Below are positions 1-64,000 of a stretch of DNA of 64,000 nt, piece by piece. Source of the stretch: Prochlorococcus sp. AG-402-N23 (GTDB lineage: Bacteria > Cyanobacteriota > Cyanobacteriia > PCC-6307 > Cyanobiaceae); the NCBI GenBank assembly GCA_003216355.1, contig QCIX01000003.1, forward strand, positions 1 to 64,000, given 5' to 3'. The notes beneath the pieces were generated by a model. That model had not been told where the DNA came from, searched no databases, and saw only the letters and a program-made list of their open reading frames with translations. The position numbers were made by a program, and so were the translations under genes. How positions within the stretch are numbered: the stretch's first letter is position 1; each line of letters begins with the position of its first letter.

Positions 1-1
1 G

Positions 2-268
2 ATGATTTATTCAATATTATCTGGCAAAGAAATTTCTCAATGTGAAAATGAATTCTTAGAGACTGGATGGGGGACATTTAAAAAATTAATTACTGAACAA
101 CTTATTGAATCACTAGAACCTATTCAGAAAAAATATAAATTATTAATTAATGATCCTTATCAACTAAATAAAATCCTTAATGAAGGGAAGGAAAAAGCTG
201 AAGATTTAGCAAATCAGACTTTAAAAAGAGTTAAATCAAAATTGGGATTCTTTGAAATGGAGAAATAA
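2..268 (+). CDS. trpS: Tryptophanyl-tRNA synthetase, C-terminal part (5' end outside window)
   Basis: Partial ORF; C-terminal TrpRS-like helices (PIQKKYKLLINDPYQLNKILNEGKEKAEDLANQTLKRVKSKLGF). Confidence 0.8.
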   Translation: MIYSILSGKEISQCENEFLETGWGTFKKLITEQLIESLEPIQKKYKLLINDPYQLNKILNEGKEKAEDLANQTLKRVKSKLGFFEMEK

Positions 269-271
269 ATT

Positions 272-2188
272 ATGCCAATAATCACCTTGCCTGATGGTTC
301 AAAAAAGGTTTTCGAAAAATCTGTAACTATCTTAGAAATTGCCCAGAGTATTGGCGCTGGATTAGCTAAAGCAACAATTGCTGGGAAAGTAAATGATGTT
401 CTTCTTGATGCAACAATTCCTATACATAAAGATTCCAAAGTTGTAATCATCACATCAAAAGATAAAGAAGGAATTGAAATAATAAGACATTCCTTCGCTC
501 ACCTTATTGGTCATGCAGTTAAACAAATTTACTCTGATATTAAAATGGCGATTGGGCCTGTAATTGAAGATGGTTTTTATTACGATATTTTCTCTGAATA
601 TAGATTTACTCCTGAAGATTTAATAAAAATCGAAAATAGAATATATAAATTAATAAAAACAAACTATGACGTTGAAATTTCACAAGTTTCTAAAGAAGAG
701 GCAATTAAAACTTTTAAAGAAAGAGATGAGACTTTTAAATTAAGAATAATTGAAGAAATTCCTGAAGAAGGTCTTATCAATTTATACAAGCACGAAGAAT
801 ACATCGACATGTGTAGAGGGCCTCACGTTCCTAACACTAGGCATTTGAGACACTTTAAATTACTTAAATTATCAGGTTCATATTGGAGAGGTAATAGTGA
901 GAATGAATCATTACAGAGGATATATGGAACTGCATGGGCAAAAGAGAAAGAACTCAATGAGTACTTAACAAGAATTGAGGAGGCGGAAAAAAGAGATCAT
1001 AGAAAACTTGGTAAAAAACATTCACTATTTCATATACAAGAAGAATCTCCAGGAATGATTTTTTGGCATCCAAATGGATGGACAATCTACCAAGTACTGG
1101 AAAAATACATAAGAGAAATACTCAAAAAAAATGATTATTTAGAAATTAAAACCCCACAAGCTGTTGATAAATCTCTTTGGGAAAAATCCGGTCATTGGGA
1201 AAAATTTAGAGACGATATGTTCACTACTGCATCAGAAAATCGAACATATGCAATTAAACCAATGAATTGTCCATGCCATATTCAAGTATTTAATCAAGGT
1301 TTAAAAAGTTATAAAGATTTACCTATTCGTCTTGCGGAATTTGGTTCTTGTCACAGAAATGAGCCCTCTGGAGCGCTACATGGCTTAATGAGAGTAAGAA
1401 ACTTCACTCAAGATGATGCGCACATATTTTGCACAGAAGAGCAAATTCAAGAAGAAGTATCTATTTTTATAGATCTTGTTTTCGAGGTATATAAAACTTT
1501 TGGTTTTGATGAAATCATTATCAAATTATCAACTCGTCCTGAAAAAAGGGTAGGTAGTGAAGAGATTTGGGATAAATCAGAAGATGCTCTTACAAAAGCT
1601 TTAGATAATAAGAATCTGAAATGGGAACTCCAACCAGGGGAAGGAGCTTTTTACGGTCCAAAAATAGAATTCTCTTTAAAAGATTGTCTTAATAGAGTTT
1701 GGCAATGCGGAACTATTCAGGTTGATTTCTCAATGCCTATTAGATTGAATGCAACTTATGTAGATATTGACAACGAAAAAAGAAATCCAGTTATGTTGCA
1801 TAGAGCAATTTTAGGATCCTTTGAAAGATTTATAGGAATATTAATTGAACAATATGAGGCAAAATTCCCAATTTGGCTTGCGCCTTATCAAATAATTTTA
1901 TTGAGCATTACTGATAGAAATATTGAAAAGTGTTTAGAGTTTAATGAATTAATAAATAATAGTGGTTACCGATCAAAAGTTGATATTAGAAATGAAAAAA
2001 TAGGATATAAAATACGAGAGGCAACTCTCGGCAGAGTTCCATTAATTGCAGTTATTGGAGATAAAGAAGAGGAAATTGATTCAGTCGCCTTAAGAGCTTT
2101 GAATGGAAAAAATTTAGGAATTTTCAACTTAACTAATCTTTTCAAATTAATGGATGAACAAATAGAAGAAAAAGGGAGAACAGAATAA
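272..2188 (+). CDS. thrS: Threonyl-tRNA synthetase
   Basis: TGS domain and class II motifs ([42 protein letters not shown]). Confidence 0.97.
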
Positions 2189-2198
2189 ATTCTAATAT

Positions 2199-3233
2199 AT
2201 GAATTTTCTCGCTTGTGATTTAGGAGGTACAAAGGTTCTATTAGGAATTTTCGAAAGAGAAATAAATAATAATTCGCCTAAGTTAATATTCAAAAAGAAA
2301 TATAGATCTTCTGATTGGGGTTCTTTTGAACTAATCCTAGAAGATTTTCTCAAAAAAGAATGCAAAAATATTAATCATCCTTCTTCTGCATGTTTTGCCG
2401 TAGCTGGTCCTCTAGCTAACAACAACGCAAAAATCATAAACTTGTCATGGAATATTTCTGGAAATGCTTTACAGAGGAAATTTAATTTTAAAAGCTGCGA
2501 GCTAATAAATGATTTCGCTGTACAGATTTATGGAATACCTTTTTTGAAAAAAAATCAATACTCTACTATCCAAATTGGATCCCATGTCGAAGGAGCTAAT
2601 AATGATTTGCATGCCATTGTTGGAGCTGGAACTGGCTTGGGCATTGCAAGAGGAATAATATCAGGGAAAAAGGTAAAAGTTTTAGCTAGTGAAGGTGGTC
2701 ATGTTGAGTACGCCCCAAAGTCAAGATTAGAATGGGAATTAAAAATTTGGCTTAAGAATTACCTAAAAGTTGAAAGGATATCTTGTGAAAGAATTATTAG
2801 TGGCACTGGTTTATCAAGAATTGCCGAATGGAGACTAAGCAAACCTGATGCCCAAAACCATCCTCTACAACAATATTTAAAAAAAATTAAAATTTTTGAT
2901 GCTGCGAGAAAAGAACTACCCGAAAAAATTTGTAACCTTTCTAAAGAAGGGGATCAGCTAATGATTGAAGTTGAGAGGATTTGGTTAGGGGCTTATGCCT
3001 CTTTATTGGGAGATGTTGCTCTTCAAGAATTGTGCTTTGGCGGGTTATGGATTTCTGGAGGAACAGCATCAAAACATTTCAAAAACTTTAAATCAGATTT
3101 ATTTTTAAAACAATTTTTCGACAAGGGAAGATTAAAAGATATTCTTAAAACAATACCTATGAAAGTAATTTTAGATGAAGAGTTTGGACTTTTTAGTGCA
3201 GCCTGTAGAGCAAAAATGCTTTTAAAAACCTAA
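2199..3233 (+). CDS. glk: Glucokinase
   Basis: ROK/glucokinase-like ATP-binding MNFLACDLGGTKVLLGIF; GAGTGLGIA; SEGGHVEYAP. Confidence 0.92.
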   Translation: MNFLACDLGGTKVLLGIFEREINNNSPKLIFKKKYRSSDWGSFELILEDFLKKECKNINHPSSACFAVAGPLANNNAKIINLSWNISGNALQRKFNFKSCELINDFAVQIYGIPFLKKNQYSTIQIGSHVEGANNDLHAIVGAGTGLGIARGIISGKKVKVLASEGGHVEYAPKSRLEWELKIWLKNYLKVERISCERIISGTGLSRIAEWRLSKPDAQNHPLQQYLKKIKIFDAARKELPEKICNLSKEGDQLMIEVERIWLGAYASLLGDVALQELCFGGLWISGGTASKHFKNFKSDLFLKQFFDKGRLKDILKTIPMKVILDEEFGLFSAACRAKMLLKT

Positions 3234-3243
3234 AAAACAAAAA

Positions 3244-4191
3244 ATGTCTATTCCTGAAGTAGGTAAAAAAATAAGGGTAACAGTGCCTTCCACAACTGCC
3301 AATTTAGGGCCTGGATTCGATTGTCTTGGAGCAGCATTAGATTTGTATAATGAGTTTATTTTTACAAGAATTGAAGGTGGTGGAGATAGATTTGATTTAA
3401 TAATGGAAAGTACAGATGGCAATCATTTAAGAGGTGGACCTGAAAATTTAGTTTTTAGAGCAGCTCAGAAAGTATGGGAGAGCGCAAATATGGATCCTTT
3501 TGCACTTGAAGCAAGAGTTAAGTTGGCAGTGCCTCCTGCACGCGGGCTTGGAAGTAGTGCTACAGCAATAGTTGCTGGATTAATCGGAGCAAATGCAATA
3601 ATGAACTCTCCTTTGTCCAAAGAAAAACTCCTTGAACTTGCCATTGACATAGAAGGTCATCCTGATAATGTAGTCCCCTCTCTTCTTGGTGGGCTTTGTT
3701 TGACAGCCAGGTCTTCTTCTCAAAGATGGAGAATCATTAGATGTGATTGGCACGATTCAATTAAAGCTGTTGTAGCAATACCTGCAATTCGTCTAAGCAC
3801 AAGTGAAGCAAGAAAGGTTATGCCCAAGAATGTACCCATATCTGATGCAGTTACAAATATGGGGGCACTTACTTTGTTACTAAACGGCTTAAAAGCAGGT
3901 AATGCGGAACTTATAAAAGAGGGAATGTTTGATAAGTTACATGAACCCTACAGATGGAAACTTATTAAGGGTGGATTAGAAGTTAAAGATGCCGCACTAG
4001 ATGCAGGCGCTCTAGGATGCGCAATTAGTGGAGCTGGACCAAGTATCTTAGCTTTGTGTAAAAAAGAAAATGGTAAAAAAGTCAGTCAAGCCATGGTGAA
4101 AGCATGGGAGAAGTCAGGTGTAGCTAGCAGAGCACCGTTCTTAAACGTTCAAACAAAAGGCAGCCAATTTAGCACTATCTCTGGTAAGTAG
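3244..4191 (+). CDS. thrB: Homoserine kinase
   Basis: GHMP kinase motif PPARGLGSSATAIVAGL; TVPSTTANLGPGFDCLG. Confidence 0.96.
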   Translation: MSIPEVGKKIRVTVPSTTANLGPGFDCLGAALDLYNEFIFTRIEGGGDRFDLIMESTDGNHLRGGPENLVFRAAQKVWESANMDPFALEARVKLAVPPARGLGSSATAIVAGLIGANAIMNSPLSKEKLLELAIDIEGHPDNVVPSLLGGLCLTARSSSQRWRIIRCDWHDSIKAVVAIPAIRLSTSEARKVMPKNVPISDAVTNMGALTLLLNGLKAGNAELIKEGMFDKLHEPYRWKLIKGGLEVKDAALDAGALGCAISGAGPSILALCKKENGKKVSQAMVKAWEKSGVASRAPFLNVQTKGSQFSTISGK

Positions 4192-4270
4192 TTTTACTTA
4201 GGCATTTTTAATGTTATAGTCTCAAGCTAGTACAACTTCAACTAGAATAAAAAAATTATTCATTACATAA

Positions 4271-5812
4271 ATGAATTTAGAATCTTTTCCTTGGCTATCA
4301 TCTATTGTTTTGCTGCCTTTAATTGGGGCTTTAATAATGCCTTTCTTGAGTTCAAAAGAAGGAGAAGATAATTCACTTCCTAGAAATATTTCATTAAGTT
4401 TTTTATTTATAGATTTTTTACTAATAATCGGCGTCCTTTTTCAAAAATTCAATACTTCAGATAGCTCTTTACAAATGGTAGAAAGAGCTTCTTGGTTACC
4501 ATCTATAGGCTTAGAGTGGTCTCTTGGCGTAGATGGGTTATCTGCTCCTTTAGTAGCTTTAAGTGGGTTAATTACATTTTTATCGGCTGCGGCTAGTTGG
4601 AAAATTAAGAAAAAATCTAATCTATATTTTGCTCTTTTATTAGTACAAGCATCAGCACAGGCACTAGTTTTCCTCTCTCAAGATTTCCTATTGTTTTTCT
4701 TGGCATGGGAACTTGAATTAGTTCCGGTATATCTTCTTATTGCTATTTGGGGAGGGAAAAAGAAATTATATGCGGCAACTAAATTCATTCTTTATACAGC
4801 TTTAGCTTCTTTATTAATACTAATAAGTGGGTTAGCACTTGCCTTGAGTGGTGATACCTTTACTTTGAATATTACCGACTTAACAAATAAACATGTAACG
4901 GGCAGCCTAGCTTTATTATCTTATTTAGGATTTTTAATTGGTTTTGGAGTAAAACTTCCTATCTTTCCATTACATACTTGGTTACCCGATGCACATGGAG
5001 AGGCTAATGCTCCAGTTTCAATGTTACTAGCTGGAATACTCTTAAAAATGGGAGGTTATGCTCTGCTAAGATTCAATGTTCAAATACTTCCTGAAGTACA
5101 TCTTCAAATTGCACCTGCTTTAATTATTCTTGGAATCATAAATATAATTTACGGAGCTCTAAATGCATTTGCACAAGATAATGTCAAAAGGAGAATTGCA
5201 TGTAGCTCTGTGAGTCATATGGGTTTTGTGCTGTTAGGGATTGGAGCAGTAGATGCTCTAGGGATTAGCGGAGCAATGCTACAAATGATCAGTCACGGAC
5301 TTATAGCTGCAGCTATGTTTTTTGTTACTGGCTCATTCTATGAAAGAACAAATACTCTTTCCATCCCAAATATGGGCGGTTTAGCAAAGGTCTTGCCAAT
5401 AACTTTTGCTTTTTTCTTAGCAAGCTCATTGGCCTCTCTAGCACTACCTGGAATGAGCGGTTTTATAAGTGAAATAACTGTATTTTTAGGCATAACTAGT
5501 CAAGAAGGATTTAGCTCTACCTTTAGATCAATCACGATTCTAATTGCAGCCATAGGATTAGTTCTAACACCAATATACTTATTATCAATGTGTAGAAGAG
5601 TATTCTTTGGCCCTAGAATTCCAGCACTAGCTACAGTTAAAGAGATGAATGGTAGAGAATTGACTATTGGTTTCAGTTTATTGTTGCCTACATTGGTAAT
5701 AGGTTTTTGGCCTAAAATCGCCATAAATTTATACGAATCTTCAACCAATGCTCTCAGTCAGCAGCTAACTTTAGCTAAATTAATTGGATTAATCCCAACT
5801 TTATTTAATTAA
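4271..5812 (+). CDS. ndhD: NAD(P)H-quinone oxidoreductase chain 4
   Basis: Multi-TM NuoM/NdhD signature ([38 protein letters not shown]). Confidence 0.95.
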
Positions 5813-5825
5813 ATTATCTTAATAA

Positions 5826-7913
5826 ATGGATACCTCAATTTTTAAATATGGAGAGTTACCACAATTTAAAAAATTTACTCCCGAAATCATAAGTAAACAA
5901 TTTCCAGCAGTGCTAGAAAAGATAACTGAAGAATTTAAAAACATAGAAAAAAATTTATCTAATTATTTGATACAAAATGACTTAAATTGGGATAAGGTAA
6001 TAAATCCTTTAAATGAAGTAAATGAGATTCTTAGATGGAGTTGGGGAGTAATAAGCCACCTAAATGCTGTAAATAATTCTGAAAGTTTAAGAGATATTTA
6101 TTCAAAATTTCTTCCAGAGATTATTAGCTTGAGTAATAAATTCGGGCAAAGCAAAATAATTTACAATTCTTTAGTCAAGCTTAAAGAAACAAATAACTTT
6201 GATCAAATTAAAAACAGAATTTTAGATAAAGAAATTCTTGAGATGCAACATAGAGGAATTTCACTACAAAAAAATGATCAAGAAGAATTTAACAAAATTT
6301 CAGAAAAACTTGGAAAGCTGTCAACCGAATTCAGTAATAATGTTCTTGATGCCACCAACGAATGGTTTTTAATATTAAATAAAAAATCTGAAGTCGATGG
6401 TCTTCCTGAGCGAGTACTTGAATTGATGGCAATTTCTGCAAACAATCACTTAAAAAAAGATGAAGAAGTTGATATTAAAAATGGTCCTTGGAAATTAAGT
6501 CTAGATATTCCAACTTATACATCGTTCATGACATATTCCACCGAGCGTAATCTTAGAGAAAAACTATACAAGGCATTCGTTAGTAGAGCTTCTCAAGGAG
6601 AAAAAAATAATTCTCAAATCATTGAAGATATATTATCTCTTAGAACTAAACAAGCTAATCTTCTCGGTTATAAAAGCTGGGCAGAACTAAGTTTGTCAAC
6701 GAAAATGGCGAAAGAAATTAAAAATGTAGAAAACCTTTTAGAAGAATTGAGAGAACCAGCATTCAAAACCGCAAAAATTGAATTAGAAAAGCTCGATAAG
6801 TTTTCTAAAGCCAATGGGGTTCCTAAATCGCAGAATATTGAGCCATGGGATATTAGTTATTGGTCTGAACTCCTTAGGAAGGAAAAGCTCAATTTGGATC
6901 AAGAGTCTTTGAGACCGTGGTTCCCACTGAATGATGTTTTGAAAGGTTTATTTAAATTAAGTGAGAAGCTTTTTGAAATTAAAGTAGTTGAGGCTACTGA
7001 TGAGGCTCCTGTATGGAATGATGATGTCTTATTTTTTAATATCCTCAATAAAAAAGATAAGAAAATAGCATCTTTTTACCTGGATCCATATTCGAGGCCT
7101 GAATCAAAAAGAGGAGGGGCTTGGATGGATGAATGTTTGAATAAAAATAATGTTGGCAAAAAGACCCTCCCTGTAGCTTATCTCGTTTGTAATCAAACTC
7201 CACCATCAAAAGACAAACCTAGTTTGATGAGTTTTGAAGAAGTTCAGACACTTTTCCATGAATTTGGTCATGGTCTTCAACACATGCTTACTACTGTAAA
7301 TCTTCCTCAAGCAGCTGGCATCAACAACGTTGAGTGGGATGCAGTCGAACTTCCAAGTCAATTTATGGAAAACTGGTGTTTTCATAAAAATACACTTATG
7401 AATATTGCTAAGCACTACAAAACAGGTGAAAAATTATCAGATGAGAATTTTGAGAAGCTCCTAAAGAATAGAACTTTTAATTGTGGTATGGCCACTCTTA
7501 GACAACTACATTTTGCAATTACAGACCTCAGATTGCACAGTAGTATTCATAAAAACGAAGGTAAAACAGCAGATGAAATAAGAAGAGAAATTGCAAAACA
7601 AACTACTGTTATTGAACCAATTCAAGAAGATCACTTTCTTTGTTGTTTTAGTCATATATTTGCAGGCGGATATTCTGCAGGATATTACTCATATAAATGG
7701 GCTGAAGTTCTAAGTGCGGATGCATTTTCAATGTTTGAAGAGGCTGATCTAGAAAACTCTGAAGATTTAAAGTTAATAGGGAAAAAATTCAAAGATACAA
7801 TACTTAGCTTGGGTGGGAGCTTACCTCCCTTAGACATATTCAAACTATTCAGGGGAAGAGAGCCAAAAACAGATTCCTTAATAAGACACTTAGGCTTATC
7901 TGGAGCTACATAA
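5826..7913 (+). CDS. prlC: M3 family metallopeptidase (oligopeptidase A-like)
   Basis: HEFGHGLQHML zinc motif; thimet oligopeptidase-like architecture. Confidence 0.93.
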   Translation: MDTSIFKYGELPQFKKFTPEIISKQFPAVLEKITEEFKNIEKNLSNYLIQNDLNWDKVINPLNEVNEILRWSWGVISHLNAVNNSESLRDIYSKFLPEIISLSNKFGQSKIIYNSLVKLKETNNFDQIKNRILDKEILEMQHRGISLQKNDQEEFNKISEKLGKLSTEFSNNVLDATNEWFLILNKKSEVDGLPERVLELMAISANNHLKKDEEVDIKNGPWKLSLDIPTYTSFMTYSTERNLREKLYKAFVSRASQGEKNNSQIIEDILSLRTKQANLLGYKSWAELSLSTKMAKEIKNVENLLEELREPAFKTAKIELEKLDKFSKANGVPKSQNIEPWDISYWSELLRKEKLNLDQESLRPWFPLNDVLKGLFKLSEKLFEIKVVEATDEAPVWNDDVLFFNILNKKDKKIASFYLDPYSRPESKRGGAWMDECLNKNNVGKKTLPVAYLVCNQTPPSKDKPSLMSFEEVQTLFHEFGHGLQHMLTTVNLPQAAGINNVEWDAVELPSQFMENWCFHKNTLMNIAKHYKTGEKLSDENFEKLLKNRTFNCGMATLRQLHFAITDLRLHSSIHKNEGKTADEIRREIAKQTTVIEPIQEDHFLCCFSHIFAGGYSAGYYSYKWAEVLSADAFSMFEEADLENSEDLKLIGKKFKDTILSLGGSLPPLDIFKLFRGREPKTDSLIRHLGLSGAT

Positions 7914-8517
7914 TAATTTCATCAATTATTTTATCAACCACAGATTTATTTCTTACAAGATTTCTATGTTTATATACTTTTACTGATATTTTTTTTCCAA
8001 AATTTAAATTTGTCCACCATCCAGGGAAAACCATCAAATCCAAGTAAGTAAAGAAATTTATACACTCAATATCATCAAGAAAAAAATCATTGTTCGCAAG
8101 TCCTCTCAAAAACTTACTATTTATTTTCATTTCTGATATACCTTTAAAAGGGTATTTAGGTACTAATTGAGCCATCAAAGTTCCTTTGTGAGGGGAACCT
8201 ATAGATATTAATCTTCTTGTTCTTTTATATCCATTAAATTTTTGAAGCCAGTGCCTACCAATTATTCCTCCCATAGAAAATCCCAAAATATCTATTTCTT
8301 TTTCTAAACCGTATTTCTCTAAAATTAATTCGTTTAATTTATTAGTCAAATCAAGAATTGAAGTCATTCCATATGAATGCTCAAGAGTTGGGGCAAAATA
8401 TTCAATGCCAATATTATCAAGTCGCTGGGTAATAGAAGAAAAAATACTTGAAGTATTCCAAAGGCCATGAATCAATATGATAGGATTTCTTTTTTCCAAT
8501 ACTTTAATTATTTTCAA
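7906..8517 (-). CDS. Alpha/beta hydrolase (lipase/PGAP1-like)
   Basis: IILIHGLWNTSSIF and GFSMGGIIGRHWL nucleophile elbow. Confidence 0.8.
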   Translation of the reverse strand: MKIIKVLEKRNPIILIHGLWNTSSIFSSITQRLDNIGIEYFAPTLEHSYGMTSILDLTNKLNELILEKYGLEKEIDILGFSMGGIIGRHWLQKFNGYKRTRRLISIGSPHKGTLMAQLVPKYPFKGISEMKINSKFLRGLANNDFFLDDIECINFFTYLDLMVFPGWWTNLNFGKKISVKVYKHRNLVRNKSVVDKIIDEIIM

Positions 8518-8866
8518 GAATTCTTACTATTGAGACCTTTCCATCGAAACCTGTGATTGGAGGATTGCATTTTGTCAAAATAATTTTAATTTTAGAAATG
8601 TTAAATTCCTGATCAATGATTTCTAAAATTGCGTTGGAATATTTTTCGATTGTATAACAATATATTTTCTTTGATTGATCTTTTAAAATTTTAACTAATT
8701 TTGAATAGTCAACTGTTTTTTTTATATCATCATTTACTGTACATTTTTCAAAATCAGTCCACAAAAATATATCTAAAATAAATAGTTGTCCTAATTCCCT
8801 TTCTTCATCAAGCACGCCAACCCTAGCCCAAAGTTTAATATCCTCAATTTTTAAAAAAGTTTCCAT
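8504..8866 (-). CDS. folB: Dihydroneopterin aldolase
   Basis: FolB-like IKLWARVGVLDEERELGQLFILDI...KCNPPITGFDGKVSI. Confidence 0.88.
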   Translation of the reverse strand: METFLKIEDIKLWARVGVLDEERELGQLFILDIFLWTDFEKCTVNDDIKKTVDYSKLVKILKDQSKKIYCYTIEKYSNAILEIIDQEFNISKIKIILTKCNPPITGFDGKVSIVRILENN

Positions 8867-8877
8867 CTTTAAAAGTT

Positions 8878-10188
8878 TTAAAGATCTTTATGTGTATAAA
8901 TAGCCTTTCCTGATGTGAAATCATCAACTATATTCCCATCACCTTTTAGGAAATATTTATAAGTTACCAAACCTTCTAGACCTACAGGTCCCCTAGGTGG
9001 AAGAGTTTGAGTAGATATACCAACTTCAGCTCCGAATCCATATCTAAACCCATCTGCAAACCTAGTAGAGCAATTATGAAAAACACCTGCACTATCAACT
9101 AAATTCATAAATTTATTGGCAGTATTTGAATTTTCAGTAATTATTCCATCTGTATGTTTTGAACTATATTTTTGAATATGTGTTATTGCTTCCTCGAGAT
9201 CATCAACAATTTTTATCGATAAAATTAAATCCAAATATTCAGTTTTCCAATCTTCTAGACTAGCCTTGTACTTTAACCCTAATTCAACTGATCTCTTATC
9301 TCCAATTAATTTAACATCATTAGAATTAAAGAGAGGGATGGCCTTTTCTAAAAAAGCTGGTGCGATATCTTTATGGATTAATAAAGTTTCGATAGCATTA
9401 CATGCTGCAGGATATTGAATTTTGCTGTCCAAAGCGACTGATAAAGCCATCTCTAGATTTGCCTCAATATCTATAAACAAATGACAAATTCCATCGGCAT
9501 GTCCTAGCACAGGTATTCTTGTATTCCCCTGAATAAATTTAACTAATTCATTACTTCCTCTTGGAATTATTAAATTAATATATTTCTCAAGATTTAACAT
9601 CGCCATGCTATCTTTTCTGCTTGTTAGTAAACATATTGCATTTTTATCAAGACCTGATTCATTTAAACCTTCTTGCAACGCTTTCACTATTGAAGTATTC
9701 GTTAAATTAGCTTCACTACCACCTTTTAGCATTACTCCATTACCTGATCTTATTGCTAAAGAACTAATCTGCATCACAGCATCTGGCCTTGATTCAAAAA
9801 TAACTCCTAAAACTCCAATTGGCACAGTTTTTCTTTCTAAGATCAATCCCTTTGAAAGCTCTCTTTTTATTTGAACTTGATTTACAGGATCAGCCAAGTC
9901 TCCAACTTTTCTTACTCCTGCAATTCCTGAATTTAATTTTGATTTTGATAACTTTAATCTAGAAAGTAAAGCCCTAGAAATACCTTTTTTTTCTGCACTT
10001 GAATAATCTGTATTATTAGCCTCTAATATTTCTTTAGAATTTTTTTCTAGATAATCAGCCATAAAATTTAAGGCTTTAATTCGATTTTGATTTTCAGTCT
10101 GACTTATTTTAATTGATGCCAAGCGAACTTTCTCAGCTTTTTCTAGAAGATCATTACCTGGTTGAGGGACTTCAAAGATATTAGCCAT
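8878..10188 (-). CDS. proA: Gamma-glutamyl phosphate reductase
   Basis: ProA signatures (VPIGVLGVIFESRPDAVMQISSLAIRSGNGVMLKGGSEA; FGFGAEVGISTQ-type motif). Confidence 0.97.
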   Translation of the reverse strand: MANIFEVPQPGNDLLEKAEKVRLASIKISQTENQNRIKALNFMADYLEKNSKEILEANNTDYSSAEKKGISRALLSRLKLSKSKLNSGIAGVRKVGDLADPVNQVQIKRELSKGLILERKTVPIGVLGVIFESRPDAVMQISSLAIRSGNGVMLKGGSEANLTNTSIVKALQEGLNESGLDKNAICLLTSRKDSMAMLNLEKYINLIIPRGSNELVKFIQGNTRIPVLGHADGICHLFIDIEANLEMALSVALDSKIQYPAACNAIETLLIHKDIAPAFLEKAIPLFNSNDVKLIGDKRSVELGLKYKASLEDWKTEYLDLILSIKIVDDLEEAITHIQKYSSKHTDGIITENSNTANKFMNLVDSAGVFHNCSTRFADGFRYGFGAEVGISTQTLPPRGPVGLEGLVTYKYFLKGDGNIVDDFTSGKAIYTHKDL

Positions 10189-10254
10189 AAAATTTTTTAG
10201 ATAATTTAATAATAATTCAAATTAACGATTCTTTAAAGTAAATTTCTTTCTGAG

Positions 10255-13200
10255 TTAATATCTAAAAAATAATTGCACTTGACTTTTCCAATCCCCATTG
10301 GAATCAAAAGATCCTAATAATTCTAAGTTTGGATTTGCCTGAAAAGTCAAAATTCCTAAAGGTGAAATATCATCTCTACCTGGAACAGTTTGAAAGGCAA
10401 AATTTATCGCATCATTAATATCAAGTCCAATTTCGGCTACCCAAGCTTGAGAAGAAAATTCCTCATTAGAAGATGATTGACCATCATTTTCTATATCTAA
10501 ATTTTCATTGGAGAAAATACTATTAAATGAATCATTATTTTCTATTAACGCTGGATATAGAGATAACTGAAATCTTTCACTAAATGCATCAGCATTATTA
10601 AGTTGAGAAATAAATGCTCTATTTATTAAATTTGCAGAGTTACCTCCAATCAAACCAATTATTTGTGATCTGTTATAACTTGGCGTGCTCCTTAATTGAA
10701 TTCTTCTATTTTCATCTGCAAAAGATAATTGATCTAAAAATCCTTCATAAGATGCTTCAATTTTGATGAGCCTTGAATTGCCAATCCCAAATGATCCCAA
10801 ACTAGTAGAAGTCGCATTAACATCAAGATCATCTGAGAAGTTTGAATCCTGATTATTTTCACTTATAGGTATTATAGAATCTGGAACTTTACTAACCAGA
10901 GAAAAATTAATAAATGGAACAACGCCACTTCTTGATGCAAATAAAATATAATTGTCTTTATTTTTATCAAGTTTAAATGGAGTAGTATATAGATTAGCTC
11001 TACCTTTTTTAAGATAAATTAGACCTCTAGCATTTAAATCTTTTCCTACATCGCCATTAATAGTAAGGTCTAATTTGGTATCTAAATAAGCTTGAACTAT
11101 CTCTGAATATTGAAGTTTAAAATCTGGACCAAGTTTTAATTTAAGATTATTAAAACTTAAATTACCCAAATAATTTGGTAAATTTTCACCTAAAAGAACA
11201 GAATTTAAAATTGTTTCATTTGAAATTATTTCAATATTCTTTTCATTATTCCAATAAAGTTCTGGCCAATCTTTTTCATCCTCTTTTCGAATAAGATTTT
11301 TTCCTTTTTTATTATTTTGATTGGTACTATTTAAATTAATAAATCCATTGTTAAAAGATAGAGATCCACCCAAAATAGGACTTTCAAATGATCCATTTAA
11401 ATCTATATCTGAATCTATTAAAAAATTAAAATTATCTTTCTTTAAATTAAATCTATTCGTTATCAAATTAATTTCTGCCTTCTCGGAATTATTCTTAATA
11501 TAAAAAGGCAAAGAACCCTTTATAAAAATTTCTCCAGAATCTTCAGACTTAGCTTGAAGATTATTGATCTCTAAAGAATCAAAATCAAAAATTATTATGC
11601 TATTAATATCTTTTATTATATTATTGAAAAAATCAATTTCAGAATCGTTAATTACTACAAATCCATTTAATAGAGGTTTATTTAAGGTACCTTTTAGAAT
11701 AATCCTAAGATTCACATCACCTTCTTTAAAGGTAAAGTATTCATCAGCAAAAATATCTATTAACTCAATAAATTTTCCATTGCCAATCAATCTTAGATCT
11801 AAGTTATCTGATTTATTTATAGGTATTGAGCCTTCAATATTAATTGGAATTTCAGAATCATTTATTAGAAGGGAAAAATCAATATCAAAAACAGAATTAT
11901 CAAATTCAACTAGTCCTTTATCAAATATTATTGTTTTATTTTTAATTAATGAATTATTGGAAGAAATTTCACTAGAGAAAGATTTCGTATCAAGATCATA
12001 AAATAAATTCATATCTATCCCTCCAAGAAAATCTCTTGGTTTATTTAAAAAGATATTTGCAGTACTTAATGGCAATTTATTAATTATTAAAGAACCTTTA
12101 CCTGTTAATAATCCTCCTTCCAAATCAATAGAAAATTCCTCTTTATTATTCTTGTAGTCATCTTTAGGTAAATCAAGATAGCCATTTAATTTTGCATTCA
12201 ATTTATAATTTACTGGTCTATCGCCCTGAATAGTAATTTTTCCATTGTATCTACTTCTAAATTTATTTAAATATTTTTGCAAATTTAATTTGTCCTCTAG
12301 CACATTACTATTGTCAATAAAGTTATTTATAAAATCGATCCTCTCCTTAAATGATTTATTAACATTATTTATTTCCAAATCATTCAAAATATTCGTTTTA
12401 CTTATGGGAATAACTTTTTTATTATCAAAATTAAAAATATCAACCGCCGTAAGGATAGTCCAACTAGTGCTTACATTCGTGAATTCTGAATTAATAAAAT
12501 TATTTTTATTTGAATCATATTCGACTTCAATAACTCCTCCATCAATTGGATACAATGACGAATTTATATAAAAAGATTTATCTTTGACGGTGAAATCAAA
12601 TAATGAATTGGCTAGATTAATATTCCCATATTTACCTAAACTCCAAGCAATTCGCCCATCAAGGTATGACTGATCTGACGAATATGATCCCTTACCATTA
12701 ATAATTCCATTAATCCTATCGAATTGATTTTTGTCTATAGATAATTCAAGTTCGTCAAGAGGAAAATTATCCGCTCGCCAATTATAACCATCATCCTTTT
12801 TAACTATACCTATAGTACCTTTATTTGAGTTAAAAACTCTTATGAAATTTGCATTATCTATTTTAAGATCAGAATCAAACTTGATTGAGAGAAATGATGG
12901 GATTGGAGAATATCTATTTTTCATATTTAACAGAAATGCATTATTTTCATTTTTAATATCACCCTCCCATATTTCTCTAATTCGGATTCCTTTAAAGTGC
13001 GGGTAATCAATATTAAAGTTTATCGAAATATCAGGATCAGTAATTTTTCCTTTTAATTCTCCTTTAGCAGTAATGAAACCTCTTATATCATTTTTTCGGA
13101 AAATATTTAAATTCGATAATTGAGTTCTATTTATTTTAAAAATGGTATTTATATCACCAAAATTAATACCTCTTCTATCAAACCAAAATGGAATATTACC

Positions 13201-14214
13201 CGATAATTGGATATCTGGATTAAGGCTATTAATGTAACCAATACTTCCTTTTAGATCAATATTATTGGAACTTCTATTAAAGGGCATTTTTAGATTAAAA
13301 TTGGAAGTCAAAGTTCCATAATTTAATTTTTCTGAATTACCAATTAAATTATTATCTTTACAAAAAAAACTAGTCGCATCTGAATTTATATTCTCTGAAA
13401 AAGCTTCCGATTTTATTTTTAAATTAGTAAAAGAAAATCTTCCTTCACAAAATGTACGCTTTGATGATTTATTAAATTTAAAGTTAGATTTAAAATTTCC
13501 TTTTTTAAATCTAATTTTTTTATTCCCAATAATATATTCATAATTCTCAAGATCTAAACTCCTAGAAAATAACTCAAGAGATAAAAAGTCTTTATTTAAT
13601 TTTGTATTAAATTTAAATTTTAAAAACCCTTTTTCATCAAAATTTGATTTTACATTTGCAATAATTTCTTTATTACTGGACTTATAAATAACGTTACCTT
13701 TAACTTTTGTTTTTAATCCTGATTTTTTAAGATTTAGAATTGAATATTGATTTAAGTTAAAGTTCAATTCATACTTCGATTGTGATTTTTTTGTAATTTG
13801 ATCATTTTTATAAGATTCTTCCCTTTTAAAAAAATCCCTATCTATATTTATAGCGGCTTCCTTGGGACTTATTTTTACAACCCATTTCTGTTTTAAAAAA
13901 GATCTAAAAGGCATAATGCCCACATATACATTTTTAGCTTTAATTTCAGAATCTATATTTTTTTTATCATTAATTTTTGAATTACCCACAGAAATACCTA
14001 GAAATCTAATCCCGACATAATTACCTAAATCAACATTTTTATCTAAAAGATTCTCAATACTTTTTTCAAGTTCTACTTTCCTAGAACTATAAGTTTCTTC
14101 TAAAAAATTATTTAATAAAAAATAGCCTAAAAAACCTAAGGGTAAAAGCATCCCAACTAAAAGGATCTTAGTATTTAAATTTAGAGATCTAATTTTTTTC
14201 AAGTTAGAGCCCAA
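10255..14214 (-). CDS. TamB/DUF490-like translocation and assembly module protein
   Basis: 1319 aa, N-terminal TM anchor, long beta-rich repeats, conserved C-terminal TamB-like domain (GRANLYTTPFKLDKNKDNYILFASRSGVVPFINFSLVSKVPDSI). Confidence 0.85.
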   Translation of the reverse strand: MGSNLKKIRSLNLNTKILLVGMLLPLGFLGYFLLNNFLEETYSSRKVELEKSIENLLDKNVDLGNYVGIRFLGISVGNSKINDKKNIDSEIKAKNVYVGIMPFRSFLKQKWVVKISPKEAAINIDRDFFKREESYKNDQITKKSQSKYELNFNLNQYSILNLKKSGLKTKVKGNVIYKSSNKEIIANVKSNFDEKGFLKFKFNTKLNKDFLSLELFSRSLDLENYEYIIGNKKIRFKKGNFKSNFKFNKSSKRTFCEGRFSFTNLKIKSEAFSENINSDATSFFCKDNNLIGNSEKLNYGTLTSNFNLKMPFNRSSNNIDLKGSIGYINSLNPDIQLSGNIPFWFDRRGINFGDINTIFKINRTQLSNLNIFRKNDIRGFITAKGELKGKITDPDISINFNIDYPHFKGIRIREIWEGDIKNENNAFLLNMKNRYSPIPSFLSIKFDSDLKIDNANFIRVFNSNKGTIGIVKKDDGYNWRADNFPLDELELSIDKNQFDRINGIINGKGSYSSDQSYLDGRIAWSLGKYGNINLANSLFDFTVKDKSFYINSSLYPIDGGVIEVEYDSNKNNFINSEFTNVSTSWTILTAVDIFNFDNKKVIPISKTNILNDLEINNVNKSFKERIDFINNFIDNSNVLEDKLNLQKYLNKFRSRYNGKITIQGDRPVNYKLNAKLNGYLDLPKDDYKNNKEEFSIDLEGGLLTGKGSLIINKLPLSTANIFLNKPRDFLGGIDMNLFYDLDTKSFSSEISSNNSLIKNKTIIFDKGLVEFDNSVFDIDFSLLINDSEIPINIEGSIPINKSDNLDLRLIGNGKFIELIDIFADEYFTFKEGDVNLRIILKGTLNKPLLNGFVVINDSEIDFFNNIIKDINSIIIFDFDSLEINNLQAKSEDSGEIFIKGSLPFYIKNNSEKAEINLITNRFNLKKDNFNFLIDSDIDLNGSFESPILGGSLSFNNGFINLNSTNQNNKKGKNLIRKEDEKDWPELYWNNEKNIEIISNETILNSVLLGENLPNYLGNLSFNNLKLKLGPDFKLQYSEIVQAYLDTKLDLTINGDVGKDLNARGLIYLKKGRANLYTTPFKLDKNKDNYILFASRSGVVPFINFSLVSKVPDSIIPISENNQDSNFSDDLDVNATSTSLGSFGIGNSRLIKIEASYEGFLDQLSFADENRRIQLRSTPSYNRSQIIGLIGGNSANLINRAFISQLNNADAFSERFQLSLYPALIENNDSFNSIFSNENLDIENDGQSSSNEEFSSQAWVAEIGLDINDAINFAFQTVPGRDDISPLGILTFQANPNLELLGSFDSNGDWKSQVQLFFRY

Positions 14215-14266
14215 AAATAGAGTAGGCTTACAAAATATAAGAAATTAATCAGGTCAAAGCCACTAA

Positions 14267-14710
14267 ATGTCTTTTTTTGAACTATTAGAGAACACGCCCA
14301 AAATTTTTGGATTCTTTGGAATATTTCTTTTCATTTGCGCCATAGCAGCATTTATATTTAATTTTGGTTTTAAATTTCGAATAATTGGAGCAACTATCTT
14401 TTCATTATTGCTTTCTTTGAGTAGTTGGGCATTTATACAAAGTTACTCTGAAAAGGTTGTAATACAAGGTGCAAAATATGTTCCAATTGTTTATGACAAT
14501 GGGTTTGATTTGATTATTGCTAAAGCAGATGATGACTTTCCAGAAGAATCTATTGAACCAACTTTAGAACAATTATCGGAAAACTTAAGGAAAGGTAGCA
14601 GATCTGGTGCGAATGTAAAAATAAAGATAAGAAAACTTGAAAAAATTACAGATGGTGTAAGTAAACCAATGGTTATAGGAGAAGTTCAGAAAAATGTGAA
14701 AATGAATTAG
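14267..14710 (+). CDS. DUF2518 / Ycf51-like membrane protein
   Basis: Two N-terminal TM segments and a soluble tail typical of cyanobacterial Ycf51-like proteins. Confidence 0.65.
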   Translation: MSFFELLENTPKIFGFFGIFLFICAIAAFIFNFGFKFRIIGATIFSLLLSLSSWAFIQSYSEKVVIQGAKYVPIVYDNGFDLIIAKADDDFPEESIEPTLEQLSENLRKGSRSGANVKIKIRKLEKITDGVSKPMVIGEVQKNVKMN

Positions 14711-14721
14711 TCTGTTAAAAA

Positions 14722-15129
14722 ATGGAAAGTAAAACCTTTTTAGATTTTTTGCCAAGTAATTTTAGACATGAGAAATCTTTTTTTATTCGAAATAATCTAA
14801 CTGACTTTGAAAAATTAAGTAATCTTTCAGACTTAGACATAAATGAGATTCAAAGAAAATCTTCACTATGTACATTGAATAATCTAAAGAAAATTAGAAC
14901 TATAGCTATTTTTAAAAAAGAAATTGGAATTTCTCCACCGCAAGCATATCTACTTTTACATTGCGGTATATCTTCTCTTAAATCATTATCGCTATCTACT
15001 CCTTACGAATTAGAACGCAAAATTGGTAGATTAGAAAGAATTCTTAGAGTAAAAACTAAGACAGATACAACTTTTACTCTCTTAAACGAATGGATTAAAA
15101 AAGCTATTCAAATCGACAAATCTATTTGA
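14722..15129 (+). CDS. DUF4332-like (helix-hairpin-helix type) protein
   Basis: HhH-like segment GISPPQAYLLLHCGISSLKSLSLSTPYELERKIGRLER. Confidence 0.6.
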   Translation: MESKTFLDFLPSNFRHEKSFFIRNNLTDFEKLSNLSDLDINEIQRKSSLCTLNNLKKIRTIAIFKKEIGISPPQAYLLLHCGISSLKSLSLSTPYELERKIGRLERILRVKTKTDTTFTLLNEWIKKAIQIDKSI

Positions 15130-15175
15130 AATCTTGGATAAAAAAAATTTTTAATGTAGAATTTAGAAAAAGTTA

Positions 15176-15448
15176 GTGATAATGAAACCTTTGTTATTTC
15201 TGTTATTTTTGTTTTTCAACTCTTCATACCCTGTTTTAAGTCAATCTAACTTATTGGAAACTGTAAAAAAGAATCCAAAAGAAGCTGAAAATTTATGTAA
15301 AAAGTTTAAAGAGTTTAATTCAAAAGGTATTTCAGCCAGTTCTGATACAGCTATAGAGTATGTATCAAACAAAAAAAAGTTAACTCCCGTTAACGCAGAG
15401 ATCTTTTCTATTTACGTCATTGGGCTGCACTGTCCAGACATTATCTAA
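15176..15448 (+). CDS. Small secreted hypothetical protein
   Basis: 90 aa ORF with hydrophobic N-terminal signal (MKPLLFLLFLFFNSSYPVLSQ). Confidence 0.6.
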   Translation: MIMKPLLFLLFLFFNSSYPVLSQSNLLETVKKNPKEAENLCKKFKEFNSKGISASSDTAIEYVSNKKKLTPVNAEIFSIYVIGLHCPDII

Positions 15449-15455
15449 AGCCTAA

Positions 15456-17036
15456 ATGTCTGGTTCAAGGTGGGTTGACAAGTCTCTAGTACTTAGAGAT
15501 GGTGTAAGACTTATTTCAAGGATTTGGTTACCTAATAGTAATGGGCCATGGCCTGCATTATTAATGAGACAACCTTATGGCAGGGAAATAGCTTCAACTA
15601 TTACTTATTCTCACCCTGAATGGTGGGCTTCCAAAGGGTATATGGTAATAATTCAAGATGTTAGGGGTATGGGTTCTTCTGAAGGAGTTTTTAATGGTTT
15701 TTCTCAAGAAGCTAGCGATACTTCAGAAACACATGAATGGGTAAGGTCTCTAAAAGAATGTAATGGGAAACTTGGCTTATATGGCTTTTCATATCAAGGA
15801 TTTACTCAACTAACTGGTGAATTAAATTCAAAGCCGCCCGATTGTTTATCTCCAGCAATGACAGGGATGAATATCAAAGATCATTGGTGCTCAGATGGAG
15901 GAGCATATTGGTGGCATAACAATATTGCATGGGGACTTCAAATCGCAGCCCTAAAAATGAAAAGAGAAAATAAATTGCTTGAGTGGGGAAAGATAAGATT
16001 AGCCTTAGAAAATAAAAGTTACTTAAGGGAAGGAATTGATACTTTAAAAAAATATGATCCTAATAGCTTTGTTTTGGAATGGCTTAAAAATTTAAATAAT
16101 GCTTACCCATTTGAAGAATTTAAACCAATTTCAGCATGGATTAGACAACCTATGTTAATTGTTGGAGGACTTTGGGATCCACATTTAAAAGGTGCCTTTG
16201 ATCTTTATAAAAAATCTAAAGAAGCTGGTGGAAGCCCAGAGATTATTATTGGGAATGCGACACATTTAAATTGGTGGGAGGGATCACAAGAATCTTTATT
16301 AAAATTTTTTGATAAACATTTAAAATCAGATGAAAAATTTAATTCTAAGAATTTTAAAGACGAGAAAAAAATATGGAACATTTCATTAAATAAATGGGAA
16401 GAATTAGATAATAAATTCCACCCTGAATTTATTTTTGGGCTCAAAAGCGATGGCACAGCAAATGTAGAGGTTGAAGATGGGAGCCTTACCATAAATTCAA
16501 AAGGATCAGGATGGTTCGCAATTGTTAATGACCCATGGAGACCTACTCCATCAGACGGTGGACATTTAGGACCAAATCCAGGAAAGTTTAATAGAAGTAT
16601 TATTGATAAACGCCTGGATGTAGGTGTTTTTCAAACAAATTCTTTTGAAAAAGATCAATATTTAAGAGGAGTTCCCTCATTAGAAATCCAAGTAAAAAGT
16701 GATCAACCCAATTTCGATATCTGCCTTGCTTTATCTCTAGTTGAAGAAGGTAATGAAAAGGTGAATCAATTTTCAACCGGATTCTTAAGGGTTAAAAACT
16801 CCAAAATAAGTGAAGAATGCATTTATCAAATAACAATGCAGCCAACAAATATTTGTTTGATTAAAGATAGCAAGCTTCGCTTATCTATATCTGCAGCAGC
16901 TTATCCCGCTATTGGAGTTAATCCTGGATTTGGGGATGGTAATGTTGGAGCGCCTTCAGCAAATCATAGAGTTATTACTCTAAGTTTTTGCCTTAACAAA
17001 ACATTTATGAAAATGACCCCTTTTTTTAATAAATAA
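15456..17036 (+). CDS. CocE/NonD-family (X-Pro dipeptidyl-peptidase S15) hydrolase
   Basis: ALLMRQPYGREIASTITYSHPEWWASKGYMVIIQDVRGMGSSEG; GLYGFSYQGFTQ. Confidence 0.88.
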   Translation: MSGSRWVDKSLVLRDGVRLISRIWLPNSNGPWPALLMRQPYGREIASTITYSHPEWWASKGYMVIIQDVRGMGSSEGVFNGFSQEASDTSETHEWVRSLKECNGKLGLYGFSYQGFTQLTGELNSKPPDCLSPAMTGMNIKDHWCSDGGAYWWHNNIAWGLQIAALKMKRENKLLEWGKIRLALENKSYLREGIDTLKKYDPNSFVLEWLKNLNNAYPFEEFKPISAWIRQPMLIVGGLWDPHLKGAFDLYKKSKEAGGSPEIIIGNATHLNWWEGSQESLLKFFDKHLKSDEKFNSKNFKDEKKIWNISLNKWEELDNKFHPEFIFGLKSDGTANVEVEDGSLTINSKGSGWFAIVNDPWRPTPSDGGHLGPNPGKFNRSIIDKRLDVGVFQTNSFEKDQYLRGVPSLEIQVKSDQPNFDICLALSLVEEGNEKVNQFSTGFLRVKNSKISEECIYQITMQPTNICLIKDSKLRLSISAAAYPAIGVNPGFGDGNVGAPSANHRVITLSFCLNKTFMKMTPFFNK

Positions 17037-17088
17037 TTATTTTTTTGGTTAATCATTTGATATTATTAATCCTTAATATCTACCAGTC

Positions 17089-19353
17089 ATGATCGAGACA
17101 ATTCAAGCAGACTGGATTAAATCAGAAGCTATCAACCTAGAAAATTGTTGCAATGATAATCCATTAAAAATATTAGGTCCTCATTTTTATGAAGAACAAT
17201 GGGTAATTAGGGTATGGATGCCTGAAGCCGACGAAGTTAAAATAAATTTTAAAAACAATACCTATAAGGCGGAAAGCATAAACCATAAATGGCTTTTTGA
17301 AGCTATCCTGCCTGAGAATCCAAATTATAATTACGAAATAAATATTTCACGAGGGGGGATCACACATACACAAAATGACCCTTGGTCATATAGAGAAGAG
17401 TGGATGGGAGAAGTTGATAGACATCTTTTTGCAGAAGGTAATCATCATCATATTTGGGAAAAAATGGGAGCACATCTCATTGAAGAAAATAATCAAAAAG
17501 GGGTCATGTTTTGCATTTGGGCTCCAAATGCAAAATCAATCTCGATAATTGGAGATATAAATTCTTGGGATGGAAGACATCATCCAATGCAAAAAAGATT
17601 AGGGGGAATTTGGGAACTATTCATGCCAACAATGCAAGAGGGCGACACATATAAATACGAAATAAGAACACAACAAGGTCATATTTATGAGAAAGCTGAT
17701 CCATATGGCTTCCTTCATGAAATCAGACCTCAGAATGGTTCAATAGTTTCAAAATTGAAAAACTTTAATTGGAATGATAGTTCTTGGGTTTCAAATAGAG
17801 ATTCTTCAAGTCAAATTAACAAGCCAATTTCAGTTTATGAAATGCATTTAGGAAGTTGGCTCCATGAATCAACAGATAATAAATTTCTGGAGGACAATGG
17901 TGAAGCAAGAGACCCAGTGCCTGCAGCCGATTTAAAACCCGGGACAAGATTATTAACTTATCCAGAAATAACCGAGAAACTCATCCCTTATGTAAAAGAT
18001 AGAGGATTTACTCATATTGAACTAATGCCAATATCTGAACATCCTTTCGATGGTTCATGGGGATACCAAGTTACAGGCTGGTATGCACCAACAAGTAGAT
18101 TTGGCACCCCAAATGAATTTAGAGAGTTTGTTAATAAATGTCATGAAGAGGGCATAGGCGTAATTCTTGATTGGGTGCCTGGTCATTTTCCAAAAGATAA
18201 GCATGGTTTAGCATTCTTTGATGGTTGTCATCTTTATGAACATGGAGATTCACGCATAGGTGAACACAAAGAATGGGGAACCCTAATATTTAATTACAGT
18301 AGAAACGAAGTAAGAAATTTTTTAGTAGCCAACCTCGTTTATTGGTTTGAAGAGTTTCATATTGATGGCATAAGAGTAGATGCTGTAGCTTCAATGCTTT
18401 ACAGAGATTATCTCCGTCCAGATGGAGAATGGATACCCAATGAAAATGGAGGAAATGAAAATATAGAAGCCGTTAAATTTCTTCAACAAGCTAATCATGT
18501 ACTCTTCCAACATTTCCCAGGTGCCCTTTCTATCGCTGAAGAATCAACAACTTGGCCAATGGTAACAGAACCCACTGACATGGGCGGGTTAGGGTTTAAC
18601 TTGAAATGGAATATGGGATGGATGCACGATATGCTCGATTATTTTGAAATAGATCCTTGGTTTAGGCAATTCCATCAAAACAGTGTAACTTTCTCAATAA
18701 CATATAACTATACGGAGAACTTTATGCTTGCTCTTAGTCATGATGAGGTTGTCCATGGGAAAAGTCATCTTTTGCATAAAATGCCTGGTGATGACTGGAA
18801 GAAATATGCAAACACTAGAGCTTTACTAACTTATATGTGGACCCACCCTGGTAAAAAAACGATATTTATGGGAATGGAATTTGGACAAAGACAAGAATGG
18901 AATGTTTGGGATGATCTGCAATGGGAGTTACTAGAGTTTGAGCCTCATAAAGGTATCAGAAACTTGATTGATGACCTCAACGCACTTTATAAAAATGAAC
19001 CTGCATTATGGAAAAATGACTTTGATCCTTATGGATTCCAATGGATAGATTGTAATGACAAATCTAATTCAGTTATAAGTTTCATGAGAAGAGAAAACGA
19101 TACCAATGAGTGGCTTGTTGTTGTTGCTAACTTTACACCTAATACTCATGGGTCATACAAAGTAGGTGTTCCTGTAGAGGGTTTCTATAAAGAAATATTT
19201 AATTCAGATGGCTCTCGATACGGGGGCAGTAACAAAGGAAATATGGGGGGTAAAGAAACTATAAATTACAATATTCATGATTATCAAAATGCTCTAGAAC
19301 TTGCTTTGCCCCCATTAAGCGTGAGCATCTTCAAGCATCAATCAAAAAAATAA
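17089..19353 (+). CDS. glgB: 1,4-alpha-glucan branching enzyme
   Basis: GH13 signatures ([62 protein letters not shown]). Confidence 0.97.
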
Positions 19354-19473
19354 GAAGGCTCATTTAACTTAGTGCTTCATATAAATGTTCATATAACGCT
19401 TTTGCTCTGCTTTACATTGTAAGATTTTTAAGTTGGATTTTAATTTTTTTTTTAAAAAATATCGAATTGAAAA

Positions 19474-20514
19474 ATGGGTCAAGATTTACCACTACTACTT
19501 TCTGCCGCATTAGGTAAAAAAGTAACTAGGCCTCCAGTATGGATGATGAGGCAAGCAGGAAGATATATGAAAATCTATAGAGATTTAAGGGAACGTTACC
19601 CAAGCTTTAGAGAGAGGTCTGAAAATCCAGAACTATCATATGAGATTTCAATGCAGCCTTTTCATGCTTTCAAACCGGATGGTGTGATCCTTTTTTCAGA
19701 TATTCTCACACCTCTTCCAGGGATGGGCATAAATTTTGAAATAATAGAAAGTAAAGGTCCCATTATTGAGGACCCAATAAGAACTCTTAAACAGGTTGAA
19801 AATTTAAAAGAATTAAATCCAAGTGAGAGTTTAAGTTTTGTTGGGCAAGTTCTTTCTTCACTAAAAAAAGATGTGAATAATGAGGCAACTGTTTTAGGTT
19901 TTGTTGGCGCACCTTGGACTCTTGCTGCATATGTAGTTGAAGGTAAAAGCAGTAAAAATTATTCTTTAATAAAATCAATGGCTTTTAATGAACCAGATTT
20001 ACTTCATAAACTTCTTGATCATTTTGCAAAATCTATTGGTGAATATCTTAAATATCAAATAAAATCTGGAGCGCAAGTAGTACAAATTTTTGATTCATGG
20101 GCAGGCCAACTAAGCCCACAAGATTACGATATCTTTGCTGGGCCGTATCAAAGAAAAGTTGTTGAAATTGTAAAAGCGGCATACCCTGAAACACCAATAA
20201 TTCTTTACATTTCAGGAAGTGCTGGAGTCATAGAAAGAATGGCAAAAACTGGAGTAGATATAATCTCATTAGACTGGACAGTTGATATTGAAGAGGCTTG
20301 TAAAAGAATCCCTAGTGGGATAGGAATTCAAGGTAATGTTGACCCTGGCATCTTATTCGGAAACAAAGAATCAATAAAAGAAAGGATAGATAATACTTTC
20401 AATAAAATTAAAGAAAGGAAATATATTCTTAATTTGGGTCATGGGATTTTACCAGGGACTCCAGAAGAAAATGCTCAAACATTTTTTGAACATGGGAAAA
20501 AACTCATTTACTAG
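19474..20514 (+). CDS. hemE: Uroporphyrinogen decarboxylase
   Basis: [42 protein letters not shown]. Confidence 0.97.
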
Positions 20515-20522
20515 TCAAAGTC

Positions 20523-21506
20523 TTGGCATATAAAAACTTATTAATCACAGGTGCGAATGGATGTGTTGGCCAATATTTAGTTGATTGGTTTTTAAAAAAC
20601 ACAAAATTCAGGCTTTATCTCATGGTAAGAGACAAAAGTAAGTTGCCAATTTCTGTTCAAGAAAATAAAAAAGTCAAGTTAATGGTTTGTGATATCAGGG
20701 AATCAAATAGGTATAAAAAGGAAATTAGTCAAATTAATTACCTAATACATACTGCTACAGCTTGGGGAGATCCAAGAAGAGCCTATGAAGTAAATATTAA
20801 AGCTTTTGAAGAATTACTTGAAATGCTTGATATTGAAAAGTTAGAAAAAATTATTTATTTTTCAACAGCTAGTATTCTTGATACCAAAACAGAGTTAATG
20901 AGGGAATCATTGATTTATGGAACAGAGTACATTCAAACAAAATATGAATGCTTCCAGAGACTTAGAAAAAGCTCATTTGCAGAAAAAACATTCGCCGTTT
21001 TCCCTACCTTGGTTTTTGGAGGAAATCTTGAAAAAAAAAGTAAATATCCTGTGAGTTATTTAACTAGTGGATTGAAAGAAATTGGGAAATGGCTTTGGTT
21101 AGCAAGATTTTTAAAACTCGATTCTAAATTTCACTTTATACACGCAAATGATATCGCCCAGATTTGCGGGTTTCTAATTAAAAATCATAAAGAAGAGCAA
21201 TACAAAGGCTTTAGAAAATTTGTCCTAGGTCAGAAATTCATTTCAATTGATGATGCCATAATTACACTTTTAAAAAGACATAATATGAGGAGATTTTTTG
21301 CGATACCGCTTACAAAAAAAATTCTAAAAATATTATTAAGAATTCTCCCCATCCAAACTACTCCTTGGGACAGCTTCAGTATCAAAAAATATGACTTTAA
21401 TCATGTTCCCATCACTAATCCTGAGACTTTCAAACTTAAAAGTTATGCCAAGTCACTGAATGATATTTTAAGGTTATCTAAGTTACCAAGCTGTAATAAC
21501 AATTAA
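20523..21506 (+). CDS. NAD-dependent epimerase/dehydratase family protein
   Basis: Rossmann motif [20 protein letters not shown] start; extended SDR architecture. Confidence 0.85.
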
Positions 21507-21565
21507 AATTCTCGCAGTTAGGTTACCAAAGCCTTGTAATATATATAAATAAGCAAATTTTAATT

Positions 21566-21916
21566 ATGTTACGTTCAATCTTTGCAGGGTTATTTGCAAT
21601 AGTTTTAACTCTAGGTCTAGGTATTTCATCAGTTTCAGCTAAGACAGTTGAAGTAAAACTCGGAACGGATGCTGGAATGCTTGCATTTGAACCAAGCACA
21701 GTAACCATTACTGCTGGTGATACAGTTAAATTCGTCAACAATAAACTTGCCCCTCACAATGCTGTTTTTGATGGGCATGAAGAATTAAGTCATGCAGACC
21801 TAGCTTTTGCTCCAGGAGAGTCTTGGGAAGAAACATTTGATACTGCTGGAACTTATGATTACTATTGCGAACCACACAGAGGCGCTGGCATGGTAGGTAA
21901 AGTTATTGTTGAATAA
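21566..21916 (+). CDS. petE: Plastocyanin
   Basis: Signal peptide ending SVSA and copper motif [17 protein letters not shown]. Confidence 0.97.
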
Positions 21917-21979
21917 ATCTTCTAAATAGTTAAACACTTTTTTTACTTAATATTTATTGCAGTAATATTTAAATTTTGA

Positions 21980-24565
21980 TTGATGAAAATATTTCCAAGC
22001 GAATTTTCAAATTCTGCTTGGAAATATTTTATTTTTGCCAAAGAAATTGCTTATAAAAATCATCAACAAAACGTAGACTCTGATAATTTATTATTAGCTC
22101 TGATAAAAGAGGACAATTTTACAAAAAAGATCTTAAAAAATAATAATATAAATCTAAAAGATCTTGAGAGGGAAATAATTTCTTCATTAAATGCCAAGGC
22201 AAAAATGAAAAATAAACAAGATAATTTATATATTGGTGACACTCTTCACAAAATATTTTTGAGGGCAAATGATATTAAAAATAATTTAAATGATGTAGTG
22301 ATATCAACAGAACATTTAGTTTACGGTTTGACTTATGATGATAAATATGGGTTTCATATTTTAAATCAAAAAGGTATTCCAGAATTTCTTGAAACTATAA
22401 AGAAAATGAAGTCAGATCCGTCAGTAAAAAATGAATTTAATAGTTCTAATGAGTCTTTGGAAAAATATAGTATTGATCTAACTCAATCTGCACGAGATGG
22501 GATTTTAGACCCAGTTATTGGTAGGGATGAAGAGATTAGAAGAACAATTCAAATATTGAGTAGAAGAACAAAAAATAATCCGGTTCTTATTGGAGAACCT
22601 GGGGTTGGCAAAACAGCCATTGTAGAAGGGTTAGCCCAAAGAATTGTTAATGGCGATGTACCTTCTGCGCTACAAGATAGGAAACTAATTTCATTAGATA
22701 TGGGTTCACTTTTAGCCGGAGCAAAATATCGTGGAGAATTTGAAGAAAGAATAAAAAATATCTTAAAGAAAGTTAAAGAATCAGACGGTAAGATTATCCT
22801 TTTTATTGATGAAATTCACACGGTAGTTGGTGCAGGCGCTAGTGGAGGTTCTTTAGATGCAAGCAACCTATTAAAACCAATGCTTGCTAGAGGAGAACTC
22901 AGATGTATTGGTGCTACTACTATTAATGAACATAAACAAAATATCGAAAAAGATCCTGCTTTAGAACGAAGATTTCAAAAAATAAAAGTTGATGCTCCTT
23001 CAATAGATGATACTGTATCAATTTTAAGAGGATTGAGAGAAAGATACGAAGTTCATCATAGTGTGAGAATTTCTGATAATGCTTTAGTTGCTGCTGCAAC
23101 GCTTAGCGAAAGATATATTAACGATAGATTTCTTCCTGACAAAGCAATAGATCTAATCGATGAAGCAGCCTCAAGATTAAATATGGTCATAACTTCCAAA
23201 CCTGAAGAAATTGATGAAATTGATCGTAAAGTTCTTCAGTTTGAGATGGAAAAATTATCTTTAAAAAGAGAAACAGATGATTTTTCTATAGAAAGATTAA
23301 AAAAAATCAATAATGAACTTGTATCCCTTAAAGATAAACAGGCAGAATTAGGTGCTCAATGGAAAAAAGAAAAAGATGAAATTGATGAGATTAGCACCAT
23401 AAAAGAAGAAATTGAATCTGTTCAATTGCAAATAGATCAAGCCAAAAGGAGTTTTGACCTCAACAAAGCAGCAGAATTAGAATTTGGAACTTTAAATTCT
23501 TTGCAAAAAAAATTGAAAGACAAAAGTGATTCGCTAGTAAATTCCAAAAAAAATGGAGATACAAGTCTTTTGAGACAAGAGGTAACTTTTGATGATATTG
23601 CAGAAGTCGTTTCAAAATGGACCTCTATTCCAGTACAGAACTTAAACCAGTCTGAAAAAGATAAACTTTTGAGCCTCGAGTCAATCCTTAAAGAAAAAAT
23701 TATTGGTCAAGATTGTGCAATTAGGGCAGTTGCAGATTCCATTAAAAGATCAAGGACTGGTCTAAATGATCCAAGCAAGCCATTAGCCAGTTTTCTCTTT
23801 TTAGGTCCAACTGGTGTCGGAAAAACAGAGCTAAGTAAACTAACAGCCAAAATTATATTCGATTCAAATTCTTCAATTACAAGACTGGATATGTCTGAAT
23901 ATATGGAAAAGCATTCAGTGAGCAAAATTATAGGCGCGCCTCCAGGATATTTAGGTTTCGAGTCAGGCGGTCAACTAACTGAAGCTGTACGCAAAAATCC
24001 TTATTCATTGATACTTCTTGATGAAATAGAGAAAGCTCATAAAGATATTTTAGATATTCTCTTACAGGTTCTTGATGACGGAATCATTACTGATGGTCAA
24101 GGTCGTACAATCAATTTCAAAAATTCAATCATTGTTCTCACAAGTAATTTAGGAAGTCAATCAATAAATGATTTATCAGTTAGAAAAGAAGATAAAAATG
24201 AAATTAAAAAAGTTATAGATAATGAAATTAAAAAATTTTTCAAGCCTGAGTTTTTAAATCGACTTGATGAAATAGTTATTTTTAATAATTTAGAATTAAA
24301 TGACATAAAAGAAATAGCAAAAATCCAGCTTCAACATTTAGAAAAAAGACTTAACAAAAAAAACTTAAAATTCAAAATTACGGATGAGGCAATTAACCAA
24401 CTTGTCGAAAATAGTTTCGATCATGCTTATGGCGCAAGGCCTTTAAAAAGAATTATTCAAAAACAAATTGAGACAAAAATTTCAAATAATATATTGAATA
24501 ATCATTACCTTTTTAAAGACGAGATTTATATTTATCTGGTTAATAGAGAGATAATTGTTGATTAA
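21980..24565 (+). CDS. clpB2: ClpB-family AAA+ disaggregase (ClpB2-like)
   Basis: Two AAA modules ([31 protein letters not shown]) with a ClpB-type coiled-coil middle domain. Confidence 0.88.
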
Positions 24566-24614
24566 AAATCTATATTAAAGAATCATTTATAACTGGAAAT
24601 TTAACAACTTTAAT

Positions 24615-25085
24615 CTAAGATTTGAACCAATCAGGAATTTCCTCATAACTTGCTTTATTCGATTTATTTTCTTTTGATTCTGTTTTCCAACAACATGTTC
24701 TGCCCTTATCCTTATCCTGTAAGTATTCATTAGCCCATCTCCAGATTAATTTAGAGGTGAACTCCATTCCCACATTATCCATAATTCTCAGATCTAAAGC
24801 ATCTAAGTCATGTAATTTTTCCCAGTAATTTAGCAAAGGGTCATCTTTATTTATTAAAAAAGTATGATCAAACTGCTCCTTTAGTCTATTTTCTAGGGGC
24901 TTTAGACTTGAAAAATCGACAACAAAACCATTTAGGTCTAATTTTTTTGCAGTGAACCAAAAGGTGAATGATCTTGAATATCCATGCACAAATCTGCAGT
25001 GGCCTTCATGGCGCCATTGCCGATGTGAACAGGGAAAATCCTCGTAACTTTTGCTGCATGAAAATTTCAGAGAATGAATATACAT
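24615..25085 (-). CDS. 6-pyruvoyl-tetrahydropterin synthase / QueD-like protein
   Basis: HCRFVHGYSRSFTFWF...VVDFSSLKPLENRLKEQFDHTFLI; PTPS/QueD-like fold. Confidence 0.75.
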   Translation of the reverse strand: MYIHSLKFSCSKSYEDFPCSHRQWRHEGHCRFVHGYSRSFTFWFTAKKLDLNGFVVDFSSLKPLENRLKEQFDHTFLINKDDPLLNYWEKLHDLDALDLRIMDNVGMEFTSKLIWRWANEYLQDKDKGRTCCWKTESKENKSNKASYEEIPDWFKS

Positions 25086-25148
25086 CAATTAACTGTTAGG
25101 ATAATTTTTAATAAAACACATTTAGTAGGATTTAACATAACGAACATA

Positions 25149-25808
25149 ATGACTTATTCAACTAAATTTTCGATAGAGGATCTACGCTTTGATAATTATG
25201 GATTAATCCCTGCAATAGCACAAGATTGGCTTGACGGATCAGTTCTTATGATTGCTTGGATGAACAAAGAATCTTTGACAATGACACTTGAAACCAAAAA
25301 CGTTCATTATTGGAGTAGATCAAGATCCGAAATTTGGAGAAAAGGAGCTACAAGTGGAAGTACCCAAATACTTAAGGAGATAAGATTCGACTGCGATAAT
25401 GATGCACTAATCCTCTTGATTGAACAAAATGGTTCAGGAGCATGTCACACTGGGGAAAAAAGTTGTTTTTTCAACGAAATCCAAATTAATCAAAGTGATA
25501 AAAAAGAGAAAAAAACAACTCCCTTCTCAAATATTTGCTCTGAATTATTCAATACAATTAACGAAAGATCAATAAATCCCTCAGAAAAAAGTTACACAAA
25601 TCATTTATTAACAAAAGGCAGTAATACTATTTTGAAAAAAATAGGAGAGGAATCTGCAGAATTTATAATGGCTTGCAAAGATAATGATAAAAATTCAATC
25701 TCAAATGAAGCTGCTGATTTAATTTATCATCTGCAAGTAGCCCTTATGCATAAAGGCGTTGAGTGGAGAGATGTACTTGCTGTTCTAGAATCAAGAAGAA
25801 AAAATTAA
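25149..25808 (+). CDS. hisIE: Bifunctional phosphoribosyl-AMP cyclohydrolase / phosphoribosyl-ATP pyrophosphatase
   Basis: HisI (DGSVLMIAWMNKESL...SGACHTGEKSCFF) fused to HisE (KKIGEESAEFIMACKD); ORF track start lies upstream, ATG at 25149 preferred. Confidence 0.93.
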   Translation: MTYSTKFSIEDLRFDNYGLIPAIAQDWLDGSVLMIAWMNKESLTMTLETKNVHYWSRSRSEIWRKGATSGSTQILKEIRFDCDNDALILLIEQNGSGACHTGEKSCFFNEIQINQSDKKEKKTTPFSNICSELFNTINERSINPSEKSYTNHLLTKGSNTILKKIGEESAEFIMACKDNDKNSISNEAADLIYHLQVALMHKGVEWRDVLAVLESRRKN

Positions 25809-25948
25809 ATAATTAAAATTTATAATTAATAATTTTTTTAACCTAAAAATTTTAAAAAATAATGTTAACTAATTATTAATTAATTATTACATGTATGGCT
25901 TATTACTGAATTGACTATAAGTTGAATATATCAACAATGAGGTAAATC

Positions 25949-26872
25949 GTGAGTTCATTAAGCGATTTTCTTGGAGAAATAGGTCGTCATCAACTTTTGA
26001 CTCCCGAAAGAGAACTCACAATGGGCAGAAAAGTCCAAGAAATGGTCGTGCTTGTTAATAGATGTCAAGAGGCAGGAGGGAAAGGCCCCGCTTGTGAATA
26101 TTCCGAAGCTGAGAGAAAAAAGATCAAAATTGGTGAAAAAGCTAAAAACGAGATGATAACAGCCAACCTAAGACTAGTTGTCAACCTTGCTAAGAGATAC
26201 CAAGGGAAAGGATTAGAATTACTGGACTTAATTCAAGAGGGGACATTAGGTCTTACAAGGGCCGTAGAAAAATATGATCCTTCTAGAGGACATAGATTTT
26301 CTACTTATGCTTATTGGTGGATTAGGCAAGGTTTAAACAGAGCATTGTCAACTCAAAGTAGAACGATAAGGATTCCTGTTAACATTAATGAAAAACTTAC
26401 AAAACTAAGATCAGCAAAATCAAAACTTATGCAACTTAAGGGTATTCCACCCACTAGTGATGAGCTAGCTGAAGAAATGAAAATAACTAAAGAGGAAATT
26501 GACGAACTCCTTTCTTGTGAATTGAGAAGCATAACTGTTAGTCTCCAAGGTACTGTTAAATCAAAATCAGATCCTTCCGAGTTGGTTGATATTCTTCCAA
26601 GTGATCAAACTCCCCCAATGGAATTAGCCGAATTAGCCGAAAGGACAGCCTCAGCTTGGAAGTTATTAGATAAAGCAAATCTAACTGAGAAAGAAAGAAA
26701 GATAGTAAGCCTAAGATTTGGTTTAGACGGCTCAAATGAATGGAGAACTTTAGCTGAAGTTGCAAGACATATGAGTTGTAGCAGGGAATATTGCCGACAA
26801 GTTGTTCAACGTGCTTTAAGAAAACTTAGAAAAGCAGGAATACAGAATGGATTAGTTGATAGTATTAGCTAA
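25949..26872 (+). CDS. RNA polymerase sigma factor, RpoD/SigA-like group 2
   Basis: Sigma-70 region 2 (NLRLVVNLAKRYQGKGLELLDLIQEGTLGLTRAVEKYDPSRGHRFSTYAYWWIRQ) and region 4 HTH; GTG start. Confidence 0.95.
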   Translation: MSSLSDFLGEIGRHQLLTPERELTMGRKVQEMVVLVNRCQEAGGKGPACEYSEAERKKIKIGEKAKNEMITANLRLVVNLAKRYQGKGLELLDLIQEGTLGLTRAVEKYDPSRGHRFSTYAYWWIRQGLNRALSTQSRTIRIPVNINEKLTKLRSAKSKLMQLKGIPPTSDELAEEMKITKEEIDELLSCELRSITVSLQGTVKSKSDPSELVDILPSDQTPPMELAELAERTASAWKLLDKANLTEKERKIVSLRFGLDGSNEWRTLAEVARHMSCSREYCRQVVQRALRKLRKAGIQNGLVDSIS

Positions 26873-26909
26873 AAATTACATTAAAAATATTTAAATTTCA
26901 TTTATAAGG

Positions 26910-27278
26910 ATGAAAGAGAATTACAAAGCCCAAGAAAAAATCTATGATGCTGAAGTTTTAGAGAGTTCAACATTTGATGAAAATATCATTATCAAGATTC
27001 TTATTAAAGCAGGAAGAACAATTGCCAAGCCTGCCTTAGAAGTTTTGGAGATGGCTTTAGATCCTTATACTCCAGCACAAGTAAGAGTTTCATTAATGGC
27101 TGCTCTAGCATATTTGATTATGCCATTTGATCTTTTCCCTGACTTTATGCCTTTAGTTGGGTTTAGTGATGATTTTGTAGCTCTCACAGCAGTACTCAGT
27201 ATATGGAGCAAATACATGACTCCCTCAATAAGAGCAAGAGCAGAGAATAAGCTTAATAAGTTATTTCCTTTTTATTAA
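26910..27278 (+). CDS. DUF1232-domain protein
   Basis: Motif RVSLMAALAYLIMPFDLFPDFMPLVGFSDDFVAL. Confidence 0.85.
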   Translation: MKENYKAQEKIYDAEVLESSTFDENIIIKILIKAGRTIAKPALEVLEMALDPYTPAQVRVSLMAALAYLIMPFDLFPDFMPLVGFSDDFVALTAVLSIWSKYMTPSIRARAENKLNKLFPFY

Positions 27279-27599
27279 ATGAGTAAATTATCTATACAGG
27301 AAGAAAAAGAACTCGTCTCCTTCATTAAAGATTGGTTAAAATCGCATAGATTTACCCAAAAAGACTTAGCAAATGAATTTAATATTAAATCGAGCAGAAC
27401 CTCGGAGATTATTCTCAAAATTAAAGAATTATATAAAAAAGGGGGCATGTTCAATATTGCAAAAAATCTTATAAAGATTGAGCAAAAATGGTTAAACAAT
27501 ATCAATAACGATTATCGAGAAACGAAACAAACACCGCCATATAATCAATTAGATATCGACTCATTAGTAAACCAGATGAATCAAGATACTAGTAAATAA
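27279..27599 (+). CDS. Small HTH-like hypothetical protein
   Basis: 106 aa; possible HTH FTQKDLANEFNIKSSRTSEIILKIKELYKKG. Confidence 0.65.
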   Translation: MSKLSIQEEKELVSFIKDWLKSHRFTQKDLANEFNIKSSRTSEIILKIKELYKKGGMFNIAKNLIKIEQKWLNNINNDYRETKQTPPYNQLDIDSLVNQMNQDTSK

Positions 27600-27792
27600 A
27601 TATTATTTAAAATATTATATTTTTAATTAAAAAAGATATGAACTCTTAAAACTAATCTTTAAATAAATATCGTTTTAACTCCTAGATATGATAAATAATT
27701 GAACTATTAAAGCAAAAATATTATCTATTATTACTATAATTGGTTCTTTTTAATTAATAGTTAATAATTACTAAATTTTTTCATAAATATAT

Positions 27793-28107
27793 TTAAAATG
27801 CCTGAATCCAGGGGTAAATATCATAATTAATCCATATACCTTTTTCCCAATATATATCCTCCTCAATGAGATCTTTCAACTCGTTTACATCATTAGCATT
27901 AAAAATTCCAAACAAATATTTGCTACATTTTGTTGGCCCTAATGTAACTAGAATATCACGATCTTTTAAGTTTTTAAGTCTATTAAGATGTTGTTCACGA
28001 AATGGTTCTCTTTTAGAAATTGCATCTTCACAGTACCATCCAAAAACTACAAACTTTTCCATTTTTAGATATAAATAATAGAATAAATACATACTAAATA
28101 ATTGCAC
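27793..28107 (-). CDS. YCII-related domain protein
   Basis: YCII-like FVVFGWYCEDAISKREPFREQHLNRLKNLKDRDILVTLGP; start probably downstream of the listed one. Confidence 0.7.
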   Translation of the reverse strand: MQLFSMYLFYYLYLKMEKFVVFGWYCEDAISKREPFREQHLNRLKNLKDRDILVTLGPTKCSKYLFGIFNANDVNELKDLIEEDIYWEKGIWINYDIYPWIQAF

Positions 28108-28159
28108 ATATTACACGCAAATTGCTATGTTATTTATTACAACTTTCTTATAATTAATT

Positions 28160-28516
28160 ATGCTAACTGGTAGCGATCTCCTTGCAAAAGTTAAAGAACT
28201 TGGTGATGTTAGCAAATCTGAGCTAGTTCGCGCCTGTGGTTATGTTTCCAGTAAGAAAAACGGAGGTGAACGCTTAAACTTTACCGCATTCTATGAAGCA
28301 CTTTTAGAAGCAAAAGGGGTAAATCTTGGTGATTCTGGAGTTGCGGGTATTGGAAAAGGTGGAAGAAAACTTAGTTATATAGCTACAGTACAAGGCAATG
28401 GAAATCTTCTGATTGGGAAAGCATATACAGCACTTCTTGATTTAAAAGCTGGTGATGAATTCGAAATTAAGCTCGGAAAGAAACAAATCAGATTATTACC
28501 TTCAGAAGAATCTTAA
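28160..28516 (+). CDS. AbrB-family (cyAbrB) transcriptional regulator
   Basis: MLTGSDLLAKVKELGDVSKSELVRACGYVSSKKNGGERLNFTAFYEALLEAKG; C-terminal AbrB-like domain. Confidence 0.9.
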   Translation: MLTGSDLLAKVKELGDVSKSELVRACGYVSSKKNGGERLNFTAFYEALLEAKGVNLGDSGVAGIGKGGRKLSYIATVQGNGNLLIGKAYTALLDLKAGDEFEIKLGKKQIRLLPSEES

Positions 28517-28595
28517 AGAAAAGACAAATTGGTTATATTATTTTTTAATTATTTTTCAATAATTAATTCTTTTAATTAATAAATTATCTTTGTAA

Positions 28596-29438
28596 TTATT
28601 TTTTTTGATCAGCAGCTAAACGCATTTCTTTACAAAATTCACCAACATGATCGACAACTTCTTTTTCACTTGAACTAGAAATTCTTTTTACAAATGCACT
28701 CCCAATAATTACCCCATCTGCTCCCCACTCACGAACTTTATTAACATGATCTGGAGTGGATATTCCAAACCCAACAGCAATTGGATTGCTATTTACATCT
28801 TTTAATTTAGAGATTAGACTTTCTACTCTATTTTCCATTTTGTTTCTCTCACCAGTGACACCTGTAACACTTACTAAATAAGTAAAGCCTTTTGTATGAT
28901 CTGATATTTGTTTCATTCTTTCAAAAGGAGTAGTTGGGGCTACCAATAAAATTAAGTCCATAGAATTGCTACTTACTATTTTAGAAAATTTATAAGCTTC
29001 CTCTAAAGGGAGATCAGGAACTATTAGGCCAGAAACTCCAGCATTAGATGCCATCTCACAAAACTCTTCAAAGCCAAAACATAGTAATGGATTTAAGTAA
29101 GAAAAAAGGATGATGGGAATATTTAATTTACCTTTTAAAGACTCTAAAAGTTTAATTACTTTTCTTAGGCTAGTGCCTGACTTTAAGGCGCGAGAGGCCG
29201 CCACTTGAATAACTGGTCCGTCTGCAAGTGGGTCACTGTAAGGTATACCTAATTCAATAAGGTCAGCTCCATTTTCTTGTAACTTTAATAAGATCTCAGA
29301 TGTTATTTCAATATTTGGATCCCCAGCCATTATAAAAGGCATCAAAGCTAATTTTTTTTTATTTTTTAACTCACAAAACATCTCATCTACCTTAGATAAA
29401 GATTCATTTTTAATAATTTGCATTTTGTTATCTTTCAT
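28596..29438 (-). CDS. trpA: Tryptophan synthase alpha chain
   Basis: LMPFIMAGDPNIEITSEILLKLQENGADLIELGIPYSDPLADGPVIQ; VGFGIST. Confidence 0.97.
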   Translation of the reverse strand: MKDNKMQIIKNESLSKVDEMFCELKNKKKLALMPFIMAGDPNIEITSEILLKLQENGADLIELGIPYSDPLADGPVIQVAASRALKSGTSLRKVIKLLESLKGKLNIPIILFSYLNPLLCFGFEEFCEMASNAGVSGLIVPDLPLEEAYKFSKIVSSNSMDLILLVAPTTPFERMKQISDHTKGFTYLVSVTGVTGERNKMENRVESLISKLKDVNSNPIAVGFGISTPDHVNKVREWGADGVIIGSAFVKRISSSSEKEVVDHVGEFCKEMRLAADQKK

Positions 29439-29465
29439 GATTTTTAGATTTTTTCTATGAAAAAT

Positions 29466-29786
29466 TTATGTATTTTTTTCTAAATCTTCCATTAGTTTCT
29501 GCTGCTTTTCCTTTGACAATGAGTTGAATTTGGTTTCTAGTTTATCATTAACAACTTTTTCATACTTTTTTCTATAACGCTTCCTTTGTTCCATAAAAGT
29601 CATTTTTCCATTTATAACTCTATAAACATAAGATGTGACCCAAGTAATAACAATCAAAATCAAAATACAACTGGAGAGAGTAGTGGCTGTAAAATTGTCG
29701 ATCCCAATTTGCGGTGCAAATTTATAACTAATTAATCCTATTAATGAAATAAATAAACCTATTTGTATAACTTTTCCTTTAGTCAA
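29466..29786 (-). CDS. DUF3007-like membrane protein
   Basis: Two TM segments; typical neighbour of ndhL in cyanobacteria. Confidence 0.7.
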   Translation of the reverse strand: MTKGKVIQIGLFISLIGLISYKFAPQIGIDNFTATTLSSCILILIVITWVTSYVYRVINGKMTFMEQRKRYRKKYEKVVNDKLETKFNSLSKEKQQKLMEDLEKNT

Positions 29787-29790
29787 TTAT

Positions 29791-30024
29791 TTACCCTTTA
29801 CCACTTCCTCTTAGTCTGAGATTTAAAAATGGAGAAAATAAAATTAAACCTGGGAAGAAAAGAAATACAAGGCCATAAATTCCTAATCTTTCAAATTTGC
29901 CCATAATATTCCATCTATTATTCATCCAGTAAAATAGTAACAATGGGATAAGCAATAAATAGGCAGAAATAATTCCGATATAAGCAATTAAAGTAGCGAA
30001 TGAATTATTGAAAAAACTTTCCAT
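29791..30024 (-). CDS. ndhL: NAD(P)H-quinone oxidoreductase subunit L
   Basis: 77 aa, two [42 protein letters not shown]. Confidence 0.85.
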
Positions 30025-30103
30025 TTTAATTTATGGTTGCTTAGTTAAAACATAACAACTATTGGAAGTTATCGTCAGAACTAAAAATAAATAATTAAAT
30101 AAT

Positions 30104-30188
30104 GGGAGTGGGGGGACTTGAACCCCCACGAGCTAAATCGCTCGACGGATTTTAAGTCCGGCGCGTCTACCAATTCCGCCACACTCCC
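30104..30188 (-). tRNA. tRNA-Leu (anticodon UAA), intronless
   Basis: Reverse strand reads GGGAGTGTGGCGGAATTGGTAGACGCGCCGGACTTAAAATCCG...GGGGGTTCAAGTCCCCCCACTCCC; 7-bp acceptor stem, long variable arm, TAA anticodon. Confidence 0.96.
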
Positions 30189-30287
30189 AAAGGAATTTGC
30201 GCTTTCTAATCGTAGCTGAAAGTAACCCATTTAACCAAGAAAAATTGGAATATTTACACTTTTAATTGTCGGATTAAATCTAATTTT

Positions 30288-31337
30288 TTAATTTACTATT
30301 CCTTCTACTTGCCATCGTAAAGTTTCACCTGCATGAAATGGCTTTATTTGTCCGACAATATTTTTTTCTTCAACAACATCAATATATTCTTTAATTTTGT
30401 TAGGTCTAGAAACTAATTTTAGTTTTTCTTTATTTGGTGGGACATTATAAAAATTAGGGCCATTCAAACTTGCAAACTTTTCAAAATTATCTAGAGCATC
30501 CTCCTCTTCGAAAACTGTTAAGTAGCTTTCTATTGCTACTGGCGAATTAAAAATGCCTGCACATCCACAAAAAGCCTTCCACTTCCTAAGGTGTGGAGCA
30601 GAGTCAGTCCCCAAGAAAAAACATTTTTTCCCACTTGTTGCCGCTCTCCTTAAAGCGAGTCTATTATTTTCCCTCTTAGCAACTGGTAAGCAGTAAAAAT
30701 CACTATTTAAGCCTCCAAAAAACATTGCATTTCTATTTATATGCAAATGATGCGGAGTAATAGTAGCCCCAATATTATTTTCTTGCACAAAATCCACTGC
30801 ATAAGAGGTGGTTATATGTTCTAGAACGATTTTTAATTTTGGAAATCTTTTGGTTATTTGAGAAAGTTCTTTATCTATAAAAACTTCTTCTCTATCGAAT
30901 ACATCTACTTCAGAATCAGTCACTTCCCCATGAATTAAAAGAGGCATTCCAAAATCTTGCATTAATTCAAAGATCTTATATAGATTTTCTATTTTCCTAA
31001 CTCCATGACTGGAATTTGTTGTGGCATTAGCAGGATATAATTTTGCTGCAAAAAAAACATTATTTTTAAAACCATTAATTAGTTCCCCTTTATCAGTGTC
31101 ATCTGTAAGATAAATTGTCATTAATGGTTCAAACTTAGAACTTTCTGGTAGCGCTTCAAGAATAGATTTCCTATAAGAAATAGCGCTATTGATTGATGTT
31201 ATGGGACTTTTAGTATTTGGCATAACAATGGCTCTTCCAAAATATTCCGAAGTAAACTGAATGATATTTTTTAATACAAGACCTTCTCTTAAATGTAAAT
31301 GCCAATCATCAGGTTTTATTATGTTTAAAGTCTTCAA
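30288..31337 (-). CDS. pyrC: Dihydroorotase
   Basis: KPDDWHLHLREG; VLEHITTSYAVDFV; class II PyrC. Confidence 0.96.
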   Translation of the reverse strand: MKTLNIIKPDDWHLHLREGLVLKNIIQFTSEYFGRAIVMPNTKSPITSINSAISYRKSILEALPESSKFEPLMTIYLTDDTDKGELINGFKNNVFFAAKLYPANATTNSSHGVRKIENLYKIFELMQDFGMPLLIHGEVTDSEVDVFDREEVFIDKELSQITKRFPKLKIVLEHITTSYAVDFVQENNIGATITPHHLHINRNAMFFGGLNSDFYCLPVAKRENNRLALRRAATSGKKCFFLGTDSAPHLRKWKAFCGCAGIFNSPVAIESYLTVFEEEDALDNFEKFASLNGPNFYNVPPNKEKLKLVSRPNKIKEYIDVVEEKNIVGQIKPFHAGETLRWQVEGIVN

Positions 31338-31455
31338 AATTTTTTCTATTTAATCAATTTTAACAGCAAATTAAAATTGACAATAAATTATAGATATTCG
31401 AGGATAGTTATTAACCAATTATGAAATTTTTTATTATCTAAATTAAATCTTAAAT

Positions 31456-32535
31456 ATGAGTGATTTTTTATCTCCAATAATAGAAATAGTTTTAGGCGTA
31501 GTTCTACTTTTTGCTGGAGGAGAGTTCTTTATTCAAGGAGCCATATTTTTATCTTTAATTTTAGGAATACCTCAAATAGTAATTGGTTTGACAGTTGTTT
31601 CTCTTGGAACAAGCTCTCCTGAGTTGTTGGTAAGTTTGAGTTCAATTTTAAAAGGCAGTGATTCGCTTGCGGCAAGCAATGTAATTGGAAGCAATATTTT
31701 TAATGTTCTCGTTGTTTTGGGCATAAGCTCATTGATAACTCCTCTTAAAGTAAAAAGCAGAATCGTCAGAAGAGATGTGCCTCTTTTAATGGCAATTTCT
31801 TGTGCAGTTTGGGCTATGTCATCAACAGGCTTATTAACATTGCAAGCAGGGGTATTTCTAATATTTTGTTTAATCTTAAATACAATATGGGAAATCAATA
31901 CCATCAATGAGAAAGGAGAGGAGACAAAAGATGCTGAACCAGAGATAGAAGAATTAAAAGATAGCCATAAAGGGAAAATGAATATTTTACTAAAGTTAAT
32001 ATTAGGAATATTTCTTTTAAGCTTTGGTTCAAATATTTTAGTAAATGGTTCTAAAACGCTCGCTACTCTTTTGGGTGTAAATGAAATTGTTATTGGTTTA
32101 ACTATCGTCGCAACTGGGACATCTTTACCAGAATTAGTAACTTCAATAATTGCTGCATTTAAAGGCAAAACAGATCTTGCGATTGGTAATGTAATAGGAA
32201 GTAATTTACTCAATCAACTTTTAATCCTTGGAAGTTGCAGTATTTTTTCAGGATTTAAAGGTTTAGTAATTGAACAGAGTCTAATAAAAGTTGACTTACC
32301 TTTTATGCTTTTAACTACCTTTGCATGCTTACCAATTTTCTGGAGCAAAGGAAAAATCACAAGAATTGAAGGATTTATTTTGCTTAATCTTTATATTTTC
32401 TACATTCTCGATAAGATACTTTTCCTAAATGGATTTAACTTCCTTACTGAATTAAGGATAGGTTTATTTATTTACTTTGCATTACTTATAGTTTTTCTGA
32501 TTGTTCAAGAAAAATTAAAATTTTTAAATTCATAA
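31456..32535 (+). CDS. Calcium/sodium antiporter (CaCA family, YrbG-like)
   Basis: Two alpha repeats: GLTVVSLGTSSPELLVSL...NVIGSNIFN and GLTIVATGTSLPELVTSI...NVIGSNLLN. Confidence 0.92.
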   Translation: MSDFLSPIIEIVLGVVLLFAGGEFFIQGAIFLSLILGIPQIVIGLTVVSLGTSSPELLVSLSSILKGSDSLAASNVIGSNIFNVLVVLGISSLITPLKVKSRIVRRDVPLLMAISCAVWAMSSTGLLTLQAGVFLIFCLILNTIWEINTINEKGEETKDAEPEIEELKDSHKGKMNILLKLILGIFLLSFGSNILVNGSKTLATLLGVNEIVIGLTIVATGTSLPELVTSIIAAFKGKTDLAIGNVIGSNLLNQLLILGSCSIFSGFKGLVIEQSLIKVDLPFMLLTTFACLPIFWSKGKITRIEGFILLNLYIFYILDKILFLNGFNFLTELRIGLFIYFALLIVFLIVQEKLKFLNS

Positions 32536-32537
32536 TT

Positions 32538-33902
32538 TTATCCATACATAGTCACAAATTCTTCCGAGATAGTTGGGTGCAAAGCCATAGTAATATCAAA
32601 GTCTTTTTTTGTTATCCCTGCATTTAATGAAATTGATACCATTTGAATAATCTCAGACGATGTTTCTCCAAACATATGACATCCTAGGACTTTGTCAGTT
32701 AGCTTATGCACTACAATCTTCAACATACATTTTGATTTATTCTTTTTAAAGGTATTAGACATAGGGGTAAATTTGCATTTGAAAATTTTTATATTTTTTT
32801 CAGAGTAAATCTCTTTAGCTCTTTTCTCACTTAAGCCAACAGTTGAAATTTCTGGAATAGTAAAAACGGCCTTAGGGATATATTCATAATTTACTTTTCT
32901 TTTTTGGTCATTAAAAAAATTATCCGAAAAAACTCTCCCTTGTTCTATTGCTACTGGAGTTAAGTTTGGCTTATTTGTGATATCGCCAACTGCAAAAATA
33001 TTTGCGTTGCTTGTTTGATTAAGTTCATCGACATCTAAATATTGGCCATCCATCTTTAGATTTAAAAAATCTAAATTTAAAGGCAAAAGATTTGGTTCTC
33101 TTCCTGTAGCAATAAGGATATTATTAGTTAAGAGTTTATCTCCCGAGTCTAGGGTAGATTCCAGATTTCCATTTACTTTCTTGATAGACTTTAATTGAGT
33201 ATTGGAGATTATATTGATTTCAGCAAAAGTAGGTGATTCCTCTAGGCATGAAGAAAGATCCTCATCAAAACCATTAAGTAAATGTTGACCTCTAATTAAT
33301 TGAGTTACTTCAGTACCTAAATTTCTGAAAATAGAAGCAAATTCACAAGCAATATATCCACCTCCTACTATTAATATTGACTTGGGAAACTTTTCTAATT
33401 CAAAAATATCATCACTAATCCATGCAAAATCTACCCCAGGAATATTTAATTTCTTTGGTTTACCTCCAACTGAAATAAGAATTTTTTTTGAACTTATTTT
33501 GTTTTTAATTTTCTTTGTGTTTGAACAAATAATTTCTAATTCATTTTGAGTAATAAATCTTCCTAAGCCTTCAAAAATAGTTATATTCAACTTTTTTAAA
33601 GAATTTCTATGTAAATTACTTAATCTAGAAACCTCCTCTCTAACATTCTTCAACAAAATATTTGATTCAAAATTGATACCTTCATTTTTTAATCCATATC
33701 CTTCAGAAGAATCCATATTTTTTTTACTTTTAGCTGCATAAACCATTAATTTCTTAGGCACACATCCCCTTATCACACAAGTTCCTCCTATTTGATTTGC
33801 TTCTATGATTGCGACTTTTGCTCCATAACTAGCCGCACGTTTAGCCGCCGCGAGTCCTCCAGATCCAGCGCCAACAACAATTAAATCAAATTCAAATTCC
33901 AA
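32538..33902 (-). CDS. gor: Glutathione reductase (NADPH)
   Basis: FAD motif VVGAGSGGLAAAKRAASYGA and redox site GGTCVIRGCVPKKLMVY. Confidence 0.93.
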   Translation of the reverse strand: MEFEFDLIVVGAGSGGLAAAKRAASYGAKVAIIEANQIGGTCVIRGCVPKKLMVYAAKSKKNMDSSEGYGLKNEGINFESNILLKNVREEVSRLSNLHRNSLKKLNITIFEGLGRFITQNELEIICSNTKKIKNKISSKKILISVGGKPKKLNIPGVDFAWISDDIFELEKFPKSILIVGGGYIACEFASIFRNLGTEVTQLIRGQHLLNGFDEDLSSCLEESPTFAEINIISNTQLKSIKKVNGNLESTLDSGDKLLTNNILIATGREPNLLPLNLDFLNLKMDGQYLDVDELNQTSNANIFAVGDITNKPNLTPVAIEQGRVFSDNFFNDQKRKVNYEYIPKAVFTIPEISTVGLSEKRAKEIYSEKNIKIFKCKFTPMSNTFKKNKSKCMLKIVVHKLTDKVLGCHMFGETSSEIIQMVSISLNAGITKKDFDITMALHPTISEEFVTMYG

Positions 33903-33954
33903 GACTTTTTTTAATCAATTATTATAACGTTAGTTTATAGCTTATATTCAAAAA

Positions 33955-35187
33955 ATGAATGGGATTTTGACATGGGATGATTTAAATAAATTTGAAGTTG
34001 AGGATCTTGATAGAGTCCATGGTATAAATAATTCCTACTCAAATTTAAGATTATTTGGACATAGTGAAAATGATGTATTAGTTACCCTCTATAGGGATAG
34101 GCATTCTTGGTGTCCTTACTGTCAGAAGATATGGTTATGGCTTGAATTTAAGAGAATTCCGTACAGAGTCAAGAAAATAAATATGTTTTGCTACGGCCAA
34201 AAAGAAAGTTGGTTCCTTGAAAAAGTTAGATCGGGGAAATTACCTGCAATTGAACTTAAAGAGCAAGTTATAACTGAAAGCGATGATATCATAGCTTTTT
34301 TAGAAAATGAATTTGGAGCACTTGGATCTTTTATAACATCTAGTCACCTTATCAAAATTCGAGAGTTAGAAAGAGAAATTTTCAGATCCTGGTGTAATTG
34401 GCTCTGCCGAGAAAGCTTTAATTTTATAGATAACTCTTTTAGAAAAAAAAGATTTAAAGAATCCATTTCTAAACTAGATAAAATCTTAAGTAGCTCAAAA
34501 TCAGGATTTGTTGATCCATCAGTTTCTAACACGGATGATATAGAGCCTGGTGTTGGAGATATAATTTTTATTCCCTATATGGAGAGAATGAATGCATCAC
34601 TTATTTATTATAAAGGGTTTAATTTAAGATCTAATTACCGTCATGTAGATAACTGGCTTACCCTTTTTGAAGGGACAAGTGCTTATAGAGGCACTCAAGG
34701 AGATTTTCATACTCATTCTCATGATTTACCTCCACAAATGGGAGGATGCTATAAAGAAAGCAACGAACAACAGATTACTTTCTCTAAGCTAATAGATACT
34801 GGGGAGGGTTTAGGTAATTATGAATTAAACCAAAATTATGAGTCAAAATACTATGCGACAATTGCTCTTAAAAGAGTGATAAAGCATAAAGACAATTTAC
34901 TAAAGGTAAACCCATACAATAAAGAATCCTTTGACGAATCATTGAGATCAGCTTTGAGCCATATGATCACAGGTGAAGTATTAATCCCTAAAAAACTTTC
35001 AGGAATCTCTCTAAGATACTTAAAAAATAGAATCTCAGTTCCAAGAGATATGCCAATTATTTCAGCAAGGTTATTAAGGCAATCATTAAACAAAATTGAA
35101 TCGCTTAGTGATATCAATGAAATAGATAAGATACCTTTCAGGCATAGATATGATCAAGATCCTATAAATTTCATTTCTAGTTATTAG
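33955..35187 (+). CDS. Glutathione S-transferase N-terminal domain protein
   Basis: LYRDRHSWCPYCQKIWLWLEFKRIPYRVKKINM...GKLPAIEL with CPYC redox motif. Confidence 0.82.
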   Translation: MNGILTWDDLNKFEVEDLDRVHGINNSYSNLRLFGHSENDVLVTLYRDRHSWCPYCQKIWLWLEFKRIPYRVKKINMFCYGQKESWFLEKVRSGKLPAIELKEQVITESDDIIAFLENEFGALGSFITSSHLIKIRELEREIFRSWCNWLCRESFNFIDNSFRKKRFKESISKLDKILSSSKSGFVDPSVSNTDDIEPGVGDIIFIPYMERMNASLIYYKGFNLRSNYRHVDNWLTLFEGTSAYRGTQGDFHTHSHDLPPQMGGCYKESNEQQITFSKLIDTGEGLGNYELNQNYESKYYATIALKRVIKHKDNLLKVNPYNKESFDESLRSALSHMITGEVLIPKKLSGISLRYLKNRISVPRDMPIISARLLRQSLNKIESLSDINEIDKIPFRHRYDQDPINFISSY

Positions 35188-35192
35188 TAAAA

Positions 35193-36587
35193 CTATAAAT
35201 TTTTTCTTGAATCTATTTGAAGTAAATCTCTTATTTTTTGAACTTGACTTGCAATATTTGGATCAATAGATAATTTTTTTTCAACTTGTTCAATAGCATA
35301 CATAACTGTTGTATGATCCTTACCCCCAAACTCATCTCCAATTCTTGGTAGGCTTAGATCCGTACCATGTCTCATAAGATACATTCCTATTTGTCTAGCT
35401 TGACTTACTGGTTTTCTCCTACTTGAACTGATCAATTCATCAGTAGAAACTTTAAAGAAATCTGACACTTTATTAATAACTTGTTTTGGAGTAACAACTA
35501 CCCCAACACTATTAGGATCAAGCATTGGAGCAATTGATTGAACTGTCATTGGCAAGCCTGTTATTGATGCAAATGCAACAGCTCTAGTAAATGCTCCTTC
35601 CAATTCTCGAATATTCGAAGTGAATCTTCCTGCAATAAATTGAATTAAATCTCTTGGAAGACTCATCCTCTCTTGTTCTGCCTTTTTTTGAAGAATGGCT
35701 GTCCTCGTCTCAAGGTCAGGTGGTTGAATATCTGCGGTCATACCCATTGAGAACCTAGAAATTAATCTCTCTTGAATTCCCGACAATTGATTTGGTGGTC
35801 TGTCACTTGCAATAACTATTTGACTTCCTGATTCGTGAAGTGCGTTAAAAGTATGAAAGAATTCTTCCTGTGTATACTCTTTGCCTTCTAAGAACTGTAT
35901 ATCGTCTATTAAAATCAAATCTACATTTCTATATTTATCTCGAATAGCTGTCATTCCATCTCTTCGAATACCACTAATAACATCATTTGTAAAAGTCTCT
36001 GTAGATACATATTTAACTTTTGCTTCTGGATCTATTTCTACTCGATAATGACCTATTGCTTGCATTAAATGAGTCTTACCAAGACCTACTCCTCCACAAA
36101 TAAATAATGGATTAAATTCTCTCCCAGGAGATTCGGCAACGGCTAAAGCTGCGGCATGAGCCAACCTACTATTTGGACCTACAACAAATCTTTTAAATAC
36201 GTAGCGTAAATTTAAACCATTAGGATTTTTGAATTGATTTTTTAAAGAATTATTTTGGTTATTACTAGAAAAAGATCTTGTTTTATGATGAACGTTCTGT
36301 TCGTTAGGTTTATCTTCATTTGTTAAATCGCTGCTGGTATTCGTTTCAGATTTAAAAACAACTTTTACATCATGACCGCAGATTTCCTTTGCAGCTTTTT
36401 CAATAGTTTCACAATAATTCTTTCTCAACCAATCACTAGAAAATGTATTTGGGGCGATTAAAGTTAATAAGCCATTTTCAAAACAATTAAATTTAGCAGG
36501 CCTTATCCATGTCTCAAATGAAGGCTTACTTAAAGTTTTTTGGAGTGATTTTTGAACTTCCGCCCAAATAGGATTAGTTGCTTGCAA
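35193..36587 (-). CDS. dnaA: Chromosomal replication initiator protein DnaA
   Basis: [52 protein letters not shown]-terminal [17 protein letters not shown]. Confidence 0.98.
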
Positions 36588-36756
36588 AGTTTTATTCTCT
36601 AGATTATTAATCTAGTTGGAATTTAATAATTGGCCATTATCAAATCACAAGATCACGACAAATTTAAAATTATTTAACAAAGTATCGACTAAATTTATAA
36701 AAATAAATTTTATATTTTTTAATAGGCATATAATTATTTTAAATTTCACTAAATTA

Positions 36757-37392
36757 TTGGATAAAGCATTACTTATTATCATGGCGAAATGGCATGGTTT
36801 TGGAAGATGCAAAACAAGATTATCTAAAGATATAGGTAAAAGTAATTCGGCGAAAGTACAAAGTGTAATGACCAAACACACAATTTCAGTCGCAAAATTT
36901 CTTCAAGAAAATAAACTACTTGATATTTCTATTGCCATAACTGGTTTGGGAGTAGGAAATTGTAGAAAATGGTCTAGAGAATTAGGCATAAAAAAATTTA
37001 ATTTGCAGGGGAAAGGCTGCTTGGGAGAAAAAATGAAACGGCAAATAATTATAAACAAAAAATTTTGTGCAAGACATAAGATCAAAAATATTATTTTTAT
37101 TGGCACTGACCTTCCAGATTTATGCCATCAAGATTTATTGAATACTCTAAAAGAGCTTCAACATAATGATCTTATTTTAGGACCATCTAACGATGGAGGA
37201 TATTGGCTTATTGGTTTATCAGAAGAAATAATGTTATCACATACATATTTACCTTTTATCAACATAAAGTGGGGGACAGAAAATGTTCTTCAAAATACAA
37301 TTGATAATTTTGCTTCTAAAAAATTAAAATATAAGTTTTTAGATAAAAAAATAGATATAGATACAATTATTGATATTGAAAATAGAAAGTAA
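36757..37392 (+). CDS. DUF2064 / TIGR04282-like glycosyltransferase (start uncertain: TTG 36757 or ATG 36781)
   Basis: IIMAKWHGFGRCKTRLSKDIG; IFIGTDLPDL; LGPSNDGGYWLIGL. Confidence 0.83.
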   Translation: MDKALLIIMAKWHGFGRCKTRLSKDIGKSNSAKVQSVMTKHTISVAKFLQENKLLDISIAITGLGVGNCRKWSRELGIKKFNLQGKGCLGEKMKRQIIINKKFCARHKIKNIIFIGTDLPDLCHQDLLNTLKELQHNDLILGPSNDGGYWLIGLSEEIMLSHTYLPFINIKWGTENVLQNTIDNFASKKLKYKFLDKKIDIDTIIDIENRK

Positions 37393-37397
37393 TCGAC

Positions 37398-38081
37398 TTG
37401 TCAAAAATTTCAATTATCATTCCAACTATTAATGAAGCTAGTAATTTGCCATTATTGCTTTCAGACTTATCAAGTATTCAGAAAGAGGGCGAAATCATAA
37501 TTGTTGATTCTGGAAGTGAAGATAAAACTATTGATGTAGCAAATATTTATGGAGCGAAAGTATTTTTATCCAAAGAAAGTAATCGAGGTTTACAGTTAGA
37601 TATTGGAGCTAAAAATTCGAAAGGAGAGTGGCTCATATTTTTACATGCAGACACAAGATTAACTCATGATTGGTTTAAAAAAATAAATTCATTTTTAAAG
37701 GGAAACAAGAATAGTATTTACTATTTTGAATTCAAAATTAATCACAAAAAGATAATTTATAGAGTTCTCGAAATTCTCGTGAATTTTAGAAGTAAATTTT
37801 TTAAACAACCGTATGGAGATCAAGGTTTGATAATTCATAGAACTACCTACTTTAAGAATAATGGTTTTAGAAAAATACCTTTGATGGAAGATGTAGATTT
37901 TTTAAGGAGATTAAACAAAAAAAAAGATTTAAAACAATTAAATTTACCTATTTTTATAAGTTCAAGAAAATGGGAAAGAACTAATATTTTTCTCCAAGCA
38001 ATTAAGAACTGGCAATTTAGAAGAAGATGGTTAAAAGGCGAATCGTTAAACTCTATATATTCTGACTACTACAAAAAATGA
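37398..38081 (+). CDS. TIGR04283-like family 2 glycosyltransferase
   Basis: ISIIIPTINEASNLPLLLSDL; GRGLQLDIGAKNSKGEWLIFLHADTRL-type motif; TTG start. Confidence 0.85.
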   Translation: MSKISIIIPTINEASNLPLLLSDLSSIQKEGEIIIVDSGSEDKTIDVANIYGAKVFLSKESNRGLQLDIGAKNSKGEWLIFLHADTRLTHDWFKKINSFLKGNKNSIYYFEFKINHKKIIYRVLEILVNFRSKFFKQPYGDQGLIIHRTTYFKNNGFRKIPLMEDVDFLRRLNKKKDLKQLNLPIFISSRKWERTNIFLQAIKNWQFRRRWLKGESLNSIYSDYYKK

Positions 38082-38612
38082 TTAATTTGCATACCAAAAA
38101 GCACATTTAGAGCCTCTAGGTTCTAATGTCCAACCTTGTCTTTTATAAAATGAAACCACTTCGGCATCGGCAAAAAGGGTTACTTTAGAAATTCCAATAT
38201 TTTTCAATTCTTTTAGGACATATTTCATTAACTCTTTCCCCAATCCAAGTCCTTGATAGACAGGGTTAATAGCCACATCCCAAACTGTTGCTTCTAGAAT
38301 TCCATCCCCAGTGCATCTTGCAAATCCTACTAGTCTGGGGAATTTATCATCATGACGCCATAACCCAACCACCAAAATACTGAAATCTAAAGCTCTTTTT
38401 ACCCTCCTTATAGGTCTTCTGCTCCAACCAACAGTTTGCAAAAGTTGATCTAGTTCTATTAGATCTAAATCTTTATTTTTACTACATATAAATATTTCTT
38501 CTTTATTTGTTTGAGTGAACTCATAAGAATTTAAACCATAGAGATCTATCAGCTCTTCCCTTGATAAAGTGTTTGATTTTTTTATTAACGATTCTTGGTT
38601 TCTAAAAATCAT
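38082..38612 (-). CDS. GNAT-family N-acetyltransferase
   Basis: VAINPVYQGLGLGKELMKYVLKELKNIGISKVTLFADAEVVSFYKRQGW. Confidence 0.9.
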   Translation of the reverse strand: MIFRNQESLIKKSNTLSREELIDLYGLNSYEFTQTNKEEIFICSKNKDLDLIELDQLLQTVGWSRRPIRRVKRALDFSILVVGLWRHDDKFPRLVGFARCTGDGILEATVWDVAINPVYQGLGLGKELMKYVLKELKNIGISKVTLFADAEVVSFYKRQGWTLEPRGSKCAFWYAN

Positions 38613-40408
38613 TAAAAATTCACGAATCCATTTTGTTGAAGCTCAGAGAGCTGAAAATATAAACCCTTTTTCACTCTCAATTCACTATGTGTTCCCTCTT
38701 CAACTAATGATCCCGCTTTTAAGACTAAAATCTTATCAGAACTTTCAATAGTGGCTAATCTGTGAGCTATTACTAATGCTGTTCTTTTTGACAGAATTCT
38801 TTCAAGATCTTTCTGCAAAGTAGCCTCTGTAGAGGGATCCATAAACGCTGTTGCTTCGTCCATTATTAAAACAACAGGATTTCTAATCGCTACTCGAGCT
38901 ACTGAAAGAAGTTGTCTCTCTCCAGAAGAGAGATTTCCCCCTCTTTCTCTTAGTAAGGTGTTCAAGCCTTCTGGTAATTTTTGTAATAAATTATCTAACC
39001 CTAATCCGTTACAAAGATTTTCTAATTCAAGATTATCTACATTGGAATTTAGTTTTAAATTATCTGCGACATTTCCACTAAAGATAAAGGTATCTTGCAA
39101 AACTACTCCCAACATATTTCTAAGAGTTGCAATAGGAATATCTTTAATATCTATGTCGTCTATTAAAATTTGGCCTGACTGAGGCTCATACAATCTACAC
39201 AATAGTCTTATTATGGTGGTTTTACCTGAACCAGTTGGCCCTACAAAAGCCACATGCTCTCCTGGATTGATCTTGAAAGATAAATTCTTTATAATATGTT
39301 CTCCTTCGTTGTAGAAAAAATTAACATTCTTGAACTCAATTTTGCCCTTAAATTTTTTACTTACATTTTCAGCATTTTCTAAAAAATGTTTTGCGGATTT
39401 AGAGTCCTTAATCTGTATTTCTTCATCCAATAATTCGTTTATTCTTTCTACAGCTGTTAAACCTCCTTGTATTTGAGTAAATCTTTCTGCAAGCTGCCTA
39501 AGAGGTTCAAAAAGTCTTTGGGAATATAAAATAAAGGTTGTTAATGTTCCTAAACCAATATTTCCAGATGTAACAAGATAACCTCCAACAGCTAAAACTA
39601 AGGAAACTGCGGCAAGAGAAATCCATTCTATAAATGCCGAAATACTACTGTCATAAAATATTGTTCCATTAACTGCTTTCTTATAAGCAACTCCAGTTTT
39701 GGAAAATTTCTTGCTATTAAAAGCCTCTCTTCTGAACATCTGCACGACTTCTAAACCTTGAAGATTCTCTTGAAAATCAGAGTTTAGTTGAGACAATTCT
39801 TCTCTTACTTGATAATTGGCTCTTCTATAACGTTTTTGAAGCCAAATAATAAAATATGAAACTGGGATTTGAGTCAAAAGTAATAAAATGGCAAGCCCTC
39901 TATCAATTGACAGCATTGTCAAAGAAATTACTATCAGACTTACGAAGTCAGCAATAACTCCAACTGCCCCACTACCAAAAACCTCGGCTAAAGCATCAAC
40001 ATCATTTGTTAATCTCGTTAATAATTTCCCTACAGGCATTTTATCGTGATACTTAAGAGATAAAGATATTGAATGATCAAAAAGTTCTCTTCTTATTCTT
40101 GCTGTCAAACGTTGTCCCACCGCTTGGATATTGTAAGTTTGGTATCCCTGCAGAACTAATCTGAATAATACAGTTACAAATAAAGTTAGGATTATGGCAT
40201 TTATTGACTGCCCAAAGAAAGTTTTACTAAGCCAAACATCTGTAGTTTCGTTCTTTAGAATAGTAATTGCTTGACCAACTAATAATGGTTGAATTGCTCC
40301 AGAGAAAGAAACAGGTAACAAAACTATCAAGATTAGATAGATTGTTTTTTTATCTTTAGTTAAATATTTACCTAACTTTTTAATCCTTCTAAAATCTTTA
40401 AAAAACAT
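38612..40408 (-). CDS. ABC transporter, fused permease/ATP-binding (MsbA/LmrA-like)
   Basis: Six TM region plus Walker A GPTGSGKTTIIRLLCRLYEP and LSSGERQLLSVARV. Confidence 0.95.
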   Translation of the reverse strand: MFFKDFRRIKKLGKYLTKDKKTIYLILIVLLPVSFSGAIQPLLVGQAITILKNETTDVWLSKTFFGQSINAIILTLFVTVLFRLVLQGYQTYNIQAVGQRLTARIRRELFDHSISLSLKYHDKMPVGKLLTRLTNDVDALAEVFGSGAVGVIADFVSLIVISLTMLSIDRGLAILLLLTQIPVSYFIIWLQKRYRRANYQVREELSQLNSDFQENLQGLEVVQMFRREAFNSKKFSKTGVAYKKAVNGTIFYDSSISAFIEWISLAAVSLVLAVGGYLVTSGNIGLGTLTTFILYSQRLFEPLRQLAERFTQIQGGLTAVERINELLDEEIQIKDSKSAKHFLENAENVSKKFKGKIEFKNVNFFYNEGEHIIKNLSFKINPGEHVAFVGPTGSGKTTIIRLLCRLYEPQSGQILIDDIDIKDIPIATLRNMLGVVLQDTFIFSGNVADNLKLNSNVDNLELENLCNGLGLDNLLQKLPEGLNTLLRERGGNLSSGERQLLSVARVAIRNPVVLIMDEATAFMDPSTEATLQKDLERILSKRTALVIAHRLATIESSDKILVLKAGSLVEEGTHSELRVKKGLYFQLSELQQNGFVNF

Positions 40409-40420
40409 TTAGCTAATCTT

Positions 40421-41059
40421 CTATAAAGCATTAGTTGATTCTATTGATAAAATAGTATCTCTGAGATAATTATCATCTAACCTCATAGATAAAGGATTTC
40501 CAATTAGTCTTGCAGTCGAGTAATAAAGATCATCTATTTTAATTAAACCATTCTCTTTAAGAGTCTTTCCGGTTGCAACCAAATCAACTATTGCCTCTGC
40601 CATACCTGTAATAGGACCAAGCTCGACTGATCCTGTCAAATGAACTATTTCTACAGGAATATTTAATTCTTCAAAATAAGATCTTGCTGTTTTAATAAAT
40701 TTACTTGCTACTTTACAATTCGCTGGAAGATCAGTTGGTTTTGAATAATTGCTATTTTTCTTAACCGCCAACGACATATGACAACCACCAAATCCTAAAT
40801 CTAATAACTTTGCGACTTTTAATTCAGATTCTCGTAAAACGTCATACCCAACAATACCCAAATCAGCCTGACCATAACTTACATAAACAGGAACATCTCC
40901 ATTTCTTACTAATAAAGCTTTGGCACGTTTGCAATTTGATTCAAAGGTTAATGATCTATTATTTTCGTCCAACGCATCTGAGAAATCTAACCCAGCTCTT
41001 TTAAAAGTTGAAATTGAATCTTTTAACAGAGCTCCTTTTGGTAAAGCTATAGTAAACAT
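40421..41059 (-). CDS. hisG: ATP phosphoribosyltransferase (short form)
   Basis: [59 protein letters not shown]. Confidence 0.96.
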
Positions 41060-41099
41060 AGATCAATTTCTTCCAAGGATTCTTCATTCTAAGTTAACA

Positions 41100-41840
41100 A
41101 TGGAATTTAATAAAGCTCGAAATATAATCGGACTTAGAGTTTTAAGTGATAACATCATTTGGTTGTTGGTAAAAGATAAATCCGTTGTGGTTGTAGATCC
41201 ATCAGTTCACGAACCAGTTATTAAATATATAAATGAGAACAATTTTTACTTAGAAGCTATTTTGCAAACTCATCATCATTCAGACCATATTGGAGGGACG
41301 AAGACTCTTATTGAAAGATGGCCAAATGTAAAAGTGATTGCTTCTTCCAAAGAAAAAAAGCGAATACCTTTTCAAAATATATCTGTAGAGGATGGAGAAA
41401 CTTTAAGTATTTTAGGTGAAGAAGTAAAAATAATTGAAGTATTAGGACATACAAGCTCACATATTGCCTTCTTTTTGGATGGAGAAAATCCAGTTCTTTT
41501 TATTGGTGACACATTATTTTCTGGAGGCTGTGGAAGAATTTTTGAGGGAACTTATCAACAAATGTATTCTTCACTAAAAAGAATCAAATCTTTACCAAAA
41601 AATACTCTCATATATTGTGCACATGAATATACAAAGGACAATATATTGTGGGCATTGAATCTCAGGCCAGAAGATCAAGATATAAAAAATAAACTTTTAG
41701 AAGTTGAAAAAAAACTTTCTCTTAATGAATTGACAATTCCATTTTTACTTGATGAAGAGAAGAAAATAAACCTTTTCTTAAGAGCAAAAAATTTAGAAGA
41801 ATTTACTTTTTTAAGAGCAAATAAAGATTTATGGGTTTAA
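41100..41840 (+). CDS. gloB: Hydroxyacylglutathione hydrolase (glyoxalase II)
   Basis: [42 protein letters not shown] at 41100 preferred to the longer listed ORF. Confidence 0.92.
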
Positions 41841-41864
41841 ATAGATTGGTATCTTCTTAAACAA

Positions 41865-42257
41865 ATGTCCCCCAAACAAGTAATTAAAACATCAAATGCT
41901 CCAGATCCAGTAGGACCTTATAATCAAGCAATAAAAGCTGGGGATTTTATCTATTGTTCTGGTCAAATTGCTATAGACCCAGCTTTAAATGAAATAACAT
42001 GTTTAGGTGATATAGAAAAGGAAACTATTCAAGTTTTAAAAAATCTCGCAGAAGTTCTTAAAGCTGGCGGAGCCAAAATAGAGGATGTAATAAAAACAAC
42101 TATTTACTTAACGGACTTAAGTAATTTTCAAATTGTCAATAAAATTTATAGTGATTTTTTTAATATTGAGAATCCTCCAGCAAGGGCCTGTGTGGAAGTT
42201 TCATCTCTACCAAAAGGAGTTTTAGTTGAAATAGATTGCGTCGCATTTCTAGATTAA
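41865..42257 (+). CDS. ridA: RidA family (YjgF/YER057c/UK114) protein
   Basis: DPVGPYNQAIKAGDFIYCSGQIAIDP; PPARACVEVSSLPKGVLVEIDCVA. Confidence 0.94.
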   Translation: MSPKQVIKTSNAPDPVGPYNQAIKAGDFIYCSGQIAIDPALNEITCLGDIEKETIQVLKNLAEVLKAGGAKIEDVIKTTIYLTDLSNFQIVNKIYSDFFNIENPPARACVEVSSLPKGVLVEIDCVAFLD

Positions 42258-42342
42258 TTTCTAATTATTGAGAAATTTGAAATATGAACCAATTGTGCAC
42301 CATAGTTGTATAGATTATTAGGTGATAATTCATCTTTGATCT

Positions 42343-42570
42343 ATGACAGCAGCAAAGCTTAATATAGATGAACTAGAAGCAGGTTATCCTTTATTTTGCA
42401 AAGCTCTTAGACTATTAATTTTAAAAGGAAACTCAGTTAAAGATATAGAAAAGACAGTGTGTTGGAGTCATCTTGAAACTTTAAATAGATGTCTACCTGG
42501 TAGATATAAAGCACCAACATATTTAATGGCTTTAATCAAAAGAGATATTGCAAAGCCAAATAACTATTAA
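42343..42570 (+). CDS. Small DUF3136-like picocyanobacterial protein
   Basis: 75 aa ORF ELEAGYPLFCKALRLLILKGNSVKDIEKTVCWSHLETLNRCLPGRYKAP. Confidence 0.6.
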   Translation: MTAAKLNIDELEAGYPLFCKALRLLILKGNSVKDIEKTVCWSHLETLNRCLPGRYKAPTYLMALIKRDIAKPNNY

Positions 42571-42576
42571 AAAAGA

Positions 42577-42816
42577 CTAATCTTCTAAATAAAATTTATC
42601 AATATCCATTGAAAAGTCTTTTTCTTTGTCTGATATTTCTTTATTGTCTAAAAATATTGAAAGACTTACAAAATTCTTTCCGAAGCTGATATTTGGATAA
42701 ATATCCCTTTCTTTACATAATTTCTCAATTTCACCCATGAATTTACTAATTTTTGAGTATTGATCAAATTCAAATCTTTTTTCAATCCTCAAAGGTGATT
42801 CTCTTTCTTTCCACAT
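42577..42816 (-). CDS. Pterin-4a-carbinolamine dehydratase-like protein (acRAF-type RuBisCO assembly factor)
   Basis: 79 aa, PCD-like (RIEKRFEFDQYSKISKFMGEIEKLCKERDIYPNISFGKNFVSLSIF), last position of the cso cluster. Confidence 0.7.
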   Translation of the reverse strand: MWKERESPLRIEKRFEFDQYSKISKFMGEIEKLCKERDIYPNISFGKNFVSLSIFLDNKEISDKEKDFSMDIDKFYLED

Positions 42817-42890
42817 TACATTCTTTATTTAAGACTAATTACACTATAACTTCAGCAAAGTTTCTCAATAAATTTTTGAAGATAAAATTT

Positions 42891-43139
42891 TTAATCACTC
42901 TCCCAATAATCAATAATACCGCCAATTGTTAAATCGGTTTGAACTTCTGGATTAGGGCATGCAAATCTAGCGGCAGAGCCACTAGCAGTAAAAACCCAGT
43001 TACCTTCTCTAGCTCCAACAGGATCAACAGCAACTAATTTCTTTCCTTTATTATTTTCTAAAATTCGTAAATTCATATGACCCAACCCAGCGACTCTTTG
43101 AGTGCATACCATCCTTCCTAATACCTTCATAATTTCCAC
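42891..43139 (-). CDS. csoS4B: Carboxysome vertex protein CsoS4B
   Basis: BMV/EutN-CcmL-like MEIMKVLGRMVCTQRVAGLGHMNLRIL; cluster position. Confidence 0.94.
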   Translation of the reverse strand: MEIMKVLGRMVCTQRVAGLGHMNLRILENNKGKKLVAVDPVGAREGNWVFTASGSAARFACPNPEVQTDLTIGGIIDYWESD

Positions 43140-43156
43140 AATTTATATCCTCCTTT

Positions 43157-43408
43157 TTATGACTTGTCAGGATCCCAATGATCAATAATTCCAACAATCG
43201 TTAAATCGCTTGGATAAGATTTACTTCCCGCAGCTTCTCTAGCAGCAGAACTTCCAACACAAATAACCCAATCTCCTGGCTTACAGCCAACAGCATCAAC
43301 TGCAACTTTATTAGAAGAACCATCTAATACAACCTGCAGATGTTTATGTTCAAAACCAGGAATCCTATTGGTAGAAACAAGTGGTTTTACAACCTTGCAA
43401 ATTAACAT
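43157..43408 (-). CDS. csoS4A: Carboxysome vertex protein CsoS4A
   Basis: BMV pentamer family MLICKVVKPLVSTNRIPGFEHKHLQVV. Confidence 0.95.
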   Translation of the reverse strand: MLICKVVKPLVSTNRIPGFEHKHLQVVLDGSSNKVAVDAVGCKPGDWVICVGSSAAREAAGSKSYPSDLTIVGIIDHWDPDKS

Positions 43409-43410
43409 AA

Positions 43411-44940
43411 TTAGTGAGCCTCCTCTGTTTTTTTATCTAAAGACATTCCAATAATTTGAGCGGAATGAATGTTGTCCCTATCTCTAATAGTAGAGCAAGT
43501 ATGTAACAAACCTTGATCAACTAAATTTTTATATCTAATTGATATCGCATTATTAACTCTTTCACAATCATTTATTGCCCTCTCTTTTGCGCCGGGTACT
43601 TTTCCAGAGTAATCAAATCTTATTACTACCGGAATAGGTAGATCTTGAGAAACATTTAATCCAGTAAAAATCTTCACTCCTACATCTAAATCTGGAGCCC
43701 CTTCTTCGACTGTATCTAAATGAGCAAAATAAGTTAAATTTCTGAGATGTACTTCTTTGAAACCTATACCTACTCCAATAAACCTCTCTGCATGTCCAAT
43801 ATCTTTATAAGAACCATTATGAAAACTCTTAACATAATCAATTTGAGAAATATTATTGACAATTAATTTATACGTAAATTTTTCCAGTCCACTGAGTTTA
43901 TCTTTTGAAGATTGCTTAGAAATTGTCTGGCAAATTTCTCTTTCCGCATCCTCTTTTGAAAAATTTATTGTTGAATTATAAATTTCTAATGTAGAAATAG
44001 TTTTTTCTAAATCTATACCGCCATCGCTAGTTGATAAATGTATTTTCAATGAATCAGTGTCTGTATCAAGTCCAATTAACATTAAATCCACAGAAGCTCC
44101 GCAGCAAAAGCTATTCTCTACAGCCTCTTTGAAAGCATATAATTTATTTCTACCTTCTGCTGCAGCTAACTCGTCATTACTCCCATGAGCTGCGCATCCC
44201 TGATGCAAAGGATCTACTGAACTAAAATGATAAGTTACAACTTTTAAGTACCTGGTATCTTTATGAGCTTCATTAGGAACATTCTCTCTATATCTTTTAT
44301 GTTCAGTTTTTACCCATCGATTAACAGTATTTTCAATATCAAACAGTGCTCCAGCATGGGATCTTCTTCTTACGGAACTAAAAGGTATTCTCATAACATA
44401 AGCAACTGAATGAGCTAATCTTCCATCTGAACAAGGAGTTATATCAAGTAAATGTATTCCACAATCTAAGAGAAATTTTTCAAAATCTTCTGCATCCATA
44501 CTTCCAGCAGCACCTTCAAGTGGATCATTGTTAAAAAAATTGTCGCTAAGTTTCTCATGCTGTTTAAAAGCACACCATGCATATAAAGCCCTCATATCAA
44601 GAGGTTTTACCCAAGATTTATCTAATACATGGAGGGGTAAATCTATTCCTAAATTTTTTCTTGATATTTTCTGAGCCTTATTTATAAAATCTTCGTGATG
44701 TTGAATTCGAGCAATTTCCTTGAGAGTTGGAACAATTTCGTCAAAATCACTTTTTATTTTGCTTTCATACCTAAATAGATTTTCATTTTGAATATTATTG
44801 GTTAATTTATGAGACTTTCCAGAATTTTGGAAATTATTTGATTCCTTAGTTTGTTTATGGATATTTTCAGTAAAAGTTTTCATTGGAGCGGTTGGACCCA
44901 ATGTGAAGTTCTTGGCTTTAGCCAGTCCTCTTAAAGGCAT
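43411..44940 (-). CDS. csoSCA: Carboxysomal carbonic anhydrase CsoSCA (CsoS3)
   Basis: CSDGRLAHSVAYVMRIPFSSVRRRSHAGALFDIE; YHFSSVDPLHQGCAAHGSND. Confidence 0.96.
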   Translation of the reverse strand: MPLRGLAKAKNFTLGPTAPMKTFTENIHKQTKESNNFQNSGKSHKLTNNIQNENLFRYESKIKSDFDEIVPTLKEIARIQHHEDFINKAQKISRKNLGIDLPLHVLDKSWVKPLDMRALYAWCAFKQHEKLSDNFFNNDPLEGAAGSMDAEDFEKFLLDCGIHLLDITPCSDGRLAHSVAYVMRIPFSSVRRRSHAGALFDIENTVNRWVKTEHKRYRENVPNEAHKDTRYLKVVTYHFSSVDPLHQGCAAHGSNDELAAAEGRNKLYAFKEAVENSFCCGASVDLMLIGLDTDTDSLKIHLSTSDGGIDLEKTISTLEIYNSTINFSKEDAEREICQTISKQSSKDKLSGLEKFTYKLIVNNISQIDYVKSFHNGSYKDIGHAERFIGVGIGFKEVHLRNLTYFAHLDTVEEGAPDLDVGVKIFTGLNVSQDLPIPVVIRFDYSGKVPGAKERAINDCERVNNAISIRYKNLVDQGLLHTCSTIRDRDNIHSAQIIGMSLDKKTEEAH

Positions 44941-44947
44941 TATTTAC

Positions 44948-47227
44948 TTAACCTCTTGCACCACCTGAAAAGGTAACGAGTTGTCCTTCACGAGTATTTC
45001 CACTAGATCCAGTTATCAAGAAATCTGGTTTTTCTGTTTCATCATTTCTTTTAACTTCCATAGGGGGCATTGCGCTCATAAATCCTGCTCTTGATGGATT
45101 TCGCTTTCTAGAAGAAGCCCCCTCTGTACCTGTCACCTTATCACCGCGATCCCAATCATCACCAGTTACGTTTCCCACTGATTGTCCTTCACCAGTAATC
45201 CTTGATGCGACTCTTTTTTCTGGTGTCTTTGCAGCACGGTCTGCCTCTTCAATTTCCATTTTTTGTTTATAAGTAATATTTTTATTCGGTTCGAATCTAA
45301 ATTTTTCAGTACCAGTGACCTTATCAACTGCCATATCAAAAGGTCCTGTTACCTTTGATCCATTTTCATATTCATTTCCAGTAACACCTTGAGTATTTTT
45401 TTCAGAATATTTTTCTCTTGATGGTGATTTAACAGAGAATTCATTCCAAGAGTTACCTGCTGACTTTTCCGGATTCGCATAAGCAGTATCATGTGGAGGA
45501 TTATCACATGCTTGTGAGAACTGATCTCCACCAACATAAGGAGTCCCTGTTAGGTTTTTACAAGCACCTTTCTTAGCACCTGTCATTACTCCGCCAATTC
45601 CTGGTTGTTGTCCTGTAAGTCTGGCATTTGAATTATTTCCAGAATTAACTATTGCTCGTGATTTCATATCTTCAGAAGTTTCATTATTACAATTCTCATT
45701 AATCTGATCTAAGCCTGCGTATGGTGTTCCTGTTAGCACTTTGCATGAACCTGGTTCATCTCCAGTTACTATTTTTGATCTTCCTGTCATAGTCCCGCTT
45801 ATTAAATTTGACTTTGAAGAAAGGCTTAAACCTACTTTTCTAGCTTCTGGTTTTGGTTTTGAACCGCAAAACTTCTCATATTGTTGAGATCCTATGTACT
45901 CATCACCAGTTATATTCTTGCAACTCCCATGTTCATTGCCTGTCATATGGTCTGATCTGCCTACACCTGTACCAGTTACATTATTCCCATTAAGAGTGTT
46001 GTAACTGCCTACTTTTTCAAATGCTTTACCTTTTGGATTTGGCTCTGAGCCAAGATATTGATCCCCAGTTAACTGATGTCCAGAACCTGATTCATCTCCA
46101 GTAACCAGAGTTGATCTACCAGGCAGTGATCCAGATACTTTTAATCCATCAGTTGTATTACTATGTTTAACCTTTGAAGGATTTTTTGGAACATCACCAC
46201 AATACATCTGTGATTGATTAGCAGATACATATTCAGTACCTGTAAGGTTTTTACAAGTCCCAGGTTCATCGCCTGTGACCCTCTCAGATCTACCGACTTC
46301 ATTTCCAGTTACTTTATTACCTGATGTTGTAGCGGTAACACTAGATCTAAGTGGTTGTTTATAACTTGGTCTATCTTGACAAAATTGGTCAACTACTTCT
46401 GCTCCCATGTATTGAGTACCAGTGACAGTTCTGCATGTACTTGATTCATTACCTGTAGTTTTTAAAGATCTATTAGCTTGTGTTCCAGTAACTATTTGAC
46501 CTGAATCAGTTTCACTTTTACCAACTTTCCAGCTAGCATCAGCAATATTTTGTTTGGCGCCATTTTTATTTGGACCACATGGTCTACATTTACCATTACC
46601 TTTTTTGCCTGTGGCACCAGTTTTACTTCTTAGTTCTCTCACTCTCTGAGAAATCTCTCTACTACTTAAATCTGGGTCTCCTCTTCTAGCTAAAGAAGCT
46701 GCACTGGTATTCTGTTTAGTTGCTGATTTACCATGCTTAGATTGAGCTTCTCTTCTCGCTAAAACAATATCTCTACTTGTATTAGTAATAGGCTTTCTCT
46801 TTTGATTAATTCTTCTCTTAACGTTAGGTTTTAGGGACTTTGATTCTGAACTAGTTAAATCCTGACTTTCTTGATTTTTACTTATGGTTGAATTAACTGT
46901 ATTTACAGGACTTTCTTTTTTAACATAAGTACGGGTTCTATCGGATGAAGCTATAGCTGATTTCCCATGGGTAGACATTGCTTTTCTTCTCTCTATTACT
47001 AACTCTTTACTAGATAAAGTTATTGAAGAATTTCTGTTTACCTGAGTTTTTGGAATATTATGATTATTAGGAGAAGACTGAGTCCCAGAAATCTGTATAT
47101 CTTGAGAAGATCGAACTCTATCTTTAGTAATTGAGGAATAAGCAGCAGCTTTTTTACCGCTATCACTCATCGCCTTTCTTCTTTCTAGTGCAATCTCTCT
47201 ACTGGTTTTTTTTGACATAATCTTCAA
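44948..47227 (-). CDS. csoS2: Carboxysome assembly scaffold CsoS2
   Basis: N-terminal RRKAMSxxGKxA repeats, six VTGxExGxCKxLTGxxY repeats, C-terminal peptide FLITGSSGNTREGQLVTFSGGARG. Confidence 0.97.
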   Translation of the reverse strand: MKIMSKKTSREIALERRKAMSDSGKKAAAYSSITKDRVRSSQDIQISGTQSSPNNHNIPKTQVNRNSSITLSSKELVIERRKAMSTHGKSAIASSDRTRTYVKKESPVNTVNSTISKNQESQDLTSSESKSLKPNVKRRINQKRKPITNTSRDIVLARREAQSKHGKSATKQNTSAASLARRGDPDLSSREISQRVRELRSKTGATGKKGNGKCRPCGPNKNGAKQNIADASWKVGKSETDSGQIVTGTQANRSLKTTGNESSTCRTVTGTQYMGAEVVDQFCQDRPSYKQPLRSSVTATTSGNKVTGNEVGRSERVTGDEPGTCKNLTGTEYVSANQSQMYCGDVPKNPSKVKHSNTTDGLKVSGSLPGRSTLVTGDESGSGHQLTGDQYLGSEPNPKGKAFEKVGSYNTLNGNNVTGTGVGRSDHMTGNEHGSCKNITGDEYIGSQQYEKFCGSKPKPEARKVGLSLSSKSNLISGTMTGRSKIVTGDEPGSCKVLTGTPYAGLDQINENCNNETSEDMKSRAIVNSGNNSNARLTGQQPGIGGVMTGAKKGACKNLTGTPYVGGDQFSQACDNPPHDTAYANPEKSAGNSWNEFSVKSPSREKYSEKNTQGVTGNEYENGSKVTGPFDMAVDKVTGTEKFRFEPNKNITYKQKMEIEEADRAAKTPEKRVASRITGEGQSVGNVTGDDWDRGDKVTGTEGASSRKRNPSRAGFMSAMPPMEVKRNDETEKPDFLITGSSGNTREGQLVTFSGGARG

Positions 47228-47249
47228 ATGTGAAACTCTTTTGAAAAAC

Positions 47250-47274
47250 TTTCTCCAAAAAATTTTTGGAGAAA
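47250..47274 (-). other. Intercistronic hairpin between rbcS and csoS2
   Basis: TTTCTCCAAAAAATTTTTGGAGAAA near-perfect dyad. Confidence 0.65.
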
Positions 47275-47297
47275 GATATTTACTACGATAAGTAGCT

Positions 47298-47639
47298 TTA
47301 ACGTCCTTGGAAAACTACAAAAGCTGTTCCTTGACTTTGAGTGTAAGCATCGTATCCGATGATTCTTACATGATGATCAGGGTATGCTCTATGGCATGCC
47401 TCTAATTCGCTCACGATCAAGTTAAGATCTTTTTCCCCAAAGAATGGGAGTTTCCAATAAGACCAATAAGTTTGCATACATCCACTTGGATGAACATGCT
47501 CAATAACTGGACTCCAACCTTGAGCAATTATGTACGCAATTTGGTCATATATTTCTTCCTGGGTCATCGGTGGTAAGAAACCGAATGTTTCCAGGGTTGC
47601 AACTGTTTGATAGTCGCTTACTGTGCTCTGGAAAGGCAT
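47298..47639 (-). CDS. rbcS: RuBisCO small subunit (form IA)
   Basis: ETFGFLPPMTQEEIYDQIAYIIAQGWSPVIEH; CHRAYPDHHVRIIGYD. Confidence 0.97.
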   Translation of the reverse strand: MPFQSTVSDYQTVATLETFGFLPPMTQEEIYDQIAYIIAQGWSPVIEHVHPSGCMQTYWSYWKLPFFGEKDLNLIVSELEACHRAYPDHHVRIIGYDAYTQSQGTAFVVFQGR

Positions 47640-47665
47640 AATTAATCAAAATGTGAATGTAATTA

Positions 47666-47679
47666 CTCGTAAAAACGAG
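47666..47679 (-). other. Second short hairpin between rbcL and rbcS
   Basis: CTCGT-(4 nt)-ACGAG. Confidence 0.4.
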
Positions 47680-47691
47680 ATTTTAATAAGT

Positions 47692-47714
47692 TTGAGGAGA
47701 ATAAATCTCCTCAA
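47692..47714 (-). other. Intercistronic hairpin between rbcL and rbcS
   Basis: TTGAGGAGA-(5 nt)-TCTCCTCAA perfect 9-bp stem just after the rbcL stop. Confidence 0.7.
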
Positions 47715-47728
47715 TTTCGAAACTTGAG

Positions 47729-49144
47729 TTAACCCTGAACATCAAGCTTGTCGACAGTGTCAAACTCGAACTTAATTTCCTTCCAAGTTTCTAGAGCAAT
47801 AGCTAATTCAGGACTATGCTTAGCAGCTTCCATAAGAATGTCTCTACTCTCTTTTTCGATTTCGCGACCAGCATTACGGGCTTTTACACAAGCTTCTAAA
47901 GCAACTCTGTTAGCTGCAGCTCCAGCAGCTGAACCCCATGGATGACCATGTGTTCCTCCACCGAACTGAAGGCAGGAATCATCCCCAAAGATCGCAAGAA
48001 GTGCAGGCATATGCCAAACATGGATACCACCTGATGCGACTGCAAATACTCCAGGCATTGAACCCCAATCTTGATCAAAGAAGTTACCTCTTGATCTATC
48101 TTCGGGAACAAATGACTCTCTTAAGTTGTCAATATAACCAAGAGTTGTTTGACGATCACCTTCTAGTTTTCCAACAACGGTTCCAGTATGTAATTGGTCT
48201 CCTCCAGATAGTCTCAAACATTTTGCAAGAACTCTGAAGTGAATACCATGCTTTGGATGTCTATCAATAACAGCATGCATAGCTCTGTGAATATGCAGAA
48301 GCATGCCATTTTTACGACACCAATTAGCTAAACCAGTATTTGCAGTAAAACCACCAGTTATATAATCATGCATGATGATTGGCATATCTAGCTCTTTTGC
48401 AAATTCAGCTCTTTCATAGAGTTCTTCAGGAGTGTTAGCAGTACAATTTAGATAGTGACCTTTAACTTCTCCAGTTTCTCGCTGAGCAAGCTTAACTGCT
48501 TCTGCAACAAACTCAAATCTTTCTCTCCAACGTTGGAATGGTTGAGAATTAATATTCTCATCATCCTTGGTTAAATCAAGACCGCCTCTAAGACATTCAT
48601 ATACAACTCGACCATAGTTTTTACCAGATAATCCTAATTTAGGTTTGATGGTACAACCAAGTAGAGGTCTTCCGTATTTGTTAAGTCGATCTCTTTCAAC
48701 TACGATTCCGTTTGGTGGGCCACCGCAAGTTTTGATGAAAGCAATTGGGAATCTAATATCTTCTAGACGTAGATGTCTTAGAGCTTTAAATCCAAAAACG
48801 TTTCCTACAAGAGATGTTAAGACGTTTGTAATTGAGCCTTCTTCAAAAAGATCTAAAGGATATGCAATAAAAGCATAGAAAGCTTCAGGATCTCCAGGAA
48901 CGTCTTCGATTCGATAACAACGTCCTTTATAAAATTCTAAGTCTGTAAGTAACTCGGACCAAACTGTTGACCAAGTACCTGTTGAAGATTCAGCGGCAAC
49001 AGCTGCTGCAACTTCTTCTCTTGGAACACCTTCCTGACCTGTACATTTGAAACAGGCTAGTAAATCGGTGTCTAGGGGTACATATTCTGGAGTCCAGTAG
49101 GTATCTCTGTACTCCTTTACCCCTGCGTCATACTTCTTACTCAT
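47729..49144 (-). CDS. rbcL: RuBisCO large subunit (form IA)
   Basis: [49 protein letters not shown]. Confidence 0.99.
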
Positions 49145-49184
49145 AAGGATAAATTTAGGTCTGTTTAGGGAAAATAATTATTGT

Positions 49185-49204
49185 GCAAAATTTATAAATC
49201 TTGC
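49185..49204 (-). other. Intercistronic dyad between csoS1 and rbcL
   Basis: mRNA strand GCAAGATTTA/TAAATTTTGC, 10-bp dyad with one G-U. Confidence 0.45.
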
Positions 49205-49213
49205 TTTACTTAA

Positions 49214-49525
49214 TTAGTCCTTTTGACCAAGAAATTCACCGTTACCTAGAGCAGGTTCAACTTCTCTATGAGGACGAGCAATAATGTGAGCTGCAACTAA
49301 ACCGTCACCAACTCTTTCACAAGCATCAGCACCAGCTCTTACAGCTGCGTTAACTGCACCTGTTTCGCCTCTAACTAATACTGTGACATAACCGCCGCCA
49401 ACGAATTCACGACCAATAAGGCGAACTTCTGCTGCCTTTGTCATTGCGTCTGCTGCTTCGATTGCAGGTACAAGTCCGCGTGTCTCGATCATGCCGAGAG
49501 CGATACCCATTGTTTCTGTAGCCAT
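49214..49525 (-). CDS. csoS1: Carboxysome shell hexamer protein CsoS1
   Basis: BMC domain MGIALGMIETRGLVPAIEAADAMTKAAEVRLIGREFVGGGYVTVLVRGETGAVNAAVRAGA. Confidence 0.98.
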   Translation of the reverse strand: MATETMGIALGMIETRGLVPAIEAADAMTKAAEVRLIGREFVGGGYVTVLVRGETGAVNAAVRAGADACERVGDGLVAAHIIARPHREVEPALGNGEFLGQKD

Positions 49526-49543
49526 TGTCTACTAAATACTAAA

Positions 49544-49557
49544 TGTGGAATGTTCAA
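49544..49557. repeat. Copy 1 of exact 14-mer TGTGGAATGTTCAA (in csoS1 leader, antisense to it)
   Basis: Read directly; the csoS1 mRNA strand reads TTGAACATTCCACA here, 18 nt upstream of ATG. Confidence 0.95.
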
Positions 49558-49579
49558 TTCGAAGAATGCTTCATTAAGT

Positions 49580-49589
49580 ACTTATAAGT
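49580..49589. promoter_or_regulatory. Perfect palindrome ACTTATAAGT, putative operator or -10 region for csoS1
   Basis: Read directly; on the csoS1 strand includes TATAAG. Confidence 0.35.
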
Positions 49590-49634
49590 CAAGCGTTTTC
49601 GACAAAATCTCCATTAATGTTTTTTCTATCATTC

Positions 49635-49649
49635 ATAAGTTAAACTTAT
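49635..49649. promoter_or_regulatory. Palindrome ATAAGTT-A-AACTTAT, putative operator
   Basis: 7-bp perfect arms around one central base. Confidence 0.35.
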
Positions 49650-49669
49650 CACCCTTGGTACTATTGATA

Positions 49670-49675
49670 TGTCAA
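49670..49675 (-). promoter_or_regulatory. Consensus-like -35 hexamer TTGACA upstream of csoS1
   Basis: Forward TGTCAA = TTGACA on csoS1 strand; matching -10 is weak. Confidence 0.25.
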
Positions 49676-49750
49676 TACTTATGCAAATTAGTTAGTGCAT
49701 CAAAACATACTGTTGTGTTAAGAAAAAATTTACATTATGTTATTTAGCGT

Positions 49751-49805
49751 ACGAGACAGGCCCTGTCTACACAGGTGTGGAATGTTCAACCTTTCCTGTC
49801 TCCGT
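49751..49805 (+). other. Candidate structured RNA / regulatory fold upstream of rdgB and csoS1 (strand unproven)
   Basis: Outer stem ACG-AGACAGG (49751-49760) with CCTGTCT-C-CGT (49795-49805, one-nt bulge); inner CCTGT-CTAC-ACAGG; loop carries TGTGGAATGTTCAA. Confidence 0.5.
49776..49789. repeat. Copy 2 of exact 14-mer TGTGGAATGTTCAA (in loop of 49751-49805 fold)
   Basis: Read directly; identical to 49544-49557. Confidence 0.95.
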
Positions 49806-49853
49806 ATCAAGCTTTGAAGTAAGATAATATTCACAATAAATTTTTATATTATT

Positions 49854-50438
49854 TTGAACCTTCCAGTTCTAACTATTGCGAGTGGTAATCAAAGAAAAGT
49901 ATCTGAAATTTCAGAGATGCTGGATGTTTTGTCTTTAAAGGTTGAGAAGCAACCAGAATATTTAAATGTAGAAGAGACTGGGAAAACATATTTTGAGAAT
50001 GCACTACTTAAAGCCAAAGCAGCTTCTCTAGAGACAAAAACTTGGGCATTAGCTGATGACTCAGGTCTTGAAGTAGATGTTTTAGATGGTCGACCAGGAA
50101 TTTATTCTGCTCGATATGCCAAAAATAATGATGAGAAAATTAAAAAATTAATTAATGAACTTTCTGATAGTCCTTATAGGAGTGCAAGGTTTATAAGTTG
50201 TATGGTTTTGTGCGATCCCTCAGGAAACTTAGTTAAAGATACAACAGGAATATGCTGGGGAGAAATTCTTAAGAACCCCAAATATCCTAATGGGGAATTC
50301 GAATCTATTTTTTGGGTTAAAGAAGCTAATTGTGTTTACGGTGAGCTCTCACAATCACAACTAAATAAATTAGGTAGTAGAGGTAAAGCTGCAAAAATTA
50401 TGTCACCTTTTTTAAAAAAAGAGATAGGTTTAACTTAA
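49854..50438 (+). CDS. rdgB: Non-canonical purine NTP pyrophosphatase (RdgB/HAM1)
   Basis: LTIASGNQRKVSEISEML; ALADDSGLEVDVLDGRPGIYSARYA; TTG start. Confidence 0.94.
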   Translation: MNLPVLTIASGNQRKVSEISEMLDVLSLKVEKQPEYLNVEETGKTYFENALLKAKAASLETKTWALADDSGLEVDVLDGRPGIYSARYAKNNDEKIKKLINELSDSPYRSARFISCMVLCDPSGNLVKDTTGICWGEILKNPKYPNGEFESIFWVKEANCVYGELSQSQLNKLGSRGKAAKIMSPFLKKEIGLT

Positions 50439-50462
50439 AAAAAAGGTTTAAATAAAAAATTC

Positions 50463-51233
50463 TCAATAATTTGAAATTTCTTCAATTGCTCTTATGGCAG
50501 CAGCTGCAGCCTCTTCTACATCCCCTTCTTTCCCGGCAAGAGTTAATCTACCAAAAGCTCCAACTGCCTTAACATCGACAACAGTTATATTAGAAGCCTT
50601 TTCAGCTTCATTAGCTGCTTTTAAAACATAACCAGCTGGCTCAGTTTCTAATATAAACATGCTCATTCCAGATTGAATCATTGATCCACTTCTGTTTTGT
50701 CTATTTATTAAAACTGCATGATCTGGAGTAATTGCTCGAATAACTTCAGTCCAACTCGTAGCAGGTTTTGTTCTTTTTCTAACTTCACTCCCAATAGCAT
50801 CTAGAACAACATCTCCAGAATGTAAAACCGTGCTTTGATCTTTATGGTAAAGAGCAAGAGATCCAAATGCTCTTTCAACAATCATCTGACCAAGTCTTAC
50901 ATTACTTGCTTTTAGGGCAATATCAGTGACTCTATGAACAGCCATCCCGGGTGAAACTTCCATCCAAAGACATGAATCACCAGGAATAGGTAAAAAACCT
51001 CTACTAACAGTTCCCATATATGCGGCTAATTGAGGTTGCAGAGAATCTAAAAAAACATATGTTCTTAACTCTATTTGCTCAACTTGACTTGCTTGTCTGG
51101 ATACCAAAGACTTTTCTGAATCAGTAGTAATAAAACAGCTAGCACCACTGGCCTGAGATTGCACCTCAGATCCTGTGACTAGAGAACTCCCTTTTTTTCG
51201 TTTCCCTCTGTTTAAGCTAGAAGTTGGTTCCAT
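50463..51233 (-). CDS. csoS1D: Carboxysome tandem-BMC shell protein CsoS1D
   Basis: Two BMC-like domains ([102 protein letters not shown]); start MEPTSS preferred. Confidence 0.93.
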
Positions 51234-51330
51234 TGAGGCGACTATAACGGATAATGGTTCATTTTTTCTATTAAATTTACTTGCATGCTTACCACAAAAC
51301 GATAACTTCAAGTAAAAGATATGCATTTTT

Positions 51331-51699
51331 ATGGGAACTTCTCAAAAAAAAGAACCAAATGTTTCTGGTACTGAAAAAGAATTAACTCCTGATCAAACTC
51401 TTGGATTAGTTAGCCTAAGCTTGATGCAAAAACTATCTCAGAAAGACCCATCTTTTAGCTGGTTAGAAGAAGATAAAATTGAGAGAGTAAATCTTAAAAA
51501 CCTTAGAGATAGATTGGAGTTAACCCAATTAGCTATTAATACTGGAGCACCTTTAACCACTTCAGAAGTGACAACTCTAATTGGAGCTAAGCCAGGAAAA
51601 TCTAAGTTAGAAAGAGCAGGATTATTAGCTACGAAAATATCTAGAAATGTATGGAAGCTTTCAAAAACAAGTCAAGGAAATTCCTTCTATAGAAATTAG
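51331..51699 (+). CDS. Conserved hypothetical protein, possible HTH fold
   Basis: 122 aa ORF, divergent from csoS1[37 protein letters not shown]. Confidence 0.65.
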
Positions 51700-51847
51700 A
51701 ATATATCCTAAAAATAATTTTCATAATTCTGATTTAAGTATTTAAACATTCATATAAGTTTTTTAAATGTGTTCATTTTGTAAGAGAACTTATTAATTAC
51801 TTTCTTAAATTAAAAAGTTTATGCAAGCTTGAAATATAAGCTCTTGA

Positions 51848-53113
<1,266 letters not shown>

Positions 53114-53119
53114 AAGAAT

Positions 53120-54691
53120 ATGGAATTAACTCTATGGACATATGAAGGACCACCACATGTTGGTGCGATGAGAATTGCAGCTTCAATGAAAGATATACAT
53201 TATGTACTTCATGCACCTCAAGGAGATACATATGCAGATCTTCTTTTTACAATGATTGAGAGGAGGGGGGAAAGGCCTCCAGTGACTTATACAACTTTTC
53301 AGGCTAGAGACCTCGGAGGAGATACAGCTGAATTAGTTAAGAAAAATATTAAGGAAGCTGTAGATCGATTTAGACCAAAAACTCTTTTAGTTGGAGAAAG
53401 TTGTACAGCAGAACTTATCCAAGACCAACCTGGAGCTCTTGCAAAAGGTATGGGGTTTGATATGCCAATTGTTAATCTTGAATTACCTGCTTATAGCAAG
53501 AAAGAAAATTGGGGAGCTTCAGAAACTTTTTATCAATTAACAAGAACTCTTTTGAAAGAGAAAGTAAGTTCTTCAGAAAAAATAAGTCCTCTAAGGTGGA
53601 AAGAATTAGGTCGCAGACCAAAAGTCAATATACTGGGTCCTTCATTACTGGGATTTAGATGCAGGGATGATGTTATTGAAATCCAACGTATACTCTCAGA
53701 ACAAGGAATAGATACAAACGTTGTTGCTCCATTAGGCGCTAGTCCAGAAGATATTGAAAGATTAATTGATGCTGAAGTAAATATATGTCTTTATCAAGAA
53801 ATTGCAGAGGCATCATGTGAATGGCTTAGACGGAACTTTGGAATGGAATATACAAATACTATTCCAATTGGAATAAAAAATACAATTGAATTTATCAATG
53901 AAGTTCATAACAAGTTGGATCTCCCTTTGACTAATAAACAAGAACTAGAACACAAGTCAAAACTTCCATGGTATTCAAAATCAGTTGACTCTAATTACTT
54001 AACTGGTAAAAGGGTTTTTATTTTTGGTGATGGAACACATGCAATCGCGGCCGCAAAAATTGCCAAAGAGGAACTGGGTTTTGAAGTAGTTGGTCTTGGT
54101 ACATACAGTAGGGAAATGGCGAGGCAATTAAGAGCTACTGCAAAAGATCTAAATTTAGAAGCTCTGATAACCAACAATTATTTAGAAGTGGAAGATGCTA
54201 TGAAGAAAGCCGCCCCTGAACTAGTTTTAGGGACCCAAATGGAAAGGCATAGTGCAAAAAGGCTCGGCATTCCATGCTCTGTAATTAGTACTCCAATGCA
54301 TGTTCAAGATGTTCCTGCAAGATACAGCCCTCAAATGGGATGGGAAGGAGCAAATGTGATTTTTGATGACTGGGTGCATCCCTTAATGATGGGATTAGAA
54401 GAGCATCTTATCGATATGTTCAAACATGACTTTGAGTTTGTTGATGGTCATCAAAGCCATTTAGGACATACAGCTACAAACACAAAGGACTTTTTAAAGT
54501 CTGACGAAAAAAAAGAAAAAAATAGTAAAGAAGGAATTATCTGGACTGAATCTGGTAGAGCTGAATTAACAAAAGTTCCATTTTTTGTAAGAGGTAAAGT
54601 CAAAACAAATACTGAAAAATACGCAATCATGAGAGGAATTCCAGAGATAAGCGATGAAACTCTTTACGATGCCAAAGCATATTTTAGTTAA
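53120..54691 (+). CDS. chlB: Light-independent protochlorophyllide reductase subunit B
   Basis: [49 protein letters not shown]. Confidence 0.98.
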
Positions 54692-54880
54692 TCTTTACTA
54701 ATAAACTATAATTGAGTCATGAGTATTTTCACTTATAATTTTGTAGATTTCATCCTAAAAATTCAGTTATAAGAACATATTCCCCACTTTTAATACAATT
54801 AAATACATATTTGTTTAGAAACATATTTCATGTGTATTTACGCTGCAAGAATATAAATAATAATGTGTTTTAAGCTTTAA

Positions 54881-55768
<888 letters not shown>

Positions 55769-55774
55769 TCTAAG

Positions 55775-56842
55775 TTAATCTAATCCAACCAATTGGCTTG
55801 TCAGATTATAAGTTTGTTGAGAAGTCTTCGTATCAATTATTCTTTTTGACAACTTTTGAGAAAATGCTTTTCTGCCAGTCTTTTGACGATTTCCCCAGCT
55901 CCAATGGACTGATGGTTTAGCAAATTCTTTATAAGTTGCCACTTGAGCGACCCTCTCTCCTGCCAATCTTTGTGACACATATCCTTTTGTTATAAATTTT
56001 TGAAATATCGGGAAAAGGAATCTAAATAACCAAGGTGTATCTCTAAAAAGTTTTGTATCAGCAACACATCCAGGATAAAGAGAATTTACAATAATCTTCT
56101 CAGCAGGATATCTTTTTGATAATTCCTGAACGGTCACCATGTTGCAAAGTTTACTATCCTTATAAGCCTTACCAGGTTTGAATTTCTTTCCATTCGCCAT
56201 ACTTATTGGAGATAAAAAACCATTTTTGAATCCGGATAAATCTCCTAAATCAGCTGGGGCAGGGATGGGGATCCTTCCTCCAAGTTCTGAATAATTAGCA
56301 GTAACAGTACCTAATACTGTAATTCTTGGTTTGAATGCAGTTGACTTGCCATTTAAAACAATTTCTCTTTCAGAAGATAAAATATTTTCTATAAGAAGGT
56401 TTATCATAAGAAAATGCCCAAAATGATTTACTGCCATAGAGTTTTCAAATCCCTGAGGAGACCTTTCAGGTCTCTTTAGTCTCGGTTTATAAACAGCTGC
56501 ATTACAAATAAGAGAATTTATAGGCTTTTTAAATCTTTCTAATATTTCATCGCAACCTTTTCTCACATCATCCAAATTAGAAAGATCTATTTCTATAAAA
56601 TGAATATTTTTAACTTCCTCTTTTGTTAAGGATTCCTGAGCTATTTTTATAGCTCTTTTATTTGATCGATTAACAGCTATAACCTCCCATCCAAATCTTA
56701 ATAGAGGTTTTAGAGTGTTTAATCCAACTCCTGAAGTTGTTCCTGTTATGAGGACTAAACCCTTAATGTTCTTTCTCACTAGCAAAAAAGTTAATAGAAA
56801 AATGAAAGTAGAATGATTCAAGATCATCCTTATCAACGCCAT
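55775..56842 (-). CDS. por: Light-dependent protochlorophyllide oxidoreductase (possible GTG start near 56779)
   Basis: VLITGTTSGVGLNTLKPLLRFGWEVIAVNR; YKDSKLCNMVTVQELSKRY. Confidence 0.95.
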   Translation of the reverse strand: MALIRMILNHSTFIFLLTFLLVRKNIKGLVLITGTTSGVGLNTLKPLLRFGWEVIAVNRSNKRAIKIAQESLTKEEVKNIHFIEIDLSNLDDVRKGCDEILERFKKPINSLICNAAVYKPRLKRPERSPQGFENSMAVNHFGHFLMINLLIENILSSEREIVLNGKSTAFKPRITVLGTVTANYSELGGRIPIPAPADLGDLSGFKNGFLSPISMANGKKFKPGKAYKDSKLCNMVTVQELSKRYPAEKIIVNSLYPGCVADTKLFRDTPWLFRFLFPIFQKFITKGYVSQRLAGERVAQVATYKEFAKPSVHWSWGNRQKTGRKAFSQKLSKRIIDTKTSQQTYNLTSQLVGLD

Positions 56843-57213
56843 ATTACTCTGATAATGTCCCTAGAAATTATTTGATCCTGATCCTTCATAAATCTTTGCT
56901 CACCTTCAGATGAGAATAAATCATCAAACTTATTTGTCAAAACATTAAATCTATATTTTTCGTATAAAAATGAGTCTTCAATTTCCCTTAATCTGGTCAA
57001 CCTTACTTTGGAACTATAGCCAAGTTTAATCAGGCTTATTATTGCTAAAAGTGAAAAGCTAATTTTTATAATTAAAAAAATCAATGATACAAAATTTTCC
57101 TGTTTCAGTTGTCTATTTATAAATACAGACCGAAAATATTTTTTGTGTAAAAAACTATTTTTATAAAAAGGTTTTGACAAATTAAGTACTTGATATTTTT
57201 CTGAAAAAATCAA
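56833..57213 (-). CDS. Single-TM hypothetical protein (FtsL/DivIC-like topology)
   Basis: One TM (FVSLIFLIIKISFSLLAIISLIKLG) followed by charged helix VRLTRLREIEDSFLYEKYRFNVLTNKFDDLF. Confidence 0.6.
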   Translation of the reverse strand: MIFSEKYQVLNLSKPFYKNSFLHKKYFRSVFINRQLKQENFVSLIFLIIKISFSLLAIISLIKLGYSSKVRLTRLREIEDSFLYEKYRFNVLTNKFDDLFSSEGEQRFMKDQDQIISRDIIRVIWR

Positions 57214-57265
57214 TTCAGTCTTACTTATATTATTACCTTATAATTTTTAAATTTTCTAATAGACT

Positions 57266-57370
57266 TTAGTTCCTACCTAAACTAATTCCAAGTCTTAGTG
57301 CTAAAACTCCTGCATGCATAACAACTATGAGGCTTAAAGCAATAAGATTAATTGTTTGAGTTGGCTCCAT
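57266..57370 (-). CDS. psaM: Photosystem I reaction center subunit XII
   Basis: 34 aa frame [34 protein letters not shown], below the ORF-track size cutoff. Confidence 0.93.
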
Positions 57371-57470
57371 GGTAAAAAATTATTTTCTATATTCTCCACC
57401 GAAAAGAGGAGATTTGAAACACTATTACAAAATGATGTTACGTAATTAACAAATTGAAAGAAAAAATTTA

Positions 57471-58199
57471 TTGAAAATTATCATAGATAAACCTACAAAA
57501 TTAATTTTGGGAATAGAAAATCAGGCTTTAATTTTTTCAACAAATAATTTACCTGGATTTGATCAAATGGCTTTAGATTTAAATTCTTTAGATCAGACAA
57601 TTTCGAACCCTGAAATAATTCTCACATTAAGGTTCTACTATTGGACTGGGGATTGGCTTTCAATTGGCTATCACCAAAAGGAAATTCCTCTTCATTGGGA
57701 AAATTTATTATCAAATGGGGAAATTAATATTGTTAGACGTCCCTCTGGAGGGGGTGCTGTATTGCATTCAGGAGGAATAACATATGCATTAACATTTAAA
57801 AAAAATTACTATAAAGTCTTAAATTATGAAATGGTTAATAATTGGTTAATTAAAAGTTTTAGAGAATTAGGTCTAAACTTACGATATGGTAATTTACGAA
57901 AATCAAGCATTAAAACAAATTGTTTTGGGACTTCATTAATTTCTGATTTAGTTGATCAGGATGGGTTTAAGAGAATAGGTAGTGCCCAATTTCGTAAAAA
58001 AGGTGCATTCCTTCAACATGGAGAGATTCAAACAAATCCTTCAAGAGATTTGTGGTTCAAATTATTCAAAGAAGAAGCTCCACCAAAGGTCAATTTAAAA
58101 CTAACAAATGATGAAATAGTTCAACATTTGAGAAATTCATTCCTGAAAAATAAATCAAATATAAATTTCAAAAATATTGATATAGATAGTAAAAAATAG
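57471..58199 (+). CDS. Lipoate-protein ligase A family protein
   Basis: NIVRRPSGGGAVLHSGGITYALTF; TTG start. Confidence 0.88.
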   Translation: MKIIIDKPTKLILGIENQALIFSTNNLPGFDQMALDLNSLDQTISNPEIILTLRFYYWTGDWLSIGYHQKEIPLHWENLLSNGEINIVRRPSGGGAVLHSGGITYALTFKKNYYKVLNYEMVNNWLIKSFRELGLNLRYGNLRKSSIKTNCFGTSLISDLVDQDGFKRIGSAQFRKKGAFLQHGEIQTNPSRDLWFKLFKEEAPPKVNLKLTNDEIVQHLRNSFLKNKSNINFKNIDIDSKK

Positions 58200-58221
58200 A
58201 AAATTTTAATGAGAAGAATTA

Positions 58222-59445
58222 TTAAAGATCTCCTTTCTGTTTCATTGAATTAATTATTCTTGGCAATTCAATTCCTAAGGGATAGTGATTTTTAAAGTTT
58301 AATTTGTTAACAATCTCTGAAGGCAAATTAAAACCTAATTTATTTAATACAAAGTTTCCAATTTTTGACCTATCAATTATCCCCAAAGGGATATCTGCAG
58401 CATTGAGAACCAATAAAAAACCTTCATTTGTGTCTTCAAGTATTTCTATAGTTCTCCATAATTTATCGTTATAAGATACACTTTCAAAACTATCGATTGG
58501 TTTCTTAAAATCTCCAACAAAGTTCCGTTCCCATTTTTTTAAGGAAACAGTTTTTAAAATATTCTCATCAACAAAACCGGTCCATCTACCATTATTAGTG
58601 ACAAAAAAATATTTATCCGATGCATCCTTTTTATTTTTTATTAATGTATTAAATTCTGAGAAAGTTGAATCGTATTCAATTTTCCTCAAAGGCTTTAATT
58701 TGATCTCAGAAACTTGACTAAATTTAAGTATGTTTTCAATTTTAAAAAATTGACTTTCAGATTTTGAAGAATTAACTCCAATCAAGCCCAAAAAAGAAAG
58801 AATAAAACCAAAGAAAAAGTTAAATCTAAACAAACAAACTATCCCAAAAAATAAAACAAAAAAAGATAATAATAAATTTACTTTATTGAGGAAATTTCTT
58901 CCTTTATTTTTACTACCTGAGAAATGCCAAATAATACTTTTTAATAAATTTCCCCCATCTAAAGAACCAATTGGAATCAAATTCAAGAAACCTAAGAATA
59001 AATTAAATATACCTACTCTAGAAATTACATTAACTGCTATTTGTTCTTGAGATGCACTGTTATTACTAATTAAAAGTAGAATAAATGCTGTAGCGAAACA
59101 TAAAAGAGGTCTAACAATTGCAATTTTTATATTACCTAAAGCAGTTTGACAATACTTATCTATTTGTAAAATTGCTCCCAGAAAATAAAAAGTAATTTTT
59201 TTTATTTTTACACCCTGATTAAGTGAAACAAAAGTATGAAAAACCTCATGAAAAATAATTGAAGATAATAAGAAAAAAGAAGTTAAAAATCCTATCAACC
59301 AAGATTCTCTAATATTATAAATATCACCTGAAGTTAAATTAACCTGATTACTTATGCTCCATGAGAATATAAAGAGAATAGCAAACCAATAAGGATGAAC
59401 TTTAAAGGGAATTCCCCATATTTTAAAAATTTGCCAACTTCTCAA
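58222..59445 (-). CDS. Site-2 protease family (M50) with CBS-like domains
   Basis: IIFHEVFHTFVSL zinc motif and NLIPIGSLDGGNLL. Confidence 0.87.
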   Translation of the reverse strand: MRSWQIFKIWGIPFKVHPYWFAILFIFSWSISNQVNLTSGDIYNIRESWLIGFLTSFFLLSSIIFHEVFHTFVSLNQGVKIKKITFYFLGAILQIDKYCQTALGNIKIAIVRPLLCFATAFILLLISNNSASQEQIAVNVISRVGIFNLFLGFLNLIPIGSLDGGNLLKSIIWHFSGSKNKGRNFLNKVNLLLSFFVLFFGIVCLFRFNFFFGFILSFLGLIGVNSSKSESQFFKIENILKFSQVSEIKLKPLRKIEYDSTFSEFNTLIKNKKDASDKYFFVTNNGRWTGFVDENILKTVSLKKWERNFVGDFKKPIDSFESVSYNDKLWRTIEILEDTNEGFLLVLNAADIPLGIIDRSKIGNFVLNKLGFNLPSEIVNKLNFKNHYPLGIELPRIINSMKQKGDL

Positions 59446-59500
59446 AAATAATCTCCGCTATATTTAGCAATAATATTAATTTTACATAAAGGCTAATTAA

Positions 59501-60157
59501 ATGCCCAAGAGTAATACTTTAATTAAAATTTGTGGCCTAACGTCAGAGGAACAAGCTCTCCAAGTCGCAAAATTAGGAGCGCATGCTATCGGCATTATTT
59601 CAGTGGAAGAGTCACCAAGATATATATCAGCTGAAATTAAGAAAAATATTTTTACAGCCTTAGAAAGGTTGTACCCAAAAATCGAAAGGGTATCGGTTGT
59701 ACAAAATTGTCCAATAGACTTAATTATTAAAAATTTCTTAGGAAACCCAAGTGAAACTATCATCCAATTACATGGAGATGAAGATATTGATTATTGCAAA
59801 AAAATAAGGGAAAAAATTCCCAATATTGGCCTATGGAAGGCTTTCAGAATAAAAACGGGAAAGGACATAGATAAAATAAAACCTTTTGAGGATTTTGTAG
59901 ATGCGATACTACTTGATTCTTGGAATAAAGAAACTTATGGAGGTTCAGGGAAAAAAATAAATTCTATTTTTTTAAAGAATTTGCAATTTAGCAAACCATG
60001 GTGGTTGGCAGGTGGAATATCAATTGAATGGATTGATGAAATCCTCACTGAATTCAAGCCAGATGGATTAGATATTTCAAGTAGTATTGAAATATCTCCG
60101 GGTTTAAAGGATATTAAAAAAACAGAGGATCTCTTTAAGTTTTTAAAAAGAAATTAG
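59501..60157 (+). CDS. trpF: Phosphoribosylanthranilate isomerase
   Basis: IKICGLTSEEQALQVAKLGAHAIGIISVEESPRYIS; WWLAGGIS. Confidence 0.95.
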   Translation: MPKSNTLIKICGLTSEEQALQVAKLGAHAIGIISVEESPRYISAEIKKNIFTALERLYPKIERVSVVQNCPIDLIIKNFLGNPSETIIQLHGDEDIDYCKKIREKIPNIGLWKAFRIKTGKDIDKIKPFEDFVDAILLDSWNKETYGGSGKKINSIFLKNLQFSKPWWLAGGISIEWIDEILTEFKPDGLDISSSIEISPGLKDIKKTEDLFKFLKRN

Positions 60158-60891
60158 TAATTATTAGCGGACTGCTGTTTAACAAGCTCAAAAAATTCTT
60201 GTTTTAAACTTAAATCGTGTCTAAAATCACCTCTAACCACAGAATTAATCATACTTGTATTTGGTTCTTTGACTCCTCTCCACTTCATACAATAATGTTG
60301 AGCCTTTACAATAATGCCTAAACCTTTAGGTTCACACAGTTTTTCAATTTCATCTGCAAGGATCATCACAGCTTCTTCTTGAATATGAGGTCTTGAAAAA
60401 ACCCAATCAGCAACTCTCGCAAATTTTGAAAGTCCTATGACTTTATTTCCAGGTTTAATACCTATCCAACAGTCTCCTAGAATTGGAACTAAGTGATGTG
60501 AACAGGCAGATCTGACCGAAATTGGGCCAACTGTATAAATTTCATCAAGATTCTTATCATTAGGGAAACTTGTAACCTTAGGTTGTTCATGATATCTGCC
60601 TTTAAAAACTTCATTTAAATACATTTTTGAAACTCTTTCAGCAGTTTCTTGAGTATTATGATCATTCTCAACATCTATTACGAGGGACTTTAGTAAGTCT
60701 TTAACTCTTGAGGCTACTTCTTTTTCTAAAATTTCTAATTCACCAGGATTTATAAAATCAGAAATATTATCATTAGCACTAAATCTTGTCCCAGAATTCT
60801 TAATTCTGTCTCTTATAATTTCAGAAATTAGTTTATTAGTAATCTGGTCGTCAAAGTTTCTAATATTATCGTTGGGTAATGTAGAGGTCAT
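60154..60891 (-). CDS. folE: GTP cyclohydrolase I
   Basis: CSHHLVPILGDCWIGIKPGNKVIGLSKFARVADWVFSRPHIQE. Confidence 0.96.
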   Translation of the reverse strand: MTSTLPNDNIRNFDDQITNKLISEIIRDRIKNSGTRFSANDNISDFINPGELEILEKEVASRVKDLLKSLVIDVENDHNTQETAERVSKMYLNEVFKGRYHEQPKVTSFPNDKNLDEIYTVGPISVRSACSHHLVPILGDCWIGIKPGNKVIGLSKFARVADWVFSRPHIQEEAVMILADEIEKLCEPKGLGIIVKAQHYCMKWRGVKEPNTSMINSVVRGDFRHDLSLKQEFFELVKQQSANNY

Positions 60892-61044
60892 AAAATTCTT
60901 AACAGAAAATTGTATGCAACTTAATTAACTGTATCTTCCAAAAGCTTAATTACTCATATACTATATCACATTCTCTTGTTCAATCGGGTTCAAATAGCAC
61001 TAAAAAAAATCACTGTTTTTAGATTAGGCAGATAAGCAGAATGT

Positions 61045-61752
61045 TTAAAAGGCTCCACCAGAAGGCATCAAAGTCAAGTCTTCGATCAATTGTGATTCAG
61101 GTTTTTGAGCCATATAGAGAATAGTTTCTGATACCTCGTTTGAGGAGAGCATAGAAGTTCTATCAAAATCAGAATTGATTGATTCGGAGTCCCAAAGAGG
61201 AGTATTTACTGAACCAAGAGTTATTGTGCACGCTCTTATTGAATTTGATCTCTCCTCCTCCCTCAAGCATTTAGTAAACATAGCTAGTGCAGATTTTGAA
61301 ACACAATAAGCTCCCCATTGGGAGAATGCATTATAAGAGGCATGACTACTAACATTAATAACTAAACCACCATTTTTTCTCATTTGAGGAATTATTGAAC
61401 TGCAAATTTGAAAAACACTCGTGAGGTTTGTTTGAATAGTTTGTTCCCATTGACCTAATTCCATTTCAACTAAAGGGCCATTAAATGCGCAACCGGCATT
61501 ATTTATTAATACTGAAGGGCACCCATACTTATCAATTGCTTCTTTAACACAATGCTCTATTTCTAGAGAGTTAGATAAATCACATTTTACTAGGTTAATT
61601 TTTGATTTAGTGGTCAACAGTTCGCTCTTTAGTTTCTCCATTAGATCCATATTCCTGGAGAGTAAAATTAAATCCCAGCCAGCATTAGCAAAAGTAATTG
61701 CGGTAGATCTACCAATACCTTTCGTAGCACCCGTTATAAAAGCTAGTTTCAA
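61045..61752 (-). CDS. Short-chain dehydrogenase/reductase (TTG start proposed)
   Basis: AFITGATKGIGRSTAITFANAGW; INNAG; YCVSKSALAMF. Confidence 0.9.
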   Translation of the reverse strand: MKLAFITGATKGIGRSTAITFANAGWDLILLSRNMDLMEKLKSELLTTKSKINLVKCDLSNSLEIEHCVKEAIDKYGCPSVLINNAGCAFNGPLVEMELGQWEQTIQTNLTSVFQICSSIIPQMRKNGGLVINVSSHASYNAFSQWGAYCVSKSALAMFTKCLREEERSNSIRACTITLGSVNTPLWDSESINSDFDRTSMLSSNEVSETILYMAQKPESQLIEDLTLMPSGGAF

Positions 61753-61753
61753 T

Positions 61754-62761
61754 TTATTCAGTTTTTTGGGGGATTTCACTATAAATCTCTTCAATATTAT
61801 TCGCTTCGATAAATTTACCTAAAACCCTAAATTTTTTGTATCTTTCCTCAATTAATTCGTCTTCAGGCATTTGTAGTAAAGCATTAAGGTGTTTCTCAAT
61901 AGCCTCTTTTAGTGTGTTGCCAGCATCTAAAGGAGCCCAATTATTCCCACCAGAGGGTTCTGGTAATACCTCATCTATTATCCCTAATTTAAGTAAATCT
62001 TTACCTGTTATTTTAAGTGCTGATGCAGCTTCTGGTGCCTTCGCAGCATCTCTCCATAAAATTGATGCACATGCTTCCGGACTAGCAACTGTGTAAACAC
62101 TGTGTTCAAACATTAGTAACCTATCGGCAACACCTATTCCAAGTGCACCTCCTGAACCTCCTTCTCCAATTACAGTAGCGACAATTGGAACTTTCAATCC
62201 AAACATCTCTCGAAGGTTTCTTGCAATCGCCTCCCCTTGACCTTGTTCTTCAGCTTTTAAACCAGCATAAGCTCCAGGAGTATCAATAAATGTAAGAATT
62301 GGCAAAGAGAATCTATTGGCATGCTGCATTAATCTAAGAGCTTTTCTGTAACCTCCTGGTTTTGCCATCCCAAAGTTTCTTACTACATTTTCTTTTGTGT
62401 CCCTTCCTTTCTGATGCCCTAACATCAACACAGGTCTATTATTTATCGAACCTATCCCCCCAATTAGTGCCATATCATCGCCACCATTTCTGTCTCCATG
62501 TAATTCGATCCAGTCATCACAAAACATTTGAACAAAGTCCAAAGTACTTGGTCTTTGAGGATGTCTAGCTACCTGAATCTTTTGAGCAGGGGTGAGAGAT
62601 TTAAATATTTCTTCTCTTCTCCTAGCAGCTAAGGTTTCAAGCTGTAGAAGCTGTTGACTAACATCTACCTCTGAATCTCGAGCTAATTCTTTAATTTGCT
62701 CTATCTGCTTCTCAAGTTCAACAAGAGGCTTTTCAAAATCAAGAAGGTAACGTTTAGCCAT
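61754..62761 (-). CDS. accA: Acetyl-CoA carboxylase carboxyltransferase subunit alpha
   Basis: [61 protein letters not shown]. Confidence 0.98.
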
Positions 62762-62764
62762 AAT

Positions 62765-63805
62765 TTAGACAGTTAATACTTTAGGCTGCTTATCAAGTCC
62801 AATGGCGGAAAAACCATGCTTTAAAGAAGCTGCTCCAATAAATTCCATCTTTTCAAGGGAAATGTTATTTCTTCCCCAACTAAAGTTTGTATGACACTTT
62901 TCAAATTCTAAAATCATAGCTTCTGCAAAACAAGCAAACATCTCTCGCTGAGGGTTTTGCATTTCTGCAAGTTCCATCATATTCCAACCAATATCATTGA
63001 AAAACTCTACTATACCTCCTTTTAAAACATGAATATTTTCACCCTGAAATTTCTCATCAAGATTTTTGGGGTATCCACCATCAATCATTAAACATGGTTT
63101 TTTTAAGTTATCAGTATCAATTTCAATAGTTTTAGGCATACTTGCAACCCATACAACAATATCCGCCTGAGGCAATGCCTCATCTAAACTTGTTATGGTG
63201 CCACCATCTAATTCTTTTTGTAACAGCGCTAGTGGTTCTTGTTGTCTTGCTACCATAAGAAGTTCTGAAATCCCAGTTTTATTGATAAGCCATCTACAAA
63301 CAGCACTACCAATATCACCTGTAGCACCTATTACAGCAACAGTTGCTTTTTTAAGGTCTATCCCAATACGAGGCGCATTTATTTCTAGTTGCTTACAAAT
63401 AACCCAGGCGGTATGAGTATTGCCAGTAGTAAACCTTTCCCACTCTAATGAAGTATTTCTAATTTGTTTATGTTGTAGAAGATTAAAATTCTCAAAAATA
63501 ATAGAAGTAAATCCTCCTAAAGCGGTAATCTTAATACCTTTTTTCTGAGCTAGTTCCATAGCATTTAGTACTTTTCTTCTAGCCGTTTTAAACCTAGAAA
63601 GCATTTCAGGAACAAAGCACGAATCTATATAAGAACCTTCAATAGATATTCCAGTAGCACTCTTAACTTCTACATTTTCAACAAGCTGAGGAGGAGCAGT
63701 ACACCAAACATCCAAGTCGCCATCTGCAATATGATCAAAGCCTAGCATCGAAGCTTTTCTTTTTGCATCTTCAAAACTAGTTGAGTGGCCTATTAACCCA
63801 AACAT
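62765..63805 (-). CDS. aar: Long-chain acyl-ACP reductase
   Basis: [58 protein letters not shown]. Confidence 0.96.
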
Positions 63806-63913
63806 TTAAAGTTTATAAATGGTTTCTATACGATCTTATGAACAATAGCACAGAGGTAACTACTTAAATAGGATTGATTAATTATTAAAATCCTTAATTA
63901 ATTGTAAATGTAA

Positions 63914-64000
63914 TTAGACGATAGCTGCCATAGCCATTCTTGCAATTTCTCTATTATCTAGACCTATTTCCATCAATGTATCTTGATAAGCAATCATAAA
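63914..64000 (-). CDS. ado: Aldehyde-deformylating oxygenase, C-terminal end only (gene continues beyond window)
   Basis: Reverse-strand frame MIAYQDTLMEIGLDNREIARMAMAAIV* immediately upstream of aar, matching the ADO C-terminus. Confidence 0.85.
   Translation of the reverse strand, partial: FMIAYQDTLMEIGLDNREIARMAMAAIV

Follow-up and report, generated by a model that had tools for sequence, protein, structure and literature searches.

The question raised by the region between csoS1 and the divergent gene rdgB in the 64-kb stretch of DNA analysed here (the window) is why one 14-mer, TGTGGAATGTTCAA, occurs in it twice. The first-pass annotation suggested that a plus-strand RNA transcribed over the distal copy pairs with the csoS1 leader, and offered as its alternative that both copies are repeats in one long csoS1 leader that mark duplicated protein-binding sites. 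Prochlorococcus and marine Synechococcus account for a large share of the CO2 fixed in the ocean and do so with few protein regulators, a paucity of regulators that has been noted (PMC2518516). To our knowledge, the tuning of the alpha-carboxysome operon has been little described.

Two exact copies of a 14-mer between csoS1 and rdgB

A pattern search of the window located exact copies of TGTGGAATGTTCAA on the plus strand at 49544-49557 and 49776-49789, as the first-pass annotation had reported, while each of the remaining matches has three mismatches. The same two copies were the only exact matches in the Prochlorococcus-type genome of the window, with two mismatches in the next best matches. 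The open reading frame of csoS1, in which the complement of the ATG occupies 49523-49525, confirms that the proximal copy is separated from the gene start by 18 nt (Table 1). TTG is the apparent start codon of rdgB in the window (49854). The sole match to Rfam at the gathering threshold in the window was a tRNA (30103-30188, minus strand).

We compared the csoS1 upstream regions of 90 loci from the genus with that of the window. Every genome of the genus for which this part was read has an unchanged distal 14-mer, located 231-233 nt from the proximal copy. In the alignments that were read, the 12-mer TGTGGAATGTTC shared by the two copies had no change in either of them, and the proximal copy varied only in its last bases. 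Most other genera have kept GGAATGTTC at both places. This conservation of both copies is far beyond chance.

Table 1. Coordinates of genes, predicted promoters, the candidate RNA element and its putative pairing sites in the window
Feature	Position	Strand	Basis
csoS1, alpha-carboxysome shell protein, first gene of the carboxysome operon	49214-49525	-	ORF; csoS1 matches in related genomes
cbbL, next gene after csoS1	47729-49144		ORF listing
rdgB/HAM1-type gene, TTG start, 3' of the element	49854-50438	+	ORF; same-strand element upstream of rdgB in related loci examined
Predicted csoS1 promoter: -35 TTGACT (49587-49592), 18 nt, -10 CATTCT (49563-49568)	49563-49592	-	Fixed spacing
Predicted element promoter: -35 TTGTGT (49713-49718), 17 nt, -10 TATGTT (49736-49741)	49713-49741	+	Conservation versus shifted controls
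Structured RNA element, candidate sRNA	49750-49806	+	Covariation; arm-swap test; covariance-model match (E = 1.1e-11)
RNA site 1, UGUGGAAUGUUCAA, mostly unpaired, complementary to the csoS1 mRNA 5' end	49776-49789	+	Exact 14-mer; core GGAAUGUUC kept across genera
Target site 1, UUGAACAUUCCACA, predicted 5' end of the csoS1 mRNA	49544-49557	-	37-nt TTGAC-GAAC spacing
RNA site 2, UGUCUAC, inner hairpin, complementary to GUAGACA	49764-49770	+	7/7 pairs in the window
Target site 2, GUAGACA, csoS1 mRNA positions -7 to -1, directly 5' of the AUG	49526-49532	-	Complementarity and coevolution

The distal copy lies in a conserved structure

The element around the distal copy consists of an outer stem (49753-49760 with 49795-49802), the base of which is lengthened by TAC/GTA, and an inner hairpin (49762-49766 with 49771-49775), with the pairing segment located 3' of this hairpin. 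Folding of 49751-49805 on the plus strand in a 76-nt context gave -20.3 kcal/mol (z = -2.2). The foldable element described in the first-pass annotation therefore holds, but of the 14-mer that was placed in its loop, most though not all is left unpaired by the minimum-energy fold. The minus strand also folds (z = -2.5), so the strand is undecided by a single fold.

The sequences of the outer stem have been replaced across genera (GAGACAGG/CCTGTCTC, GAGGCAGG/CCTGCCTC, CCGAATGG/CCATTCGG, TGAAACGG/CCGTTTCA; Cyanobium-type stems: GGGGCAGG/CCTGCCCC, GGAACCGG/CCGGTTCC, AAGCGTGC/GCACGCTT), and inspection by eye reveals at least seven stems that were rewritten independently. RNAalifold recovered the outer stem alone from the raw alignment and missed the inner hairpin because it is misregistered between lineages; the structure was therefore set by hand, and then tested by shuffling and sliding. 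Across 34 elements, 91% of the cells were paired and 11 of the 13 pairs had both-sided changes, values that were reached in 0 of 500 shuffles, a count that ignores the relatedness among these elements. Sliding the structure by a single column brought pairing down to 51-54%. Since the 5' arms were misaligned in the alignment that included the distant genera (A3), an arm-swap test was used in its place, in which the native arms of 30 elements paired at 7.63 of 8 positions, as compared to 4.77 of 8 for crossed arms.

One-sided changes were mostly G-U on the plus strand; if the minus strand were the one transcribed, they would be A-C mismatches. The raw wobble count in the hand-set structure was 30 versus 12 in favor of the plus strand, and most of the 12 were judged to stem from three rows (L115, L119 and L121) that are aligned one base off. 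Ten G-U and five A-C combinations were counted in the arm test, and most of the A-C cases were located at the edges of stems or in elements that are weak or decayed. Conserved RNA secondary structure, as for a base-pairing sRNA acting in trans, was thus found by both covariation and arm swapping, and these comparisons support the interpretation of the element as a structured RNA read from the plus strand.

Predicted promoters and transcript starts

A TAnnnT hexamer that ends 5-9 nt before the aligned stem was identified in 25 of the 26 genus representatives, of which 15 also have TTG exactly 17 nt upstream of the hexamer. The mean counts at 151 shifted control positions were 0.76 for TAnnnT and 0 with the TTG, and the maxima 5 and 0, respectively. 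In the genus of the window, the -10 is moved slightly farther from the aligned stem by a conserved 3-bp stem extension. On the basis of these conserved motifs, which judged against the shifted controls represent a predicted promoter of the element itself on the proposed strand, the plus strand is predicted to be transcribed from the base of the stem, at about 49749. No intrinsic terminator was found 3' of the element, and transcripts may therefore read into rdgB.

For csoS1, both TTGAC and GAAC were found in 169 loci, of which 168 have TTGAC exactly 37 nt before GAAC, and CAnnnT-like hexamers were present as the -10 at 18-nt spacing in the scored loci. The start of the mRNA is predicted at the G in position 49555, which corresponds to 28-34 nt 5' of the AUG across loci. 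Given the fixed spacing, the csoS1 mRNA is predicted to begin with GAACAUUCC, which is the target itself. Both promoters are sequence predictions, and none was found in a strict consensus promoter scan of the window. An inverted repeat, ATAAGTTAAACTTAT (49635-49649), sits between the two divergent promoters and looks like a LysR-type (RbcR/CbbR) box; ATAAGnnnnnCTTAT is present in most related loci.

Two sites of complementarity to the csoS1 leader

The element is complementary to the csoS1 mRNA at two sites (Table 1). Complementarity at site 1 extends to as much as 16 bp in Cyanobium-type genomes. Site 2 pairs UGUCUAC with GUAGACA just before the AUG in the genus of the window (high-light Prochlorococcus), CAUUGCC with GGCAAUG in the AUG region for the majority of low-light Prochlorococcus, and CCUGGAG with CUCCAGG in the Shine-Dalgarno region in Cyanobium-type genomes. 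Where site 2 has changed within the genus, all seven pairs were kept via G-U wobble in 38 of 39 loci. The hybrid in the window had a ddG of -17.6 kcal/mol, as compared to -2.5 +/- 2.65 kcal/mol for shuffled leaders. In three loci of a low-light clade (L098-L100), the csoS1 start region reads AGGACATG rather than AGGCAATG, and matching changes are seen in the element of L099.

We also compared the duplex energies of elements with the leaders of their own and of other genera. With row and column effects removed, the own pairs among 26 genera were favored at z = -6.3 overall, z = -5.7 beyond the 9-nt core and z = -4.5 for site 2 alone (0 of 20,000 permutations in each case), scores that are inflated since the genera are related and not independent. 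When 45-nt segments were slid along the csoS1 region, the strongest duplex was obtained at -35 (-35 to +10; -38.8 kcal/mol, z = -6.7), as compared to about -20 to -30 kcal/mol elsewhere; all standout segments overlap the csoS1 leader, and z = -3.9 was also obtained in one control segment at -95. The reverse complement of the element gave -20 kcal/mol against the csoS1 region. These results support a complementarity that appears specific to the genus's own pair and to positions -35 to +10 of csoS1, with a pairing segment that coevolves with its target at the ribosome-binding region. The divergence of the two copies with loss of complementarity, named beforehand in the first-pass annotation as a refutation, was not what the genomes revealed: the pairing was kept. 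The antisense RNA proposed there for 49751-49805 thus gains support from the stem covariation, the plus-strand wobbles, the promoter and the genus-specific complementarity.

The genome-wide check for targets consisted of pattern searches, in which the exact matches to GAACATTCCACCC in eight genomes were the element and the csoS1 leader only, with a few one-mismatch matches elsewhere. A second target in sbtA was considered and rejected, as the sbtA leader is without the motif except for the complement of the element itself.

Distribution of the element in the family

The distribution and INDEPENDENCE of position were examined with a covariance model. Of 200 genomes from the family, 133 carry the element, representing 27 of 37 genera, and the genome of the window has it once. 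The element is located upstream of rdgB on the same strand in the related loci examined, usually at 50-120 nt, and at about 250-690 nt in L180, L186, L192 and L181. In many Cyanobium-type genomes, sbtB and sbtA separate it from csoS1 by about 1.6-1.7 kb, and the complementarity to the leader is nevertheless kept. The sbtA-sbtB genes, for a bicarbonate permease and its PII-like partner, have the csoS1 orientation in L169, L170, L172, L181 and their relatives. No match to the element was found among GenBank phages.

The leader core was intact in 25 of the 26 genus representatives with an element and in 5 of the 15 examined genomes without one (the genomes are related). Because the core is intact in these five, it must be under some further constraint, perhaps as initially transcribed sequence. 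In L200, which belongs to genus g18, both the element and the csoS1 target look decayed (GGAATGCTC and GAACATCCC), and two other genomes of this genus (L127 and L130) are without the element. One of the latter, L130/G195, which by the covariance model has no element, we take to be MIT9313. In L135 and L204-L207, csoS1 adjoins chlN, there is no rdgB and no element, and the leader core is GAACCTCC in place of GAACATTCC.

A putative trans-acting regulator of csoS1

We propose, with a probability of roughly 80%, that 49750-49806 is the 5' part of a plus-strand RNA with its own promoter that pairs in trans with the 5' end of the csoS1 mRNA at two points, and that it likely represses the translation of csoS1. 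The RNA would be transcribed divergently from csoS1 and fold into the outer stem and the inner hairpin with the pairing segment exposed. Site 1 would then capture the first nucleotides of the csoS1 mRNA, while site 2 would cover its ribosome-binding or start-codon region. Ribosome loading on csoS1 would thereby be blocked, and the output of carboxysome shell, and possibly of Rubisco, lowered. The comparative tests, which are all made on genome sequences, support the structure, the strand, the conservation of the promoter, the coevolving pairing and a single preferred target; that the RNA is expressed, the position of its 3' end, its action as a repressor and not an activator, and the signal are inferred. 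As compared to the first-pass annotation, the plus-strand promoter of the element, the csoS1 promoter that starts at the target, the second complementary site and the family-wide arrangement are additions.

The same RNA and the same pairing could instead act positively, if the RNA, by capping the 5' end of the csoS1 mRNA, shielded it from 5'-end-dependent decay or opened the leader, so that carboxysome expression increased. Such an effect would suit a target site 1 with which the mRNA is predicted to begin, as well as the CUCC/GGAG self-complementarity around the Shine-Dalgarno sequence of Cyanobium-type leaders, which pairing could disturb, and RblR sets an example as an antisense RNA that regulates rbcL of Synechocystis positively (PMC5306279). 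However, in all of the lineages examined, site 2 lies over the region of ribosome binding or of the start codon, and for this reason we favor repression and regard activation as unlikely, if well worth considering. Another reading takes the element as the 5' leader of the rdgB mRNA, with the csoS1 pairing regulating rdgB, or both mRNAs mutually. Its strand, its usual distance to rdgB and the failure to find a terminator between the two agree with this, but the longer gaps in four loci do not, and the contacts are tuned to the start region of csoS1 rather than to rdgB. We know of no functional link between RdgB and carboxysomes, which also counts against a role as rdgB leader, and we consider it rather improbable.

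The idea of duplicated protein-binding sites has in its favor two direct copies about 232 nt apart and a conserved inverted repeat between them, for example as DNA sites of a LysR-type regulator. A covarying stem whose wobbles suit one strand only is hard to reconcile with such sites, and so are the change in spacing, from about 232 nt up to about 1.7 kb where sbtA-sbtB intervene, which argues against local DNA repeats, and the mostly wobble-type variation of site 2 within the genus, which breaks the DNA identity while keeping the RNA pairing; this explanation is therefore very improbable. Even less credence is given to a long minus-strand csoS1 leader that holds both copies, for example as a riboswitch. 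Although the minus strand also folds to a hairpin, a separate promoter is predicted for csoS1 at a constant position downstream of the element, the wobbles become A-C mismatches on that strand, no match to an Rfam riboswitch was found, and the variable position, with sbtA-sbtB intervening in many genera, excludes that the element is part of the csoS1 mRNA that it is suggested to control. Nor does it qualify as a cis-encoded antisense RNA, since by our predictions there is no overlap between it and the csoS1 leader, the two being located about 200 nt to 1.7 kb apart.

A repressing RNA that acts in trans thus remains our preferred interpretation, with which Prochlorococcus and its relatives probably tune carboxysome production. 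Such a coevolved and conserved RNA would represent a direct control point for the start region of csoS1, and compensatory variants of its putative two-site pairing design occur naturally in 26 genera or more. A broader and tentative proposal is that of a family-wide RNA regulator of the alpha-carboxysome operon, which captures the 5' end of the csoS1 mRNA and adds a hairpin contact rewritten by lineage, and which may be released from the divergent rdgB leader, so that a 5'UTR-to-5'UTR circuit would connect two divergent operons.

Comparison with known RNAs

We searched Rfam 15 at gathering and permissive thresholds with the window and six related loci, and obtained no family match to the element above the gathering thresholds, the Yfr families in Rfam included, and nothing usable at the permissive ones. 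The list of Yfr8-21 in MED4 has no entry at 518432-518483 on the minus strand, the position of the element in that genome. RNAs located less than 100 nt from a gene in the same direction were left out of the MED4 microarray survey, as stated for Yfr1 (PMC2518516), and the absence of the element, located 51 nt before rdgB, fits this exclusion. The computational screen of Axmann et al. (2005) flagged, as candidate cluster 87, a structured region that lies 5' of the rbcLS cluster and may be the csoS1/rdgB intergenic region; it was described as a conserved promoter region in only two of four genomes, with no element, target or pairing proposed (PMC1242208). The conserved candidate sRNA gene is thus apparently undescribed, as judged from Rfam, the published MED4 ncRNA lists and the papers cited here.

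We interpret the element as a candidate new sRNA family of an already known, base-pairing regulatory kind. It resembles the Yfr sRNAs of Prochlorococcus (Yfr1-Yfr29, Yfr106-108) in being small, structured, intergenic and predicted to regulate by base pairing. One of these, Yfr10, which carries the Yfr1 motif, is reported to enrich csoS1 and csoS2 mRNA in MED4 (PMC6778093). Yfr10 is also an sRNA that acts on csoS1, an action that is predicted for our element, but it works through the ACUCCUCACAC motif, comes from another locus and shares no sequence with the element. Yfr28 pairs with the leader of its neighbor ftsZ (PMC7368042) and overlaps an alternative leader of that neighbor, whereas the element lies clear of csoS1 and is spread across the family instead of being confined to one clade. 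RblR of Synechocystis PCC 6803, a cis-antisense RNA of 113 nt (PMC5306279), is likewise directed at a cyanobacterial carbon-fixation gene; it is fully complementary to rbcL and activating, while the element is non-overlapping and would contact csoS1 at two short sites.
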